Shown here piece after piece: positions 1-64,000 of a stretch of 64,000 bases of DNA. Source of the stretch: Cytophagaceae bacterium (GTDB taxonomy: Bacteria > Bacteroidota > Bacteroidia > Cytophagales > Flexibacteraceae); assembly GCA_947458545.1 (NCBI GenBank), contig CANGYH010000001.1:1488001-1552000 (forward strand), read 5' to 3'. The notes beneath the pieces were generated by a model. It did not search any database and had not been told where the DNA came from. It saw nothing but the letters and a program-made list of their open reading frames with translations. Each line of letters starts with the position of its first letter. The stretch's first letter is position 1. The position numbers and the translations under genes were made by a program.

Positions 1-1074
1 GGCCGCCGCCCCAAAGACGATCTTGCGGAACAGGTCTCGGCTTACGGCCTGCGAGCAACTGAAGGTAAACAGCAACCCACCAGGCCGCAGCCGCTTGAGG
101 GCCTTCAGGTTTAGCTCTTTGTAGCCCCGGCTGGCATTTTTGAGGGCGCTCTCCTTTTTGGCAAAGGCGGGTGGATCTAGCACGATGATGTCCAGATCGT
201 CTGGGGCCTGGCGGAAGTAGTCGAAGCAGTCTGCCGCCACGGCCTGGTGGCGGTCTGCCCCCCAGCCATTGAGGGCGGCGTTGCGGTGGGCCTGCTCTAC
301 GGCTGTTTTGCTGATATCTACCGAGATGGCCTGCGCCGCCCCGCCCGCCAGCGCCGCCAGCGAAAAGCCCCCGGTGTAACTGAACGTATTGAGCACCTTG
401 GCCCCGGCAGCGTAGGTCTTCAGCAAGGCCCGGGCATCGCGCTGGTCTAAAAAGAAGCCGGTCTTCTGTCCGCCCACCACATCTACCTCAAAGCGCATTC
501 CATGCTCCTGCACCTCGACGACCGGCGGCCCCTCGGCCCCATACCAGCCCGGTTGCAGCGACACCCGCTCCAGCCAGGCCGAGTTCTCTTTGATTTTGAG
601 GTAGAGATACTTGTAGCCTGCCTCGCGCAGACCCTCGGCCAGATGGGGCAGCACGCGCTCGGCCCCGAGGGTGAGCACTTGCAGCACCACCGTATTGCCG
701 TAGGCATCGGCAATAAAACCGGGCATCTGGTCGCCCTCGGCGTGCAGTAGGCGCTGGCAGGTGGTGCCGGTGGCGGCCAGATTCAGGCGGTGCCGCAGGG
801 CCATGGCCTGCTGCAGCCGGGCGCGCCAGTAACTGCCCTGGCCAGGGTCGGCGGCGGCGTCGTCAAACTCAAAGCAGCGCACCACAATCTGGCTCTCTGG
901 GCTGTAAAAGCCCGTGGCCAGCCATTTCCCCTCAGCACTGTGCACCTGCACAAAGTCGCCCTCTTGGGCCTCTTTGGGCCGCCGCGCCACCGCACCTGAG
1001 AAAACCCAGGGATGGCGGTTGACTAGGCTGCGCTCGCGGCCGGGTTGCAGGGTCAAAACAGGGGCGGTGTTCAT
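1..1074 (-). CDS. rlmI: 23S rRNA (cytosine) methyltransferase, RlmI/RlmK-like (3' end cut off)
   Basis: The gene runs off the left edge; 358 codons are visible from the ATG at 1074. The product is a class I SAM-dependent methyltransferase of the RlmI (YccW) family, which makes m5C in 23S rRNA. An N-terminal PUA-like part (residues 5-75, with HPWVFSGAV and GFYSPESQIVVR) is followed by the family hallmark GQKTGFFLDQR (about residue 205), the SAM-binding segment LNTFSYTGGFSLAA, and LDPPAFAKKES. Near the edge comes FTFSCSQAVSRD, whose Cys is at the place of the catalytic cysteine. Family proteins are about 390-400 aa, so only some 35 residues are missing. A box GACCTTTGC lies 35 nt before the start. 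It follows the acetyltransferase gene on the same strand after a 59-nt gap. Confidence 0.93.
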   Translation of the reverse strand, partial: MNTAPVLTLQPGRERSLVNRHPWVFSGAVARRPKEAQEGDFVQVHSAEGKWLATGFYSPESQIVVRCFEFDDAAADPGQGSYWRARLQQAMALRHRLNLAATGTTCQRLLHAEGDQMPGFIADAYGNTVVLQVLTLGAERVLPHLAEGLREAGYKYLYLKIKENSAWLERVSLQPGWYGAEGPPVVEVQEHGMRFEVDVVGGQKTGFFLDQRDARALLKTYAAGAKVLNTFSYTGGFSLAALAGGAAQAISVDISKTAVEQAHRNAALNGWGADRHQAVAADCFDYFRQAPDDLDIIVLDPPAFAKKESALKNASRGYKELNLKALKRLRPGGLLFTFSCSQAVSRDLFRKIVFGAAA

Positions 1075-1133
1075 GGCAGGGGCGGCGTTTTGGGCGGCAG
1101 ATGGGGCTGCAAAGGTCGGGCCCGGCACGGGTA

Positions 1134-1709
1134 TTAGGATACCCGCTCCACCACGCGCCCATCCACCAGGCGGTAGACCTGGCCAGTTTCCGGACACAAG
1201 GCCTGCCCGTCGGGCCCGAAGGTCAGCTTGTGCCCATACTCAGACACCCAGCCCGCCTGCCGGGCGGGGTTGCCCATCACCAGGGCAAAGGCCGGCACGT
1301 CTTTGGTCACCACGGCCCCGGCCCCGATGAGCGCAAACGCCCCAATGCTGTGGCCGCACACGATGGTGGCGTTGGCCCCGATGCTGGCCCCCCGGCCCAC
1401 GGGCGTGGCCTTGAACTCGTCGCGGCGGATGATGGCCGAGCGCGGGTTGATCACGTTGGTAAACACGCAGCTCGGGCCCAGAAACACGTCGTCCTCGCAG
1501 GTGACGCCCGTGTAGAGGCTGACGTTATTCTGCACCTTGACGTTGCGCCCCAGCGTAACGCCGGGCGACACGACCACGTTTTGCCCCAGGTTGCACCGCT
1601 CGCCCAAGACGGCCCCGGGCATGATGTGCGAAAAGTGCCAGATTTTGCAACCGTCTCCAATGACGGCGCCCTCGTCAATAACAGCAGTAGGGTGTGCGTA
1701 GTACGACAT
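1134..1709 (-). CDS. Sugar N-acetyltransferase of the WbpD/WlbB left-handed beta-helix family
   Basis: A 191-aa hexapeptide-repeat acyltransferase. The N-terminus (YAHPTAVIDEGAVIGDG, KIWHFSHIMPGA) and the repeats LGQNVVVSPGVTLGRNVKVQNNVSLYTG match the enzymes that acetylate the 3-amino group of UDP-2-acetamido-3-amino-2,3-dideoxy-glucuronate for O-antigen or capsule sugars. Hexapeptide turns cover about residues 5-150, including TIVCGHSIGAFALIGAGAVVTKDV and the MGNPAR motif, followed by a short C-terminal extension. No other genes of that pathway are next to it, so the exact nucleotide sugar is inferred. The -7 box GACCTTTG ends only 5 nt before the ATG, so the mRNA should be leaderless or nearly so. 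A heptad repeat array lies directly upstream. Confidence 0.85.
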   Translation of the reverse strand: MSYYAHPTAVIDEGAVIGDGCKIWHFSHIMPGAVLGERCNLGQNVVVSPGVTLGRNVKVQNNVSLYTGVTCEDDVFLGPSCVFTNVINPRSAIIRRDEFKATPVGRGASIGANATIVCGHSIGAFALIGAGAVVTKDVPAFALVMGNPARQAGWVSEYGHKLTFGPDGQALCPETGQVYRLVDGRVVERVS

Positions 1710-1710
1710 A

Positions 1711-1722
1711 GGGGCAAAGGTC
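1711..1722 (-). promoter_or_regulatory. -7 promoter box of the acetyltransferase gene
   Basis: The minus strand reads GACCTTTGCCCC then T and ATG. The GACCTTTG octamer fits the Bacteroidota -7 consensus TAnnTTTG in its second half and recurs before rimM, pheS and purL at nearly the same distance from the start. Confidence 0.6.
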
Positions 1723-1729
1723 GGGAGAA

Positions 1730-1766
1730 AGTTGAGAGTTGAGAGTTGAAAGTTGAGAGTTGTGGC
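1730..1766. repeat. Heptanucleotide tandem array (GARAGTT)5
   Basis: Five tandem 7-mers GAAAGTT / GAGAGTT run upstream of the promoter of the acetyltransferase gene. The same heptads occur upstream of rimM (49469-49498). Heptad arrays of this kind (short tandemly repeated repetitive sequences) are known best from cyanobacteria. Confidence 0.8.
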
Positions 1767-2102
1767 GCGGGCGGTTGGCCCACCTTTGCTTCCATCCGCA
1801 TTGCTTCCAATGTTCTGTGCAATGGCTTTGCCATTGTCACGTGCTATGGCGAGGCTGTGCCTCGCGTGAAGGCCAAGGCGGCAGAGATGGCAGGATGTTA
1901 GAGGGCCTAGGGGGTGCGGTTTGTAGCGCGGGCAGTAGCCCGCGAGGCCTGCGTATTTACCCCGGGCTAAAGCCAGGGGCTACTGAAAAGTGTCTGCTCT
2001 TTTGGCGACGGCTAAAGCCGAACGCTTTTGATTTCTGATTTTGAGGACGTTACAATAGGTTTTTGTCGGAGATTGTCGGTGGTATTAAAGCCGTGCGGCA
2101 GA

Positions 2103-2127
2103 TTGTAGTGCGGGCTGCCAGCCCGCC
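2103..2127 (+). repeat. GTAG-headed REP-like hairpin
   Basis: TTGTAGTG is followed by GCGGGCTG-CC-AGCCCGC. The GTAG head plus imperfect GC-rich stem is the layout of classical REP sequences. Near-identical units occur at 1921, 45153, 49497, 49637 and 49731, and inverted at 50195. Confidence 0.65.
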
Positions 2128-2288
2128 CTGCGGAAGGTGCCCAACGGCGGAGTATCAGGCCTGAATGCAGATTTTACGATTGCAGCTTTTGCACTGATTT
2201 GCAAGGGTTTACAAGCGGTTTTTGTCGGGGAAATGTCGGTGGGTTTGTCGGGTGTTGTTTCAGTCTGAAGACTCCTGCTGCAAGGGGC

Positions 2289-2336
2289 GTCACAAGTCAT
2301 CGCTCCCCTAATCGGGTCGCCAAAGACTTGCGACAG
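2289..2336 (+). repeat. REP hairpin, long-loop form (copy D)
   Basis: The stem GTC-A-CAAGTC pairs with GACTTG-C-GAC, leaving one A.C mismatch, and is followed by AG. The loop is 28 nt long. The same sequence with two substitutions is at 49917-49964, and short-loop relatives flank the RAYT gene. Confidence 0.75.
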
Positions 2337-2830
2337 GTTAGGCGTTGGGCAAGGTAGGGGCTGGGCTTCTGCCGCTGGGTTGATTGTGCCTTGGGGATGT
2401 TCTTCGCCTGCGGCGCCGCCGTACAACGGCGGAACATAAGCGACGAAAGGCGCAGCCTTGCGTCAGCGGTGTACCCTTGAAGGACGTATGCGGTAGGGAG
2501 GCCGACGGGAGTCGGCCAGCAAGGCATCCTTAGACTGGAGTCTAAGGATAGCGATAGGCATAGTGCCGAAGGCTTGAAGCGTTCGGCTTTAGCCGTCGCC
2601 TTAGCAGTAGCCGCAGGATTTTAACCTGGGGTGAACACGGCAAAGCCGGCCAAGCGTATTGCCTCTCACCCCGTACCTTGGCACCCTCCGCAGGCTGCCA
2701 GGTCTGCCGCCCTGGCCTACACGCGAGGCGCAGCCTCACCAGAGCACGTGACAATGGCACAGCCATTGCCCAGTATATGGGGGCATCGCCCTTGTTAACT
2801 AAAGTGCTTACTTTTTCCGTTCTTTAAGGC

Positions 2831-4078
2831 GTGAAGCATTGGGCTGTCCAATTCCTTGGGTTGTGGCTGTTGGCTACGGGGTGCGCACCTCGGCCAAGTT
2901 TGTCTAGGTATTCGTTAGACCATGTCTATAATCCAGAGGCTGGCGTAGCCCTGGCCGCCCGGCGGCTGGAGGGCGGAAGCTACGAGCGCATATACCTACG
3001 CATCACCTTCAGAGACATGGCCGAGGGGACACCCGCTCCAGCCCTGGCTGGCCGCTACCGGGCTGGTTACCAGATTGGGGCAGGTTATGATGCCCAGGGC
3101 TTGTATGGCCAAGATACGCTTCAGCTAGAACGCCTGCAGTACCTGGGCCGCCGCACCTACGCGCTCACCTTTAACGTGACCAAGCCCCCGGCTGCAGCGG
3201 TACTAATGATAAAACTGGAAGACCGGCTCACGCGTGTCCCCTACGTGTTTGACCTACCCCTGCCCACCGCCGCACCGGGCGAGCCCTCGCCCAGGTTCTT
3301 GGTTTTTAACCGGGCGGGCTCCAGGCCCTTGTTCGGTGCCTTTGCACGGCCCGGCGACACGGTGTCTCTGCGGACGCTTACACTGACCGACAGGCCCGTG
3401 TTGCTGCGACAATACAACGCAGAGTTTGCCCCCGCCCTGCCCCCCATGGCCGCCACCAGCGCTGTGCTCAGCGGGGGAGACGTGCCGCGGGCCGTGGCAC
3501 GCTACCAACTGCAACCCAACAGCCTGCTGGTGCTGAGCGCCCCAGGGCTGTACGTCCTCTCAGAAGACACCGCCAAAGACCCCGGCCAAACCCTGCTGGT
3601 GGCCCCGCACAAGTACCCTGACCTGAGCCGGGCCAGCGAACTGATTGCGCCCCTGACCTACATGACCACACGAGCAGAGCGCAGCCGCCTGCTCCAGAGC
3701 AAGAACATCAAGCAAGAGCTGGACCGCTTCTGGCTCGGCATCACAGGCAACAAAGACTATGCCCGCAAGCTGATTGCCGCCTATTACGAGAACGTAGAGC
3801 TGGCCAACGCCTGGTTTACCGACTACCGCGAGGGCTGGAAGACAGACCGTGGCATGGTGTACATCATCTTCGGCAAGCCGAGCCAGGTACTGCGAGACGG
3901 GGTTACGGAGGAGTGGCGCTACGACGAGCGCGGCGTGACGCCAGAGCTCCGATTCGTATTTGAAAAACGGGCGGCCCCGCTGGGGCCGCCCGCCTGGAGC
4001 CTGCGCCGTAGCCCAGACTACGATAAGTTTTGGTACGCCGTGGTAGATCAGTGGCGCAAGGGCATCATCCGCCGATAG
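2831..4078 (+). CDS. GWxTD domain lipoprotein
   Basis: A 415-aa protein starting at GTG; no ATG is available near the signal sequence. Residues 1-18 form a lipoprotein signal with lipobox LATGC, so it should be anchored in the envelope. Near the C-terminus, at about residue 335, is the name-giving motif GWKTDRGMVYIIFGKP of the GWxTD domain family, found in Bacteroidota and Acidobacteria lipoproteins of unknown function. The middle part has no features I recognise. Possible promoter: TTG near 2794 and TACTTTTT near 2810. The gene stands alone between the palindromic element and a convergent beta-glucosidase gene, whose stop is 3 bp away. Its role is not known. Confidence 0.85.
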   Translation: MKHWAVQFLGLWLLATGCAPRPSLSRYSLDHVYNPEAGVALAARRLEGGSYERIYLRITFRDMAEGTPAPALAGRYRAGYQIGAGYDAQGLYGQDTLQLERLQYLGRRTYALTFNVTKPPAAAVLMIKLEDRLTRVPYVFDLPLPTAAPGEPSPRFLVFNRAGSRPLFGAFARPGDTVSLRTLTLTDRPVLLRQYNAEFAPALPPMAATSAVLSGGDVPRAVARYQLQPNSLLVLSAPGLYVLSEDTAKDPGQTLLVAPHKYPDLSRASELIAPLTYMTTRAERSRLLQSKNIKQELDRFWLGITGNKDYARKLIAAYYENVELANAWFTDYREGWKTDRGMVYIIFGKPSQVLRDGVTEEWRYDERGVTPELRFVFEKRAAPLGPPAWSLRRSPDYDKFWYAVVDQWRKGIIRR

Positions 4079-4081
4079 CGC

Positions 4082-6370
4082 CTACCGGAGCGTGAACTCG
4101 GCCGCCTGGACGTCTGCCGAGTTGGGGCCCGTCATGACGCGGAACGTGCCAGGCTCGGCGCGGAACTGCATCTCGGCGGTGTAGAAGGCCAGGTCTTTGG
4201 CGCGCAGGGTGAAGCTGACCATCTCAGACGCGCCGGGGGCCAGGCGGATCTTGCGGAAGCCCTTGAGCTCTTTGACGGGGCGCGTTACGGACCCAACCAA
4301 GTCTCTGACGTAGAGTTGCACAACCTCCTCGCCAAGGCGGGTACCGGCATTGGTCACCGTCACAGATACCCGCAGAGAGTCGCCCATACCCATTGACGTT
4401 GCAGATAGCTGCGGCGCGCCATAGCTGAACTTGGTGTAGCTCAGACCGAAGCCGAAGGGGAAGAGCGGGTCGTTGGGTACGTCCAGGTATTTGCTGGTGT
4501 ACTTCTCTTTGGGGTTTTCTGGGCGGCCGGTGTTCTTCTGGTTGTAGAAGATGGGCACCTGGCCCAGGTTGCGCGGAAAGCTCATGGTGAGCTTGCCGCT
4601 GGGGTTGTAGGCCCCGGTCAGCACGTCGGCTACACCGTTGCCGGCTTCGGTGCCGGGGTACCAGGCCTCCAGCAGGGCATCCACGTTGCCCAACACGTCT
4701 GACAGATCGAGCGGCCGGCCGTTGAAGAGTACGGCCACGATGGGCGTGTTGGGATAGCGGGCGCGCATGGCAGCTACCAGATCCTCTTGGCTGCCGGGCA
4801 GTTTGATGTTGGAGCGCGAGCTGGCCTCGGCCGACATATCCTTAGACTCGCCCAGGGCCAGCACGATGACGTCTGCCCCCTGGGCCGCATCTACGGCTTT
4901 GCGGATGCCGGGCAGGTCGGCAGGCTCGGGCTTCTCTACGTCTATGCCCTTCTCTAGCTGAAAGGTCACACCCTTCAGGGCGGGGTGATTTTGCAGGCCT
5001 GCCATCAGGCTGATGCTGTGCTTGTCTTCACCGGCGGCGCTCCAGCCGCCGATCATATCGTGGGCGGCGTTGGCAAGGGGCCCGATGAGGGCCAGGCGTT
5101 TGATGCCAGCCTTCAGCGGCAAGGCCTCGCGCTCGTTTTTGAGCAGCACGCAACTGCGGGCGGCCATCTCTCGGCTGGCCAGGCGGTGGGCCGGGGTCAG
5201 CACGTTGGCCTTCTCGCGCTCGGGCGAGAGGCGGCGGTACGGGTCGTCGAACAGGCCGAGCTCGAACTTCTTAATCAGGATGCGCCGGGCAGCCTGGTTG
5301 ACGGCGGCCTCGGGCACCTTGCCCTGGCGGACCAGGTCGGGCAAGAACTTGATGAAGATGGCCGACTGCATGTCCATATCCGTACCCGCCAGGATGGCCT
5401 GCATGCCTGCCTCGGCCGAGTCTTTGGCCGTGCCGTGGAAGAGCATCTCCATGATGGCGGTATAGTCCGTCACCACAAAGCCTTTGAAGCCCCACTCTTT
5501 GCGCAGTACCTGGTCTAGCAAAAAGCGGTTGGCCGTGGCCGGTATGCCGTCAAGCTCGTTGAAGCTGGTCATGAAAGTGGCGGCCCCGGCATCGGTGGCT
5601 GCCTTAAATGGAGGCAGATAAACGTCGCGCAGTACGCGCTCGCTCATGTCCACGGTATTGTAGTCTCGGCCGGCTTGGGCGGCCCCGTAGGCGGCATAGT
5701 GCTTGGCGCAGGCCATCACCGAGAGCACGTCTCCGATGCCGCGGCCCTGGAAGCCGCGCACCTGGGCGGCGGCAATCAGGCTGCCGAGGTAGGTGTCTTC
5801 GCCGGCACCTTCCATCACGCGGCCCCAGCGGGGGTCTCGGGCAATGTCCACCATGGGGGCAAAGGTCCAGTCTAGCCCCATGCTGGCAGCCTCTACGGCT
5901 GCGATGCGCTGGGCGGCTTCAATGCGGCCTATGTCCCAACTGCAGGCCATGGCCAGCGGCATGGGGAAGATCGTCTTGTGCCCGTGGATGACGTCGTAGC
6001 CAAAGAGCAGCGGGATCTTGAGGCGCGAGTTCTTGACGGCCGTCTCTTGCAGCTTGCGGACAAAGTCTACCCCATAGGCATTGAAAACGGCCCCGACGCG
6101 GCCCTGCTCGATGTCTCGCCTGTACTGCGGGCGCAGCGAGGCCCCGGTTACGTCGAGGTCAGAGGTAAGCAGGTTGAGCTGGCCGATCCGCTCTTCCAGC
6201 GTCATGAGGCGCAGCAACGAGTCTGCCGCCCGCTCGGGGTTGCCAAAGCGAGAGCGGAAAGTAGAGCCGGATTCGTTGGCCTTTAAGGGGCGGGGCCGCT
6301 TTTGGGCGGCAGCCGGGGTCGCTTGGCACAAAAGCAGGGCAAAAGCCAAGGCAAATAGTCTAAAAAACAT
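4082..6370 (-). CDS. bglX: Beta-glucosidase, glycoside hydrolase family 3, periplasmic
   Basis: A 762-aa family 3 beta-glucosidase of the BglX type, which removes terminal beta-linked glucose from oligosaccharides. I set the start at the ATG at 6370 because MFFRLFALAFALLLCQATPAAAQ is a clear Sec signal peptide; the frame is open 75 codons further upstream but that part overlaps the galK leader. Visible are the (beta/alpha)8 domain with DPRWGRVMEGAGEDTYL and AKHYAAYG, the nucleophile region GFKGFVVTDYTA (Asp in TDY), the alpha/beta sandwich domain (AALIGPLA.., IVAVLFNGRPL), and a fibronectin III-like C-terminus (VTVTNAGTRLGEEVVQLYVRD). It is divergent from galK-galT, suggesting that glucosides and galactosides are used together. 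Confidence 0.93.
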   Translation of the reverse strand: MFFRLFALAFALLLCQATPAAAQKRPRPLKANESGSTFRSRFGNPERAADSLLRLMTLEERIGQLNLLTSDLDVTGASLRPQYRRDIEQGRVGAVFNAYGVDFVRKLQETAVKNSRLKIPLLFGYDVIHGHKTIFPMPLAMACSWDIGRIEAAQRIAAVEAASMGLDWTFAPMVDIARDPRWGRVMEGAGEDTYLGSLIAAAQVRGFQGRGIGDVLSVMACAKHYAAYGAAQAGRDYNTVDMSERVLRDVYLPPFKAATDAGAATFMTSFNELDGIPATANRFLLDQVLRKEWGFKGFVVTDYTAIMEMLFHGTAKDSAEAGMQAILAGTDMDMQSAIFIKFLPDLVRQGKVPEAAVNQAARRILIKKFELGLFDDPYRRLSPEREKANVLTPAHRLASREMAARSCVLLKNEREALPLKAGIKRLALIGPLANAAHDMIGGWSAAGEDKHSISLMAGLQNHPALKGVTFQLEKGIDVEKPEPADLPGIRKAVDAAQGADVIVLALGESKDMSAEASSRSNIKLPGSQEDLVAAMRARYPNTPIVAVLFNGRPLDLSDVLGNVDALLEAWYPGTEAGNGVADVLTGAYNPSGKLTMSFPRNLGQVPIFYNQKNTGRPENPKEKYTSKYLDVPNDPLFPFGFGLSYTKFSYGAPQLSATSMGMGDSLRVSVTVTNAGTRLGEEVVQLYVRDLVGSVTRPVKELKGFRKIRLAPGASEMVSFTLRAKDLAFYTAEMQFRAEPGTFRVMTGPNSADVQAAEFTLR

Positions 6371-6494
6371 AGTTTGGTGATTTATGGCGTTTTGGATTGG
6401 GGATTGATGGCAAGTTAAGCCTGTGTTTGCCAAGGTGAGGCGGCCGGGCGCGCATCCCAACTTTGGGCTGTTGCCCGCCGTAAAACCCAGGGCC

Positions 6495-7661
6495 ATGTCT
6501 ATGGATACCGCACCCACCATTAGCCAAGCCTTTGCTACCAAATTTGGGGGCGCGCCCGACCTAATTGTCAGGGCACCAGGGCGTATTAACCTCATCGGCG
6601 AGCATGTGGACTACAACCAGGGGCTGGTGCTGCCGGCGGCCATTACCTTTTACACCACCCTGGCCCTGCGCCTGCGCCCGGACGAGAAGATTCATCTACA
6701 CTCCCTAGACTACGACCAGACCTACGAGACTACACTGGCAGCCCTAAGCCCAAGTGGGCTCCACTGGCCCGACTATCTGCTGGGTGTAGCAGACCAAATG
6801 CAGCGTGACGGCAAAGCATTACACGGGTTTGAGGTAACCTTCGGGGGCGACGTGCCTGTTGGGGCGGGGCTCTCCAGCTCGGCCTCTGTGGAGTGTGCCA
6901 CGGCCCTGGCGCTAGACCATGCCCTTGGCTTGGGCTACGAGCGCATGGCCCTGGCACAGCTCTGCCAACGGGCCGAAAATCAGTTTGTGGGCGTCAATTG
7001 CGGCTTGATGGACCAGTTTGCCTCGCTCTTTGGGCAGCCGCATAAGCTGATGCTGCTAGACTGCCGCTCTCTGGCCTACAGATATATTCCGTTCGAGACC
7101 GACGATATCCGCATCGTATTGCTTGACACACGCGTCAAACACAGCCTGGGCAGCTCGGAGTATAACACCCGCCGCGCCCAGTGCGAGGAGGGCATACGGC
7201 TGGTGCAAGCCCACTATCCCGAGGTTAGAAGCCTGCGCGAGGCCACCGAGGCCCAGCTTAAAACCTGCGTGGCCCCTGCCGATGCGCTGGTTTACCGGCG
7301 CTGCAGCTTTGTAGTGGCAGAGATTGCCCGCGTAGAAGCCACCTGCCTAGCCCTTGAGCAAGGAGACTTTGCCGTGGTAGGCCAATTGATGTACCAAACC
7401 CACCAAGGCCTAAGCCAGGATTACGAGGTAAGCTGCCCGGAGCTAGATTTTTTGGTCGAGGCCGTGCGCGGCCGCGCCGGCGTATGGGGCGCCCGCATGA
7501 TGGGCGGCGGCTTCGGGGGCTGCACCATCAACCTGGTGCAAGCCGATGCCGTGGCAAATCTGGTGTACGAGGTAAGCCTGGCCTACCAAGCTCAATTTGG
7601 CCAACCCCTGGGTTCGTATGTGGCAGAGATTGGAAATGGAGCGGAGTTAATTAAGAATTAA
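6495..7661 (+). CDS. galK: Galactokinase
   Basis: A 388-aa GHMP kinase that phosphorylates galactose to galactose-1-phosphate (Leloir pathway). The galactokinase signature GRINLIGEHVDYNQG is at residue 28-42, the ATP loop PVGAGLSSSASVE follows, the catalytic Asp lies in NCGLMDQFASLFG, and the third motif is MGGGFGGCTINLV. The ATG at 6495 gives the usual N-terminus; a second ATG is at 6501. A box CAACTTTG ends 29 nt upstream. The last codons and the stop lie inside an AATTAAA heptad array, so the C-terminal ELIKN is encoded by repeat DNA. galT follows after 112 nt. Confidence 0.95.
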   Translation: MSMDTAPTISQAFATKFGGAPDLIVRAPGRINLIGEHVDYNQGLVLPAAITFYTTLALRLRPDEKIHLHSLDYDQTYETTLAALSPSGLHWPDYLLGVADQMQRDGKALHGFEVTFGGDVPVGAGLSSSASVECATALALDHALGLGYERMALAQLCQRAENQFVGVNCGLMDQFASLFGQPHKLMLLDCRSLAYRYIPFETDDIRIVLLDTRVKHSLGSSEYNTRRAQCEEGIRLVQAHYPEVRSLREATEAQLKTCVAPADALVYRRCSFVVAEIARVEATCLALEQGDFAVVGQLMYQTHQGLSQDYEVSCPELDFLVEAVRGRAGVWGARMMGGGFGGCTINLVQADAVANLVYEVSLAYQAQFGQPLGSYVAEIGNGAELIKN

Positions 7662-7680
7662 AAATTAAAAAATAAAAATT
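7649..7680. repeat. AT-rich heptad array across the galK stop codon
   Basis: Units AATTAAG, AATTAAA, AATTAAA, AAATAAA, AATT. It supplies the last codons and stop of galK and is roughly complementary to the array at 7737-7771, so the galK-galT spacer mRNA could fold into an A/U stem. Confidence 0.75.
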
Positions 7681-7736
7681 GGACAAGCGCAGAACCATCA
7701 TATTCCCAATCATCAGACCTCCATGGCACTACTTCT

Positions 7737-7771
7737 AATTTTTAATTCTTAATTCTTAATTTTTAATTCTA
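7737..7771. repeat. AT-rich heptad array directly before galT
   Basis: Five perfect-length heptads: AATTTTT, AATTCTT, AATTCTT, AATTTTT, AATTCTA. Two bases later is the galT ATG. No Shine-Dalgarno is visible because the array occupies its position. Confidence 0.8.
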
Positions 7772-7773
7772 AA

Positions 7774-8808
7774 ATGAGCAGTTCTCCCCACAGAAGACGC
7801 AACGCCCTCACCGGCGAGTGGGTACTGGTGTCGCCGCAGCGGAGCAAGCGCCCCTGGCAAGGGCAGCAAGAGCAGGTGCAGGCTGAGCAGCGCCCGGCCT
7901 ACGATGCTGGCTGCTATCTATGCCCCGGCAATACGCGGGCTGGCGGGCAGCAAAACGCCGCCTACAAGGGCCCCTGGGCCTTCACCAACGACTTTGCCGC
8001 ACTCGAGCCCCTGCAAACCTCGGGTATGGCAGACCGCCCCGTGCCCGGGGCACTTTTGCAGGCCGAAGAGGCAGGGGGTACCTGCCGGGTAATCTGCTTT
8101 TCGCCCCGGCACGACCTTACGTTGCCACAGATGGAAGTACCGGCCATTGCAGCCGTGGTTGACCTGTGGGCCGAGGAGTTCTCTCAACTATCGGCAGACC
8201 CTGGCATACATTACATCCAGATTTTTGAAAACAAAGGCGAGGTGATGGGTTGCAGCAACCCCCATCCGCACGGGCAGATTTGGGCCAGCACCTTCGTCCC
8301 GCCCGAGATTGAGAAAGAAGACAGGCAGCAACGCCTGCATCACGATGCCCATGGGCGCACATTGCTAGAAGACTACCTGGCGGCCGAAATGGCCGACGGT
8401 GTCAGACTACTAGATACCAACGAGCACTTTGTAAGCCTGGTACCCTTCTGGGCCACCTGGCCTTTTGAGGCGTTGGTGCTACCCAAACGACACGTGCAAA
8501 CAGTGGTTGAGTTTACCCAGGCTGAGCGAGAAGCCCTTGCCGCTATCCTGAAGGCATTGACGAGCCGGTACGACAATCTTTTCGGCGTATCGTTTCCCTA
8601 CTCGGCGGGGATGCATCAAGCCCCAGTGAACCTGGGCACACAGCCACACTGGCAATGGCACATGCACTTTTACCCACCGCTGCTGCGGTCTGCCACAGTA
8701 AAAAAGTTTATGGTAGGCTACGAAATGTTGGCAGGCCCCCAGCGAGACCTTACACCCGAGCAAGCCGCCGAGCGCCTGCGAGCCTTGCCAGCCGTGCGCA
8801 GCTTTTGA
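7774..8808 (+). CDS. galT: Galactose-1-phosphate uridylyltransferase
   Basis: A 344-aa HIT-superfamily enzyme that exchanges UMP between UDP-glucose and galactose-1-phosphate, the second Leloir step after GalK. The N-terminal [16 protein letters not shown] is typical. A C-x2-C pair (Cys47, Cys50 in CYLCPGN) is placed like the zinc ligands. The catalytic motif [11 protein letters not shown] contains the nucleophile His166. [11 protein letters not shown] and the C-terminal [11 protein letters not shown] are family features. It follows galK on the same strand with only the heptad arrays between. No galE or mutarotase gene is in the window. A long hairpin after the stop probably ends the transcript. 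Confidence 0.96.
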
Positions 8809-8826
8809 GGATGCCGCGCTTTGCCT

Positions 8827-8860
8827 ACAAGTGCTTCCATAATATGGAATAAGCGCTTGT
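8827..8860 (+). terminator. Hairpin after galT
   Basis: The stem ACAAGTGCTTCCATA / TATGGAATAAGCGCTTGT is nearly complete, with one G.T pair and a bulge. There is no long T run, so it may protect the 3' end rather than act as a strict intrinsic terminator. Confidence 0.5.
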
Positions 8861-8993
8861 AAAAGAGTAACCAAGCTGGCAACCTTACGCACATAACAAA
8901 GGATAGCAAGCTGCGCAAAACCATGCCTAGGTGTGGGTCTACCTTGGTTTTGTGTTGGTTCCTTTAGAGCCGCCAAGATTTTTTTGACCAGCT

Positions 8994-10142
8994 ATGCGAT
9001 TAGAATCAGGATTTTACCGGGCAGAGGGGTGGGTTTGGCCTGCAATAGGCCCCACGGCGCTGCCCACCGCACAACTGGTGCTGGTGTTTGGTGCCAAGCA
9101 GGTATTGTTACAGGATAATGTGTTCGATGCCTTACGCAGCCGCTATCCACAGGCGCAGCTTGTGGCAGCCAGTACGGCCGGCGAGATCCTGGGGGCCCAC
9201 GTGCAAGACGACTCTGCCGTTGCTACGGCCGTCTGCCTAGAGCGCGGCACGGTGCAGGCCGTATCTACCCACATCGGCAAGCACGGCAACAGCTTTGAGG
9301 CAGGTGCCTGGCTGATGGAGCAACTGGGCCAGCAGCCTGAGCTTCAGACCGTCTTTGTGCTTAGCGACGGAGCGCTGGTGAATGGCTCGGAGCTGGCGGC
9401 CGGGCTCAATGCACATGGCCAAGGCATTGCCATTGCCGGGGGCCTGGCAGGCGATGCAGCCCGGTTTGAACAAACGCTGGTTGCTCACAATGGCCCTGCC
9501 GAGCCGGGGCTTGTGGTAGCCATAGGTTTCTATGGCAAGGCCATTCAGTTTGGCCATGGCAGTTTTGGCGGATGGGACGAGTTTGGCCCAGAGCGCACCA
9601 TTACCCGATCCGACAAAAACCGCCTGCTCGAGATTGATGGCAGGCCCGCGCTAGAGCTCTATAAAACCTACCTTGGGCCGTATGCAGCCGAGCTGCCGGG
9701 GTCGGCGCTGCTCTTCCCGCTGGCGCTGCGCGAGGTGGGCAAACCTGAGCGGCTGGTGCGAACTATTTTAAACCTTTCTGAGCAGGATGGGTCTATGGTG
9801 TTTGCAGGCAACATGCCCGAGGGAAGCACCGTAAGGCTAATGAAGGCCAGTTTTGATAAGCTGATTACCGCCGCAGGGATTGCAGCCAGCCAGGCCAATG
9901 GCCACATGGCAGGCCAGGGCCCGAACCAACTGGCCATCTTAGTGAGCTGTGTGGGCCGCAAGCTTGTGCTCCAGGAGCGTGCCGAAGACGAGGTTGCTGC
10001 CGTGCGGCAGGCGTTGCGGCCAGATACCCATACCATCGGCTTTTACAGCTATGGCGAAATTTCGCCGTATCAAAACGAGCTGCAAACTTGCGACCTGCAC
10101 AACCAGACCATGACCATCACCTTACTGCGAGAGGCACTATGA
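8994..10142 (+). CDS. FIST domain sensor protein
   Basis: A 382-aa soluble protein with the two-part FIST architecture. FIST_N spans about residues 28-215 (QLVLVFGAKQVL, LVAASTAGEILG, GIAIAGGLAGDAARF) and FIST_C about 220-365 (PALELYKTYLG, GFYSYGEISP near the end). FIST domains are thought to bind small ligands, possibly amino acids, and feed signalling proteins; the ligand here is unknown. There is no signal peptide or membrane segment, so it is cytoplasmic. Its stop overlaps the ATG of the following hybrid kinase (ATGA), which suggests translational coupling and a two-protein sensor. Confidence 0.88.
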   Translation: MRLESGFYRAEGWVWPAIGPTALPTAQLVLVFGAKQVLLQDNVFDALRSRYPQAQLVAASTAGEILGAHVQDDSAVATAVCLERGTVQAVSTHIGKHGNSFEAGAWLMEQLGQQPELQTVFVLSDGALVNGSELAAGLNAHGQGIAIAGGLAGDAARFEQTLVAHNGPAEPGLVVAIGFYGKAIQFGHGSFGGWDEFGPERTITRSDKNRLLEIDGRPALELYKTYLGPYAAELPGSALLFPLALREVGKPERLVRTILNLSEQDGSMVFAGNMPEGSTVRLMKASFDKLITAAGIAASQANGHMAGQGPNQLAILVSCVGRKLVLQERAEDEVAAVRQALRPDTHTIGFYSYGEISPYQNELQTCDLHNQTMTITLLREAL

Positions 10143-11698
10143 GAGACGCACCTGCCCATGACATGATGCAGGCTGCCAAGCCGCTGCACCGCTTGTTGCA
10201 AACCCAGGCCGAGCAATACCTGCCCGCCGACTGGTTGCAAGAGCCCGTGCTGCAGCAGTTTATGCACCGTATCAGCCTTTCTTACAAAGGCTTTGAGCGA
10301 GACAGAGCCCTCTCAGAGCATGCCTACCAGGTATCTGAGCAAGAGTATCAGGGATTAAACGAGCAACTACGCCAACAGTCTAAACAGAGCGAGGCCTATG
10401 TGGGCATGGTACGCCAAGCCCTGGCTACGTTGCGCGACGAAGTTGCGCAGCCGGCCCCGTCTTCAGAAGAAGGCCTGGACCTGCATGCCTTGCTGCAGCA
10501 CCTGCAAGTGCGCATAGGCCTGACCAAAAAGCTGGAGCAAGACCTGCTGCAAGCCAAGCTGCTGGCAGAGGATGCCGCAAGGGCCAAGAGTGAGTTCCTC
10601 TCTGTCATGAGCCATGAAATTCGCACGCCCCTGAATGCGGTGATTGGCTTAACCAACCTGATCAACACAGACCCGAACCCAGCCAACCAGGCCGAGTACA
10701 TCGGATTGCTCACCAAGAGCTGCGAGAACCTGCTGGGGCTTGTGAACGATATATTAGACTTTAGCAAGCTTGAGGAGCACCGCATAGAGTTACAAACGCG
10801 GCCCTTTAACCTTCGGCAGATCATCAGTACGCTGATGCAGGCTCACCAGCCGGCCGCCCAGGCCAAGGGGCTATACCTGCGGCAGATTTTCGACGAATGC
10901 CTGCCCCAACTGGTGCTTGGCGACGATTATCGCCTACAGCAAATCTTAAATAACCTGCTGAGCAACGCCGTAAAGTTTACGGCCAGTGGCGGGGTCATGC
11001 TCGAGGTCCACGCTACGGAATGCCCCGAGGGCAAAGCACGCTCCATTGTCGTCTTTGCCGTAAGAGATACAGGCATCGGTATGAGCGAAGCAGAGCAGCG
11101 CCTGGTATTCGAGCGTTTTGGCCAGGCCAGTGCCGATACGTCGCGGCTATATGGCGGCTCTGGGCTCGGCCTCTCTATCGTGCGCGAGTTGGTAGAGCTG
11201 CATGGAGGCACCATCCATCTAGAGAGTACCCCGGGGGCAGGAAGCACCTTCACCTTTACGCTCTCTTTGCCAGAGGCGCAGCCGAGTATGCGGGCCGTCA
11301 CGCCGGTGTTGTCAGGGCAAAACCTGCCCCGGATAGACGGTCTTCGCCTGCTGCTGGCCGAAGACCTGCCGCTCAATATTATGGTGGCCCGCCGACTGTT
11401 AGAGCGGCAGGGAGCCAAGGTAGACGTTGCCGAGAACGGACACCAGGCACTGGCTTTAGCCCAGCAGCACGACTACGACTTGATCTTGATGGATTTACAA
11501 ATGCCCCTGATGGACGGCTTTGAAGCCATGCAAGCCATCAGAGCGGTGGGCATAGAGACGCCCGCACTGGCATTTTCTGCCGATGCGAGTCCGCATGCCC
11601 GGACGCAGGCCCGTGCTGTGGGTATAGCAGGGTTTGTGCCCAAGCCATTTAACCCAGAGCATTTGCTGCAAGAGATTCTGCACTGGGTGGGTAAATAA
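10139..11698 (+). CDS. Soluble hybrid histidine kinase with C-terminal receiver
   Basis: A 519-aa protein with no membrane segment. Residues 1-130 are a helical, probably coiled-coil input region. The HisKA dimerisation helix carries the H-box SVMSHEIRTPLNAVIG with His159. The HATPase domain has an N-box (LNNLLSNAVKFT), DTGIGM, and GGSGLGLSIV. A receiver domain follows (RLLLAEDLPLNIMVARRLL) with phospho-acceptor Asp452 in DLILMDLQMPLMDG and Lys in FVPKPF. I chose the ATG at 10139 because it overlaps the FIST stop; the frame is open further upstream. With no output domain, the receiver probably passes phosphate on or controls the kinase. It converges on the gene at 11704 with 5 bp between. Confidence 0.92.
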   Translation: MRDAPAHDMMQAAKPLHRLLQTQAEQYLPADWLQEPVLQQFMHRISLSYKGFERDRALSEHAYQVSEQEYQGLNEQLRQQSKQSEAYVGMVRQALATLRDEVAQPAPSSEEGLDLHALLQHLQVRIGLTKKLEQDLLQAKLLAEDAARAKSEFLSVMSHEIRTPLNAVIGLTNLINTDPNPANQAEYIGLLTKSCENLLGLVNDILDFSKLEEHRIELQTRPFNLRQIISTLMQAHQPAAQAKGLYLRQIFDECLPQLVLGDDYRLQQILNNLLSNAVKFTASGGVMLEVHATECPEGKARSIVVFAVRDTGIGMSEAEQRLVFERFGQASADTSRLYGGSGLGLSIVRELVELHGGTIHLESTPGAGSTFTFTLSLPEAQPSMRAVTPVLSGQNLPRIDGLRLLLAEDLPLNIMVARRLLERQGAKVDVAENGHQALALAQQHDYDLILMDLQMPLMDGFEAMQAIRAVGIETPALAFSADASPHARTQARAVGIAGFVPKPFNPEHLLQEILHWVGK

Positions 11699-11703
11699 GT
11701 CTG

Positions 11704-13257
11704 TTATTTGCCCAATTGGTACTCTACCAAAAAGAGCGCCGCCGAGTTGGATTGCCCACGTCCGCTGCCAAAGTAAGACACGTCTGCACCGGCCCAAAAG
11801 GGCCCGGCTAGCCTTAGCATGATGGCTCCCCCAACCGGGTAGGTAATGCCCGGCAAGGCCGTACCCGCAAGCGGAGCCTGCTGCACCACCGTCTGCTGAA
11901 TGCCGCCCCTTATGCGGGCACGCCACCGGGCAGAGGGTTGCCATGCCATACCCGCTTGCAGCGTAGCCAAGGTATAATCTAGCGGGGTGTCTATGATTTG
12001 GGTAGGCGCTATCGGTGCGGCGGCAAAGCCTCCGGCTATAGGCGTATAGGTGTAGCCACCTGTCGGGCTAACCCGACGGCGGCTAAGCGTAGCCTGGCCT
12101 TGGCTCAGGCCTAGGGACAGCTCTGCCCCCAGCTTGTGGGCCAGCCTGTACCCCAACGATACCCGCGCGCCAGCGGCCAGGCCGCTGCGTAGGCCCGCTG
12201 GCTCAAACTCTTGCCGCTGGGCACCGGGCACCAGCACTTGCCGGTTAAAAATGCCCGCCCCGGCAGCCAGGCAAAACTGCCAGCGCGCCGGGCGCGGCGT
12301 TGGTGCCGTGGGCGTTACGGTAGCGGGCATGGCTGCCGCAGTGTCTGAGGCATGGGCTTTGGGGGTAAGCGGTAAGGCCTGCGCAACGGCTGCAGGCTCG
12401 GGCGTTGGGCTAACGCTTGGGGCCACCTCTGCCGGGGGTTGGGCGCTTGCCTGCTGAGTACTTTCAGTGCCAGCTCCGGTAAGCTCGGTTGCGGGCACTG
12501 CCAAGGCCGGGGCCGTTTTGGCAGAGACAGGCGCAGCTACTGGCGCTGGTTGTGGTGCCTGGCCTTGGGGTAATGGTTGCTCGGCAGGCAGCTCTTGGGC
12601 GGCTGGTTTTGGGGCAACTGCCAGACGGGTACCTCGCTCGGTTGGAGGGTTATGAGCCTCTGAGGTAGCCTCAGGCCGGGCAGGCAAGGCGAAGTCTTGC
12701 AGCTTATGCGTGGGCGCGATACCCCGGGCATGGGTTGGCCTGCGGGCCACGGCAACGGCAGCATGCTGCGATGGTTCGGGCTCTGACTGAGCCGCCATAG
12801 CCTGCCCATAGGGGGTACCGTCGTTGGGTAATCTCTTTTCGGATACCGTTTCAATAGCGGCGCCGCTGGGTTGTTGGGCAGGGCTCGCTTTGGATTGTAT
12901 GGATGTCGAAGTACGCTTTGCGGCTGGCGCAGGGGCGTTAGGCTTGCTCGCCACCGGTGGCACATCCGGGCGTCGGTGTTGAGATGAGATGGTTGGCACA
13001 GCAGGCTCTGAGGCCAAGCGGGTGTACCGCAAGGCTAGCAGGCTGCCTGCCAGCAACAAGGCTAGGCCCAGCGTCCAGAACCAGAGCGCGCGGCGGCGGC
13101 GCTCTGCCTTGAGCCTGGCCTGAATGTCGGCAAAGCTGCCTGGGGCGGCAGGGGCCTGCATGGGGGCCAGTTTAGGCGCCAAAAAGCCAGGCAAATGGCT
13201 CCCATTGCCGCCCGGCGGCTGTGGGTCGAGGTTGCTGGTGTTATCCTGGCTTTGCAT
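11704..13257 (-). CDS. Trans-envelope protein: membrane anchor, Pro/Ala-rich linker, barrel-like C-terminus
   Basis: A 517-aa protein 30 bp downstream of the ECF sigma gene. Residues 1-55 are cytoplasmic in character and end in the basic cluster AERRRRALW. A single transmembrane helix (about 58-78, LGLALLLAGSLLAL) follows. Residues 90-330 are low-complexity Pro/Ala/Thr/Gln, TonB-like, and long enough to cross the periplasm. Residues 330-517 alternate polar and hydrophobic residues with glycines (CLAAGAGIFNR, GARVSLGYRL, AGADVSYFG) and end FLVEYQLGK, like the small outer-membrane beta-barrels of Bacteroidota. The position after a sigma factor suggests an anti-sigma or signal-transducing role. 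The barrel call is by pattern only. Confidence 0.7.
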   Translation of the reverse strand: MQSQDNTSNLDPQPPGGNGSHLPGFLAPKLAPMQAPAAPGSFADIQARLKAERRRRALWFWTLGLALLLAGSLLALRYTRLASEPAVPTISSQHRRPDVPPVASKPNAPAPAAKRTSTSIQSKASPAQQPSGAAIETVSEKRLPNDGTPYGQAMAAQSEPEPSQHAAVAVARRPTHARGIAPTHKLQDFALPARPEATSEAHNPPTERGTRLAVAPKPAAQELPAEQPLPQGQAPQPAPVAAPVSAKTAPALAVPATELTGAGTESTQQASAQPPAEVAPSVSPTPEPAAVAQALPLTPKAHASDTAAAMPATVTPTAPTPRPARWQFCLAAGAGIFNRQVLVPGAQRQEFEPAGLRSGLAAGARVSLGYRLAHKLGAELSLGLSQGQATLSRRRVSPTGGYTYTPIAGGFAAAPIAPTQIIDTPLDYTLATLQAGMAWQPSARWRARIRGGIQQTVVQQAPLAGTALPGITYPVGGAIMLRLAGPFWAGADVSYFGSGRGQSNSAALFLVEYQLGK

Positions 13258-13287
13258 GGCGATGGTGGGTGAGCTTAGGGCCGATAT

Positions 13288-13833
13288 CTAAATGCTTTGG
13301 GGGAGGTAAGGGGCCAGCCTGCTTTTGAGCAGGGCACGGGCGCGGGTAAGGTGGGCACGGCTGGTGCTTTCGGTAATGCCCAGGTTGTTGGCCACCTCGG
13401 CATGGGTAAAACCTTCTACGGCATAGAGGTTAAAAACTATGCGGGCACCTTCTGGCAAGCTGGCGATGGCCTCTAGTAGGTAAGTGGCATCAGCAGCTAG
13501 CAAAAAGGCATTGTCTGCCGGGGCAGCCACCTCGGCAGCCTCGCCCAGATCTTGCTCAAAGGCTCGGGCCCGACGCTTAAGCCGGAGGGCATCCAGGCAG
13601 GTAGAAACGAATACCCGCCGTACCCAACCCTCAAGCGAGCCCTCGGCACGGTAATTTTTGAGAGACCTGTAGCACCGCATAAAGCCATCTTGGTGCATGT
13701 CTTGCGCCTGGGCCGCGTCTGGCATATATCGCTTACAGATGGCCATGGCAATGCCAGAGAAGCGCTCAAAGAAGCGCAACTCTGCAGCCGGGTCTCGGTG
13801 CAGGCAGCCTTGCAGAAGTTGCTCTTCGGTCAC
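13288..13833 (-). CDS. ECF-type RNA polymerase sigma factor
   Basis: A 181-aa sigma-70 factor with only regions 2 and 4. Region 2 covers about residues 20-95 (AQDMHQDGFMRCYRSLKNY and GSLEGWVRRVFVSTCLDALR). Region 4 covers about 115-172 (LPEGARIVFNLYAVEGFTHAEVANNLGITE, an HTH matching the -35 binding helix). The start is GTG at 13833. The stop is 30 bp before the trans-envelope protein, so the two are probably co-transcribed, the usual arrangement of a sigma factor and its partner. Target promoters cannot be read from the sequence. Confidence 0.93.
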   Translation of the reverse strand: MTEEQLLQGCLHRDPAAELRFFERFSGIAMAICKRYMPDAAQAQDMHQDGFMRCYRSLKNYRAEGSLEGWVRRVFVSTCLDALRLKRRARAFEQDLGEAAEVAAPADNAFLLAADATYLLEAIASLPEGARIVFNLYAVEGFTHAEVANNLGITESTSRAHLTRARALLKSRLAPYLPQSI

Positions 13834-13945
13834 AGTCTGGGCAGTGGGCCACTACCAGCAGAGGATGGGATCAGAATAAGGGGGGGGGTGTGAAAAAGGT
13901 GTGTGGCGAATCAGGTTTTTAGCTCTGGCGGCACCGCACATGCCG

Positions 13946-14968
13946 CTAGGGCAAGCTCACCAAGGCCCGGGTTACCAGGTCGGTGGCGGTGTTTTGGTTA
14001 AAGTAGAAGAAGCTATCGATGCCCGTGGCGTTGGCGTTGCGCCGGTAAAGCAGCGTTTGGCTACCGCCGACGGTGGTATCTGTGATGCTGCCTAGGCGGG
14101 TGGGCACGCGAAGGCTGCCCGTGTAAGCCGTAGCCCTAAGCCGCAGCCTGAAGCTGCCTTGCTGGCCGCTGCAGCCCCTGTCGTTGGCAAGCAGGGTGGC
14201 GGGCAAAATGGTGGTAGCACCCGCAGGGGCGCGGGTAATACGATCTGCCTGTGCGCGGGGCTCACAACTGTCGCCTATGATGACTTCTATCGTACCGCAG
14301 ACCTTGCGGCCTTGCACCGTGCCTGCGTAGGTAATCTCGTCGAAACCGCTGTAAAAGTTTTGCGGGCCACCAGAGGCTATGTAGTCAAACAAAGTGCTGC
14401 GGGGGCTGCCAACCCGCCAAACCGTATAGGCTATGTTGCTCACGATGAGCGTACCCGTGTCAGATGGTGCAAAGCCCAGGCTGATGCGCCGGGTGGCAGC
14501 CTCGTCTATTTGAAACCGACGAATGGGCAGGCGGACGCATGTATCAGGCTGCGGGCCGACAATGACGGTGTCTTTGCGGAAGCGGAAGTTGCGCACCTTG
14601 ATCTGCCCCTGGCGGCACTGGTTGGCCTGGCAAAAGGTGTATTGGCCCGAGTCTGCCGCCCAGCGGCGGCTGGTGTCGGTAGCTATGTAGCGCAGGCTGC
14701 TGGTGGCGGGGGCAAGCTCTATCCGGCCGTGCTTAAAGGTGCCAAAAGTGATGGTAAAGGGTCTGCCGCCGGCCAGCGAGTCTAGGTTAAGGGTTGCGGT
14801 GCCGCTACTGTCGGTACGCAGGTTGAAGCTGGGCAACGGTACAACCGGCGGGGGGGCGTCATCTACCGCCACTTTAGAGCAACCCACCAGCACATACCCC
14901 AACCACCAGAGCCATCGCAAAGGGGCTGCCAAAAGAGGCCTGGTTCGTGCTGAGTTGGAGCGGGTCAT
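13946..14968 (-). CDS. Secreted lipoprotein with tandem Ig-like repeats, function unknown
   Basis: 340 aa from the ATG at 14968; an upstream in-frame ATG exists at 14998. A basic stretch, a hydrophobic core (PLRWLWWLGYVLVGC) and the lipobox LVGC give a lipoprotein signal. The mature part has repeats like those of bacterial Ig-like or tandem-95 proteins: SGTATLNLDSLAGGRPFTI, and later TILPATLLANDRGC, typical of Ig domains where NDxG marks the repeat. Six or more cysteines (FCQANQC, DTCVRL, VCGTIEV, DSCEP, DRGC) suggest disulfides. No enzyme motif is seen. Likely a surface or adhesion lipoprotein. Confidence 0.6.
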   Translation of the reverse strand: MTRSNSARTRPLLAAPLRWLWWLGYVLVGCSKVAVDDAPPPVVPLPSFNLRTDSSGTATLNLDSLAGGRPFTITFGTFKHGRIELAPATSSLRYIATDTSRRWAADSGQYTFCQANQCRQGQIKVRNFRFRKDTVIVGPQPDTCVRLPIRRFQIDEAATRRISLGFAPSDTGTLIVSNIAYTVWRVGSPRSTLFDYIASGGPQNFYSGFDEITYAGTVQGRKVCGTIEVIIGDSCEPRAQADRITRAPAGATTILPATLLANDRGCSGQQGSFRLRLRATAYTGSLRVPTRLGSITDTTVGGSQTLLYRRNANATGIDSFFYFNQNTATDLVTRALVSLP

Positions 14969-14999
14969 TCTTGAGGGCTGTGCAGGCAAGGGGCACACA

Positions 15000-15362
15000 T
15001 AAGGTATGGTGGCTCTTAGGCAGCCACCACCTAGACGCAGGGCTAGCTCCCGACGCTTAATGCGGTCAGAAAAATCTTTTTACTTCCTCGATGTGGTCAT
15101 GGCCGGGGCGGCGACTCTCAGCGCAGGTTGGGCGAGCGGCTATTCCCAATTTTTGGACAGAAAAGTTTGATTTCTGAGCAAGCAAGCGCATTTTTTAGTT
15201 TTTTCCAAATCTTTTTAGACTACTTTTAAGCGTGGGCTGTCTGCTCAAACGTCTTGGAGGCGAAAGGCGCAGCCAATCCGAGGTGCTGCCTGCCCAGCCT
15301 GCTGCTTAACCTACCTCGGCCCTGTGCCCTTCTTTGGAAATTAACTACCCCTCCTTGATGTG
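15000..15362. other. Intergenic region with one hairpin
   Basis: About 360 bp between two divergent secreted-protein genes. The hairpin TGGTGGCT-cttaggc-AGCCACCA is at 15007-15029, just upstream of the lipoprotein gene. The rest is AT-rich around 15170-15235 and I see no gene, RNA or clear promoter pair in it. Confidence 0.5.
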
Positions 15363-18300
15363 ATGATGACTTTATCTAATGCACTCCGAATTCCAGGCAT
15401 CCTGCGCTTTGTGGCGTATGGGTGGCTCTCTATGCTGGCTTGGCTGGCCCTAACCTCCACCACATTGGCCCAGCAAGTGCCCTTCGGGCGCTCGGGCTGG
15501 AAGTGGGACAGCCGCCAAGTTACAGAAAAGCCCATTAAGGCCATCTCTTTCTGGACGGCAGACTCTGGATACGTGATGACCGACACCGAGCTGATCTTAA
15601 CGGCCGATGGTGGCCGCACCTTTACCACCAGCCCCTTCAACGGGCCGCCCTTAGGTTGGCAGTGGCTAGCCCAAGAGGTGCTGGGCAATTCCTTTTGGTT
15701 TTCGTCTCGGCGCGGCATTGTTACTGTACGGCCAACGGCCTTTGCAGGCTGGGGCAATTATGATATAACCACCTACAGCACCAACGACGGTGGCCGCACC
15801 TGGGCCTACCTCACGGGCGGCTTTGGCGGCTCTAGCTGGACTCCGCTTGCCAATCTGCCCCTCATCCGCACCAATGCCTCTATGACGATGGCCGCTGCCA
15901 CGCAAGTAGGCCAAACGTTTAACCAACTGCGCCTAACGGCCGACGGTGGCACCACCTGGTTTACGCCTGATAGCGTACTGACGCCCAACCCCGCCGGCCC
16001 CCAAGGCGGCATAGAGGATATCTACTTCGGCCCGGGCAACGCCATCTTGGTCTCTACCCGGCGCGAGATATACCGCTCCGTTAACAACGGCTACACCTTC
16101 CGCCGCGTGTATGAGTCGCCCTACACAGACAATACCCTGGGCGCGCGCGAGTTCTGGTTTACGGGCAACAGCGGCGTAGCCTTTGTGCAGCCCACACCCC
16201 TAAGCTACAGCGTGGCCGTCCTTACCCGCGATGGCGGCCGCACCTGGCGAGACTCGCTGGATTATATCGGCGGCAGCACATCTCTTGCCAATGCCTCGCA
16301 GAGCTTCCCCTTTGGCCCAAGGCTCGTACTTACTCGGACCGTTTCATCCGGATTTGCCGTCTACGAGCTTGCCACAGGTGCTTGGAGGCAAACCATCACA
16401 CCTGCCTTTAACGGCAATACCAATATGTGGGGTACCGCCACGGTAAGCCCCTTGAGCGTTAGGCCCGGCACAACTCAGGTCATTTTCGGAGACCTGTATG
16501 GCCTGCTTTACGCCATGGATACCTCTTTGGTGGCGCGGTACATTAACCGGCCCAACACGCAGGCGCGCTCTTTCCAGAACATGATCGGTGGGCGCCGAGA
16601 CATCCGCACGGCAGCCTCCAGCAACTGGATCACCACCGACGGCGGCATCACCTTCGACACCATCAAGCCGTTTGCAGCCCCCACCTGCAACGCACCGCCT
16701 GTAACGTTATACACCAAAGGCGGCAAGGCCTTTGGGTATTGTGGTGCGCAGTTTTACCGCTCCAGCAATGGGGGCCGTAGCTGGACGCGGGGCGGCTTCA
16801 TACCTGATCTGGTCGGCGCTTTTTGCATGGTAGATAGCCTGGTAGGCTATGTGTACGGGCAGGGCAACATCCTCTTCCCTACGGCGGCGCTGTTCCGCAC
16901 CACAGACGGGTGCCGCACCTTTACCCGCGTGGGTACGTCCAACAAGTCTACTGCCCTCTCCTTTGCAACGCGCCTGATCGGTTTCAAAACGCGGATTACC
17001 TCGTCTCAACCCCTGCCCACCGAGCGCACCAACGACGGTGGCCTGACCTGGCAGCCAGATCCCAGCAACCCGGGCAACACGGTGCCTGCTACGTTGCCCA
17101 CCTTCGTAACCCCATCAGCAGGCTTTCTGGCTAATATGATTACGCTGGATACCGGCCGCACCTACCGACCCATAGATCCCACGGGGTCTTTTAGCCAGCC
17201 CTTCTGGCTAGATGATCGCACCATTGTGGCTTTCCGGGCTGAGGTAAGGCCCCAAGGCATGGAAAACAGGCTGATGGTCTCCAAAAATTATGGCCGAACG
17301 TGGACGCCCATCTCTGGCCCGCTGCCCAATGCCGTAAATACGACAGACCTGCTCTACCTGGGCGGCACGCGGTTTAGAATCTTTGGCACGGCAGGCCTCC
17401 AGTACGACTTGGACGCCGAGGGCTTCTTAGACATTGACGAAGACCTGATTGCCGGCACCGTGCGAGAAGAAGTGGATCGCAACTGCGCCACCCGAGACAC
17501 CAATGAGCGTGGCCTGCCCGGCCGCATCATCGTGGCCGAGCCGCAGATGAGCTATGCCTACACAGACGAGAACGGGCGCTACGAGATGGGCCTCGGCGGA
17601 GACACCGTCCGCGTGCGGCAGCTGATTCTGGACCCCCTACAGCGTACCTACGCTACCAAAGTCTGCGATACGCTCTACCGGATGCGGCTGCGGCCCGGTG
17701 TGGTAGATACCAACTTCCATGCAGACTTTGCCAACCGCATAAACGCCTGCGCGCAGTTAGAGGCCCGGCCCTGGCCTGTGCGCGCCCGCTCTTGCTCTAC
17801 GGCTGTGCATGGCATTACGATCTGGAACCGTGGCCTTGGCACCGCCCGAGACACCGTGTTTGTGCGGGTATATCTCCCGCGCCTTTTCAGGCTAGACTCT
17901 GCCACCCTGCCTTACCGGTTTGACCCAGCCGACTCTAGCTACCGCTTCGCTTATGTAGGCGAGTTTCTAGGAGGCACGTCTCAGCAACTGCTGATGTACT
18001 CGCACACGGAGTGCGGCATCCCGCTGACAGACTTCTGCCTACGGGTGATAACCGAGTACGCGGGCCTCTCTTGCTCTGATGCCCGCCTGGGCGATGGCTC
18101 GATGGTGGCGGCTGGTGTGGCCTGCCAGGGCGACACATCTATCATCACCGTCTATAACGGTGGCCAGGGTATGAACATAGACCGGCAAATCCGCCTGTAT
18201 GTAGATTCGTCGCTGGTGCGGCGGTTTGACTATCGCCTTAGCGCTCAGCAATCTCTGCGTATCGGCGTGGTGGCCAACGGCGGCATCCTACGCCTAGAGG

Positions 18301-19178
18301 CAGACCAAGACATTGCCAACCCGGCCCTCTCTACGGTAACGGCGCAGGTGCGCTGCCTCAACGGCCGCCAGATACCTGTGCTCAACAACTGGTTCTCTGA
18401 AGGAGCCTTCTCGGTAAACGACCGTACGTCTTGCGGGCAGGTGACCAACTCCTGGGACCCTAACGACAAGCAGGTAAGCCCCGTGGGCCGCGGCCCGCGA
18501 GGTATTGTACCTCCCGGGACGGAACTGACCTACACCATCCGCTTCCAGAACACGGGCACAGATACAGCCTTCGTGGTGCAGGTGTACGACACGCTGGACA
18601 TCACCCACCTGGATCTTTCGACCCTGCGCATTGGGGCAACCTCGCACCCGGGCGGCACCTTCAACATCTCTGGGCAAGGCCAGCCCGTATTGCACTGGCG
18701 CTGGAACCGCATCATGCTGCCCGACAGCAACCGCAACAAAGAGGGCAGCATCGGCTACGTTACGTTTGCCATCCGCGCCAAAGCAGATGCACCCCTCGGC
18801 ACAGAGGTGCGCAACAGCGCAGGTATTTACTTTGACTTTAACCCCGTCATCGTAACCAATACCGTGCTATCTACACTTGGCGAGGTACCCAACCAGCCCG
18901 GCGTCGTAGATACGATTCAGGTGATAACCAGCGCCCGTGGCCACAAAGCACGCCCCATGCGCGCTTACCCCAGCCCTACGCGAGACCTGATCTCGATAGA
19001 TGCGCCAGCCCCCGGCCAGATGACCATCACCAACCTGCAAGGGCAGGTAGTGGCCACACAAACCTTGCTACGCAGCGGCAAAGAGACTACCAGCATCAAA
19101 GACCTGCCCGCAGGTACCTACATCATCCAGCTTACAACGGATACAGCCGTCTACACCAGCCGGGTGGTGAAGCTGTAA
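15363..19178 (+). CDS. Giant T9SS-secreted Asp-box protein
   Basis: 1271 aa. A signal peptide (residues 1-36, ending TLAQQ) is followed by about nine Asp-box-like repeats of sialidase/BNR or YCF48 type (TADGGRTFTT, TNDGGRTWAY, TADGGTTWFT, TRDGGRTWRD, TTDGGITFDT, SNGGRSWTRG, TNDGGLTWQP), implying a beta-propeller over residues 50-690. Then come a carboxypeptidase-regulatory-like segment (GLPGRIIVAEPQMSYAYTDENGRY), a CARDB/DUF11-like region with SWDPNDKQVSPVGRG and LTYTIRFQNTGTDTA, and a type A sorting domain (YPSPTRDLISID ... LPAGTYIIQL). It should be exported by the Sec pathway and T9SS to the cell surface. The start is ATG at 15363 or 15366. A strong terminator follows. Confidence 0.85.
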   Translation: MMTLSNALRIPGILRFVAYGWLSMLAWLALTSTTLAQQVPFGRSGWKWDSRQVTEKPIKAISFWTADSGYVMTDTELILTADGGRTFTTSPFNGPPLGWQWLAQEVLGNSFWFSSRRGIVTVRPTAFAGWGNYDITTYSTNDGGRTWAYLTGGFGGSSWTPLANLPLIRTNASMTMAAATQVGQTFNQLRLTADGGTTWFTPDSVLTPNPAGPQGGIEDIYFGPGNAILVSTRREIYRSVNNGYTFRRVYESPYTDNTLGAREFWFTGNSGVAFVQPTPLSYSVAVLTRDGGRTWRDSLDYIGGSTSLANASQSFPFGPRLVLTRTVSSGFAVYELATGAWRQTITPAFNGNTNMWGTATVSPLSVRPGTTQVIFGDLYGLLYAMDTSLVARYINRPNTQARSFQNMIGGRRDIRTAASSNWITTDGGITFDTIKPFAAPTCNAPPVTLYTKGGKAFGYCGAQFYRSSNGGRSWTRGGFIPDLVGAFCMVDSLVGYVYGQGNILFPTAALFRTTDGCRTFTRVGTSNKSTALSFATRLIGFKTRITSSQPLPTERTNDGGLTWQPDPSNPGNTVPATLPTFVTPSAGFLANMITLDTGRTYRPIDPTGSFSQPFWLDDRTIVAFRAEVRPQGMENRLMVSKNYGRTWTPISGPLPNAVNTTDLLYLGGTRFRIFGTAGLQYDLDAEGFLDIDEDLIAGTVREEVDRNCATRDTNERGLPGRIIVAEPQMSYAYTDENGRYEMGLGGDTVRVRQLILDPLQRTYATKVCDTLYRMRLRPGVVDTNFHADFANRINACAQLEARPWPVRARSCSTAVHGITIWNRGLGTARDTVFVRVYLPRLFRLDSATLPYRFDPADSSYRFAYVGEFLGGTSQQLLMYSHTECGIPLTDFCLRVITEYAGLSCSDARLGDGSMVAAGVACQGDTSIITVYNGGQGMNIDRQIRLYVDSSLVRRFDYRLSAQQSLRIGVVANGGILRLEADQDIANPALSTVTAQVRCLNGRQIPVLNNWFSEGAFSVNDRTSCGQVTNSWDPNDKQVSPVGRGPRGIVPPGTELTYTIRFQNTGTDTAFVVQVYDTLDITHLDLSTLRIGATSHPGGTFNISGQGQPVLHWRWNRIMLPDSNRNKEGSIGYVTFAIRAKADAPLGTEVRNSAGIYFDFNPVIVTNTVLSTLGEVPNQPGVVDTIQVITSARGHKARPMRAYPSPTRDLISIDAPAPGQMTITNLQGQVVATQTLLRSGKETTSIKDLPAGTYIIQLTTDTAVYTSRVVKL

Positions 19179-19201
19179 GCCAGGCCAGCCCCAAAAATAG
19201 C

Positions 19202-19240
19202 AAAGGCCCCCTTCCGAAATGGAAGGGGGCCTTTGCTTTT
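19202..19240. terminator. Bidirectional terminator between the Asp-box gene and tRNA-Leu
   Basis: AAAGGCCCCCTTCC-gaaat-GGAAGGGGGCCTTT, a 14-bp perfect stem, followed by GCTTTTG. It can serve the gene on the plus strand and the tRNA on the minus strand. Confidence 0.9.
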
Positions 19241-19241
19241 G

Positions 19242-19325
19242 TACCCGGGGCCGGGGTCGAACCGGCACGGCCTTGCGGCCATTGGTGTTTGAGACCAACG
19301 CGTCTACCGATTCCGCCACCCGGGC
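19242..19325 (-). tRNA. tRNA-Leu (anticodon CAA)
   Basis: An 84-nt type II tRNA. The acceptor is GCCCGGG paired with CCCGGGT, the D region is GGCGGAATCGGTAGACGC, the anticodon stem is TTGGT/ACCAA with loop CTCAAAC giving CAA, the long variable arm is around TGGCCGCAAGGCCG, and the T arm is GCCGGTTCGACCCCGGC. Reads UUG codons. The CCA end is not encoded. The first acceptor pair appears to be G-U. Confidence 0.93.
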
Positions 19326-19387
19326 AGGGGTTCTCTTCAGTAGGGCTGCAAAGATAGCAGTAGGCTGGCTTCTCTAAAACAGCCATT

Positions 19388-19436
19388 TTGGCATATTATC
19401 ACCGGTCGACAATCAAGAATAATGCCAATTTGGCAT
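19388..19436. promoter_or_regulatory. Possible operator upstream of the Hsp20 gene
   Basis: A perfect 15-nt palindrome ATGCCAA-T-TTGGCAT lies at 19422-19436, with one more TTGGCAT half site at 19388-19394, about 100 nt before the Hsp20 start. The sites are 42 nt apart, near four helical turns. Confidence 0.4.
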
Positions 19437-19533
19437 CTTATGTGGGGTGGAATATTCCTTGTTAGGAGATAGGCGTCTGCAAGCCCTGGCGGGCCTGCAG
19501 GCTTCAAGCAAGAAAACAAACCCAAACAACAAC

Positions 19534-19977
19534 ATGTCACTCGTAACCTACCGCCCCCGCCGCTCGGGCATGCCGAGCCTGTTTAACGACGACTTTGTGC
19601 GCACCTTTTTCGGCCCCGAGGCCCAGTGGCCTACGGCCCCCAACAGCAAGTTTGTGCCCGCCGTCAACGTAGAAGAGTCTGACGAGGCCTACCGCCTGCA
19701 CTTTGCCGTGCCCGGCCGCAAGAAGGAAGACCTGAAGGTGAACGTAGAAGCCAACGTGCTGACGGTGAGCTACCAAGAGCAGAAAGACCAGGAGCAACAA
19801 ACCGGCAAGGTGCACCTACGCGAGTTTGCGCGCAAGAGCTTTAGCCGCAGCTTCCAACTGCCCGAAACGGTGAACGCCGAGCAGATCCAGGCGGCTTACA
19901 CGGATGGGATCCTGACCATCAGCCTGCCCAAGCATCCCGTGGCGGCCGCACAGGCCCGTGCCATCACGATTGCCTAA
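19534..19977 (+). CDS. Small heat shock protein, Hsp20/alpha-crystallin family
   Basis: A 147-aa ATP-independent chaperone that holds unfolding proteins in the cytoplasm. The start is the ATG at 19534 (MSLVTYRPRRSGMPSLFNDDFVRTFF), the usual N-terminus of Bacteroidota Hsp20; 29 upstream in-frame codons are leader. The alpha-crystallin domain covers about residues 42-135 (VPAVNVEESDEAYRLHFAVPG, KVNVEANVLTVSYQ, and the family signature AYTDGILTISLPK). The C-terminal ITI is an IxI-type tail used in oligomer assembly. It is a single gene; the palindromic half sites upstream could be a stress operator. Confidence 0.95.
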   Translation: MSLVTYRPRRSGMPSLFNDDFVRTFFGPEAQWPTAPNSKFVPAVNVEESDEAYRLHFAVPGRKKEDLKVNVEANVLTVSYQEQKDQEQQTGKVHLREFARKSFSRSFQLPETVNAEQIQAAYTDGILTISLPKHPVAAAQARAITIA

Positions 19978-20073
19978 TCAGACCCCGGCCCACACAACCA
20001 TGCCCGGCTGCCTTGGGTGGCCGGGCATTTTGTGTGTTAAGGGCCAGGTATATCTCTTGGGCAGGGAAGCGCG

Positions 20074-20080
20074 TATTTTG
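20074..20080 (+). promoter_or_regulatory. -7 box of the AlbA_2 gene
   Basis: TATTTTG ends 7 nt before the ATG at 20088, so the predicted transcript starts at or next to the start codon. Confidence 0.5.
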
Positions 20081-20087
20081 CCCCTGT

Positions 20088-20744
20088 ATGTTGGATGCTG
20101 CCGCCCTCCGCCGCTTGGTTGCCGCCGGCGAGACCGACCGGGTCGAGTTTAAGCGCAAGGTGGCCCACCCCCTCAAGGTGGCCCGCGAGGCGGTGGCCTT
20201 TGCCAACTCGGGTGGCGGCGTGTTGCTGATAGGCGTAGAAGACAACCGAACCCTGCCAGGCCTGAAAGACCCCGACGGCGACGAGTTTCTGCTAGACCGT
20301 GCCCTGGCCCTGGCCTGCCGCCCGCAGGTGCCGCACCGGCGATACCGGGTGCCTATTACTGACGAGACCTGGGTGCTGGTGTACGAGATTGCCGAGGGCC
20401 CCGACAAACCCTACGCCTTGCTGGAAGAGGATACAGAGACGGTGTACGTCCGCGTGCAAGACCGGGCACTGCAGGCCAGCCGAGAGCTGCGGCAGATTCT
20501 GCGCCAGCAGAAAAAGGACAAGGCCCTGCGCTACGAGTTTGGAGACAAGGAGCGGCAGCTGGTGGCAGCCATCGAGGCGCGGGGCGCCATCACTTTGGCA
20601 GACTTTGCCGCCCTGGCCCAGGTACCCGAGCGCCAGGCCAGCCGCACCCTGGTGCTGCTGGTGCTAGCCGGCCTGCTGGAGATTGTGCCTGCGGTGGGGG
20701 GAGACCTTTTTAAGATAAAAGAGAAGGGAGAAGAGATAGCTTGA
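20088..20744 (+). CDS. AlbA_2 (Schlafen-like) domain protein
   Basis: A 218-aa cytoplasmic protein. Residues 5-125 match the AlbA_2/Schlafen AAA_4 domain (ETDRVEFKRKVAHPLKVAREAVAFANSGGGVLLIGVEDN). This fold is found in putative regulators and in some defence and toxin proteins, but no function can be assigned. The C-terminal part (about 150-212) looks like a winged helix (ERQLVAAIEARGAITLADFAALAQVPERQASRTLVLLVLAGLLEI), so DNA binding is plausible. I start it at 20088 because the -7 box ends 7 nt before; the frame is open to 20013 but that part overlaps the promoter. The next stretch holds a candidate RNA. Confidence 0.8.
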   Translation: MLDAAALRRLVAAGETDRVEFKRKVAHPLKVAREAVAFANSGGGVLLIGVEDNRTLPGLKDPDGDEFLLDRALALACRPQVPHRRYRVPITDETWVLVYEIAEGPDKPYALLEEDTETVYVRVQDRALQASRELRQILRQQKKDKALRYEFGDKERQLVAAIEARGAITLADFAALAQVPERQASRTLVLLVLAGLLEIVPAVGGDLFKIKEKGEEIA

Positions 20745-20789
20745 GTTAGCGCGTCTATTTGTTTGGAACCAAACACTTAGAAGTGCGTT

Positions 20790-20912
20790 ATTTGTAATAG
20801 CTACCTGGGATGGTGCGCCATGCCAGGATCCGGGGTAACACCCGGAACCACCCCGAGAGCAAGCCTCTTGGCTTCAGGCGAGATCCTCGAAAGAGGTCTC
20901 GCCTTTTTTTAT
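20790..20912 (+). ncRNA. Candidate structured small RNA ending in an intrinsic terminator
   Basis: The stretch 20745-20912 after the AlbA_2 gene codes for nothing but contains consecutive hairpins: ATGG-TGCG-CCAT (about 20813-20824), CCGGGGT-AAC-ACCCGG (about 20830-20845), AAGCC-TCTT-GGCTT (about 20861-20874), and a terminator. A promoter-like TTG near 20763 and TTATTTG near 20786 would give an RNA of about 115 nt. I compared it with the 4.5S RNA core and with common riboswitch motifs from memory and found no match. It could also be just a long structured 3' UTR. Confidence 0.35.
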
Positions 20913-21470
20913 TATATTTAGAATTCCATTATATCCTTTCTCTTCCCAAATTAATCTACTAAATTTAAGGATGTTGGATTTATAAATCACATGTACCCTA
21001 TCCATATGTGCAGAAGCATTATACCTGCCATTTAACCTTCTGGCTAAAAAATCTGGCGACATGTGATTAGGCACTTTAATGCTACGAATAACTGCCTTAC
21101 CCCTTTTTGCGGCATCTTTCAACTGATTATCTAGGGTATATTCCTTTGCCTTCGTTACATTCTTAAATTCAATTAAGACATGTTCTTCATCAAGGAAGCC
21201 GTCAGGAGATAGAATTCCCCGACCAGCCTCGTCAACTTCCGGTGCCAGTAAAACTACCAAATGGCCTCGCTGTGTATACTCCAGGGCCATTGGGATAGTC
21301 TCTTTTACCTCGCCCTGTATAGAATCTACTTTAGGCGCTTTTAACAACAATCCGCCGTGCAGCCAAGAATCTAGGTGGGGATAATAGCCGGAATTCAGAA
21401 ATCTGCAGGCTAACTCTACAGCCCATAAGGTTGTCTTATTAGCAAAAAGCTCTTTATACCTGTCCTCCAT
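20874..21470 (-). CDS. Putative PD-(D/E)xK-type nuclease-like protein, probably acquired
   Basis: A 198-aa cytoplasmic protein of clearly lower GC than its neighbours. The segment SPDGFLDEEHVLIEFKNVTKAK (about residues 87-108) has the D ... ExK spacing of the nuclease fold seen in CdiA C-terminal tRNase toxins. It is followed by DNQLKDAAKRGKAVIRSI, where such proteins have a conserved helix and strand. That makes an RNA or DNA nuclease plausible, but I see no immunity gene or delivery domain, so I keep it as putative. Its last codons lie in the terminator of the opposite strand, suggesting the gene was inserted there. pheS is immediately upstream on the same strand, 17 bp away. Confidence 0.5.
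   Translation of the reverse strand: MEDRYKELFANKTTLWAVELACRFLNSGYYPHLDSWLHGGLLLKAPKVDSIQGEVKETIPMALEYTQRGHLVVLLAPEVDEAGRGILSPDGFLDEEHVLIEFKNVTKAKEYTLDNQLKDAAKRGKAVIRSIKVPNHMSPDFLARRLNGRYNASAHMDRVHVIYKSNILKFSRLIWEEKGYNGILNIIKKGETSFEDLA
20876..20910 (+). terminator. Intrinsic terminator overlapping the 3' end of the convergent gene
   Basis: AGGCGAGATCCTC-gaaa-GAGGTCTCGCCT followed by seven T. Read on the other strand it encodes the last residues (GETSFEDLA) and the stop codon of the AT-rich gene at 20874-21470. Confidence 0.9.
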
Positions 21471-21487
21471 TCAACATGACCAATAGC

Positions 21488-22522
21488 CTACACCACCGCA
21501 AACTGCCTTAAGAAGCGGACGTCGTTTTCGGTGTAGAGGCGGAGGTCTCGAATTTGGTATTTGAGCATGGCCGAACGCTCTACGCCCATGCCGAAGGCGA
21601 AGCCGGTGTACACGTCGGGGTCTATGCCGCTGTTGCGGAGGACGTTGGGGTGTACCATGCCCGAGCCGCCGATCTCTACCCAGCCGGTGTGCTTGCAGAT
21701 GTTGCAGCCGTCGCCGTGGCAGATTTGGCAACTGATGTCAATCTCGGCGCTGGGCTCGGTGAAGGGGAAGAAGCTGGGGCGGAACCGGATGGCCGTCTCC
21801 GGCGAGAAGAAGGTGCGGACGAAGTAATACAGCGTCTCTTTGAGATCGACGAAGCTTACGTCTTTGTCTATGTACAAGCCTTCTATCTGGTGAAAGAGGC
21901 AGTGGGCGCGGGCGCTGATGGCCTCGTTGCGGTACACGCGGCCGGGCATCAGGCTACGGATGGGCGGCTGGCGCTCTTGCATGACGCGGATCTGCACCGG
22001 GCTGGTGTGGGTACGCAGCACGACGTCTCCGCCCGGGCCGCCGCGCTCTACGAAGAACGTGTCTTGCATCTCGCGGGCAGGGTGGTCGGGCGGGAAGTTG
22101 AGCGCCGTGAAGTTGTGCCAATCGTCTTCAATTTCGGGCCCGTCGGCTACGGCAAAGCCGATTTGGCGGAAGACGGCTAGCATCTGGTCTCGCACCAGGT
22201 TGAGAATGTGGCGGCTGCCCAGGGCATGGGGCGGGGGCGGCAGCGTAAGGTCAAGCAGGGGGCCGGTGGAGGCTTCAGCAGCGGCCTCGGCGGCGGCCTT
22301 GGCCGTGGCAAAGGTTTCTTCTGCCCTGTTTTTGAGGTTGTTGAGGATCTGGCCCATCTCCTTACGCTGGGCAGGCTCCACCTCTTTGAGGCGGCCAAAG
22401 AGGCCTTGCACCAGGCCGTTACGGCTCAAAAAGCGCAGGCGGAAGGCCTCCAGCGCATCGGGGGTTTGTAAGGGGGCAGCTTCAATCTCGGCCAGGTACC
22501 CGGCGACCTCGTCTTGCAACAT
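21488..22522 (-). CDS. pheS: Phenylalanine--tRNA ligase alpha subunit
   Basis: A 344-aa class II synthetase catalytic subunit that charges tRNA-Phe together with PheT, which is not in the window. The N-terminal coiled coil (1-85) is followed by HPLGSRHILN-like sequence and motif 2 (MPGRVYRNEAISARAHCLFHQIEG). Further on are FFPFTEPSAEIDISC, CxxC pairs (ISCQICHGDGCNICKHTGWVEIGG) and motif 3 (GFAFGMGVERSAML). The GACCTTTG box ends 4 nt before the ATG, so the message should be leaderless. Length and order are normal for the family. Confidence 0.97.
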   Translation of the reverse strand: MLQDEVAGYLAEIEAAPLQTPDALEAFRLRFLSRNGLVQGLFGRLKEVEPAQRKEMGQILNNLKNRAEETFATAKAAAEAAAEASTGPLLDLTLPPPPHALGSRHILNLVRDQMLAVFRQIGFAVADGPEIEDDWHNFTALNFPPDHPAREMQDTFFVERGGPGGDVVLRTHTSPVQIRVMQERQPPIRSLMPGRVYRNEAISARAHCLFHQIEGLYIDKDVSFVDLKETLYYFVRTFFSPETAIRFRPSFFPFTEPSAEIDISCQICHGDGCNICKHTGWVEIGGSGMVHPNVLRNSGIDPDVYTGFAFGMGVERSAMLKYQIRDLRLYTENDVRFLRQFAVV

Positions 22523-22534
22523 GGGGCAAAGGTC
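22523..22534 (-). promoter_or_regulatory. -7 box of pheS, nearly leaderless
   Basis: The minus strand reads GACCTTTG-CCCC-ATG; the box ends 4 nt before the start codon. Confidence 0.6.
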
Positions 22535-22566
22535 GGCAACAGGCGCGCGTTTTGTGGGGCAAGTCT

Positions 22567-23802
22567 TCAGGGTTTGCCAGCTGCCAGGTGTTCCTTCAGG
22601 TAGGCTTCTATTTCAGAAAGGCCATCCACCAGCAACCGGCCCTGGTTGTCTAGAAGCCAGTAGGTGCCGTACACTTGGAGGTTCATATCTCGATTGAAGG
22701 CACGGTTGCTTTCCAATTGCAGCCAGGGCAAGGGATTTACTTGGAGAAACTCCGCCGTAGGCCCTGGGTCTGTGGTTATACCTACTATTTGAAGCGAAGT
22801 TCCATACCGCTGATGCAAGGATTTTAGCCGAGGTATGCTTTTGATGCACCCCTTGCACCAGGTGCCCCAGTTGTCAATCAACGTGTAAGGGGCTTTGTGC
22901 CAGAGGGTGTCGAAGGCTACTTTGCGGGCGGTGTCGTCGTTGCGGCGCAGTTTGTAGTTCTTCATCTTGTCGCCGAACAAGAAAAGGGCGGGTGGGCGCT
23001 CCGAGGGGCTTAGCGTCAGTTTGCCAGTAAGTGTGTCGATGGCCTCGATGCACCACCAGCTGGTATCGCTCCATGCGCGAATCCGGGTACCCACCTGAAG
23101 CTCATGGGGGCTGTGGCGCGGGCTGGGGTAGGTTTCTCGTTGGCCGGATGGGCCAAACCAAACCTGCTCATATTTACTGTTGCCCCAGATACCATCGTTA
23201 TTTACATCGCGGAGGTAAAGGCTTTGGCCGTTGGGCAGGGGTGTCTCGGTTTGGGTAAGACTTTCTTTCCTTAGCCAGAAGTTGGGCCAGACCAGATCTC
23301 GGGTAGGGCGGCGACGGGCGCTCACGTACATCAAAAAGGCTAGATCGGTGGAGGGGGTCCCCAGCATCGACAAGCGGAACTGACCGTATGCACCCGGCAC
23401 GGTAGGATGCGGCAGGGTGAAAGCCGGTGTATAGTCGAGCGAGTCTTTGAGCAAGTAGCCGGGGCCGTCGTTGCGCAGGTCTCGGTCGTGATTCACGTCT
23501 GCATAAACCCTGCGGCTACCATCGGGTAAGATCTCCTGCACAACCAATAGGGCTTTATCTGGTGCATTGCCGTTGTAGCAATAGCCAGATAAGAGCTTGC
23601 TCCCTTCCGTTAACTCTGGCATCTTGACGGCCACCAACGTATCGTTCGTACGCGATTTAGGCACCAGCCCATCGCGCTCCATGCGGTAGAAGGCGATGTG
23701 GCCGCTGCCGGCACCAAATCTTTTAGAGACGTCGGGCTGTATCTCCCATTGCTGGGCGAGGGCTGTAATGGGTAAAATGCAGAAAAACAGGATAGCACGC
23801 AT
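22567..23802 (-). CDS. Secreted thioredoxin-fold (TlpA-like) protein
   Basis: 411 aa from the ATG at 23802, chosen because MRAILFFCILPITALAQQ is a signal peptide; the frame extends 15 codons further. The first 270 residues are a beta-rich, otherwise unrecognised region (VNHDRDLRNDGPGYLLKD, LRDVNNDGIWGN). The C-terminal 140 residues are a thioredoxin fold of the TlpA/ResA kind with active site NWGTWCKGCIKS, and VGITTD and the cis-Pro region (YGTYWLLDNQGRLL). It should act as a thiol-disulfide reductant or isomerase in the periplasm or outside the cell. It is downstream of nothing obvious; pheS lies 44 bp beyond its stop on the same strand. Confidence 0.8.
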   Translation of the reverse strand: MRAILFFCILPITALAQQWEIQPDVSKRFGAGSGHIAFYRMERDGLVPKSRTNDTLVAVKMPELTEGSKLLSGYCYNGNAPDKALLVVQEILPDGSRRVYADVNHDRDLRNDGPGYLLKDSLDYTPAFTLPHPTVPGAYGQFRLSMLGTPSTDLAFLMYVSARRRPTRDLVWPNFWLRKESLTQTETPLPNGQSLYLRDVNNDGIWGNSKYEQVWFGPSGQRETYPSPRHSPHELQVGTRIRAWSDTSWWCIEAIDTLTGKLTLSPSERPPALFLFGDKMKNYKLRRNDDTARKVAFDTLWHKAPYTLIDNWGTWCKGCIKSIPRLKSLHQRYGTSLQIVGITTDPGPTAEFLQVNPLPWLQLESNRAFNRDMNLQVYGTYWLLDNQGRLLVDGLSEIEAYLKEHLAAGKP

Positions 23803-24119
23803 GGCACTCAAAGCTACAGATAGCCTATCGTTCAAACTTTCTTGCATTCAATGCATAAATTTCGGCGGGTGGTGTTGCGCCTGGGTTCGTGGTAAAGTAC
23901 CAGCCGAAAGTGGCCTTAACAGAGCCGCCAGTGCACTTGCATATTGTATTTATTGCCAAACTTCCTTTGGCGCTTTCGCGTTAAACACCAAATCCTCTTT
24001 GGGTTGCATTTGCACAAACCCTATCGCTCTTACCAAATTTGTAGTCAGCCTTCTGCCAGAGCGCCTATGGGGTTTCGTGCAAAAGGCCTACACGTTAACT
24101 ATAGAACCTTCTTAACCGC
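23803..24119. other. Intergenic region between divergent secreted-protein genes
   Basis: 317 bp with no gene, RNA or repeat that I can recognise. It must hold the promoters of both flanking genes. Confidence 0.5.
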
Positions 24120-26129
24120 ATGACCGTGACCTTTACCCGCCTAGCCCAAGCTGGCACACTGGCGCTGACCCTGCTGGTCGGCACGGCCTTTGGCCAAAAC
24201 ACGCCCACCGTCCGCAATTGCGGCACTATGGAGCATCTGGCTCACATGGAAGCCGAGCACCCCGGCACGCTCGAGAAAATCCAGATGGGCGAGGAGCGCA
24301 CGCAGCGCTACTTGCAAGAGCGTACCGCCGGCCGCGTGGCTGCCGTTACGGTTACCATCCCCGTGGTGGTGCACGTGCTGTACCGCACCACGGCAGAGAA
24401 CATCTCTGACGCACAAATCCAGAGCCAGTTAAACATCCTCAACGCCGACTTTGCCCGCCTCAACAGCGATGCAGGCAGTGTACCCACCCTGTTTGCAGGC
24501 GTGGCGGCCGGCTCGGCCATACAGTTTTGCCTGGCCCGCACAGACCCCAACGGCAACCCCACAACGGGCATCCTGCGCGTACCCACTACCCGCACCAGCT
24601 TCGGCACCAGCGGAGACCCCATCAAGTTTACCTCCTCTGGTGGCAGCAATGCCTGGGATAGCCAGCGCTACCTCAACATCTGGGTAGGCACCCTGAGCAA
24701 CGGCCTGCTGGGCTATGCGCAGTTCCCCAACACGGGCACGGCTGCTACCGACGGTGTAGTAGTACTTAACACCGCCTTTGGCAACACAGGTACGGCGGCA
24801 GCACCCTTCAACTTAGGCCGCACGGCTACGCACGAGGTGGGCCACTGGCTCAACCTGCGCCACATCTGGGGCGACGCCAACTGCGGCAACGACTTTGTGA
24901 ACGATACGCCCACGCAGCAGACGTCTAACGTGGGCTGCCCGGCGTTCCCCAAGCCTACCTGCGGCAACACGTCTGACCAGTGGATGAACTACATGGACTA
25001 CACCGACGACCGTTGCATGTACATGTTCACGGCTGGGCAGGTAGCTCGTATGGAGGCCACCTTCGCCACCGGCGGCGGCCGCTCTACCTTCTTAACAAGC
25101 TCTGCCTGCACGGCTACGCCACCGCCTGCCTGCGCCACGCCTACGGGCCTAACGGCCACCAGCATCACCCAAACGGGTGCAACGCTGGGTTGGTCTGCCG
25201 TAACCGGTGCGTCTAACTACACCGTGAGCTACAACGCTACCGGCGGCGCCTCTACTACGCTAACTGTAACCGGCACCAGCACGGTGGTTACAGGCTTGGT
25301 CGCTGGCACGGCCTACACCTACCGCATAACGGCCAACTGCACCAGCGGCAGCTCTACCACGGCCAGCGCCACCTTTACAACCTTGGGCACCGGCACCGTT
25401 ACCTACTGCGCCAACCCCGGCGGCAGCACGGCCGATGAGTGGCTGGCCTTCGTAGGCTTGGGGGCAATCTCTAACGCGTCTGGCGGGCAAAACACAGCCG
25501 GCTACCAAGACTTTACCGCGCTATCTACCAACCTGCTGCCAGGTACACGCTACACGATCAGCTACCAGGCTGGGTTCAGGGCAGGTTACACCGCTACGGA
25601 GTACTACCGTGTATGGATCGACTACAACCGCGACGGTGACTTCTTAGATGCCAACGAGCAGGTTGTAAGCCGCAGCAGCAACTCTACCGCCCGCTTGAGC
25701 AGCAACTTTACCGTGCCCACAGGCGTAAGCCTGGGCCGCACCCGCATGCGCGTGGTGATGAAGTACGGCAGCCACCTGACGGCCGCTTGCACCAACTTCA
25801 GCACCAGCTGGGGCCAGGTAGAAGACTACACCGTAATCCTGGGCTCTGGCACAGGCCGGGAGATTGCGACTACCTCGCTAGAGGCTACCGTAGCTCCTAA
25901 CCCCGCCGCCGATGTGGCCGCAGTCTCTGCCACGCTGCCTACGGGTATGCAGACGGCTACCTTGCGCCTGCTAGACCTTGCCGGCCGCCAGGTATGGACC
26001 GCCACCGCAGAGGCTCCACAAAGCCAGCTGAATTACGAGCTCCCCGTGCGCGACCTGAAGGCAGGCATGTACATCCTGCAAGTAGAAGCTGCCGGGCTCA
26101 AAAAAGCTCTGCGCTTCACGGTTGAGTAA
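24120..26129 (+). CDS. Cytophagalysin-like M43 metalloprotease with T9SS sorting domain
   Basis: 669 aa. A signal peptide ends near residue 25 (GTAFGQN). A prodomain follows, then the M43 catalytic domain starting VTIPVVVHVLYRT. The zinc motif HEVGHWLNLRH starts at His238 and a Met-turn lies in DQWMNYMDYTDDRCMYMF. Cysteines typical of the family are present. Next come a fibronectin III domain (PTGLTATSITQTGATLGWSAVTGASNYTVSY starts about 345), a GEVED domain (DYNRDGDFLDANEQV ... WGQVEDYTV) and a T9SS type A sorting domain (VAPNPAADVAAV ... LKAGMYILQVE). It should digest proteins or peptides at the cell surface. A terminator hairpin follows. Confidence 0.92.
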   Translation: MTVTFTRLAQAGTLALTLLVGTAFGQNTPTVRNCGTMEHLAHMEAEHPGTLEKIQMGEERTQRYLQERTAGRVAAVTVTIPVVVHVLYRTTAENISDAQIQSQLNILNADFARLNSDAGSVPTLFAGVAAGSAIQFCLARTDPNGNPTTGILRVPTTRTSFGTSGDPIKFTSSGGSNAWDSQRYLNIWVGTLSNGLLGYAQFPNTGTAATDGVVVLNTAFGNTGTAAAPFNLGRTATHEVGHWLNLRHIWGDANCGNDFVNDTPTQQTSNVGCPAFPKPTCGNTSDQWMNYMDYTDDRCMYMFTAGQVARMEATFATGGGRSTFLTSSACTATPPPACATPTGLTATSITQTGATLGWSAVTGASNYTVSYNATGGASTTLTVTGTSTVVTGLVAGTAYTYRITANCTSGSSTTASATFTTLGTGTVTYCANPGGSTADEWLAFVGLGAISNASGGQNTAGYQDFTALSTNLLPGTRYTISYQAGFRAGYTATEYYRVWIDYNRDGDFLDANEQVVSRSSNSTARLSSNFTVPTGVSLGRTRMRVVMKYGSHLTAACTNFSTSWGQVEDYTVILGSGTGREIATTSLEATVAPNPAADVAAVSATLPTGMQTATLRLLDLAGRQVWTATAEAPQSQLNYELPVRDLKAGMYILQVEAAGLKKALRFTVE

Positions 26130-26153
26130 GGCTTAGGCTGATGGCTTAGGTAA

Positions 26154-26204
26154 ACGGCAAAGCGCCCGTTCCTCGCAACCCGAGGGCGGGCGTTTTGCTT
26201 TTGC
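26154..26204 (+). terminator. Terminator after the M43 protease gene
   Basis: AAAGCGCCCGTTCCTCG-caac-CCGAGGGCGGGCGTTTTGC, a long GC stem with a small internal loop followed by TTTTGCTTTT. Confidence 0.85.
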
Positions 26205-26220
26205 CCCAGTGCCCGGCTTT

Positions 26221-26260
26221 GGCCTGGCTTTGAGCCAGGCCGCAGGCCGTGCCAACTTTG
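26221..26260 (+). promoter_or_regulatory. hutI promoter with palindromic operator
   Basis: The perfect palindrome GGCCTGGCT-TTG-AGCCAGGCC (26221-26241) places TTTG (26229-26232) exactly 20 nt before CAACTTTG (26253-26260), giving a good Bacteroidota promoter whose -33 box lies in the palindrome. The start codon follows 4 nt after the -7 box. Confidence 0.55.
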
Positions 26261-26264
26261 CGGC

Positions 26265-27542
26265 ATGCCCAAGTTGTTAGGTCCGCTGGCGCAGGCCATT
26301 ACGTTTGCCCATGCCCCGATGAAGGGCCCGCTGGGGGCCGATCACCTGGAGGTGGTTGCCAACGCAGGCCTGCTTATTGACGATGCCGGCAGACTGGCAG
26401 CCGTAGGCCCCTACCCTGCCCTGGCCAAGCAGTACCCCAAGGCCGAGACATGGCAACCCCTTTGGGGCGCCCCTCTGGTGGCTCTGCCCGGCTTTGTAGA
26501 TGCGCATACCCACGCCTGTTTTGCAGGCAACCGGGCGTTAGACTATGACCTGCGCATTGCAGGCCGCCCCTACCTGGAGATTGCTAAGGCAGGCGGCGGC
26601 ATCTGGAGCAGCGTACAGGCTACGCGCAAAGCCAGCCAGGCCGATCTTGCCGCTGCCACGGTGGCGTATGCCAACGCAGCGCTGCGCCGGGGTGTAACCA
26701 CGCTGGAGGTAAAGAGCGGCTACGGCCTGTCTGTCGCAGAAGAACTTAAGATGCTGCGGGCCATCCGCACGGCCGACGGGCAGACCGAGGCCGACCTGAT
26801 TGCTACCTGCCTGGCGGCTCACATCTGCCCCAAAGACTTTGACGGCGGGCCAGCGGCCTACCTGGACCTTGTCGTAGAAAAACTGCTGCCCACCGTGTGG
26901 CAAGAGGGCCTGGCCTGCCGGGTAGATATTTTTATTGAAGAGACTGCGTTTGACCACACCCTGGCTACACAGTATTTGCAGCGAGCGGCAGCGATGGGCT
27001 TTCAGCTAACGGTGCATGCAGACCAGTTTACGGCAGGCTCTAGCCAGGTAGCCGTGGCCGTTGGTGCGGCCTCGGCCGACCATCTGGAGAGCAGCTCTGA
27101 GGCCGACATTGCCCGGCTGGCAGCCTCAGATACCGTGGCAACGGCATTGCCGGGCGCCAGCCTGGGTTTGGGCATGGGCTACACCCCGGCCCGGAAGCTG
27201 TTGGATGCCGGTGCTTGCCTGGCCATAGCCTCAGACTACAACCCAGGCTCGGCACCGATGGGCCATTTGTTGCTGCAAGCCAGCGTGTTGGCTGCGGCCG
27301 AAAAACTCTCTACCGCCGAGACCCTGGCTGCCATCACGTACCGGGCCGCCCACGCTCTGCGTCTGGCAGACCGGGGCCGCCTGGCCCCCGGCCAATGGGC
27401 TGACGTACAACTCTATGCCACCGACGACTACCGGCAGATCCTCTACTGGCAAGGCGGTATGGAGCCCGCACTCGTCTTAAAGCAAGGGAAGGTTTGCCTG
27501 ACGAGTGAAAGCCCTGCAGAGGCATCTGAACCTGCTCCGTAA
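26265..27542 (+). CDS. hutI: Imidazolonepropionase
   Basis: A 425-aa amidohydrolase that opens 4-imidazolone-5-propionate to N-formimino-L-glutamate, the third step of histidine breakdown. The metal site motif GFVDAHTHACFAGNR is at residue 76-90, VKSGYGLS, LTVHADQF, SADHLESSS and SDYNPGSAPM complete the active site. The length is normal (about 410-420). No hutH, hutU or hutG is in the window, so the pathway is dispersed. The message should start at or next to the ATG. It is likely controlled through the palindrome over its -33 box. Confidence 0.95.
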   Translation: MPKLLGPLAQAITFAHAPMKGPLGADHLEVVANAGLLIDDAGRLAAVGPYPALAKQYPKAETWQPLWGAPLVALPGFVDAHTHACFAGNRALDYDLRIAGRPYLEIAKAGGGIWSSVQATRKASQADLAAATVAYANAALRRGVTTLEVKSGYGLSVAEELKMLRAIRTADGQTEADLIATCLAAHICPKDFDGGPAAYLDLVVEKLLPTVWQEGLACRVDIFIEETAFDHTLATQYLQRAAAMGFQLTVHADQFTAGSSQVAVAVGAASADHLESSSEADIARLAASDTVATALPGASLGLGMGYTPARKLLDAGACLAIASDYNPGSAPMGHLLLQASVLAAAEKLSTAETLAAITYRAAHALRLADRGRLAPGQWADVQLYATDDYRQILYWQGGMEPALVLKQGKVCLTSESPAEASEPAP

Positions 27543-27699
27543 GAAAAAACGACAAGGCGCCAAAAAGTAATGTGTTGGTAGAATTATTCTGCCTTTCTAT
27601 GGCGTTTTTTGCCTAAAATTCGTCGCAGGGGCCTGCAAAGCGTTTATTTTACAGTCGGAAGCACTTATTGTGTGTTCCCGGGGTTTAGACCCGTATAGA

Positions 27700-30675
27700 A
27701 TGTCAGAAGACAAAACGATCCGCTTATCAAAAGCAATCCGGGATTTGAATATCAGCCTGGACCGCGCCGTAGACTTCATACGGACGCGTGGGGAGGCTAT
27801 TGACAAAAACCCGAACTCGAAAATCTCGCAAGCGCAGTTTGACCAACTGGCCCGCGAGCTGGGGGGCGCTGCCGCGCAAGAGAAGAAGGAAGTTGCCAGC
27901 CAAAGAGCCGCACAACGTGCCGTAGAGGTACCTGCTACGCCTGCGCCCAAGGCAGACCGCATCGAGACAGAGGCCCCACGTCTGCAAGGCCTCAAAGTAG
28001 CCGGCAAGGTGCAGTTGGATGCCAAAGGAAATGTTATTCCCCAAAAGGCTACAACCGTACCACCTCCCGCGCCAGCGACAACCCCTGCGCCTGCGCCTGC
28101 TAAAGCTCCAGAGCCTGCGCCCAAGCCCACCGTGGCTGCCGCACCTGCCCCCGCGCCAGCACCGCAGCCAGAGCCTGCGAAACCAGCGCCAGCGGCGGCA
28201 TCTGCGCCTGAAGCTACCAAGCCAACCACCGCCCCTGCCCCTGCAGCAGCTCCCAAGGCCCCTGCAGCCACAGATGCCGCACCTGCACCCAAGCCAGTTG
28301 CAGAAGCGCCCAAGGCAGCGGCACCAACTCCCACGCCGGCCGCTGAGCCAACCACGGAGGCCCCCAAAGGGCCCGACGCAGCTACAACCGGCACAGAAGA
28401 CGAACTGATTAAGGCCAAAGGTGAGCAGCTCCGTGGCCTTAATGTAGTAGGCAAGATTGACCTTGCATCGCTGGATCGTGGCCGCAATGGCGGCGGACGA
28501 CCCGGCGGCGCCGGCGGTGCCAACCAGAAACGCGGCGAGCGCAAGCGCATAACCGGCCGCACCACTGGCAATTTTGGCGGCCAAAACGCCACCGGTAACA
28601 CCAATGGCAGCTACAGCGCCCGCCCCACCACGCCCGGCCAGGGCGGAGGTGCACCCGGCGCAGGCAATCGGCCAGGCGGCCCTGGCCAAGGCAACCGTAC
28701 GGGCGGCCCTGGCCAAGGCAACCGCCCCGGCCAGGGAAACAACCGTCCAGGCGGGCAAGGTGGCCCCGGCGGCAACCGGCCAGGTGGCGGCGGCAACTAC
28801 CAAGGCAACCGCCCAGGTGGTGGCAACGCGCCCCGAGGCAGCCGAGCCAAATACAGCAGAGACAAACGAGACAGAGCCCGTGACAAGCGCGACTACAACC
28901 GCGCTATGGAAGAGCAAGAGGCCGGTATCCTCAAGGTTACCGAGTTTATCTCGGCCAACGAGCTGTCGTCGCTGATGGATGTAACGGTGACGGAGGTCAT
29001 CGCCAAAGCCATGGGTATGGGTATGTTCATCTCCATCAACCAGCGCCTGGATGCTGAAGCCATCACGGTACTGGCAGATGAGTTTGGATTTGAAGTGCAG
29101 TTTACCTCGGCCGAAGAAGAGGTAGACGTGGCCGTTGCAGCCGATGCACCAGAAGACCTGGTGGACAGAGCCCCCATCGTGACCATCATGGGCCACGTTG
29201 ACCATGGCAAGACCTCGCTGCTAGACTATATCCGCAAGTCTAAGGTAGCTGCCGGCGAGGCAGGCGGTATAACCCAGCACATCGGTGCCTACGACGTTAC
29301 GACGGCCGATGGCCGCCGCATCACCTTCTTGGATACGCCCGGCCACGAAGCATTTACGGCCATGCGCGCCCGCGGTGCTAAGGTGACGGACGTGGTCATC
29401 ATCGTCATTGCCGCTGACGACAGCGTAATGCCCCAAACGCGCGAGGCCATCAACCACGCCCAGGTTGCAGGCGTACCTATGGTATTTGCCTTCAACAAGA
29501 TTGACAAACCCGGTGCAAATGCCGACAAGATCCGCGAGGAGCTCTCTGGCATGAACATCTTGGTAGAAGAGTGGGGCGGTAAATACCAGACCCAAGAGAT
29601 CTCTGCCAAAAAAGGCCTTGGTATAGACGAGCTACTAGAAAAGGTACTGGTAGAAGCCGACCTGCTGGAGCTGAAAGCCAACCCCAATCGGGAGGCCAGC
29701 GGCACCGTAATCGAGGCTATGCTAGACAAGGGCCGTGGCTTTGTTGCTACCATCTTAGTCCAAAACGGTACGCTCAACCAAGGCGATATCATCTTGGCTG
29801 GCCAGCACTTTGGCCGTGTCCGTGCTATGATGGACCACCGCGGCGAACGCCTCAAGACAGCGGGCCCATCTATGCCCGTACAGGTCTTGGGCCTTGCCGG
29901 CGCACCCGCAGCGGGCGACAAGTTCAACGTAATGGAGAACGAGCGCGACGCACGCGAGATTGCCACCCGCCGCGAGCAACTCCTACGCGAGCAGTCGCTC
30001 CGCACACGCCGCCACATCACCCTGGACGAGATTGGCCGTCGTCTGGCCATCGGCACCTTCAAAGAGCTCAACATCATCGTCCGAGGCGACGTGGACGGCT
30101 CTGTGGAGGCCCTCTCAGACTCGCTGCTCAAGCTCTCTACGCAAGAGATTCAGGTCAACATCCTGCAAAAGGGCGTGGGGCAGATTTCCGAGTCAGACGT
30201 GTTGCTGGCTTCAGCCTCCGATGCTATCATCATCGGCTTCCAGGTACGGCCCTCTACGGAGGCACGCCGCCGTGCCGAGGAAGAGGACATTGAAATCCGC
30301 CTGTACTCCATCATCTACGACGCCATCAACGAGGTAAAGCTGGCCATGGAAGGCATGCTGGCCCCAACGGTGGAAGAGGTCGTGACGGGCACCATCGAGG
30401 TGCGCGAGGTGTACAACATCAGCAAAGTTGGCCGCGTGGCCGGCTGCTACGTGCAAGACGGCTTCGTAAAGCGTGGCTCGCTCGTGCGCCTGATCCGCGA
30501 CGGCATTGTGATCCACTCGGGCCGCCTGGCAGGCCTGCGTCGTTTCAAAGACGACGTAGCCGAGGTGAAGTATGGCTTCGAGTGCGGTATCTCTCTAGAA
30601 GGCTACTCAGACCTGCGCGAGCGGGATCAGGTAGAAGCCTACGAGCAGCGCGAGGTGAAGCGGACGCTGGCTTAA
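27700..30675 (+). CDS. infB: Translation initiation factor IF-2
   Basis: 991 aa. This GTPase places initiator tRNA on the ribosome. I start at the ATG at 27700 ([27 protein letters not shown], the IF2_N domain). Residues 70-240 are Ala/Pro-rich, residues 260-395 are Gly/Arg/Asn/Pro-rich with near repeats such as GGPGQGNR, both probably disordered. The G domain has [29 protein letters not shown] and [10 protein letters not shown], followed by domains II, III and IV ([22 protein letters not shown]). No nusA or rbfA is adjacent. The terminator at 30696 ends it. Confidence 0.98.
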
Positions 30676-30695
30676 GCCACCCCCTTCCGAATATT

Positions 30696-30734
30696 AAAGA
30701 GCCCTCAGTCTTGCAGACTGGGGGCTTTTGCTTC
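30696..30734 (+). terminator. Terminator after infB
   Basis: AAAGAGCCC-T-CAGTCT-tgc-AGACTG-GGGGCTTTTGC; a stem of about 12 bp followed by TTTTGCTT. Confidence 0.85.
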
Positions 30735-30835
30735 AGTGCCAAAGCTTACCACTGATAAGTATCATCTCTAGGCAAACCAACCGCTGCTCTATCTTTACCA
30801 ACCTCACACCAGGCCCATTTTTAGTTACCTAGCCT

Positions 30836-31993
30836 ATGCCGTTTTATCAACGCCGGGGGCAGATTCCGCCCAAGCGCCACACCCAGTTCCGCCAGCCTGA
30901 TGGCTCACTCTACAAAGAGGAGCTTGTGTCGAGTTATGGGTTTCATGGCATCTATTCCAACCTTTACCACATCTACGCCCCGACGGAGGTGCATAAGGTA
31001 GAGGAGCCCATCCCCATGCCGCTGGAGCGGGTGATGCCCTACAAGCTGGAGCAGACCCACCTGAAGACGAGCACCATGGGCCTTACGGGCACCGACTTTC
31101 TGCAAGCCCGCCTGCCACTGCTGACCAACGACGACGTGACCATCGGCATGATGATTACCGAGGCGCTGGAGATGCCCTACTTCTACAAGAACGGAGAGTG
31201 CGACGAGATGCTCTTCATGCACGAGGGTTCGGGCAGGCTCGTATCACCTTACGGCGTGCTCGACATCCGGCCCGGAGACTACGTCATTATTCCGCGCACG
31301 GTGATTTACCGCCTGGAGCTGGACGGTGGCAAGGGCCGCATCCTCTGGATGGAGAGCCGCAGCCCCATCGAAACACCCAAGCGCTACCGCAACGAGGTAG
31401 GGCAGCTGCTGGAGCACTCTCCCTTCTGCGAGCGGGACTTCCGTCCGCCTGGGGATTTGCAGGTGGAGGCCGAGCGTGGGGAGTACGTCATCAAGATTAA
31501 GAAGGGTGGCATGCTGCACACTTACCACTATACCAACTCTCCGCTGGATGTGGTGGGCTGGGATGGGTACCTGTTCCCCTACGCGTTTTCTATACACGAC
31601 TTTGAGCCCATCACGGGGCGCATCCACCAGCCGCCGCCTGTGCACCAGACCTTCCAGGGGCACAACTACGTGGTGTGCAGCTTTGTGCCCCGCCTGTTCG
31701 ACTACCATCCGCAGGCAATTCCGGCCCCTTATAACCACAGCAACATAGATTCAGATGAGGTACTCTACTACGTGGAGGGCAACTTCATGAGCCGCCGAGG
31801 CATAGACCGAGGCTCGTTCACGCTGCATCCCGGCGGGCTGCCCCACGGCCCACACCCCGGCACGGTAGAGAAATCTATCGGTGCCAAAGAGACCGAGGAG
31901 CTGGCGGTGATGATTGACACCTTCCGCCCGCTGTACCTGACGCGGCAGGCACTAGACTTTAAAGACGGCAATTACCCTCATAGCTGGCTGTAA
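30836..31993 (+). CDS. hmgA: Homogentisate 1,2-dioxygenase
   Basis: A 385-aa cupin-type Fe(II) dioxygenase that opens the ring of homogentisate to maleylacetoacetate in tyrosine and phenylalanine breakdown. Family features: MPFYQRRGQIPPKRHTQF, SSYGFHGIYSNLYH near the N-terminus, FMHEGSGRLVSPYGVLDIRPGDYVIIP, and the metal region PYNHSNIDSDEVLYYVEGNF and HPGGLPHGPHPG. The sequence is of the shorter form usual in Bacteroidota. A TATCTTTA box lies about 38 nt upstream. No other genes of the pathway are adjacent. A terminator follows 15 bp after the stop. Confidence 0.95.
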   Translation: MPFYQRRGQIPPKRHTQFRQPDGSLYKEELVSSYGFHGIYSNLYHIYAPTEVHKVEEPIPMPLERVMPYKLEQTHLKTSTMGLTGTDFLQARLPLLTNDDVTIGMMITEALEMPYFYKNGECDEMLFMHEGSGRLVSPYGVLDIRPGDYVIIPRTVIYRLELDGGKGRILWMESRSPIETPKRYRNEVGQLLEHSPFCERDFRPPGDLQVEAERGEYVIKIKKGGMLHTYHYTNSPLDVVGWDGYLFPYAFSIHDFEPITGRIHQPPPVHQTFQGHNYVVCSFVPRLFDYHPQAIPAPYNHSNIDSDEVLYYVEGNFMSRRGIDRGSFTLHPGGLPHGPHPGTVEKSIGAKETEELAVMIDTFRPLYLTRQALDFKDGNYPHSWL

Positions 31994-32008
31994 GCTTGAT
32001 ATGAAATG

Positions 32009-32045
32009 CAAAGCGGCTGCCCAGTGGGGCAGCCGCTTTGCGTTT
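32009..32045. terminator. Terminator between hmgA and the ParE-type toxin gene
   Basis: AAAGCGGCTGCCC-agtg-GGGCAGCCGCTTT then GCGTTTATT. It can serve both converging genes. Confidence 0.9.
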
Positions 32046-32325
32046 ATTGCCAGTTGGAGCGGGCGTCGACGGCATCTACGACCGTAATCACATCATCCAC
32101 GACATAAAAGAGAATGGTGAGGTGGTTCACGATTGCTTTGTGGACCTTGCCGTAGGAACGTGTCCAGATTTGGGGACAGCTATAAGGCCAAAGGGCGATG
32201 CGTTCCAGCTTCTCTTCAATGGCGACCTCTAACCTTGCTGCCAAATCCGCATTGTTGTTCTGCGCTACAAAAACTAGAATATCGGCGATGCTGGCATTGG
32301 CACGGTCAGATACCTCAAGCTGCAT
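32044..32325 (-). CDS. RelE/ParE-family toxin
   Basis: A 93-aa protein with the ParE pattern: an N-terminal helical hairpin (VSDRANASIADILVFVAQNNNADLAARLEVAIEEKLERIALWPYSCPQI) and a C-terminal beta sheet (KVHKAIVNHLTILFYVVDDVITVVDAVDARSNW). ParE proteins poison gyrase while RelE relatives cut mRNA; the sequence alone does not decide. It overlaps the antitoxin gene by 11 bp and so is translated in step with it. Confidence 0.85.
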   Translation of the reverse strand: MQLEVSDRANASIADILVFVAQNNNADLAARLEVAIEEKLERIALWPYSCPQIWTRSYGKVHKAIVNHLTILFYVVDDVITVVDAVDARSNWQ

Positions 32326-32572
32326 TGCGGGCTGCCTCCTTTTCCTTTAGCTCCTCTATCAGTGCCCGAGACTTCAACTTCCATTCTTCAAAAGTGATGA
32401 CGCGCCCAGCTGCTATATCTGCGAGCCCCTTGCCTATGCCCTCCTCCTGCTCGGGGGTGACGTATTCTATTTTGCTCTCCAAAACTTGCAAGGCCTCCCG
32501 CAGAAGGTCTTCAGAATCACTGGACTGGGCGGCCTGGCTAACCTGGTGGCGGAGTAGTTCAATCTGGCTCAT
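32315..32572 (-). CDS. Antitoxin partner of the ParE-type toxin
   Basis: An 85-aa, acidic and helical protein directly upstream of and overlapping the toxin gene. The pattern (YVTPEQEEGIGKGLADIAAGRVITFEEWKLKSRALIEELKEK) matches small antitoxins whose C-terminal helices wrap the toxin. I see no clear DNA-binding domain at the N-terminus, which carries MSQIELLRHQVSQAAQ, so self-repression is uncertain. Confidence 0.75.
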   Translation of the reverse strand: MSQIELLRHQVSQAAQSSDSEDLLREALQVLESKIEYVTPEQEEGIGKGLADIAAGRVITFEEWKLKSRALIEELKEKEAARNAA

Positions 32573-32611
32573 AACCTAAAGATACGCAAAAAGCGTACCC
32601 TCTGGCAAGGC

Positions 32612-34000
32612 CTAAAACTCGGCGTTGCCCGGGAAGCGGGGGAAGGGGATCACGTCGCGGATGTTGCCCATGCCGGTGACGAAGAGCATGAGCCGCTCGA
32701 AGCCGAGGCCGAAGCCGGCGTGGGGTACGGTGCCGTAGCGGCGCGTCTCCAGGTACCACCAGAGGTTTTCGGCCTCGATGCTCATCTCGTGCATGCGTTG
32801 CTCCAGGCGCTCGGGGCGCTCCTCGCGCTGGGAGCCGCCGATGATCTCTCCGATGCCAGGGAAGAGGACGTCCATAGCGGCGACGGTTTTGCCGTCGTCG
32901 TTTTGGCGCATGTAGAAGGCCTTGATGTCTTTGGGGTAATTGGTCAAAATGACGGGGCGGCCGAAGTGCTGCTCTACCAGGTAGCGCTCGTGCTCGCTTT
33001 GCAGGTCTGTGCCCCAGCTGACGGGGAACTCAAACTTCTGGCCCGACTGTACGAGGATGTCAATGGCCTCCGTGTAGGTCAGGCGCTGGAACGGCTCTGC
33101 GATTACGGAGCGCAGACGCTCCAGCAGGGTGTTGTCGTAGCGGTCGTTAAGGAATTGCAGGTCGTCTGGACAGCGCTCGAGGGCCTTGGAGACCAAGTGC
33201 TTAAGGAAGGCCTCGGCCAGGTCCATGTTGTCGGCCAGGTCGTAGAAGGCCATCTCGGGCTCAATCATCCAGAACTCGGCCAGGTGGCGCGTGGTGTTGG
33301 AATTTTCCGCGCGGAAGGTGGGCCCGAAGGTGTAGATCTTGCCCAGGGCCAGGGCCGCCAGCTCGCCCTCCAGCTGCCCGCTGACGGTGAGGTTGGTGCT
33401 GCGCCCGAAGAAGTCTTGCCCGAAGTCCACATGGCCCTGCTCGGTGAGGGGCGGGTTTTGGGCATCCAGCGTGGTGACGCGGAACATGGCCCCGGCGCCT
33501 TCTGCATCCGACCCGGTGATGATGGGCGTGTGGACGTTGTAAAAGCCGCGCTCGTTGAAGAACTCGTGGATGGCAAAGGCCATGGCGTGCCGCAGGCGGA
33601 ACACGGCCCCGAAGGTGTTGGTGCGCGGCCGCAGGTGGGCAATCTCGCGCAAGAACTCCAGGCTGTGGCCCTTCTTCTGCAGGGGGTACTGGTCTGCTGC
33701 GGCGGGGCCGAGCACGCGGATGTCGGTGGCTTGCAGCTCCAGGCGCTGGCCCTTGCCCATGCTCTCGACCAGGGTGCCGGTGGCCTCTACGGAGGCGCCG
33801 GTGGTGAGGGCCTTGCGCGTCTCCTCGGCCACGTCGTCTGGCCGGGCCACCACCTGCAGGGTGTGGATGGTGGAGCCGTCCGACACTTCTACGAAGAGCA
33901 CGTTCTTATTGCCCCGGCTGGTGCGTATCCAGCCCCGCACGGTGGCGGGCTGGCCGGGCTGGCCGTGTTGTAGCAAGTGGCGGATTTCAGGCTGTGTCAT
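32612..34000 (-). CDS. asnS: Asparagine--tRNA ligase
   Basis: A 462-aa class IIb synthetase. An OB-fold anticodon-binding domain ([23 protein letters not shown], residues 20-105) is followed by the catalytic core with [20 protein letters not shown] (motif 1 region), [27 protein letters not shown] (motif 2, AsnRS rather than AspRS type) and [15 protein letters not shown] (motif 3). A CATCTTTG box ends 34 nt before the ATG. Ends normally with [11 protein letters not shown]. Flanked by two toxin-antitoxin pairs. Confidence 0.97.
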
Positions 34001-34152
34001 GGGTCTGAACGAGGAGAGACTGCGTTTGTGGGGGCAAAGATGGGGGGTTGGGGGGGTTGCTAAGGGTTGATCGTACGACCAACCCCTGGTAGGCTAAAGC
34101 GCAACTTCAAACCTATTATACCTAAACTCTGCTTCCTTTTGGTTTGTAAATA

Positions 34153-34395
34153 CTACCTCCCCTGCTCCTTCAACCAAGCTGTAAAGTCTGCCATGTTCAG
34201 GCCCATGTTACGGAGGCTTGTGGCTAGGTGCAGCGTTGGCACGTCCTTATCCTTGCTCTGCCTGACGATGACGGGCCTTGGCAATGGCCTTTCTGGATTA
34301 TCGTACACATAATGGCTGGCAGAGGTGCGTACATGCCGCAAGCCCAACGACTCCAGGTACTTGAGCCAGAGCTTCATCGGCACCGCCTTAGGCAT
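34153..34395 (-). CDS. hicA: HicA-like mRNA interferase toxin
   Basis: An 80-aa protein with the HicA double-stranded RNA-binding pattern: WLKYLESLGLRHVRTSASHYVYDNPERP, where the His in SASHYVY is at the catalytic place, then VPTLHLATSLRNMGLNMADF. The annotated ATG overlaps the HicB stop by 8 bp; a second ATG at 34377 gives a more usual length. HicA toxins cut mRNA and are held in check by HicB. Confidence 0.8.
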   Translation of the reverse strand: MPKAVPMKLWLKYLESLGLRHVRTSASHYVYDNPERPLPRPVIVRQSKDKDVPTLHLATSLRNMGLNMADFTAWLKEQGR

Positions 34396-34729
34396 ACGCT
34401 ACCCGGGTATGCCGTTGCGCCGATTGCGACAGGCGCTGAAACGATGCCGCAGAAACAATAGAAGATGGGTGAGAAGCGGCCACCCGTTGCCAACCTAGGG
34501 TTTGTAACAGTTCTTCCAACGTCCCCTTCTGCTGCCCATCCTGGATAAAGACAGCCAACGCATCATCAAAAGCAGCAGCGGCATCTTCTACTGTGTCGCC
34601 GTAGGTAGAAAGGTCTAGGGAGGGGCAGTAGGCTACTACGGTGCCTTCTTGCTCGGTGTAGAGCACGCGTAGGCTGGCCTCTACGGTGTGGCCCTCTGTC
34701 TTCAAAAACTCTTCTGCTTGCATTTTCAT
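34388..34729 (-). CDS. hicB: HicB-like antitoxin
   Basis: 113 aa from the ATG at 34729; another ATG is two codons later. The core VEASLRVLYTEQEGTVVAYCPSLDLSTYGDTVEDAAAAFDDALAVFIQDG is the partly degraded RNase H-like fold of HicB. The C-terminus carries extra residues that may form the DNA-binding or toxin-binding part. It is upstream of and overlaps the HicA-like gene, the order hicB-hicA. Confidence 0.8.
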   Translation of the reverse strand: MKMQAEEFLKTEGHTVEASLRVLYTEQEGTVVAYCPSLDLSTYGDTVEDAAAAFDDALAVFIQDGQQKGTLEELLQTLGWQRVAASHPSSIVSAASFQRLSQSAQRHTRVAYA

Positions 34730-34866
34730 AGGTCTGTAACGGCCAAGACGGGTAATAAACTTGCCTTCTGAGCCAAAACGCCCTACTAAATTAGTCCTGA
34801 ATCGAGCAAAAAGGTTCATTCTTTGGCCCAACCCGCCCCTACCCCGTAACTTTCGCCCCGGCTCAG

Positions 34867-35811
34867 GTGGCTGCCTCTGCCGATCTCTCTCCTCTTGGTA
34901 TGATCACAGAGCATGTGCTCGGCGTAGATGTGGGCGGCAACCACGTCAAAATGGGATTCGTGGACCCGCAGGGCGGCATCCACCAGTTCCAGAGTTACTA
35001 CACGAAGGACTTCGTTGCCTCCGGCGACTTTACCCAGAAGCTGATCCAGACGATCCAGTACAAGCTGCTGGACTATGGGCAGCCGGTAAACCGGGTGGGC
35101 ATCGGCTTCCCGGGTACACTGTCTAAAGACCGCAACACCACGCTGGAGATTCCGGCCCTGCCGGAGTTGAATGGGCAGCCCGTAGGCCGCCGCCTGCGCG
35201 AGGCCCTGCCCGACTGCCAGGTCTGGCTGGCCAACGATGCCAAGGCCGCCGCCCTGGGCGAGCTGCTCTTTGCCCCCGTGCGCCCGCCAGACTCGTTCGG
35301 GTTCATCACGCTGGGCACGGGCATCGGCTCTGCCTACGTGCAAGACCGCAACATCTTCATCGGGGCAGACGGCAACGCGTTGGAGCTGGGCCATATACCG
35401 AGCCGCAACGGCCTGCGCCTGGAGCAGAACATCGGCAAGCAGGGTATCCTCAACCTGGCCACGGTGCGCATCCAAACCTACCAGGGCGAGACGGCCATCA
35501 GCCGCCTCAAGCCCATCAGCGCTACGGAGATGGTCGTCGAGGCCGGTAACGGTGACCTCTTCTGCCGCGAGGTCTTTTTCGAGGTGGGCGAAATCCTGGG
35601 CGAGGCCCTGGTGGCCCTCATCCGCATCCTGGACGTAAAGACGATTCTTATCGGCGGCGGCCTCTCGGCCAGTTGGGACTTTGTCCGCCCCGGCACCGAG
35701 AAGGTCCTCTACCACTACCTGACCCCCTACTACCTGGAGGGCCTGCACCTGAGCAAAGCCACCCTCGGCAACGACGCCGGCCTGCTCGGCGCGGCCAGCC
35801 TGTGCATGTAG
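34867..35811 (+). CDS. ROK-family sugar kinase (polyphosphate glucokinase-like)
   Basis: 314 aa from GTG 34867, or 303 from ATG 34900; the ATG start gives MITEHVLGVDVGGNHVKMGFVD and fits related proteins better, though TAACTTTC sits 12 nt before the GTG. An ATP-binding loop (LGVDVGGNHVKMG), the catalytic Asp in LANDAKAAALGE, TLGTGIGSAYVQD and the second phosphate loop IGGGLSASWDF mark the ROK family. The zinc-binding CxCGxxGC of many ROK proteins is absent; LELGHIPSRNGLRLEQNIGKQGI stands in its place. It probably phosphorylates glucose or another hexose. Confidence 0.85.
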   Translation: MAASADLSPLGMITEHVLGVDVGGNHVKMGFVDPQGGIHQFQSYYTKDFVASGDFTQKLIQTIQYKLLDYGQPVNRVGIGFPGTLSKDRNTTLEIPALPELNGQPVGRRLREALPDCQVWLANDAKAAALGELLFAPVRPPDSFGFITLGTGIGSAYVQDRNIFIGADGNALELGHIPSRNGLRLEQNIGKQGILNLATVRIQTYQGETAISRLKPISATEMVVEAGNGDLFCREVFFEVGEILGEALVALIRILDVKTILIGGGLSASWDFVRPGTEKVLYHYLTPYYLEGLHLSKATLGNDAGLLGAASLCM

Positions 35812-35836
35812 GCGGGCACCAGCCCCACCACAAACA

Positions 35837-35873
35837 AAAAGGCCAGCCTTAGGAGAGGCTGGCCTTTTCTATT
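35837..35873. terminator. Terminator between the ROK kinase and the endonuclease gene
   Basis: AAAAAGGCCAGCC-ttaggaga-GGCTGGCCTTTTCTATTT. The symmetrical A and T tracts allow use from either side. Confidence 0.9.
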
Positions 35874-35888
35874 TGGTACGGTTCTCGC

Positions 35889-36785
35889 TTATCGCGTAGG
35901 GCCATTGTCCACCCGAGCCTCGATGACGCTCTGGATGGCCGTAGGCACGGCAGAGAACAGGTCGTAGCCGGTGGCGGCTTCGATGGCGTCTACGGTGGTG
36001 CGGTAGGTGCCCCAGGCCGTGTTCTGGCTGTTGGTGTTGGGCATGTTGACGGCAATAACGCGGGCGTTGGTCGTCACGCGGGCCACGTCGTTGTCTCCAC
36101 GGGGGATGACGATGATGGCTTTCCACAAGCGGTTGGGTACCACTATGCGGCCATTGTCGATGGTAGTGCGGGTGCCGTTGCTGCCCGTGCCGCCGCTGCC
36201 GTAGCTGCCGCAGACGATGTAAAGCTCGTTGCCCTGGCTCACCAGCGTGCGCTGGTAGTTCTCTAGCCCGGCCCAGGTCTGCTGGTTGTTAACCGGTGCC
36301 TGGGGCATCATGTTGGTCATCAAAAACGTGGCCGAGTTGTCTGCAACCGAGAACGTACGATCTGCCGAAGGGCAGTTGTGCCCACGGTCGAACCCAGAGC
36401 CGGTGTAGCTGCCAGACGTGACACGGTACCAGCCGGTAGGCAGCGTGGCATCAGAGGCAAAGTTGTCTTGGCGAGGGGTGCTGCCCAGCCAGGTGGGGTC
36501 CAGGTGCCAGGCCACCCAGTTAGACTTACCAGCGTCTCGGTTGTAGCTAACGGCATACTGGAGCTTGTCTAGCAGATAGTTGGTAGGCGTGGCCAGGTTG
36601 GTAGCCGCGTTGCTGGGGTTGCCCAGGGCCAGGTTTTCTGACTGTAGGCGAGAGACCAGCGCCCCATTGCCTGCATTTTGCATGTCGGCCTGTTTGTCTT
36701 TAGGCTTTATAGCCTCGTTTTGGCAAGACTGAAGCACAATGGCAACCACAAAGGCCAGGCTCCAAAAAGGTAGGTGTTTACGCAT
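35889..36785 (-). CDS. DNA/RNA non-specific endonuclease, lipoprotein
   Basis: A 298-aa secreted nuclease of the beta-beta-alpha-metal (NUC1/Serratia nuclease) family. The signal peptide has lipobox LQSC (Cys21). The catalytic DRGH motif is in FDRGHNCPSADR, followed by LMTNMMPQAPVNNQQTWAGLENYQRTL, which holds the metal-binding Asn. It should degrade extracellular nucleic acid at the envelope for nutrition. The promoter box TATGTTTG (36811-36818) matches TAnnTTTG exactly, 25 nt before the ATG. Confidence 0.93.
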   Translation of the reverse strand: MRKHLPFWSLAFVVAIVLQSCQNEAIKPKDKQADMQNAGNGALVSRLQSENLALGNPSNAATNLATPTNYLLDKLQYAVSYNRDAGKSNWVAWHLDPTWLGSTPRQDNFASDATLPTGWYRVTSGSYTGSGFDRGHNCPSADRTFSVADNSATFLMTNMMPQAPVNNQQTWAGLENYQRTLVSQGNELYIVCGSYGSGGTGSNGTRTTIDNGRIVVPNRLWKAIIVIPRGDNDVARVTTNARVIAVNMPNTNSQNTAWGTYRTTVDAIEAATGYDLFSAVPTAIQSVIEARVDNGPTR

Positions 36786-36810
36786 GGGTATGTGTTAGCA
36801 CAAAAGTGTG

Positions 36811-36818
36811 CAAACATA
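36811..36818 (-). promoter_or_regulatory. -7 box of the endonuclease gene
   Basis: The minus strand reads TATGTTTG, a full match to TAnnTTTG. TTG occurs upstream in an AT-rich stretch. Confidence 0.6.
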
Positions 36819-36914
36819 CCACCAGCTTAGTAAACAAATTGTTAACATTGGCCTAAGAATCTTTGGCCAACCTGCCCTTTCGCACCGCAACTAATCTCGA
36901 AACAGCCCCGACGC

Positions 36915-37700
36915 TTACTGTTTGTTACCGTAATACAGAATCAGATACAGGCCATTAAACCACTGCGGGTTCTTAAGGATGTTGGGCCCGATGGCGTTCG
37001 GGTTAAAACCCAGTAATGGGACACGCTGCGTGTACACCTCTAACATAAACCCGCCCTCTAGGCCAAAAACGGAGTTGCGGTTGCGGCCAGACTCGAAGGC
37101 AAGGCCGCCATTAAAATGAAAGCCTGGCAGCAGGCTCAGCTCGTCAATACCATCTAGCGGGCGGCCCGCGCCTACGATGTTGTTACTGTTCAGGCTTGGA
37201 TTGTAGCGGCGGCTGATGGCCAGGCCATCGTTGGGTTGCTCGGCATAGAGGATGTAGTAAGGCTTGAGCAGACCCAGCGTTGGCCCAGCTCCAAAGACAA
37301 GATTGAGCTGTACACCCTCCTCAGGTGCTTTTTCAAACAAGACGTACTCTTGCCCAAAGCTCGGCCGCACCGCAAACAGGTAATTGACCTTGTTGGGGAT
37401 AAAGCTCGATATGGCCCCCCGTGCCCGAAACTCCTTGGGGTGCTTCAGGTTAACAACCTCTAACGAAACGCGATTGTACCAGTCTGCCGAGCGTTGCCAC
37501 GCGTACTTAAAGGCCACGCCGCCCAATAGACCGCCGTTGGTGTTGAAGTTGACGCCGTAGTTAAACTCCCGCTCGTAGGTGGTGGCGGTTTCGTCGTCTT
37601 GCGGGGCTTGGGCATACACGGCCGTAGCAGCCAGCCAAAGCCCTGCCAGGCACCCCAGGGTGCGGGCCAGGCTAGCCAAACTGGTAAACGGATTGTGCAT
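36915..37700 (-). CDS. Outer membrane beta-barrel protein, function unknown
   Basis: 261 aa from the ATG at 37700 (MHNPFTSLASLARTLGCLAGLWLAATAVYAQ, a signal peptide). The mature part is made of alternating strands (NYGVNFNTNGGLLGGVAFKY, NRVSLEVVNL, NLVFGAGPTLGLL, FGLEGGFMLEVYT) and ends GLYLILYYGNKQ, typical of a small outer-membrane barrel. No specific family is recognised. It is divergent from atpD. Confidence 0.72.
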   Translation of the reverse strand: MHNPFTSLASLARTLGCLAGLWLAATAVYAQAPQDDETATTYEREFNYGVNFNTNGGLLGGVAFKYAWQRSADWYNRVSLEVVNLKHPKEFRARGAISSFIPNKVNYLFAVRPSFGQEYVLFEKAPEEGVQLNLVFGAGPTLGLLKPYYILYAEQPNDGLAISRRYNPSLNSNNIVGAGRPLDGIDELSLLPGFHFNGGLAFESGRNRNSVFGLEGGFMLEVYTQRVPLLGFNPNAIGPNILKNPQWFNGLYLILYYGNKQ

Positions 37701-37775
37701 GGGTTGGCAAGTTAAGGGCTGCGGCGGTGCCTGCCAACCTAAAGGGCAGTGCAAAGGCATAACGCGCGGTGGTAA

Positions 37776-39539
<1,764 letters not shown>

Positions 39540-39556
39540 ACCAGCCTAAGCTATTA

Positions 39557-39593
39557 CAACGCGAAAAGCTACCTCCACAGGTGGCTTTTTTTG
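39557..39593 (+). terminator. Terminator between atpD and atpC
   Basis: AAGC-T-ACC-tccaca-GGT-G-GCTT followed by TTTTTT. The stem contains one T.G pair. Confidence 0.75.
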
Positions 39594-39651
39594 AGCTTTG
39601 CTGGCAAGGCAGCCTTCGAACATCTGCTTACTATGAAAGCCCCCGAAGCCG

Positions 39652-39659
39652 TACCTTTG
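39652..39659 (+). promoter_or_regulatory. -7 box of atpC
   Basis: TACCTTTG ends 14 nt before the atpC ATG, downstream of the atpD terminator. Confidence 0.6.
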
Positions 39660-39673
39660 CATGTACAACTGAC

Positions 39674-39922
39674 ATGAAAGCCGAAATCTTAACCCCCGAT
39701 GCCCACGTGTTTGAAGGTGAGGCCGATGTGATCACCTTGCCTGGGGCCACGGGATCCTTCCAGGTGCTTGACAACCACGCGCCTATGATTGCCATCCTCC
39801 AAAAGGGCGACATTGTGGTGAAGGCCAAGGGCGGGCAAGAGCAGCACTACCACACCACGGGCGGCGTGGTAGAGGTAGCAGACAACAAAGTGGCCGTTCT
39901 GGCAGAAGGCATCGCCAAATAG
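39674..39922 (+). CDS. atpC: F-type ATP synthase epsilon subunit (short form)
   Basis: 82 aa. MKAEILTPDAHVFEGEADVITLPGATGSFQVLDNHAPMIAIL and GDIVVKAKGGQEQHYHTTGGVVEVADNKVAVLAEG form the N-terminal beta-sandwich. The C-terminal helical pair of longer epsilon subunits is missing, which is normal for Bacteroidota. The protein links the rotor to F1. The in-frame region upstream of the ATG contains the terminator and promoter and is not coding. Confidence 0.95.
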   Translation: MKAEILTPDAHVFEGEADVITLPGATGSFQVLDNHAPMIAILQKGDIVVKAKGGQEQHYHTTGGVVEVADNKVAVLAEGIAK

Positions 39923-40312
39923 GTTAGCATAAGCCTGCCAACTGCACTTTAGGCCCAAACCTTACCTGCGCCAGCAATGCAGGCAGGCCATCTAAAAGGC
40001 AACAGACTACCGCAGATAGTTTTGCAGCATCCCTTGGCGCGGCCAACCTTGTTTGGCAAGCGGGCAAATCTCTTACATAGTAATGTGCGTGCCCGCTGCA
40101 AGTGCTAATTTTATACCGGCTTAAGAAGCTACGTCTACCGGCGTAGTGCATCGTTCTGGCAGAGCGATATACTATATCCTGGTCTGGCTACGTTTCAAAG
40201 GCTGGTGTATCTACCCTAAAGACTTATTTCTAGCCCTGCGCAAGGGCCGCCCAACCCCCGCCTTCAGACACAGACGCCCCCACTGCGTTTTTAGATTTTA
40301 TACACAGGTCGT
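39923..40312. other. Intergenic region between atpC and gldJ
   Basis: 390 bp with no gene I can support. A weak hairpin CCTGC-GCAGG lies near 39964. Near 40291 TAGATTTT could be the -7 box of gldJ. Confidence 0.5.
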
Positions 40313-41566
40313 ATGTTTCAAACCTTCTTCCGGCTTCCGGCCATCGCCTGCGCCCTGGCCAGTGTGTTGGCGCTAGGTGCCTGCACCAAAGAAAAGCCGT
40401 CTAGCGTCAACCCTGGCGAGTATTCTACGGCCACGGGCCTCACGTTTGCCACCTCTGATGGCGACGAGGGCTTCCCCGTACGCGACTACAAAGGGCAGCC
40501 ACCCGCTCCCGGCATGGTGTACATCGAGGGTGGCCGCACCGTGCTAGGCTCGTCTGAAGAAGACGTGATGTATGCCCGCGACAACGTGGAGCGCGCAGTA
40601 ACCATCATGTCGTTCTACATGGACGAGGCCGAGATTGCCAACATCCACTGGCTGGAGTATCTGTTCTACCTGCGCAAAGACTCTGCACAGAACCCTGATT
40701 TGTACGCCAACGCCGTGCCCGACACCATGGTGTGGGTGAAAGAGCTGAGCTATAACGATCCCTACCGCGAGCACTACCTGCGCTACCCGGGCTTCCGCTA
40801 CTACCCCGTCGTAGGCGTTAGCTGGAACCAGGCCAACGACTACTGCCGCTGGCGTACCAGTGTGGTAAACCACAAACTGGCAGAAGATGCCGATGTGGAA
40901 ATCCCAACCGGCGGCGGCCGCATTCCGCTAGAGACGGGTGTGGTTGTGCCAGACTACCGCCTGCCTTCTGAGGCAGAATGGGAGTATGCCGCCCAGGCCC
41001 TCATCGGCACCCAGTACAACGACGAGAACCAGACCGTCAAGCGCCTCTACCCCTGGGACGGCCACGCGCTGCGTAACCCCTATGGCAAAGAGATGGGTAA
41101 TTTCCTGGCCAACTTCAAGCGCGGCCGGGGAGACTATGCCGGTATCGCCGGCAAGCTCAACGATGCTGCCATGATTACGGCATCCATCTACGACTACCCA
41201 CCCAACGACTACAACCTGTACAACATGGCAGGCAACGTAAACGAGTGGTGCCTGGACGTGTACCGCCCGTTCTCTTTCCGCGACTTTGAAGACCTGAACC
41301 CCCTGCGCCGGAACGATTACAAAGACGACGCCAAAGCCTACGACCGCGACGGCTCTCTGATCGGTCAGTTCACCGTCGGCAACGAAGACCCCCGCTCGCT
41401 CGAGGTTGGCCGCAAGAACAAGCAGCCCCGCGTATACAAAGGCGGCAGCTGGGCCGACGTAGCCTACTGGCTCAGCCCCGGCACGCGCCGCTTCTGGGCC
41501 CAAGACTCTGCCAGCAGCACCATCGGTTTCCGCTGCGCCATGATCCAGGCTGGGCGGAACTACTAG
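40313..41566 (+). CDS. gldJ: Gliding motility / type IX secretion lipoprotein GldJ
   Basis: 417 aa. The signal peptide ends at the lipobox GACT (ASVLALGAC). The N-terminal STATGLTF segment and VYIEGGRTVLGSSEEDVMYARDN..RAVTIMSFYMDEAEIAN open an FGE-sulfatase (SUMF1-like) domain; it continues with WNQANDYCRWRT, YRLPSEAEWEYAAQ, YNMAGNVNEWCLDVY and VYKGGSW. GldJ stabilises GldK and the rings of the gliding/T9SS apparatus in the periplasm. GldK belongs to the same fold, but the STATG segment and DVMYA favour GldJ. It is isolated from other gld genes. Its presence agrees with the T9SS sorting domains nearby. Confidence 0.88.
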   Translation: MFQTFFRLPAIACALASVLALGACTKEKPSSVNPGEYSTATGLTFATSDGDEGFPVRDYKGQPPAPGMVYIEGGRTVLGSSEEDVMYARDNVERAVTIMSFYMDEAEIANIHWLEYLFYLRKDSAQNPDLYANAVPDTMVWVKELSYNDPYREHYLRYPGFRYYPVVGVSWNQANDYCRWRTSVVNHKLAEDADVEIPTGGGRIPLETGVVVPDYRLPSEAEWEYAAQALIGTQYNDENQTVKRLYPWDGHALRNPYGKEMGNFLANFKRGRGDYAGIAGKLNDAAMITASIYDYPPNDYNLYNMAGNVNEWCLDVYRPFSFRDFEDLNPLRRNDYKDDAKAYDRDGSLIGQFTVGNEDPRSLEVGRKNKQPRVYKGGSWADVAYWLSPGTRRFWAQDSASSTIGFRCAMIQAGRNY

Positions 41567-41589
41567 GCTGACTTGGTACTACCGTAAAC

Positions 41590-41622
41590 GGAAAAGCCCC
41601 TCCTGCGAGGGGCTTTTCCGTT
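41590..41622. terminator. Terminator between gldJ and the second hicA
   Basis: GAAAAGCCCCTC-ctgc-GAGGGGCTTTTCCGTTT, usable from both sides. Confidence 0.9.
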
Positions 41623-41631
41623 TAGTAGGAC

Positions 41632-41817
41632 TCAAGGCAAGGGAATCTCAAGGTCCTTGCAGATTATCTTAATGAGCAAATCTTTAATTTCAGAATGCCT
41701 GGGCACGGCTGATGTTTTACCGCTGGCTGTATTCTGAAAAATGGAATGGCGGCCACCCTCTCGCTTTAAGACGCAACCCTGTGCAGAAAGATGCCGAATC
41801 AGCTGGCCCCGCTTCAC
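41632..41817 (-). CDS. hicA: HicA-family toxin
   Basis: A 61-aa HicA: KRGQLIRHLSAQGCVLKREGGRHSIFQN has the catalytic His in GGRHSIF, then SAVPRHSEIKDLLIKIICKDLEI. Such proteins cut mRNA when freed from HicB. The start overlaps the HicB stop by 4 bp (ATGA). Confidence 0.9.
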   Translation of the reverse strand: MKRGQLIRHLSAQGCVLKREGGRHSIFQNTASGKTSAVPRHSEIKDLLIKIICKDLEIPLP

Positions 41818-42044
41818 GCCGCCCGCATTTGAAGGTAGAGTGCCTCTTGCTTAACGGGAGCTAGAGTAGAAAGTGCTTCACGCCTTACCTCCAAGGTTAG
41901 CTCTAAGGCATCCATGAGGTTTTCTTGTGCCTCTTCTAGTGTTTCACCTTGCGAGGCTACCCCAGGCATTTCTGGTATGTATGCCACAAAGCCTCCCTCC
42001 TCAGCTGGAAGAAATACCGCAGTCAGGTGATTCTGGAGTTTCAT
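41814..42044 (-). CDS. hicB: HicB-family antitoxin
   Basis: 76 aa from the ATG at 42044: MKLQNHLTAVFLPAEEGGFVAYIPEMPGVASQGETLEEAQENLMDALELTLE is the classic HicB core. No separate DNA-binding domain follows. The open frame reaches further upstream but into the SDR gene. It is co-transcribed with hicA. Confidence 0.9.
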   Translation of the reverse strand: MKLQNHLTAVFLPAEEGGFVAYIPEMPGVASQGETLEEAQENLMDALELTLEVRREALSTLAPVKQEALYLQMRAA

Positions 42045-42097
42045 AGTTCTAATATAAGCATAAACGAGGCCGCATGATGTCTTAAAGTGACAGCGCC

Positions 42098-42784
42098 TTA
42101 AATATCCCCCTCCAACGGCCGCACCAGGAGCTCTTCTACTACCGTGCTTGGGGCCATTTGGTAGCAGGCCCACACGGCCGAGGCAATGTCTGCTGCCGGG
42201 ATGAAGCGCTCGGGCGGTAGACCGGCGCCGTCCCAGCTGGGGGTAAGGGTGGCGCCGGGCAGGATGGCCGTGACGCGCAACGGGGTGCCGATCAGCTCGG
42301 CCCGCAGCACTTTGGTAAAGCCCAGCAGGGCAAACTTGCTGATGCAGTAGCTGCCGCCGTTGGCATAGGCCATGATGCTGGCAATGCTGCACATCGTAAA
42401 GATGTGTCCCTTGCCTGCCGCGCGCATGGCTGGCACCAGCACCCGCGTCAGGTGGTAGGCCGATTGGACGTTGGTGGCAAAGAGGTGCTCCAGCACACCT
42501 TCCTCCTCTGTCTGGATGCTGCCGGGTTGGAACGTGCCCGTATTGTGCACCACCACATCGGGCGCGCCGTGGGCCAGCACAAAGACGGCCAGGCGGGCGA
42601 TGTCGGCCCGCTGGGTCAGGTCGGCCGTCATCGTGCGCAGGCGGGGGTGGGCTGTCACCTCGGCCGGAATCTTACCGATGCTCCGCCCGCAGGTGGTCAC
42701 GGTAAAGCCTTCGGCCAGAAATTTCTGCACCAGGGCCAGGCCTATGCCCTGGGTACCACCGGTGATCACGGCGTGTTTTTCCAT
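42098..42784 (-). CDS. Short-chain dehydrogenase/reductase
   Basis: A 228-aa Rossmann-fold oxidoreductase. The NAD(P) motif is TGGTQGIGLA (TGxxxGIG), then HNTGTFQPG (NAG-like), the active-site Ser in MCSIASIMA and YCISK as the YxxxK pair. It is close to 3-oxoacyl-ACP reductase or sepiapterin reductase-like enzymes; the substrate is not evident. The -7 box CATCTTTA ends 4 nt before the ATG. purL lies 24 bp upstream on the same strand. Confidence 0.88.
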   Translation of the reverse strand: MEKHAVITGGTQGIGLALVQKFLAEGFTVTTCGRSIGKIPAEVTAHPRLRTMTADLTQRADIARLAVFVLAHGAPDVVVHNTGTFQPGSIQTEEEGVLEHLFATNVQSAYHLTRVLVPAMRAAGKGHIFTMCSIASIMAYANGGSYCISKFALLGFTKVLRAELIGTPLRVTAILPGATLTPSWDGAGLPPERFIPAADIASAVWACYQMAPSTVVEELLVRPLEGDI

Positions 42785-42808
42785 GCCGTAAAGATGTGCG
42801 GCTAGGCC

Positions 42809-45067
42809 CTAGCCCAGCACGGCAGGCAACGTCCCCTCGTGGAGGGTACGGGCCTCGGCTAGGGGGAGGTATTCCGTTCCATTGACCACAAGGCTGGTGC
42901 CCCCCGTCTGGCCCAGGTGGCGGAACGGTACGCCACCCGCCTGAAGTTCAGCCTCCAAAGCGGCCGCCTGCTCGGGCGGGCACGAGACGACGACGCGGCT
43001 CTGGCCTTCGCCAAACAGGGAGGCATCGGGGCGCAGGCTGGCGTTCAAGGTGATGGAGGCTCCGATGCCTGAGGCCAGCATAGACTCTGTAACGCATTGG
43101 AAGAGCCCGCCCTCCGACACATCGTGGGCGGAGGCGATACGTTTGTCGGCAATGAGGCGAGCGACGGCTTTCTGAACAGCCAGCTCCGTCTCTAAGCTAA
43201 AGAAGGGTGCGGGCGAGCCGTAGGTGCCGTGTATATGCACCAGATACTCAGACTGGGCGATGTCGTCCGTCTCGGGGCCCAGCAGGTAGAGCAGGTGGCC
43301 CTCGGCCTTAAAGCCCAGGCCCATTTGGTTGTGCAGGCCCTCCATGAGGCCCAGCATGCCGATGGTAGGCGTGGGGAACACAGCCTGCTCTACCCCGGCT
43401 TGCTCGCCTTTCGGGTTGCTTTGGTTGTAGAAGCTCACGTTGCCGCCCGTTACCGGGGTGCCCAGTGCCCGGCAGGCCTGGCCCATACCCCGGATAGCCC
43501 CGGCAAATTGCCAGTATACCTCGGGCAGGTAGGGGTTGCCGAAGTTGAGGCAGTTGGTGATGGCCACCGGCTCGCCCCCGGCGCAGACGATGTTGCGCGC
43601 CGCCTCGCAGACGGCGATCATGGCACCCACCTCAGGGTCGGCCTTCACGTAGCGGCCGTTGCAATCTACCGAGATAACGATGGCCTTGTCTTGCCCCTTG
43701 ACCTGCACCACGGCGGCATCGGCGGGCAGATTGGTGCTCAGGTTGGCGGTGCCCACCATGCTGTCGTATTGGCGGCTGATCCACCGGCGCGAGGCCAGGT
43801 TGGGGCTGGCCAGCAGGCGGCGGGCAATGCGGGGCAGGTCATCGGCGGCAGGAAGGGGTACAGAAGCCGGATCAAACGCCTTGTACTGTTGGTAATAAGC
43901 AGGCTCGCGCTGCTCGCGCACATAGACGGGGGCACCGCCGCCCAGCACCAGCTCGTGGGCGGGTACGTCGGCCACGCGCTGTCCGTCCATGTAGAACTCC
44001 AGGCGGCCGGTGTCGGTCACTTCGCCGATCTGGGCGCAGGCCAGGTCCCACTTGTCGAAGATGCGCTGCACCTCTGCCTCGCGCCCTTTGTGGACGACGA
44101 TGAGCATCCGCTCCTGGCTCTCGGAGAGCAGAATCTCGAATGGCTGCATACCGGCTTGCCGGGTGGGCACGCGGTCGAGCCAGACGCGCATGCCGACTTC
44201 TCCCTTGGCAGACATCTCACTTGTAGAGCAGATGATGCCCGCCGCGCCCATATCCTGAATACCCACCACAGCCCCGGAGGCGATGACCTCCAGCGTGGCC
44301 TCCAGCAGCAGCTTCTCCAGGAAGGGGTCACCTACTTGGACGGCGGGGAGCTTCTCTGCGCTTTTGTCGGTGATGTCTTCAGAGGCAAACGTGGCACCGT
44401 GGATACCGTCCTTACCCGTAGCCGACCCTACGATGAAGACTGGGTTGCCCGGCCCCTCGGCGATGGCGCGGGCCACCTTGCCATGCTCCACAATGCCTGC
44501 AGAGAAGGCATTGACAAGCGGGTTGATGTTGTAGCAGGGGTCGAAGTACACCTCGCCCCCCACGGTGGGGATGCCAAAGGCGTTGCCATAATGGGCAATG
44601 CCCGATACCACGCCCCGCACGTGCCACTGCGTGCGGGCGGCGGCCAGGTCTCCGAAGCGCAGGCTGTTGAGCTGGGCAATGGGCCGAGCCCCCATGGTGA
44701 AGATGTCGCGGTTGATACCCCCTACCCCGGTGGCTGCGCCTTGGAAGGGCTCTAGGGCCGAAGGGTGGTTGTGGCTCTCGATTTTGAACGAGCAAGCCAG
44801 GCCGTCGCCGATGTCCACCAGCCCGGCGTTTTCCTCACCGGCCTTGGCCAGCATCCGGGGCGAGTCTCGCGGAAGGGTCTTGAGCTGCACGATGCTGTTC
44901 TTATACGAGCAGTGCTCTGACCACATCACCGAGAAGATGGACACCTCCGTGAAGTTGGGTTGCCGGCCCAGCTTCTGGCAGATCATGTCAAACTCTTCGG
45001 CCGTGAGGCCCAGCTTCTGGGCGGTTTCAACGCCGACGACAGGGTTGGCAACGGGGGCGGTTGTCAT
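42809..45067 (-). CDS. purL: Phosphoribosylformylglycinamidine synthase subunit PurL (small type)
   Basis: 752 aa, the small PurL form that works with PurQ and PurS in step 4 of purine synthesis. The N-terminal MTTAPVANPVVGVETAQKLGLTAEEF leads to SVMWSEHCSYKNS, ATGVGGINRDIFTMGARP, GNAFGIPTVGGEVYFD, and the second half VVGTANLSTNLPADAAVVQVKG, GNVSFYNQSNP and ASAHDVSEGGLFQCV. The GACCTTTG box ends 5 nt before the ATG, giving a leaderless message. A 508-codon open frame on the other strand is only its shadow. Confidence 0.98.
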   Translation of the reverse strand: MTTAPVANPVVGVETAQKLGLTAEEFDMICQKLGRQPNFTEVSIFSVMWSEHCSYKNSIVQLKTLPRDSPRMLAKAGEENAGLVDIGDGLACSFKIESHNHPSALEPFQGAATGVGGINRDIFTMGARPIAQLNSLRFGDLAAARTQWHVRGVVSGIAHYGNAFGIPTVGGEVYFDPCYNINPLVNAFSAGIVEHGKVARAIAEGPGNPVFIVGSATGKDGIHGATFASEDITDKSAEKLPAVQVGDPFLEKLLLEATLEVIASGAVVGIQDMGAAGIICSTSEMSAKGEVGMRVWLDRVPTRQAGMQPFEILLSESQERMLIVVHKGREAEVQRIFDKWDLACAQIGEVTDTGRLEFYMDGQRVADVPAHELVLGGGAPVYVREQREPAYYQQYKAFDPASVPLPAADDLPRIARRLLASPNLASRRWISRQYDSMVGTANLSTNLPADAAVVQVKGQDKAIVISVDCNGRYVKADPEVGAMIAVCEAARNIVCAGGEPVAITNCLNFGNPYLPEVYWQFAGAIRGMGQACRALGTPVTGGNVSFYNQSNPKGEQAGVEQAVFPTPTIGMLGLMEGLHNQMGLGFKAEGHLLYLLGPETDDIAQSEYLVHIHGTYGSPAPFFSLETELAVQKAVARLIADKRIASAHDVSEGGLFQCVTESMLASGIGASITLNASLRPDASLFGEGQSRVVVSCPPEQAAALEAELQAGGVPFRHLGQTGGTSLVVNGTEYLPLAEARTLHEGTLPAVLG

Positions 45068-45080
45068 ACCTGCAAAGGTC
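45068..45080 (-). promoter_or_regulatory. -7 box of purL, nearly leaderless
   Basis: The minus strand reads GACCTTTG-CAGGT-ATG. Confidence 0.6.
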
Positions 45081-45152
45081 GCAACCTTACCCGAAGTTGC
45101 CCTGTTAAGGCAGAGTTAAGTTGGGGGGCTACAAGGTAGGATAGTGGCCTAA

Positions 45153-45174
45153 TGTAGCGTGGGCTGTAGCCCGC
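45153..45174 (+). repeat. GTAG-headed REP-like hairpin
   Basis: TGTAGCGTGGGCTG-TAGCCCGC. Same head and stem as the units inside the two composite elements; here it stands alone beside the RAYT locus. Confidence 0.65.
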
Positions 45175-45190
45175 AATCCCTACACCAAGG

Positions 45191-45242
45191 CTGTCGCAAG
45201 CTTTCAGCTTGTGACTCAAATGACGGAAGCTTTCAGCTTCCG
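45191..45242 (-). repeat. REP pair left of the RAYT gene
   Basis: Two hairpins: the outer at 45191-45216 and the inner at 45225-45242 (GGAAGCTTTCAGCTTCCG). On the minus strand the outer one reads AGTCACAAGC-TGAAA-GCTTGCGACAG. Both are exact inverted copies of the pair at 45851-45902. Confidence 0.85.
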
Positions 45243-45256
45243 AAACAAGACCTACT

Positions 45257-45811
45257 CTACCCCATAAAGACCAAGTCCAGTGGCCCTACTATACTTGGAT
45301 TGGCGTAATTTCTTGCAGACGATAAGCTCCAATGGTGTGGCTCTTCTACAAAACCTGCAACTACTGGGTTCTGATGGATATATTCAAGCTTTTGGGCCAT
45401 AAAACTGCCTGTACGCAATTCTATAGGATGGTTATCTTGCTGCCAAAACTGGTATCGTTCATTATAAGGATTTCTTCTTCCTGCACGCTCGAACATCCAC
45501 AGTAGCCACTCCTTTCTAGATTCGCCTGGATGCTCTTGAATAGCCTTTGTAAGCGCCTTGGAGGTGTGGCGCTTCATGTCTCGCATAATACCATCCAAGG
45601 GTTCTTGGCGCGTACTCACAATTAAGTGTATGTGGCTAGGCATAATACACCAAGCATGAACGGTCAAACCCTTATTTGCCTGACAGTATCGGAGACTATC
45701 CAAGACAATCTGACAATACTCAGGTCGAGTAAAAACATCTATCCAGTTTACAACAGCAAAAGAAACGAAATAAGCCAACGAATTGTCGGCAAACTTGTAC
45801 GCCGAGGACAT
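45257..45811 (-). CDS. REP-associated tyrosine transposase (RAYT, Y1_Tnp family)
   Basis: A 184-aa HUH endonuclease. The HUH pair is His60-Ile-His62 in MPSHIHLIVST and the catalytic Tyr is 144 in KLEYIHQNPVVAGF, the RAYT signature. Other family features are ALTKAIQ and WMFERAGRRN, QFWQQDNHPIEL. RAYTs cut single-stranded REP hairpins and are thought to move or multiply them; they are domesticated single-copy genes with no inverted repeats of their own. This gene is less GC-rich than its surroundings. It is enclosed by REP pairs in opposite orientation, 15 bp from its stop and 40 bp from its start. Confidence 0.93.
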   Translation of the reverse strand: MSSAYKFADNSLAYFVSFAVVNWIDVFTRPEYCQIVLDSLRYCQANKGLTVHAWCIMPSHIHLIVSTRQEPLDGIMRDMKRHTSKALTKAIQEHPGESRKEWLLWMFERAGRRNPYNERYQFWQQDNHPIELRTGSFMAQKLEYIHQNPVVAGFVEEPHHWSLSSARNYANPSIVGPLDLVFMG

Positions 45812-45850
45812 ATTTAGAAAAAACGGGTTAAAGAGTGCGATTAAAACATG

Positions 45851-45902
45851 CGGAAGCTGAAAGCTTCCTTCATGTCAGTCACAAGCTGAAAGCTTGCGAC
45901 AG
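45851..45902 (+). repeat. REP pair right of the RAYT gene
   Basis: Inner hairpin CGGAAGCTGAAAGCTTCC (45851-45868) and outer hairpin AGTCACAAGC-TGAAA-GCTTGCGACAG (45877-45902). They mirror the left pair base for base over 18 and 26 nt. Confidence 0.85.
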
Positions 45903-45964
45903 CGGAGGAGTAAAGAAGTAGTCCTAAGGGACCTGCAAAAGTATTTACCCATGCTGTTCACTAG

Positions 45965-46633
45965 TCAGGAGACTTGCTTTATTGTCGTCACAAGACTGGA
46001 GTCTTGCGACAGCGCAAGGGTCCCCCGCTCCACCACCTCCATCCACACCGCTTCTGGGTTGGCCTGGGCCTGCTTATCTCCGGTGACGTGGGTGTAGATG
46101 CCGGGCCAGGTGCGGGCCAGGTAGCCTCCGGCATAGTCGGCCAGAAAGCGGCGGTGGAGGAACTTGTCTATGCCTGCACGCAGGGGGGTGGCCCAGACGG
46201 CCTGGCCTTTGAGGGGCAGCAGGCTGTAGGCGGCCTCCAGGGCATCGGGCGTGAAGCTGGCGTAGAACCGGTCGGCCAGGGTGGGGTCGGCCTGGAGGAG
46301 GGCGCGGTCCAGCAGCATTTCAGCACCGATGTGGGCGGCAAAGCTGGGCCGCAAGAGGGTGATGCCTGCCTCGGCCAGCAGTGCGCGGATGCGAGCTTGC
46401 ATTTGCGCAAAGGCCGGGGCGTTGTGCCAGGCAGCGTCTATGGCGTAATGGCGGGCAATGCCGGCCTCTACCTGGGCCTGCAGCAGGGTGAGCACCTGTG
46501 TATCTGCCTCAAAGCCGGGCCGCAGCCGAAAACCTTCGCCGCGCAGCCTTGCCAAGTCTGGCAGGGCCCCGCCTACCGCAAAGGCCGGGCTGAGGCGGTG
46601 TTCGTCTTGGGCAAAGTGGGCCAGGTAGTTCAT
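45965..46633 (-). CDS. AcpH-like protein (possible acyl carrier protein phosphodiesterase)
   Basis: 222 aa. MNYLAHFAQDEHRLSPAFAVGGALPDLARL resembles the start of AcpH/YajB, a member of the HD-like family that removes phosphopantetheine from ACP (MNFLAHLxLA...GNLLGDF). The rest is helical with HYAIDAAWHNAPAFAQM, FLHRRFLADYAGGYLAR and HIGAEMLLDRALL. Similarity is at the pattern level, so the reaction is uncertain. The C-terminal residues LSQDSSLV are encoded by a REP hairpin (45987-46012), and the stop lies just beyond, so the natural end has been replaced. Confidence 0.6.
   Translation of the reverse strand: MNYLAHFAQDEHRLSPAFAVGGALPDLARLRGEGFRLRPGFEADTQVLTLLQAQVEAGIARHYAIDAAWHNAPAFAQMQARIRALLAEAGITLLRPSFAAHIGAEMLLDRALLQADPTLADRFYASFTPDALEAAYSLLPLKGQAVWATPLRAGIDKFLHRRFLADYAGGYLARTWPGIYTHVTGDKQAQANPEAVWMEVVERGTLALSQDSSLVTTIKQVS
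45987..46012 (+). repeat. REP hairpin inside the 3' end of a gene (copy C)
   Basis: GTCACAAGAC-TGGA-GTCTTGCGACAG. Same stem and A.C mismatch as the RAYT-flanking copies with a different apical pair. It is read through in the AcpH-like frame on the minus strand. Confidence 0.8.
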
Positions 46634-46645
46634 GCCACGTGCAAG

Positions 46646-47956
46646 CTACGCCGGGCCAGGTGCTGCGGGCGGCTGGTGCTCTTGGGCCTGCGCCTCGGCG
46701 GCCTCGTCGTAGGTGCAGGCATCAGAGGAGGCCGCCCTGTCTTCCTGGGGTTTGGTCTTCAAAAACGAGAAGCCCGACACCACCAGCAGCGTCATGGCTC
46801 CGCCGAAGAGCGTAGCGGGCACGGTGCCCATCCAGCGGGCCGTCAGGCCGCTCTCGAAGCTGCCGATCTCGTTGCTGGAGGCTATGAAGATGGAGCTGAT
46901 GCTGGCCACCCGGCCCCGCATGTGGTCGGGCGTCAGGCTCTGGATGAGCGTGGAGCGGATAACGACCGACACGGCATCGAAGCAGCCCAGCGCCACCAGC
47001 CAGGCCAGGCTCAGGTAGAAGTTTGTGCTGAGCCCGAAGCCGATGATGGTACACCCAAAGCCGGCCACCACCCACAGCAGTGTCTGCCAGGGGCGTTTGA
47101 AGGCGCCCGTCCGCGTGATGACGAACATCGTGGCCACCGAGCCCACCGCATCGGCGGCGCGCAGCATCCCCAGGCCCTCGGGGCCTACGTGGAGGATGTC
47201 TTTGGCATAGATGGGCAGCAGGGCCACCGCTCCGCCGAAGAAGACCGAGAGCATGTCTAGCGAGATGGCCCCCAGCAGTACCCGCTGCCCCCGCACAAAG
47301 CGCCAGCCCTGGCGGATGCTCTCGGCTACGGACTCGGCCTGCAGGGCCAGGGTGCTGGGCTGGCGGGGGGCTACCTGCGTGAGGCTGGCGATGCCCAGGG
47401 CCATACAGCCGAACACCACCCCTTGCGAGGCTATGGCCCCGCTCCAGGCATAGACGAAGCCGCCCAACGTAGGCCCCAGCACCGTGGCCGCCTGCCACAC
47501 CATAGAGCTGTAGGCCGAAGCCTCTGTGTAAATGGCCCTAGGCACCAACAAGGCCTGCAGCGAGCTGCCCGCCGGGGAGTAGAAGCCCCGCGCAATGCCG
47601 CCCAGAAAGATGAAGCCATACACCGCCCATTGATAACTGACCGGGCCAAGCGTGCCCGCCTCGGCGGCGTGGTGGGCCCAGGCAATGCAGAGCGAGAGCA
47701 GGGCCATGGCCGAGGCCACCGTCAGCAGCAGGCGGCGCTTCTCGCTACGGTCTGCCACGTGGCCTGCGTAGAGGGCGCTGGTGATGGCAGGCAGCGCCTC
47801 TGCCAGGCCGATGAGGCCTAGCGAGAGCGGGTCTTTGGTGATGGCGTACAGGTGGTAGCCGATCACCACGGCCTGCATCTGCAAGCCAAAGGTCATCATA
47901 CCCCTAAAACCCAGGTAAAACCGGAACTCGGGCAGGCGCAGGGCTTCGCGGGCCAT
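46646..47956 (-). CDS. MFS transporter, EntS-like
   Basis: A 436-aa major facilitator with 12 hydrophobic segments. RFYLGFRGMMTFGLQMQAVVIGYHLY, ADRSEKRRLLL (the cytoplasmic loop 2-3 motif) and GFIFLGGIARGFYSPAGSSLQALLV are typical of the MFS_3 group, which includes the enterobactin exporter EntS. The substrate is unknown; there are no siderophore genes in the window. The C-terminus is a short acidic tail. It is followed at 13 bp by the AcpH-like gene. Confidence 0.88.
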   Translation of the reverse strand: MAREALRLPEFRFYLGFRGMMTFGLQMQAVVIGYHLYAITKDPLSLGLIGLAEALPAITSALYAGHVADRSEKRRLLLTVASAMALLSLCIAWAHHAAEAGTLGPVSYQWAVYGFIFLGGIARGFYSPAGSSLQALLVPRAIYTEASAYSSMVWQAATVLGPTLGGFVYAWSGAIASQGVVFGCMALGIASLTQVAPRQPSTLALQAESVAESIRQGWRFVRGQRVLLGAISLDMLSVFFGGAVALLPIYAKDILHVGPEGLGMLRAADAVGSVATMFVITRTGAFKRPWQTLLWVVAGFGCTIIGFGLSTNFYLSLAWLVALGCFDAVSVVIRSTLIQSLTPDHMRGRVASISSIFIASSNEIGSFESGLTARWMGTVPATLFGGAMTLLVVSGFSFLKTKPQEDRAASSDACTYDEAAEAQAQEHQPPAAPGPA

Positions 47957-47974
47957 AGAAGTAGAGGCCTGCCC

Positions 47975-48853
47975 CTAGATGGCAGCCTGGGGCCGGTACG
48001 CCGGTACGATGAGGCTATCTATGGCAGAGACAGGCAGGGCCAGGCGGGTTTTGCCTGCGGCGTAGGGTTTTATCTCGTAAGGGTTGTAGATAAACTCAAG
48101 CGTATCTGCCCGGATGCGCCAGTTGTCTGGTAGGGCAAAGCGGCCGTTGTCAAAGAAATAGTCTTGGTAGCCCTTGCCTTTGCGCAGGCCCTCTTGGCGG
48201 CGGAAGACAGCCTCGGCCAGAGCTTGTACCCGGCGCAGGGCGGCGGCGTCTGCCAGCCAGTTGGCCAGGGCTACGGGAGCGCCGCTGGCACGGTCGTGGG
48301 CTTGCCAGCGGGTCAGGCCCATTCCGTGGGCCCCGCCGGTGTAGGTGTAGCTCTCGGTTTCCACAAAAACCAGCCCGGCCGACTCGCGCAGGCGGCAGCG
48401 GACGTCCAGTGCCCAGGGGTTGGCCCGGGCCTCGGGGTCTAGCTGGCGGAAGAGCTTGCGCTCTGCCTGAAAGCTATCCATAAACGCCTTTACCAGCGCC
48501 TCGGGCGCGGGGATCTGCCGCGACGTATCTGCCACTTGGCCTGTGGCCAGTGCCACCTGACGCAGCATATTGGCTACCAGCGCAGCCGGGGCCCCGCTAC
48601 CGCCCAGGTCTGGAAAGAGGATACGGGCCGAGGTACACAGCTCAGGGTCTCTTTTGGCCTGGCAGGTAGGGTCTGCGGCCGTGGCTGAGTCTAAGCGATA
48701 GACGAGTGTGTCGGCCACAGATGCCGTGGGCATGCCCACGGCCGAGTCTGCCGGTGGCCGAGCCTGCTCTTGGCCGGGCTTTGGGCCGTTGCAGGCAGTG
48801 GCCAGGGCCAGCAGAGTGGCGGTTAATAAGCCCAGCGGCGGCAAACCTTTCAT
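47975..48853 (-). CDS. DUF3298/RsiV-like lipoprotein
   Basis: 292 aa from the ATG at 48853; MKGLPPLGLLTATLLALATACNGPKPG is a lipoprotein signal with lipobox ATAC. The longer frame to 48904 overlaps rimM and adds no signal character. Residues 150-285 match DUF4163/DUF3298 (VFVETESYTYTGGAHGMGLTRWQAHDRASG, ALPDNWRIRADTLEFIYNPYEIKPYAAG, LALPVSAIDSLIVP), the fold of the extracytoplasmic part of the anti-sigma factor RsiV. Without a transmembrane helix it is a stand-alone lipoprotein of unknown role. It follows rimM after 40 bp. Confidence 0.82.
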   Translation of the reverse strand: MKGLPPLGLLTATLLALATACNGPKPGQEQARPPADSAVGMPTASVADTLVYRLDSATAADPTCQAKRDPELCTSARILFPDLGGSGAPAALVANMLRQVALATGQVADTSRQIPAPEALVKAFMDSFQAERKLFRQLDPEARANPWALDVRCRLRESAGLVFVETESYTYTGGAHGMGLTRWQAHDRASGAPVALANWLADAAALRRVQALAEAVFRRQEGLRKGKGYQDYFFDNGRFALPDNWRIRADTLEFIYNPYEIKPYAAGKTRLALPVSAIDSLIVPAYRPQAAI

Positions 48854-48893
48854 GTTCACGAAGATGGGGCCCGCCCAAGGCAGATCAATCCGC

Positions 48894-49445
48894 TTATACG
48901 GCATCGTCTCCGCCCAGGTACACGTCCAGCAAACCCTCGGGCAGTTGCATCACCAGTCGACGGTTGCCCTTGTCCACCTGAACAAGAAAATCGTCGTGCA
49001 GAGGCACCAAGGCCTCCGTACCACCCACCAGCACGCCGAGCATCGTTTGCTGAGGCAGTTCATAGACCTCGCCCACGGTGCCCACAACGGCCCCGCCCTG
49101 GGTCTGATCAACAACCGTATAGCCGACGATGTCGTGGTAGTAGAACTGGTCGTCGTCTAGCTCGGGCAGGGCCGTCAGAGGCAGGTAAACCTTAGCGCCC
49201 TTCAGCGGCTCGGCCTGCTCTACGGCGGCCAGCCCCTTGAGCTTGGCGATGGCGCGCTCGCCCTGCTGCACCACATTGAAGCCCTCTACGCGGTAAGGCA
49301 CCAGGCCGTGGGGCAGGTTTAGGTACAGCTCGGTGCATTTGGCGTAGGCCTCAGGTTCATCTGCTTCCAGGGCCAGCATAAGTTCGCCCTTCAGGCCATG
49401 TGGCCGCAGCACGTAGCCGAGCTCGAAGCAATCTTCTACCGTCAT
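48894..49445 (-). CDS. rimM: Ribosome maturation factor RimM
   Basis: 183 aa from the ATG at 49445 (MTVEDCFELGYVLRPHGLKGELML). The N-terminal beta-barrel has GYVLRPHGLKGEL and the C-terminal PRC-barrel has FYYHDIVGYTVVDQTQGGAVVGTVGEV and LVPLHDDFLVQVD. RimM helps assemble the 30S head with S19. The usual partner rpsP is not upstream; the composite palindromic element and a heptad array are there instead. The -7 box GACCTTTG ends 5 nt before the ATG. The open frame upstream is non-coding repeat. Confidence 0.95.
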   Translation of the reverse strand: MTVEDCFELGYVLRPHGLKGELMLALEADEPEAYAKCTELYLNLPHGLVPYRVEGFNVVQQGERAIAKLKGLAAVEQAEPLKGAKVYLPLTALPELDDDQFYYHDIVGYTVVDQTQGGAVVGTVGEVYELPQQTMLGVLVGGTEALVPLHDDFLVQVDKGNRRLVMQLPEGLLDVYLGGDDAV

Positions 49446-49458
49446 AGGTGCAAAGGTC
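49446..49458 (-). promoter_or_regulatory. -7 box of rimM, nearly leaderless
   Basis: The minus strand reads GACCTTTG-CACCT-ATG. The sequence from the start codon outward is almost identical to that of the acetyltransferase gene at 1709. Confidence 0.6.
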
Positions 49459-49463
49459 GGGAG

Positions 49464-49498
49464 AAAGTTGAGAGTTGAAAGTTGAGAGTTGAAAGTTG
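49464..49498. repeat. Heptanucleotide tandem array upstream of rimM
   Basis: Five heptads GAAAGTT / GAGAGTT in alternation, the same units as at 1730-1766, between the rimM promoter and the second composite element. Confidence 0.8.
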
Positions 49499-49533
49499 TA
49501 GCTCGGGCTGTAGCCCGCGACGGCCAGCTAATA

Positions 49534-50321
49534 CTGTGCAAGGGCTTTGCCCTTGTCACGTGCTCTTGCGAGGCTGCGCCTCGCGTGTAGGCCAGTGCGG
49601 CAGACCTGGCAGGCTGCGGATGGTGTGGGGTACGGATTGTAGCGCGGGCTGTAGCCCGCGAAGCCCGCGTGCTCACCCCAGGCTAAAGCCAGGGGCTACC
49701 GCTATAGCGACGGCTAAAGCCGAACGCATTTTGTAGTGCGGGCTGCAAGCCCGCCTTGCGGAAGGTGCCCAAGGCGGGGCAATGGGCCCTAAATGCAGAT
49801 TTTTTCGATTGCAACTTCGGTATTGATAATCAATGGTTTGTAAGCGGTTTTTGTCGGGGCCTTGTCGGTGGGTTTGTCGTGTAATGTTTCAGTCTGAAGA
49901 CTGTGCTGCTGTGGGCGTCACAAGTCATCGCTCCCCTGATCGGGTCGCTAAAGACTTGCGACAGGGTGCGGGCGGGAAAGGTATCAGGTAGCCTAGGGCG
50001 GGGGCTGCCTTTGTGCCGTTGCGCCGTGCTTGCGGTAGGGGGATATGCAGGGCTGGAGCCCTGCCAGCGAGGGTTGCGAGGGCTGGAGCCCTCGAACAGC
50101 ATCCCAGAGGATGCCTAAGGCTCAAAGCGTTCGGCTTTAGCCGTCGCCTTAGCAGTAGCCTCTGGCTTTAGCCTGGGGTGAACACGCGGGCCTCGCGGGC
50201 TACAGCCCACGCTACAATCCGTACCCCGACGCCATCCGCCGATTGCCAGGTCTGCCGCCCTGGCCTACACGCGAGGCGCAGCCTCGCCAGAGCACGTGAC
50301 AATGGCTAAGCCATTGCACAG
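49534..50321. repeat. Composite palindromic element, copy 2 (no gene in 49446-50508)
   Basis: About 790 bp. The left arm (49534-49727) carries TGCAAGGGCTTTGCCCTTGT, CACGTGC, GGCTGCGCCTCGCGTG, a GTAG hairpin, CCAGGCTAAAGCCAGGGG and CGACGGCTAAAGCCGAACG. The right arm (50127-50321) is their inverted series. In the middle are a GTAG hairpin (49731), a direct series of TTGTCGG motifs, GTCTGAAGAC, a REP (49917-49964) and two GGGCTGGAGCCCT hairpins. Layout and much of the sequence match copy 1. Confidence 0.78.
49917..49964 (+). repeat. REP hairpin, long-loop form (copy E)
   Basis: Stem GTC-A-CAAGTC / GACTTG-C-GAC followed by AG; the loop differs from copy D in two positions only. Confidence 0.75.
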
Positions 50322-50438
50322 AATACCTGGACTTATGCGACCGGCTTTAGCCTGAGGTGAGCTTCCTTTAGCGTGGAGCCGCCCAGATGCAGCAAATAAG
50401 GTTATAGACAAATTCTATCATCTTATAAAAACTATCAG

Positions 50439-50471
50439 TTTGATTTACTGCCTGGCTGCCGGGCACTTTTG
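50439..50471 (+). promoter_or_regulatory. katA promoter
   Basis: TTTG (50439-50442) and CACTTTTG (50464-50471) are separated by 21 nt, with a small GCCTGG/CCGGGC hairpin between. The ATG is 37 nt downstream. Confidence 0.5.
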
Positions 50472-50508
50472 TCTCATCAACAACGGCACACAAAATCAGC
50501 CAACTAGC

Positions 50509-52023
50509 ATGAGCACTTCCGAGCAAACCAACCTGCCCGCCGAACGCCTTACCACCGCCAGCGGCAGGCCTATTTACGACTTTGAAAACACCCAGTCTGT
50601 GGGCCAGCGGGGGCCGCTGCTGCTGCAAGACTATCTGCTGCACGAGGACATGGCCCACTTCAACCGAGAGCGCATTCCGGAGCGGGTGGTGCATGCCAAG
50701 GGCAGCGGGGCCTTTGGCACGTTCACCGTCACGCACGACATTACGCATCTGACCCGGGCCAAGGTCTTTGGCCACATCGGCAAGCAGACGCGCGTGTTTC
50801 TGCGCTTTTCTACCGTGGGCGGCGAGGCCGGCAGCGCCGATGCCGAGCGAGACCCGCGGGGCTTTGCCGTCAAGTTCTACACCGAGGACGGCAACTGGGA
50901 CCTGGTCGGCAACAACACGCCGGTCTTCTTTGTGAAAGACCCCAAGAAGTTCAGCCACTTCATCCACACCCAGAAGCGAGACCCCCGCACCCACACCAAG
51001 AACCCCACCATGATGTGGGACTTCTGGAGCCTGCACCCAGAGTCGCTCCACCAGGTGCTTATCCTGATGAGCGACCGGGGTACGCCGGCCACCTACCGCC
51101 ACCTGAACGGCTACGGCAGCCACACCTTCTCGATGTACAATGCCGAGGGCGAGCGGGTCTGGGTCAAGTTCCACTTCAAAAGCCAGCAGGGCATAAAGAA
51201 CTTTATGGCCGACGAGGCCACCCGCATGAAGGGCCAGGACCCCGACCATGCCCAGCGCGACCTGGTAGAGGCCATTGACCGGGGCGAGTTCCCCCGCTGG
51301 GCGCTCAAAATCCAGGTGATGACCGAGGCCGAGGCGCGCGACTTCCGCTTTAACCCCTTCGACCTGACCAAGGTCTGGCCGCAAGGCGAGTTTCCGCTCA
51401 TAGACGTAGGCATGCTGGAGCTCAACGAGGTGCCGGCCAACTTCTTTAGAGACGTGGAGCAGGCCGCCTTCGCTCCGGCCCACGTGGTAGATGGCATCGG
51501 CTTCAGCCCAGACCGGATGCTGCAGGGCCGCATCCTGAGCTACCCCGATGCCCAGCGCTACCGCCTGGGGGCCAACTACGAGCATATCCCCGTTAATGCC
51601 TGTCCGTACGGGTTCCGCAACTACCAGCGCGACGGGCAGATGCAAGTGTCGGCCAACGGAGGCTCGGCACCCAACTACGCGCCCAACAGCTTCGACAACG
51701 TAGTGGCTGACCCTGCCTACCGCGAGCCCGCCCAGACGCTGGACGACACCGCGGCCGCCTGGTACGACCGCAATGCCCCCGGCGAAGACGACCATTACAC
51801 CCAGCCCGGCATTTTCTACAGCAGCGTGTTGTCGGATGGTGAGCGCGAGCGCCTGGTAGAGAATATTGTAGGCTCCATGGCGGGCATCAGCGGCGAGAAG
51901 CGAGACCTCATCATCAACCGCCAGCTCTGCCACTTTTTTAGGGCAGACATAGGCTTCGGTTTGGCCATAGCCGAGGGGCTAGGCATCACCATCAAGCGCG
52001 AAAACCTGATGCACGCCATGTAG
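50509..52023 (+). CDS. katA: Monofunctional haem catalase
   Basis: A 504-aa small-subunit clade catalase that splits hydrogen peroxide. The start is the ATG at 50509 (MSTSEQTNLPAERLTTASGRPI). The distal His is in RIPERVVHAKGSGAFG, the distal Asn in TPVFFVKDPKKFSHFIHTQKR region (NNTPVFF), and the proximal haem Tyr in RILSYPDAQRYRLG. The NADPH-binding-type C-terminus ends AEGLGITIKRENLMHAM. There is no oxyR or other regulator nearby. A hairpin follows at 52053. Confidence 0.97.
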   Translation: MSTSEQTNLPAERLTTASGRPIYDFENTQSVGQRGPLLLQDYLLHEDMAHFNRERIPERVVHAKGSGAFGTFTVTHDITHLTRAKVFGHIGKQTRVFLRFSTVGGEAGSADAERDPRGFAVKFYTEDGNWDLVGNNTPVFFVKDPKKFSHFIHTQKRDPRTHTKNPTMMWDFWSLHPESLHQVLILMSDRGTPATYRHLNGYGSHTFSMYNAEGERVWVKFHFKSQQGIKNFMADEATRMKGQDPDHAQRDLVEAIDRGEFPRWALKIQVMTEAEARDFRFNPFDLTKVWPQGEFPLIDVGMLELNEVPANFFRDVEQAAFAPAHVVDGIGFSPDRMLQGRILSYPDAQRYRLGANYEHIPVNACPYGFRNYQRDGQMQVSANGGSAPNYAPNSFDNVVADPAYREPAQTLDDTAAAWYDRNAPGEDDHYTQPGIFYSSVLSDGERERLVENIVGSMAGISGEKRDLIINRQLCHFFRADIGFGLAIAEGLGITIKRENLMHAM

Positions 52024-52500
52024 CACGCCAACATATAGCTGGCAAGACAAGAGCTGCCCGGCCTCGGCCTTTTGCCGGGGCTGGGTGGCTTGTTTTATGT
52101 AGAAACCTGTTTGTAGGTTTTCTAGCCAGCCCTGCCAGCCCCACACCCCCAAACTTGTGGTGTGGGCTGATGGTGAGTTACAATTTGGAAGGCAAGGGAT
52201 TGCCGTTGGAAGGCCCCCTCATCACCCCCCAGCCCCCTCTTCTCCCCCTTCTTGGGAGAAGAGGGGGAGCCAGTTTCTACAATCATATAATGACTGACCA
52301 TTAGCCTTTGTCCAGATCAAGCCGTCGGGTATAGACAAAGGCTAGACGAGGTTGCCCTAGCCTGCCGCAGACCGCTTGCCAGAGGGCAGACGGTTATTTT
52401 TTATTAAGGAAAGCTAATGCGCCCCTGCTAAAACGCAAAATTTGTAGGCTATGCGTATCTTGTCCGTCCAAACACCTGTCTGCCTAACCTGTACACCGCC
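52024..52500. other. Intergenic region with two palindromes
   Basis: 477 bp without a gene. CCCGGC...GCCGGG (about 52058-52080) may end the katA transcript. A perfect 14-bp stem CCCCCTCTTCTCCC-ccttctt-GGGAGAAGAGGGGG lies at 52233-52267. The rest has no recognisable signal. Confidence 0.6.
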
Positions 52501-54252
52501 ATGCTGAAACTCTATACCCGCCGAGCCCTGGGGCTACCCGTTTGGGCCTTGGCCTGCCTACTGGCGTTTAGCGCCTGCGAGGAAAAGGACAACAACACCG
52601 AGCCAGACCCTACCAATAAAATCCCCGGCCGTACGGGCCTGAACGGTGCCGACAACGTAGGCACCATTCCGCAGAACGTCAGCTTTACCAGCAGCCTCTT
52701 TGGCAACCAGCAGTTGCCTGCCCGGATAGACCTTCAGGAGCTCAAAAAGGTGCCGCCCATCGGCAACCAAGGCTCTTTTGGCACCTGTGTAGCCTGGGCC
52801 GTAGGCTACAATGCCAAGACGATTCTGGAGGCCGTCAAGTTCGACCTTACGGAGCAGCAGTTGGCACAGCCGCAGTATCAGCTCTCGGCGCTAGACCTGT
52901 TTACGGCCATCCCCGATGCCGACAAGGGGGCCGACGATTGCAACGGCAGCAACTTTGTGCCTGCCTTAGAGGTGATGCTCAACCGGGGCGTAGCCACCAA
53001 GGCCGTGGCCCCTTACAGCGGCTTTACCAACTGCCGCCAGGGCAACGAGCAAGCCGCCTGGCGCCAAGACGCCGCCAAGCACAAAATTGAGCGGTACCGC
53101 CGGATAGACTTTACCGTGGCTGCCGTCAAGCAAGAGCTGGCGCGCAAAAACCCGGTTATACTGGGTGCCAAGCTGGCCGACAACTTCATGTCTTGGAACA
53201 CCGACGCCGTGTACCAAAACCACGATGCGTTTGCGCAGGTGGGCATACACTCGTACCATGCCATGTGTATCATCGGCTACGACGATGCCAAGGGCCCCAA
53301 TGGCGCTTTCAAAGTCGTCAACAGCTGGGATACCAACTGGGGCAACCAGGGCATCATCTGGGTAGATTATAATTTCATGCTGAATGGGTTTTGCTTCAAC
53401 AACAACCTCTTTGTAGCCAGCAACGACGACCAGCGCCCGACGCCCGGCCCCAACCCCAACCCGGGCCCTAACCCGCAGCCAGACCCTACCGGCGTAGATC
53501 TTGTACCCTGGGTGTTTGCTGATACAGCCGCCATAGACTACCAAAACCAGGTGTACACCCGCAGCCGTACGATGTTTTACGACTTGTACAACATCGGCAA
53601 CCAGGCAGCCCCGGCCGCACAACAGATGCAGTTTGCCTACATCTACTACAATGCCTACAACGCCAACGATTATGGCATCATCTTCATCAACCGGATGGAT
53701 CCTTCGTTGCCCGTAAACAACCCCGGCAACACAGCCTTTACCTGCGCCACGGTGCAGGCCCACTCAGAGTGCCGCCTCAACGTAGCCGTGCCGCCAGACG
53801 GCAGCATTGCCTCTGCGGTGGTGGGGCAGGCAGACGCGTTCCTGTTTCAGAACTACCCCATGCCGGTCATCAACGGAGATTATTACCTGGTGATGGTGGC
53901 AGACGTATCGGGCCGCTTTGCAGAAGAAGACGAAGACAACAACCTCTTCTACGTGACAGACCAAGAGCCGAAGCGTTTCATCAACGGTACGGCCGAGCGC
54001 CGCGGTGCCCCGGCCGAGGCCTGGCACTTCCGCAACAGGCTGGCCGGGCCCAGGCCTTACACGTTGCCCCAGGCAGCAGACTACCGCACGGCCGTGAAAC
54101 CCCACCGCCGCAACGCCTACAGCCCGGCAGAGATACTGGCGCTGCTAAAAGACCGCGTGGCCAGCGGTGCCTTTGCCCAGAAGCTGCGCGCCCACCAGGC
54201 CTTCCGCCAAGCCCATCCAGAAGCATTCAGTGCCGGTGTCGTTCGTCGCTAA
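52501..54252 (+). CDS. Papain-like (C1) cysteine protease lipoprotein with CARDB-like domain
   Basis: 583 aa. Lipoprotein signal with lipobox FSAC. Residues 75-310 are a C1 peptidase domain: oxyanion Gln90 and nucleophile Cys96 in NQGSFGTCVAWAVGY, His253 in SYHAMCIIGYDD, Asn274 in VVNSWDTNWG, so the catalytic set is complete. A Pro/Asn/Gly linker (NPNPGPNPQPDPTG) joins a CARDB-like Ig domain (about 335-490, VYTRSRTMFYDLYNIGNQ, NGDYYLVMVADVSGRFAEEDEDNN). The C-terminal 90 residues are helical and basic. It has no visible propeptide inhibitor domain. Its 3' end overlaps the next gene by 23 bp. Confidence 0.88.
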   Translation: MLKLYTRRALGLPVWALACLLAFSACEEKDNNTEPDPTNKIPGRTGLNGADNVGTIPQNVSFTSSLFGNQQLPARIDLQELKKVPPIGNQGSFGTCVAWAVGYNAKTILEAVKFDLTEQQLAQPQYQLSALDLFTAIPDADKGADDCNGSNFVPALEVMLNRGVATKAVAPYSGFTNCRQGNEQAAWRQDAAKHKIERYRRIDFTVAAVKQELARKNPVILGAKLADNFMSWNTDAVYQNHDAFAQVGIHSYHAMCIIGYDDAKGPNGAFKVVNSWDTNWGNQGIIWVDYNFMLNGFCFNNNLFVASNDDQRPTPGPNPNPGPNPQPDPTGVDLVPWVFADTAAIDYQNQVYTRSRTMFYDLYNIGNQAAPAAQQMQFAYIYYNAYNANDYGIIFINRMDPSLPVNNPGNTAFTCATVQAHSECRLNVAVPPDGSIASAVVGQADAFLFQNYPMPVINGDYYLVMVADVSGRFAEEDEDNNLFYVTDQEPKRFINGTAERRGAPAEAWHFRNRLAGPRPYTLPQAADYRTAVKPHRRNAYSPAEILALLKDRVASGAFAQKLRAHQAFRQAHPEAFSAGVVRR

Positions 54253-55048
54253 CGTCTGGGCCGTGTGCCTTGCAGCTGCCTTGCTGGCCTGTGCCCGCCC
54301 CGGCGCAGGCCAGCAACCTGCCGTGGCAGAAGGGCCCCGCACCCTGCGCTTTGTTGGCCGCACGTTTACAGACTCGCTGGTGCTGGCAGACCTGGTGCCT
54401 GCCGATGCCGCGCCCAGCCTGCTGCAGTTTGAGCGCTGCACGTTTGCTGGCCCAGTCTCATTTACGCGGCATGCACCCGAGTTTGCCATCTTCGGCCCCG
54501 GGGCTGTCTTTACAGACTGCACTTTTGAAGGCGCCCTTGTAGCAGACCACACCCAGTTTGCAGGTAGGCTAAACTTTGTCAAATGCCGGTTTAAGCAAAA
54601 GGCCTGGTGGCAAAACTGTACGTTTATGGCCCCCGTAGGCATGCGCACGTGCAGCTTTGATGCCGACGCCAGCTTTGTGAACACCCTCTTCTGGCGCGAG
54701 GCCAACTTTATGGAGTCTCAGTTTTTTGGCACGGGCCGTTTTCAGAGTGCGCGCTGGCTGGCCTCGGTGCACTTTGGCAACGCCATCTTCCACAAAAACG
54801 CAGACTTTACACTAACGCGCTTTGCCGAGACGGCCTGGTTTGACTATGCAGCCTTTAAAGCCGCAGCAGACTTTGGCCACGCCCGCAGCCAAGACAAGCT
54901 CAGCTTCTTTAAAAGCAACCACACCCGCCTCTTGCTCGACAATCTGACGGCCTACGGCCCCCTCGTGCTAGACCATGTTACCTGCCCGGTGCCAATCTCT
55001 GCCACCGGTGCACGGTTTTGGCTGGGCAAGCCTGCCGGCCTGCCCTAG
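54230..55048 (+). CDS. Pentapeptide-repeat-like lipoprotein
   Basis: 272 aa if started at the GTG at 54230, within the end of the protease gene; other in-frame starts lie upstream in the overlap. VSFVANVWAVCLAAALLAC is a lipoprotein signal. From about residue 75 the sequence repeats aromatic/small residues at five-residue steps (FERCTFAGPVSF, FTDCTFEGALV, FVKCRFKQKAW, CSFDADASFVNTLFWREANFMESQFFGTGRFQSARW, FGNAIFHKNADFTLTRF), as in the right-handed helix of the Pentapeptide_3 group. No enzyme motif. The overlap suggests it is made together with the papain-like protein. Confidence 0.7.
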   Translation: MPVSFVANVWAVCLAAALLACARPGAGQQPAVAEGPRTLRFVGRTFTDSLVLADLVPADAAPSLLQFERCTFAGPVSFTRHAPEFAIFGPGAVFTDCTFEGALVADHTQFAGRLNFVKCRFKQKAWWQNCTFMAPVGMRTCSFDADASFVNTLFWREANFMESQFFGTGRFQSARWLASVHFGNAIFHKNADFTLTRFAETAWFDYAAFKAAADFGHARSQDKLSFFKSNHTRLLLDNLTAYGPLVLDHVTCPVPISATGARFWLGKPAGLP

Positions 55049-55059
55049 TACCAGGCGGC

Positions 55060-55893
55060 CTATTGGCCTGGCGCGTCGTCTAGCTTTACCAACACCTGTA
55101 CGTATTGGTATGGCTCGTAGGCTGCCTCGTTGCCCGGTTTGTAAGGCGGGCCCTGCACCTTAACCTGCGACTTGATCAATACCTGCTTGCGTGGCACCCC
55201 CGTGCCCCGCAGGTAGGCCCGCAGGCGCAGTTCTGTTTGCCGTGCACGCTCGCGGGCCAGGGTCTGGTTGTCGCCGAAGGAGAGCGTGGGCACATGGCTG
55301 GCCGAGGCCATAATGTCTATAACGACGCGGGCGGGGCGCTGCAGGCGCGTAAAGAGGTGTACCTGCCGCCACTCGGGCATATTGGTATCAGGCTCCGTAC
55401 CGTTAAAAGTGAACTTCTGCTTCCAGCTAAACTGCCGGGGCCAGGGCTTGGGCGGCACGGGCTTCACGTAGCCCCGGAGGCTGACGCGGCCCACGGGCTG
55501 CCGCAGCTTGTCGTAAAGGGTAAAGTGCTTATCTACGGGGCCTGCCTTGCCGGTAGCGTTAAAAACGATGCGGATGGTACCCGTATCGCCCGGGGCAACC
55601 GGGCGGTGCGGCCAGGCGGGCGAGGCACAGTCGCAACTGCTGGAGACGAAACCCAGCTCCACTGGCTCGGTACCTGCGTTCTGAAAGACGAAGGTGTGCT
55701 GCAACTGCTCTCCGGCCACCAGCGTGTCGAAGGTGTGGACGGGGGCGGGCAGGCGCAGCTCGGGCTGGGCGTGGGCGCAGATACTTATAAAAGAGTAGAA
55801 AATTAAAAAACATAATATATAACCTATGCCCATTGAAAATAACAGCAATACATCCATAAGGAAACCAAAAAAATATCTGACAGCGACAATCAT
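55060..55893 (-). CDS. DUF1573 protein with OmpA-like C-terminus
   Basis: 277 aa from the ATG at 55893; later ATGs at 55857 and 55833 are also possible. The hydrophobic N-terminus ends ISICAHAQ, a likely signal cleavage. Residues 48-140 are a DUF1573 Ig-like domain (HTFDTLVAGEQLQHTFVFQNAGTEPVELGFVSSSCDCASP ... GDTGTIRIVFNATGK). Residues 180-275 resemble an OmpA-type peptidoglycan-binding domain (LARERARQTELRLRAYLRGTGVPRKQVLI ... YEPYQYVQVLVK), though divergent. The first 35 codons are AT-rich like the upstream gene, while the rest has the host composition. Confidence 0.68.
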   Translation of the reverse strand: MIVAVRYFFGFLMDVLLLFSMGIGYILCFLIFYSFISICAHAQPELRLPAPVHTFDTLVAGEQLQHTFVFQNAGTEPVELGFVSSSCDCASPAWPHRPVAPGDTGTIRIVFNATGKAGPVDKHFTLYDKLRQPVGRVSLRGYVKPVPPKPWPRQFSWKQKFTFNGTEPDTNMPEWRQVHLFTRLQRPARVVIDIMASASHVPTLSFGDNQTLARERARQTELRLRAYLRGTGVPRKQVLIKSQVKVQGPPYKPGNEAAYEPYQYVQVLVKLDDAPGQ

Positions 55894-55899
55894 ATGCAC

Positions 55900-56970
55900 T
55901 TAATAGTTTTCATCAGACATAAGGACACTAGAAACACTATCCAATAATTCTTCATGATAAAAACTCAATGCTGCTAACTTTATTGCAACATCAGTGGAAA
56001 TTAAATATGCTCCTAAAAATTCAGTCAAACTAACAATCATCCAGGACGTAAGAATCAAAACATTGGAAAATCCAGAATTAGATCTCCCAATTAGAATTGT
56101 TCCAGCGGCCTCATTACCTAAAGTAGAATCAACACCTTTAGGACCGCCATGAATACCATTGTTAGCCCACTTATAATATGGTCTAAGTTTTAAAGCAGGG
56201 CAAAGATTCTCAATATCAGAAAATTTGCTAATACGAATACCCTTTAAGCACCGCGCCCAGCCAAGATCCCTCTTAAAATCCTCACCATACTTTTCACAAA
56301 GACTTTTAACTAATTCTTGCGCAGAATTGAGTTCCTTCTCTGAAAATAGTGACCCATAAACAGATTGAGCATGAACGTTAAAACTTTTCATCTCTTCGTA
56401 CCTCTCAACCTCCGCGTAATCAAGGTACATTTGGGATACACTTTGATCTTGGCTGGATAAAAAAGATGAAATAACAGCAATTTCATACAAACTTCTCCAC
56501 CTAGCCAACCCTCCGTTGGGAAAGCCATTATTTAGCAAAGCTAATATTTCCTTGGCAATTAATAACCCCCTACCATGAAGTTGTAGCGCAGTAACATACT
56601 TGTAATTAATCCCTCTTGTCATCTGAGCAGAACCAGAAGAAAACCTTTGCTCCTCGGCTACATTCTCAGATATCTCTGTTGATAAGTATAATATCAACTC
56701 AAGTCTATCTAGCTGGGACCTGTATTTTGATTTTATAAGCTTTTTTGCATTATTTTCGTCAGTTTTGATTGCTTTAAGTATATGCCTCTTGTTTCTTTTT
56801 GCTTCTTGTAAAAATAGCTTAAGCAAACTTTCGAAAACATTAATTCTATAGGTTTCGTTGCTTAGAAGCAAATTTAAGTCTCGATCTGAGAGCGACTCCA
56901 ATTCCTTACCTAGCGTATTATGGAATGGCCTATCAAGCCGAACCGGCATTGCATTGCTCAAATTGTTCAT
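55900..56970 (-). CDS. DUF5677-like protein on an AT-rich insert
   Basis: A 356-aa cytoplasmic protein. HGRGLLIAKEILALLNNGFPNGGLARWRSLYEIAVISSFL (about residues 130-170) is the core of the DUF5677 family, all-helical proteins of unknown function often found among accessory and defence genes. YYKWANNGIHGGPKGVDSTL follows the family pattern too. The gene and the 330 bp upstream have much lower GC than their surroundings, so horizontal transfer is likely. No partner gene is on the insert. The stop is 6 bp before the DUF1573 start. Confidence 0.7.
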   Translation of the reverse strand: MNNLSNAMPVRLDRPFHNTLGKELESLSDRDLNLLLSNETYRINVFESLLKLFLQEAKRNKRHILKAIKTDENNAKKLIKSKYRSQLDRLELILYLSTEISENVAEEQRFSSGSAQMTRGINYKYVTALQLHGRGLLIAKEILALLNNGFPNGGLARWRSLYEIAVISSFLSSQDQSVSQMYLDYAEVERYEEMKSFNVHAQSVYGSLFSEKELNSAQELVKSLCEKYGEDFKRDLGWARCLKGIRISKFSDIENLCPALKLRPYYKWANNGIHGGPKGVDSTLGNEAAGTILIGRSNSGFSNVLILTSWMIVSLTEFLGAYLISTDVAIKLAALSFYHEELLDSVSSVLMSDENY

Positions 56971-57301
56971 TAGTTTACCTGTGAAATTACTAATAATCTA
57001 AGGAAAACTCAATGTTTCCTGGTTGAAGCTCCTACCCAATACAATATCCTAGCTAACTTTTGTAAAGCTACAAACAGATTTTAATTTTGGTTGAACTTAT
57101 TTTAGCCATCATCTGGTTGTACACCTAGTTTAACAATTGGGACATCAAGTAAACAAGACGTATCATTTGGCAAATTAGCAGCTACAGTTGTATCTTAGGC
57201 GATAAGGTCAATGCTTTTATGACCTTGCCCGCCAAAACCCAATCAGAATTTGCCAGGTTACCCCTGGCAGCATCCAAACCTTTAGCCTAGAGCGCCCCTG
57301 C
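56971..57301. other. AT-rich intergenic region upstream of the DUF5677 gene
   Basis: 331 bp, AT-rich up to about 57210, then host-like. No gene, repeat or RNA recognised. TAGCTTTAC on the minus strand near 57064 could be the -7 box of the DUF5677 gene. Confidence 0.45.
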
Positions 57302-58699
57302 ATGGAAAGCTTTCCGGACCAAAGAGAAGAAGAAGGCAAAGAATGGCTGGCCCGCATAGAAGACATGCTGGCAGGCCGGCAGACCTACTTCTTAGACCAA
57401 GAAGCCTACGAGTATGCCGTGCACCACTACTTCCAACAAAACAAGCCTGGCAAGGCGCTGGCCGTATCTGCGCTGGCCCTAAAGCAGTACCCCTTTGCCA
57501 GCGACATGCTGTTGCTGCGCGCCCAGGCCCTAACCTGGGCCGACAAAGCCGCCGATGCCCTGGACGTGCTGGCCGAGGCCGAGGCCTTTGCCATGCACGA
57601 CTTTGAGCTGGTGCTGGCCAAGGCCGACGCCCTAAGCACACTGGGCCGCCATGCCGAGGCCATCTCTGTGTTGAAAGAAAAGGCCCACATGAGCAACGAC
57701 GAAGAGAAGCTCAACTTTGTGATTGCCAACATTTACCAAAACTGGGAGCGGCCGGGCCAGGCCATAAAGTACTACCAGAAGGTGCTGGAGCTGAACCCCC
57801 GCCACGAAGAGGCCCTCTTTAAGCTCGGTTATAGCCTGGATGCCGACGGCCGCCTGAGCGAGGCCGTCGAGATCTACCAAAAGGTGTTGGACGTTGACCC
57901 GTATGCCGCCCACGTTTGGTACAATCTGGCCCTGGTTTACCTGCGCCTGGGCCGGAACGAGGACTCTGCCGCTGCCGCCGAATATGCCGTGACGATAGAA
58001 GACGACATGGCCCCCGCCTGGTTTGCCCTTGGCAATGCCTACATGAACCTAGGCCGCCCCGCCGAAGCCGCCCCGGCCTACGAGAAGGCCGCCAAGCTGG
58101 AGCCTACGGCCGAGATACTGGTTTGCCTCGGGGCCAGCTACGAGCAGCAAGAGAAGTTTGATACGGCCATGCAGCACTACCGTGCTGCCATCAAAGCAGA
58201 CCGAGACTACGACGATGCCTGGTACGGCATAGCGGTTTGCCTGCTAGAGCAGGGTAAGCACTTTGAATCTATCCACTTCTTCTCTAAGGCGATAGAGCTT
58301 ACGCCCGACGATGATGCCTACTGGCTGGGCCTGGCCACGGCCGAGTATGAAACAGGCAACCTCGTCTCTGCGCTAGAAGCCTACGAACAGGCCTGCAACC
58401 TGAACCCGCACAACCCTGACGTCTGGCTGGAGTGGAGCTACCTCTACTACGACATGGGCGACTATGAGCGGGCCATCAGCCTTATCACCAGCGGACTAGA
58501 GGATCTGCCCGACAATGCCGACCTGTTCTACCGCTGCTGCGCCTACATGCTTGCGGCTGGCCACCTCTCTGAGGCTATGGCCTGGCTAGAGCAAGCCCTG
58601 GAGCTAGACTTTGACGGACACGAGGCCCTCTACGACTTTTTTCCGGACCTGGAGCAGAAAAAGGGCATCTGGCGCATGATAGAGCACTACCGCAAGTAA
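57302..58699 (+). CDS. Tetratricopeptide repeat protein
   Basis: 465 aa, cytoplasmic, made almost wholly of about eleven TPR units (e.g. PGQAIKYYQKVLELNPRHEEALFKLGYSLDADGRLSEAVEIYQKVLDVDP, AWYGIAVCLLEQGKHFESIHFFSKAIELTP). TPR proteins act as docking scaffolds; no catalytic part is present. The N-terminal MESFPDQREEEGKEWLARIEDMLAGRQTYFLDQEAYEYAVHHYF is seen in many Bacteroidota TPR proteins of unknown role. It is a single gene. Confidence 0.9.
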   Translation: MESFPDQREEEGKEWLARIEDMLAGRQTYFLDQEAYEYAVHHYFQQNKPGKALAVSALALKQYPFASDMLLLRAQALTWADKAADALDVLAEAEAFAMHDFELVLAKADALSTLGRHAEAISVLKEKAHMSNDEEKLNFVIANIYQNWERPGQAIKYYQKVLELNPRHEEALFKLGYSLDADGRLSEAVEIYQKVLDVDPYAAHVWYNLALVYLRLGRNEDSAAAAEYAVTIEDDMAPAWFALGNAYMNLGRPAEAAPAYEKAAKLEPTAEILVCLGASYEQQEKFDTAMQHYRAAIKADRDYDDAWYGIAVCLLEQGKHFESIHFFSKAIELTPDDDAYWLGLATAEYETGNLVSALEAYEQACNLNPHNPDVWLEWSYLYYDMGDYERAISLITSGLEDLPDNADLFYRCCAYMLAAGHLSEAMAWLEQALELDFDGHEALYDFFPDLEQKKGIWRMIEHYRK

Positions 58700-59325
58700 G
58701 CACCAAAACGATAGCGCACCACCCCAACAAACCTATGCAGGGTAGGCTTAAGGCCAGCCGGCAGGCTTGCTTGTAAATTATCTATAACGGTGTGCTGTGT
58801 TACAGCAGATTAGTTTTGGAACAAGCCGCAAACCTTACATTTTTGCAAAGAATCCAAAACCTTACCTGCTAATCTCCCCGTAGGTAGGGTACTACACCAA
58901 AAAGGATGTGGGTTTGCGGGTGGCACCAATGCTGCTTTAGCGGGCCCGGCCGGCAATCCCAAGCGCCTAGCCAGGGATTACCGGCCAAAACATCTGCTGA
59001 TTGAGCATAGATTTTTTGTCTGAAATCTTACCCAAGCCTGCCGAGTGCAGTGTTAACGGCTTTTTAAGAATCGTGCAAAAAAAAAGTGCTTTATTCCTTT
59101 GGAGTTTCTGTCTGGCATGTATATTTGCTACACGGATACGCCTTAGGAACCAGCTTGTCAGATTCACTTTTTGATAGCTGCCCCAGGCAACCTCTCCTTC
59201 AGGTGTCTGCGCGTACGGCACGTACACGTCAAGTTACTTGATCGTTTCGGCCACCGCGCCGCCAACTGTTGGCCCACCGCTTCCACAAAAACGCAACCTC
59301 CGTTTCACTTCTATTTTGTTTCACT
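58700..59325. other. Intergenic region with an imperfect palindrome
   Basis: 626 bp between the TPR gene and the sugar-phosphate transferase gene. A 13-position stem GGCCGG-C-AATCCC / GGGATT-A-CCGGCC with one C.A mismatch lies at 58948-58986. An open frame of 86 codons on the minus strand at 58967-59227 lacks a start signal and family features, so I leave it out. Otherwise nothing recognised. Confidence 0.5.
59312..59318 (+). promoter_or_regulatory. -7 box of the polyprenyl-phosphate sugar transferase gene
   Basis: TATTTTG ends 7 nt before the ATG at 59326. Confidence 0.45.
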
Positions 59326-60717
59326 ATGGAGAAGTACAAGTACTACACCAATTTTTATAAGGTTGTCCTACTCGTACTAGACATCTTCCTGATCAACATT
59401 GCCTTTACCGTGGGCTATCTGCTCCGGTTCGACAAGGTTGAGATGGCGGCCAACTACCGGTTCTTCTTTCTGGTATTTGTGCTCATCTGGTGGATTGTCT
59501 CGGGTACTACGCGTGCCAATAAGCTCAACGGCCACACCGGCTACCGCGAGGTAACGGCCAACCTGGCCTATGCCTGGTTTCTCCACGCCGCCGTCACCAT
59601 GGGTTGCATGGTAGCCTTCCGCCTCTACGACGTGCCGAGGCTGTTTACCAGCTACACCTTCGTATCTGCCTTTGCCCTGACGCTGGGTGCCCGCTATGCC
59701 ATCATAAAGGTTTACAAGTACTACAAAGAGCTAGACCTGGCCTACACCAAGTACATCATCGTAGGGGCCAACCCCGCGGGCGAGGCCTTGTTCAACTTCT
59801 TTGAGAACCACAAGTCTATGGGCAACAAGTTCATGGGCTTCTTCGACGAGAACCCCCATGGGGTGATGGGCCACGGCACCCTGGCCGTGCAAGGCAACCT
59901 GGCAGACCTGAAGCGTTTTTGCCAGCGCGAGCACATCAACGAGATCTTCTTTGCCATGCCGCTGACGCGCAAAGACGTGATGGACGACCTCATCCGCTTT
60001 GCCGACGACCACTTCATCAGCTTTAAGATGGTGCCCGAGTTTGCGGCCCTGCCCAAAGAGGTGCACCTGTCCTTCTACGAGAGCATCCCGGTGCTGTCTC
60101 TACGGCGCGAGCCGCTGGAGATCATCTTCAACAAGATCCTGAAGCGCTCTTTTGACATTGCCTTTAGCCTGGCGTTTTTGGTCTTCGTCTTCCCCTGGGT
60201 ATTCTTGGTCGTAGGGGCAGCCATCAAGCTAAGCTCGCCGGGGCCGATATTTTTCAGGCAACTGCGGCCGGGCCGCCGCAACCGCCTGTTCGAGTGCTAC
60301 AAGTTCCGCACGATGCGCGTTAACAGCAGCACAGAGCTGCAGGCCACCAAGGGCGATGCCCGGATTACGCCCATAGGCGCTTTCTTGCGCAAAACGAGCA
60401 TAGACGAGCTGCCGCAGTTCATCAACGTGCTGAAAGGAGACATGTCTATCGTCGGCCCACGCCCCAACCTGATCAGCCAGCTAGAGCACTACAGCCAGAC
60501 GATAGAGCAATACAAAATCCGCCACTTCGTCACGCCTGGCATCACCGGCTATGCCCAGGTAAACGGCTACCGCGGCGAAACGCGCGAGGACGGCCTGATG
60601 GCCAAGCGCGTAGAGTTCGACGTGGCCTACATCCAGAACTGGTCTTTCTGGCTAGACCTTAAGATTATCTGGCTCACGGTGTACAACATGATCCGCGGCG
60701 AGAAGAACGCCTACTAG
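59326..60717 (+). CDS. Undecaprenyl-phosphate sugar phosphotransferase (WcaJ-type)
   Basis: A 463-aa polytopic inner-membrane enzyme that loads the first sugar-1-phosphate, often glucose, onto undecaprenyl phosphate for exopolysaccharide or O-antigen. The N-terminal four helices cover about residues 10-120. A Rossmann-like cytosolic domain follows (YIIVGANPAGEALFNFF). The fifth helix (about 285-305, FDIAFSLAFLVFVFPW) precedes the catalytic part with KLSSPGPIFFRQLRPGRRN, CYKFRTMRVN, LRKTSIDELPQFINVLKGDMSIVGPRP and TPGITGYAQVNGYRG. The start is ATG 59326 (MEKYKYYTNFYK). No other polysaccharide genes are in the window. Confidence 0.92.
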   Translation: MEKYKYYTNFYKVVLLVLDIFLINIAFTVGYLLRFDKVEMAANYRFFFLVFVLIWWIVSGTTRANKLNGHTGYREVTANLAYAWFLHAAVTMGCMVAFRLYDVPRLFTSYTFVSAFALTLGARYAIIKVYKYYKELDLAYTKYIIVGANPAGEALFNFFENHKSMGNKFMGFFDENPHGVMGHGTLAVQGNLADLKRFCQREHINEIFFAMPLTRKDVMDDLIRFADDHFISFKMVPEFAALPKEVHLSFYESIPVLSLRREPLEIIFNKILKRSFDIAFSLAFLVFVFPWVFLVVGAAIKLSSPGPIFFRQLRPGRRNRLFECYKFRTMRVNSSTELQATKGDARITPIGAFLRKTSIDELPQFINVLKGDMSIVGPRPNLISQLEHYSQTIEQYKIRHFVTPGITGYAQVNGYRGETREDGLMAKRVEFDVAYIQNWSFWLDLKIIWLTVYNMIRGEKNAY

Positions 60718-60764
60718 GGCTCAAGCCTGCCTACCGCCCTCACCTCCGTTTCCATAGTTTGTTA

Positions 60765-60808
60765 AAGCAACAGGGCCACTGCATACAACGGTGGCCCTGT
60801 TGCTTTGC
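60765..60808. terminator. Terminator between the transferase and photolyase genes
   Basis: AAAGCAACAGGGCCAC-tgcatacaac-GGTGGCCCTGTTGCTTT; a 15-bp stem usable by both convergent genes. Confidence 0.9.
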
Positions 60809-60834
60809 CCGGTTAATGCTTGATTGGCCGGGGC

Positions 60835-62373
60835 CTAGAGCTCTTCCAGATGTGCCAGCACGTGCTCGGCATGGTCTAGCAGGGCTGCGCGGTTTTCGGC
60901 GGGCATCTTGTCCCAGGTGGGGTACACGTGGCCGATGCGGGGGTTGCGCTCCAGCAGGTGGCGGTGCCGGGCGTGGAAGTGCCAGTAGAGGCTGTTGAAG
61001 GGGCAGGCACCCTCGCCGGTTTTCTTCTTGTAGTCGTACTTGCAGCCCTGGCAGTAGTCTGACATTCGCTGGATGTAAGCCGCCGACGACACGTAGGGCT
61101 TGGTGCCCACCAGCCCACCATCGGCGTATTGGCTCATGCCGCGGGTGTTGGGCATCTCTACCCACTCGATGGCGTCTATGTACACGCCCAGGTACCAGGC
61201 ATCCACCTCGTCGGGGTCTGCGCCGATGAGCAGGGCAAAGTTGCCGATAACCATCAGCCGCTGGATGTGGTGGGCGTAAGCCAGCTCCAGGCTCTGGCCC
61301 AGGGCGTGGCGCAGGCAGGCCATATCGGTCTCGCCCGTCCAAAACCAACTGGGCAGGGGCGTTTGGTGGCCAAAGTGGTTTTTGCGGCCAAAGTCTGGCA
61401 TCAGAGCCCAGTACAGCCCGCGGACGTACTCGCGCCAGCCGGCAATCTGCCGTACAAAGCCCTCTATCTGGGGCAGAGTAATCTCGTCGGGGCGGGCGCG
61501 GTACTCGGCAATGCACCGCTCTATGACCTCGGCCGGGCTGAGCAGCTTCACGTTCATGGCAAACGAGAGGCGGCTGTGGTACAGCAGCCAGTGGCGCTTG
61601 GTCATGGCATCCTCGTAGCGGCCAAAGAGGGGCAGGGCATGGTGGGCAAAATGCTCCAGCAGTTGCTGGCACTCGGCCCGGGTGGTGGGCCAGATAAAGC
61701 GGCTGGGGTCGGCGCATTGTCCCATGGTGCGCACACCGGCCTGCACGATCATGCGGTGCAGGTCTGTCAGGTCTTTTTCTACAACAAAGGGCTCAGGCAA
61801 CACGGCATCTTTGGGCAGGGCCTGGCGGTTGTCGGCGTCGAAGTTCCAGCGGCCGCCTTCGGGTTGGCCTTCTGGGGTTACCAGGTAGCCGTGGCGCTGG
61901 CGCTCCAAGCGGTAGAAGCTCTCGAGCAGGTACGTCTTGCGGCCGGTAAAGTGCCGGGCCACGGCCAGGCGATCGGCCAAAAAGTGCTCGCTGTCGTAAG
62001 CGCGGACTTTGACGCCAAGCTTGCCCGCCAGCGAGAGCATAAGCTCGTCTAGGCGGAACTCATCCGGAAACTGATACTCCAGCCATTCTGGTGCATACTC
62101 CTCTACCAGCAGCCGCAGGTTGCCCTCGATAGACTGGCGGTTGTCAGGGTCGTCTAAGGCGACGTAAGCTACCCGGTGGCCCGCCTGGCGCAGGTGCTCG
62201 GCAAAGGCCCGCATGGCACCAAAAAAAGCCATCACCTTCTGGATGTGGTGGTGGGCGTAGTCGGTTTCCTGGCGCACCTCCATCAGCACGTACACCACGC
62301 TGGGTTGCGGCGGTGCGTCAAACCAACTGTGGTGGTGGTTGAGCTGGTCTCCCAGCAGCAGGCGTAGCGTCAT
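60835..62373 (-). CDS. Fe-S cluster photolyase/cryptochrome (PhrB/FeS-BCP family)
   Basis: 512 aa. LRLLLGDQLNHHHSWF is the N-terminus of the deoxyribodipyrimidine photolyase-related family (bacterial (6-4) photolyases PhrB/CryB). FAD-site features include WREYVRGLYWALMPDFGRKNHFGH and FALLIGADPDEVDAWYLGVYIDAIEWVEMPNTRGMSQYADGG. Four cysteines placed for a 4Fe-4S cluster are in DMACLRHALG, and in the Cx2Cx12C run YCQGCKYDYKKKTGEGACPF. It should repair (6-4) photoproducts or sense light. The -7 box TAAATTTG (62382-62389) matches the consensus exactly, 8 nt before the ATG. Confidence 0.92.
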   Translation of the reverse strand: MTLRLLLGDQLNHHHSWFDAPPQPSVVYVLMEVRQETDYAHHHIQKVMAFFGAMRAFAEHLRQAGHRVAYVALDDPDNRQSIEGNLRLLVEEYAPEWLEYQFPDEFRLDELMLSLAGKLGVKVRAYDSEHFLADRLAVARHFTGRKTYLLESFYRLERQRHGYLVTPEGQPEGGRWNFDADNRQALPKDAVLPEPFVVEKDLTDLHRMIVQAGVRTMGQCADPSRFIWPTTRAECQQLLEHFAHHALPLFGRYEDAMTKRHWLLYHSRLSFAMNVKLLSPAEVIERCIAEYRARPDEITLPQIEGFVRQIAGWREYVRGLYWALMPDFGRKNHFGHQTPLPSWFWTGETDMACLRHALGQSLELAYAHHIQRLMVIGNFALLIGADPDEVDAWYLGVYIDAIEWVEMPNTRGMSQYADGGLVGTKPYVSSAAYIQRMSDYCQGCKYDYKKKTGEGACPFNSLYWHFHARHRHLLERNPRIGHVYPTWDKMPAENRAALLDHAEHVLAHLEEL

Positions 62374-62381
62374 GTCAGGGG

Positions 62382-62389
62382 CAAATTTA
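62382..62389 (-). promoter_or_regulatory. -7 box of the photolyase gene
   Basis: The minus strand reads TAAATTTG, a perfect TAnnTTTG, ending 8 nt before the ATG. Confidence 0.6.
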
Positions 62390-62440
62390 CGGGTCAGCCC
62401 GGGGGCAGCGCTTTGTCAGCTATTTACGCTGGCCAAACGA

Positions 62441-63370
62441 ATGCCCAAGTTGAGACTTTGGCCACTTTCGGCCTTACCTTTTGCGAACTTAAACGCCCCA
62501 AAAGCCCAAGGCACCACCACCGTGCTAGGATACCAGCGCCCCAACGCGGCAGCCAGATGCCACACCCCCAAGGCCACGGCCACAAACCTGGACCTATCCT
62601 GCTCGGCCTTCGATCCGGGCGATACGCTGCCAGACTACAGTGACAGCGTACCGAGCTTCTCTCGCCGCCTCGCAGGTCAGGCCGTGGGTATCAGGTCAGT
62701 GAATGTGGGGGTGGGGCAGATAGGGTTAAGGCCCTTGATTGGGCAAAACTATGGCCCAGGGGCGAATGTGTTTCCGCTGGCTTTGACTGATAGACTAGGT
62801 GACACTCTTATAAGAGCAGTTAAACCCAATGGACTTGCGAATGTCAACGATACAGCTTCTGTCTGGCGTTCACCTGCAAATTGGATATCTATCGCTCATA
62901 CCCTGGCAAGCTCACCGTCCTACGTCAGGTATCGAAACGAATATTTGGGGCGCACTGCACCTGACACCACTATTGCCTTCCGAAACTCCTCCCAATCAGA
63001 TGCCGGGCTTATAACCGTACCAGATTGCGATTTGGCTCGTGATCCTAACAATTTTCCCCAAAGAGTCGCTCCAGGTGGTAGGATAGCCTCTTCCAAAGTC
63101 GGAAGTCTTTCCGAAGGTATCCTTGTTGCAAGTCCAAACCCATTTAATAAGGAACTAACGGTTGAGTTCGCACTCAACGAACATTCAAGGAATGGCAACC
63201 TTGTAGTTCGCTCGATTAATTCGGTGTTGCCCCTTTACACCAAGTCCATTTACGGCTTGAAGGGAGTTAAACATTTTGAACTGGCTTTCCTACCTCCCGG
63301 CGTATATGTTTTATCGTTAAGTCGAGACGATAAGCCTACTATTCAAATCAAAATCATCAAAGCTCCTTGA
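62441..63370 (+). CDS. T9SS sorting-domain protein, probably lacking its 5' end
   Basis: 309 aa if begun at the ATG at 62441; the frame is open to 62339. The C-terminus (about 225-309) is a T9SS type A sorting domain: VASPNPFNKELTVEFALNE ... LPPGVYVLSLSRDDKPTIQIKII. The middle (ARDPNNFPQRVAPGG, RSPANWISIAHTLASS) has no family that I know. There is no signal peptide, which a T9SS cargo needs, and the first 120 residues read like out-of-frame GC-rich DNA, so this is likely a gene remnant or a mis-joined 5' end. It is followed after 5 bp by another secreted-protein gene. Confidence 0.5.
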   Translation: MPKLRLWPLSALPFANLNAPKAQGTTTVLGYQRPNAAARCHTPKATATNLDLSCSAFDPGDTLPDYSDSVPSFSRRLAGQAVGIRSVNVGVGQIGLRPLIGQNYGPGANVFPLALTDRLGDTLIRAVKPNGLANVNDTASVWRSPANWISIAHTLASSPSYVRYRNEYLGRTAPDTTIAFRNSSQSDAGLITVPDCDLARDPNNFPQRVAPGGRIASSKVGSLSEGILVASPNPFNKELTVEFALNEHSRNGNLVVRSINSVLPLYTKSIYGLKGVKHFELAFLPPGVYVLSLSRDDKPTIQIKIIKAP

Positions 63371-63375
63371 GTGTA

Positions 63376-64000
63376 ATGAGACTGATTCTTGTCATCGTCT
63401 ATTGCCTGTCACAGAGCTTGCAGGTGCGAAGCCAACAACTTCTTTGGCAGCAAGGCTTTTCCCATGTAGGTACCGATCAAATGCTAAATGTAGTGGCAAC
63501 ATCGGCTGATTTTGTCCTTTGTGCAGCTACAAAAACAGGCCAGAGTAGAGTCATTCTGATAGGTTTATCCGCTTGGGGCGATACACTATACAGTCAACTT
63601 GCTCCGATTGCAAACCCATATGAGGCTACCGTTCACCTATGTCAAACCAATGATGGGAAGACTTTTCTGACGGCCCAAAGGCGCGGTGGAGTAGATCCTG
63701 CCTATCTATCTCGCATCAACACTATTGATGGTTCGATAACGTGGACAACTACCCTGGCTGGTATAGGACCGTTTGGAATGGGTGTAAGCCCGAGTTGTTT
63801 GGCAGAAGGGCCCAATGGTACGCTTATTTTGGCCGGAAAGGCACCAGACCCTAACGGTGCGTTCGGAAATTTGGGCTACCTGGCCTGCTACGACACGTTA
63901 GGGGTGCTGCAGTGGGATACAATTATTCGGGAGCATCCCACAAACACCTTCTGCCACCATGTGGAGATGACCCGCGACGGCAACATCTTAGTCTCGGGCA
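63376..64000 (+). CDS. Secreted propeller-like protein (cut off at the right edge)
   Basis: 208 codons visible from the ATG at 63376. MRLILVIVYCLSQSLQVRSQQ is a signal peptide. The rest has blade-like repeats (RINTIDGSITWTTTLAGIG, GNLGYLACYDTLGVLQWDTIIRE, VEMTRDGNILVSG), as in the PQQ-like or lamin-like propeller proteins that Bacteroidota export by T9SS. The sorting domain would lie beyond the window. GC content is lower than average, like the end of the preceding gene, so the two may have come together. Confidence 0.65.
   Translation, partial: MRLILVIVYCLSQSLQVRSQQLLWQQGFSHVGTDQMLNVVATSADFVLCAATKTGQSRVILIGLSAWGDTLYSQLAPIANPYEATVHLCQTNDGKTFLTAQRRGGVDPAYLSRINTIDGSITWTTTLAGIGPFGMGVSPSCLAEGPNGTLILAGKAPDPNGAFGNLGYLACYDTLGVLQWDTIIREHPTNTFCHHVEMTRDGNILVSG

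Follow-up and report, generated by a model that had tools for sequence, protein, structure and literature searches.

The locus at 45191-45902 of the window (the whole 64,000-nucleotide stretch of DNA analyzed here) is probably a REPtron built on a REP-associated tyrosine transposase (RAYT) of subclass 2.6, in which a stationary enzyme would nick its own hairpins and spread hairpin doublets in trans. This reading starts from the family and fold of the protein, the layout of the locus, the private stem of each unit, the polarity of the hairpins, and the dispersed doublets of sister families, all of which were observed directly. RAYTs were defined by the inverted REPs that flank them (Nunvar et al. 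2010, PMC2817692). According to PMC8266576, their recognition of REPs and the unit that is moved have been worked out mainly in two proteobacterial groups.

The RAYT gene and its hairpin arms

The gene (45257..45811, minus strand) is an intact ORF of 184 aa with HIH at residues 60-62, WQ at 123-124, and YIHQNP containing Tyr144, so that the catalytic residues proposed from the sequence-only reading (His60/His62 and Tyr144) are in place. An arm made of one outer and one inner hairpin lies on each side. Upstream of the gene, the outer hairpin (45878..45900, minus strand) reads GTC-G-CAAGCT-TTC-AGCTTG-T-GAC, with CT directly before it, and the inner hairpin (45851..45868, minus strand) reads GGAAGCTTTCAGCTTCC(G). 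Downstream, an inverted copy of the outer hairpin occupies 45193..45215 (plus strand) and an inverted copy of the inner hairpin, CGGAAGCTTTCAGCTTCCG, occupies 45224..45242 (plus strand). An inverted-repeat search of the window returned the arms as 62-nt segments (45181-45242 and 45851-45912) with 89% complementarity. Within them, 45191-45216 and 45877-45902 are exact reverse complements (26/26 bases), as are 45225-45242 and 45851-45868 (18/18 bases); the hairpin coordinates and inverted identity claimed earlier are thus correct to the base.

The outer hairpin comprises an upper stem of 6 pairs, a G.T pair, and a lower stem of 3 pairs (GTC/GAC). When its 26 nt were folded as DNA, the sense (minus) strand gave -8.6 and the opposite strand -6.4, and the two strands are therefore not equivalent. 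The outer pattern GTCGCAAG-N2-16-CTTGTGAC matched three times in the window and never in 100 dinucleotide shuffles, which excludes chance, and the inner hairpin had 2 window matches at ≤2 mismatches versus 0.05 expected. GT[AG]G was absent directly 5' of the outer and inner stems on either side, so these hairpins are not canonical GTAG REPs. A separate GTAG-headed palindrome, GTAGCG[CT]GGGCTGTAGCCC, was observed with its variants at 45154, 49498, 49639, and 50215 (-) of the window, and again at L146 535 and L150 7072; the copy at 45154 sits just beyond the downstream arm of the RAYT unit.

The protein scored 100.8 bits against NCBIfam NF047646 (REP-associated tyrosine transposase; cut-off 80) and 28 against Pfam Y1_Tnp (cut-off 23); its score against NF033573 (IS200/IS605 type) was 21 bits, under the cut-off of 55. 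The AlphaFold2 model had a mean pLDDT of 93.2, and the closest solved structure was E. coli TnpA-REP with a REP hairpin (4er8; Foldseek E 1.8e-8), to which VIA-align superposed the model with Z 16.4 and rmsd 2.5 over 143 aligned residues at 19% identity. IS608 and ISDra2 reached Z about 10-12 and aligned only up to about residue 137. The Tyr helix is putatively in cis, like that of the monomeric TnpA-REP. His62, Trp123, Gln124, and Tyr144 were invariant, and His60 nearly so, in an alignment of 43 proteins (the window protein, 37 of the 80 named loci, and five paralogues, with L009 left out). The Y1_Tnp/RAYT assignment made in the sequence-only reading therefore held up in family scores and in fold.

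Subclass 2.6 as described by Quentin et al. 2018 (PMC6006769) consists of Bacteroidetes proteins with the motifs NH[LIV]H, WQ, and YIH[QN]NP, a HuH-Tyr distance of 82, and no GT[AG]G; the flanks are said there to hold "atypical secondary structures" that recur at other genomic sites. The window unit shares with it the WQ and YIH[QN]NP motifs, the HuH-Tyr distance (82, from residue 62 to 144), a length of about 180 aa (184, versus a median of 179), the lack of GT[AG]G, the atypical flanking hairpins, and the Bacteroidetes host. It differs in reading SHIH instead of NH[LIV]H, in which both His and the hydrophobic residue are present and the first residue differs, and in that its exact hairpin is not dispersed. 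The Tyr motif Y[IV]ENQ of IS200/IS605 (subclass 1.1) is absent from the protein, which has YIHQNP. Judged from sequence motifs and the structural model, the protein is a RAYT/TnpA-REP of a known family whose motifs fit subclass 2.6 (Bertels group 5), and the unit appears to be a further example of that published subclass. The earlier remark that most described RAYTs with REPs are proteobacterial is correct for canonical REPs, but PMC6006769 had already described the Bacteroidetes subclass. Of 314 RAYT relatives, 80 were retained; at 50-62% identity, nearly all of these were from Bacteroidota, and the nearest named ones came from Pontibacter and Hymenobacter, which makes a Bacteroidota host most likely. 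Close relatives also occurred in records titled Aggregatibacter kilianii (L078, 53%) and Bifidobacterium breve MAG (L021, 61%), where either transfer or mis-binning may account for them.

Private stems and dispersed doublets in the host genome

The host genome (3.23 Mb, 99.7% complete) contains seven RAYTs, and in six of these the gene stands between an outer-inner doublet and an inverted inner-outer doublet (with a single stem mismatch in the downstream outer hairpin of L011). This recurrence supports the REPtron-like layout suggested for the window. Each of the six units has a private stem: GAGGGCT, AATGGC/GAGGC, CCCGGTC/CAGGTC, AAGCT, AAAGTC/AAGTC, or CTTAGAC/GCCGAC. Both outer and inner hairpins carry T at the apex of the same strand in 15/15 RAYT-associated doublets aligned, and the outer-inner order is constant in such doublets; in the MAFFT alignment used, stems of different families fall in different columns. 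The seventh RAYT, L009 (G000:C9:18257-18661), is flanked by canonical GTAG REPs, namely GTAGGACAGGGCGACAGACCTGTC and, inverted relative to it, a variant that differs by one base, and two recognition types therefore coexist in the genome. Further copies of the L009-type REP were found in L146, L152, and L213, and of the variant in L208. Identity to the window protein is 40-48% for the five paralogues with doublets and 26% for L009, too low for any of them to be a recent copy of its gene.

Doublets of the sister families are dispersed far beyond their genes. Genome-wide counts were 52 copies for F006 (3 flanking their RAYT), 22 for F005 (2 flanking), 14 for F011 (3 flanking), and 8 for FX (L146 298-346, L129 4081-4128, and six other places), whereas the reversed-pattern control gave 0 copies for each of the four. 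All seven FX copies examined have a G.T pair below the upper stem of the outer hairpin, and their inner foot, GGAAGC, is like that of the window. A family-blind scan of 464 kb, with a 400-kb sample taken at hand-chosen spaced positions, returned 38 doublets versus 4 in one shuffle; the window and the loci surrounding RAYTs are likewise non-random samples. Twenty-two of the 38 could be placed in one of the six families (1 being an overlap and 2 the window's own arms) and 16 were left unassigned; F007 and F010 contributed 3 and 1 copies within the scanned 464 kb.

All F006 copies begin sharply at the same 5' boundary, CTGTG; one stem position is paired in 35/37 copies by way of T-A, G-C, or A-T, and the inner stem reaches at least 5 bp in 34/37 copies versus 3/37 in a control stretch. 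The recurring unit is the doublet, not the single hairpin. Half of the copies (26/52) are arranged as 13 inverted pairs separated by 237-928 bp; the outer hairpins face outward in every pair, and 0 pairs have the opposite arrangement. The RAYT unit accounts for one pair; the other 12, two in the window and ten elsewhere, enclose repeat mosaics with recurring F005 and F011 doublets. The first mosaic in the window (1704..2794) contains F006 doublets at 1820-1865 (+) and 2743-2773 (-) and an F011 doublet at 2500-2549 (-); the second (49440..50330) contains F006 doublets at 49539-49584 (+) and 50271-50316 (-) and an F005 doublet at 50047-50094 (-). Mosaics framed in this way by inverted F006 doublets are BIME-like. 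By eye, no common long ORF was found as cargo within the inverted F006 pairs, just repeat-like fragments. A mosaic 3' context was seen in 25/37 F006 copies examined, and recombination could have spread the mosaic-bound copies.

The window's own hairpins and the proposed mechanism

Spread of the window's own family has been slight, amounting to the two arms and three solo doublets with a different stem. The 23-nt core of the outer hairpin occurs twice in the genome at ≤3 mismatches, both times as a window arm. The foot pattern with any stem gave four matches in the genome, and the spacer pattern gave three solo doublets whose stem is unlike the window's and which are the nearest kin of its hairpins. 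One solo, with the same foot type as the window unit, lies at 45963..46015 (minus strand), about 150 bp upstream of the RAYT gene; its outer hairpin is at 45987-46010 with the stem GACTCCAGTC, and its inner hairpin is degenerate. The two others are about 108 kb away, at G000:C1:1641614 and C1:1642519. Because the family comprises only two arms and three solos, the window enzyme has left little visible progeny, and the confinement of the exact hairpin to the flanking arms gives no sign of activity by this enzyme. The difference between the window stem and that of the solos may reflect turnover of the stem code. The sequence-only reading had held that absence of other hairpin copies would refute it; for the outer core there is indeed no third copy at ≤3 mismatches, but the three solos with another stem do exist. 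When relatives were searched, as it had suggested, the foot pattern without mismatches was absent from 58/58.

The solo at C1:1642519 (L134 6500-6720) lies directly next to the C-terminal remains of an F006-type RAYT, whose downstream doublet is still present. The idea that the doublet had split this RAYT by insertion was rejected, as only the C-terminal end is present beside it and tblastn detected no N-terminal part in 14 kb; the remnant is therefore a neighbor of the doublet and no proof of insertion. A weak tblastn match at about 2814-3138 of L134 resembles an ordinary IS200-type transposase.

The identity of the two window arms (26/26 and 18/18 bases) had been taken to indicate recent activity or gene conversion, and a recent copying event or conversion would account for it. 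Across five of the six units (L010 was dropped because its arms differ in length), left and right arms nevertheless differed at 7/212 hairpin positions and 9/45 spacer positions (Fisher p = 0.0003); in the window unit, the spacers differ at 2/8 positions. Arm identity is therefore confined to the hairpins, and a recent duplication of the arm is not supported, as it would have left the spacers identical too. Conversion tracts limited to the hairpins are possible; overall, an origin of the identity by recent copying or conversion is very unlikely. The simplest reading is constraint on the hairpins as substrates of one enzyme.

In the proposed mechanism, the protein is a single-strand HUH/Y1 nuclease whose recognition of its own hairpins is most likely confined to one of the two strands. 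Recognition would draw on the private stem, the T at the 5' side of the apex, an irregular pair or bulge under the upper stem, and the CT at the 5' foot. The window enzyme would bind these features, use Tyr144 to nick at the 5' CT, and transfer or copy the doublet (outer and inner hairpin of the same polarity, about 50 nt) elsewhere in trans, with the rayt gene keeping its place while doublets spread. According to PMC8266576, the E. coli TnpA-REP is guided to the REP by irregularities and loop bases and cleaves at a CT on either the 5' or the 3' side of it; the CT foot and stem irregularity of the window hairpins may be the parallel. Similarity to the E. coli REPtron (4ER8, Corneloup et al. 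2021, PMC8266576) extends to the fold, the HUH and Tyr residues, the inverted flanking hairpins, the stem irregularity, and the CT near the foot, but the window unit is without GTAG, its protein is only 19% identical, and its hairpins come in outer/inner pairs.

Alternatively, the gene and both arms could together be one insertion sequence that moves as a whole, with the arms as its ends. The arms do resemble subterminal hairpin ends, and purL lacks an adjoining RAYT in 10/10 family relatives. However, the neighboring gene acpH is likewise not beside purL in those relatives (0/10 had acpH or RAYT there, within flanks of about 1.5 kb), so the absence of the RAYT does not amount to an empty site, and the earlier proposal to compare presence and absence at orthologous sites yielded none. 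The genome also contains no near-identical second copy of the gene (paralogues 40-48%, L009 26%), the five paralogues have their own hairpins, and doublets away from RAYTs are far more numerous. Transposition as a whole unit is accordingly unlikely. The same low probability attaches to a mainly regulatory role, in which the hairpins would act as terminators or mRNA stabilizers of rayt and its neighbors and be kept identical for that purpose. Their position near both gene ends agrees with such a role, and REPs can terminate transcription or stabilize mRNA (cited in PMC6006769 and PMC8049555), but it leaves unexplained the private stem of each RAYT, the strand polarity of the loops, and the dozens of copies far from any RAYT. 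A regulatory role can coexist with doublet spreading by a stationary enzyme.

Within the stationary-enzyme reading, the form of the mobile unit can be specified tentatively. It is possible, though somewhat less than evenly so, that across this RAYT subclass a hetero-doublet of uniform polarity (an outer hairpin with a weak foot and a similar-tipped inner one) is what moves, resembling a gene-less minimal IS200/IS605 element with left and right ends and not an inverted REPIN, and that the six enzymes use private codes with little cross-talk. As in REPINs, a palindrome doublet seems to be the unit replicating in trans of the RAYT (PMC3116915). REPIN doublets are inverted, however (93% of 430; Bertels and Rainey 2011, PMC3116915), whereas outer and inner hairpins share polarity here. 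IS200/IS605 elements (IS608, ISDra2) have the HUH/Y1 fold in common with the window protein at the Z scores given above, and the two same-strand hairpins may resemble their left and right ends. Unlike these elements, the window unit has YIHQNP in place of Y[IV]ENQ, no near-identical multi-copy transposase, and a gene set between inverted doublets. Neither a same-polarity doublet nor a set of six private codes in one genome was found described in the RAYT literature searched, which covered PMC6006769 in text passages. The genome offers a good natural set for learning how such enzymes recognize their targets: six related enzymes from a Bacteroidetes subclass that has received little study, each encoded next to its own substrate, with copy numbers that range from near zero to 52. 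Swapping proteins and oligonucleotides among them would allow tests of enzyme-hairpin specificity.

Arms of RAYT units in other genomes

The arm arrangement was compared in 111 units, 7 from the host genome and the rest from other loci, after 5 of 116 had been dropped for short or N-containing flanks. The upstream flank was aligned to the reverse-complemented downstream flank, with 2220 mixed pairs as the control. The match between a unit's own arms exceeded the 95% level of the mixed pairs in 82/111 units and the 99% level in 53/111, and 29/111 were at or below the 95% level; the units are not fully independent, because L048 and L103 seem to represent one locus and some genomes contributed more than one of the named loci. 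At least one hairpin was present in 78/82 upstream arms versus 59/410 shuffles, and two or more in 29/82, at a threshold chosen in the analysis.

Loops in the upstream arm were rich in pyrimidines in 53 units and in purines in 8; another 6 units were tied, and 15 had no short-loop hairpin. The sense strand folded better in 40/66 arms and the other strand in 24/66 (p = 0.002), a weak bias. CT was found at the 5' foot in 54/80 arms versus 17/80 on the other strand, 2 of the 82 arms having been dropped beforehand. Given the 8 purine-loop units and the 26/80 feet lacking CT, the loop and foot rules are not strict. A tally of stem irregularities over all arms (G/T 40, -/T 17, T/G 16) includes many chance hairpins and is a hint only. 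Hairpins of the GGCGCAAG type occurred in 5/20 named-relative genomes (20 of the 80 named loci were searched), with 25 copies in the genome of L020, Pontibacter mucosus. A same-order relative on a single 4.9-Mb contig (G045) has 33 matches to the RAYT family.
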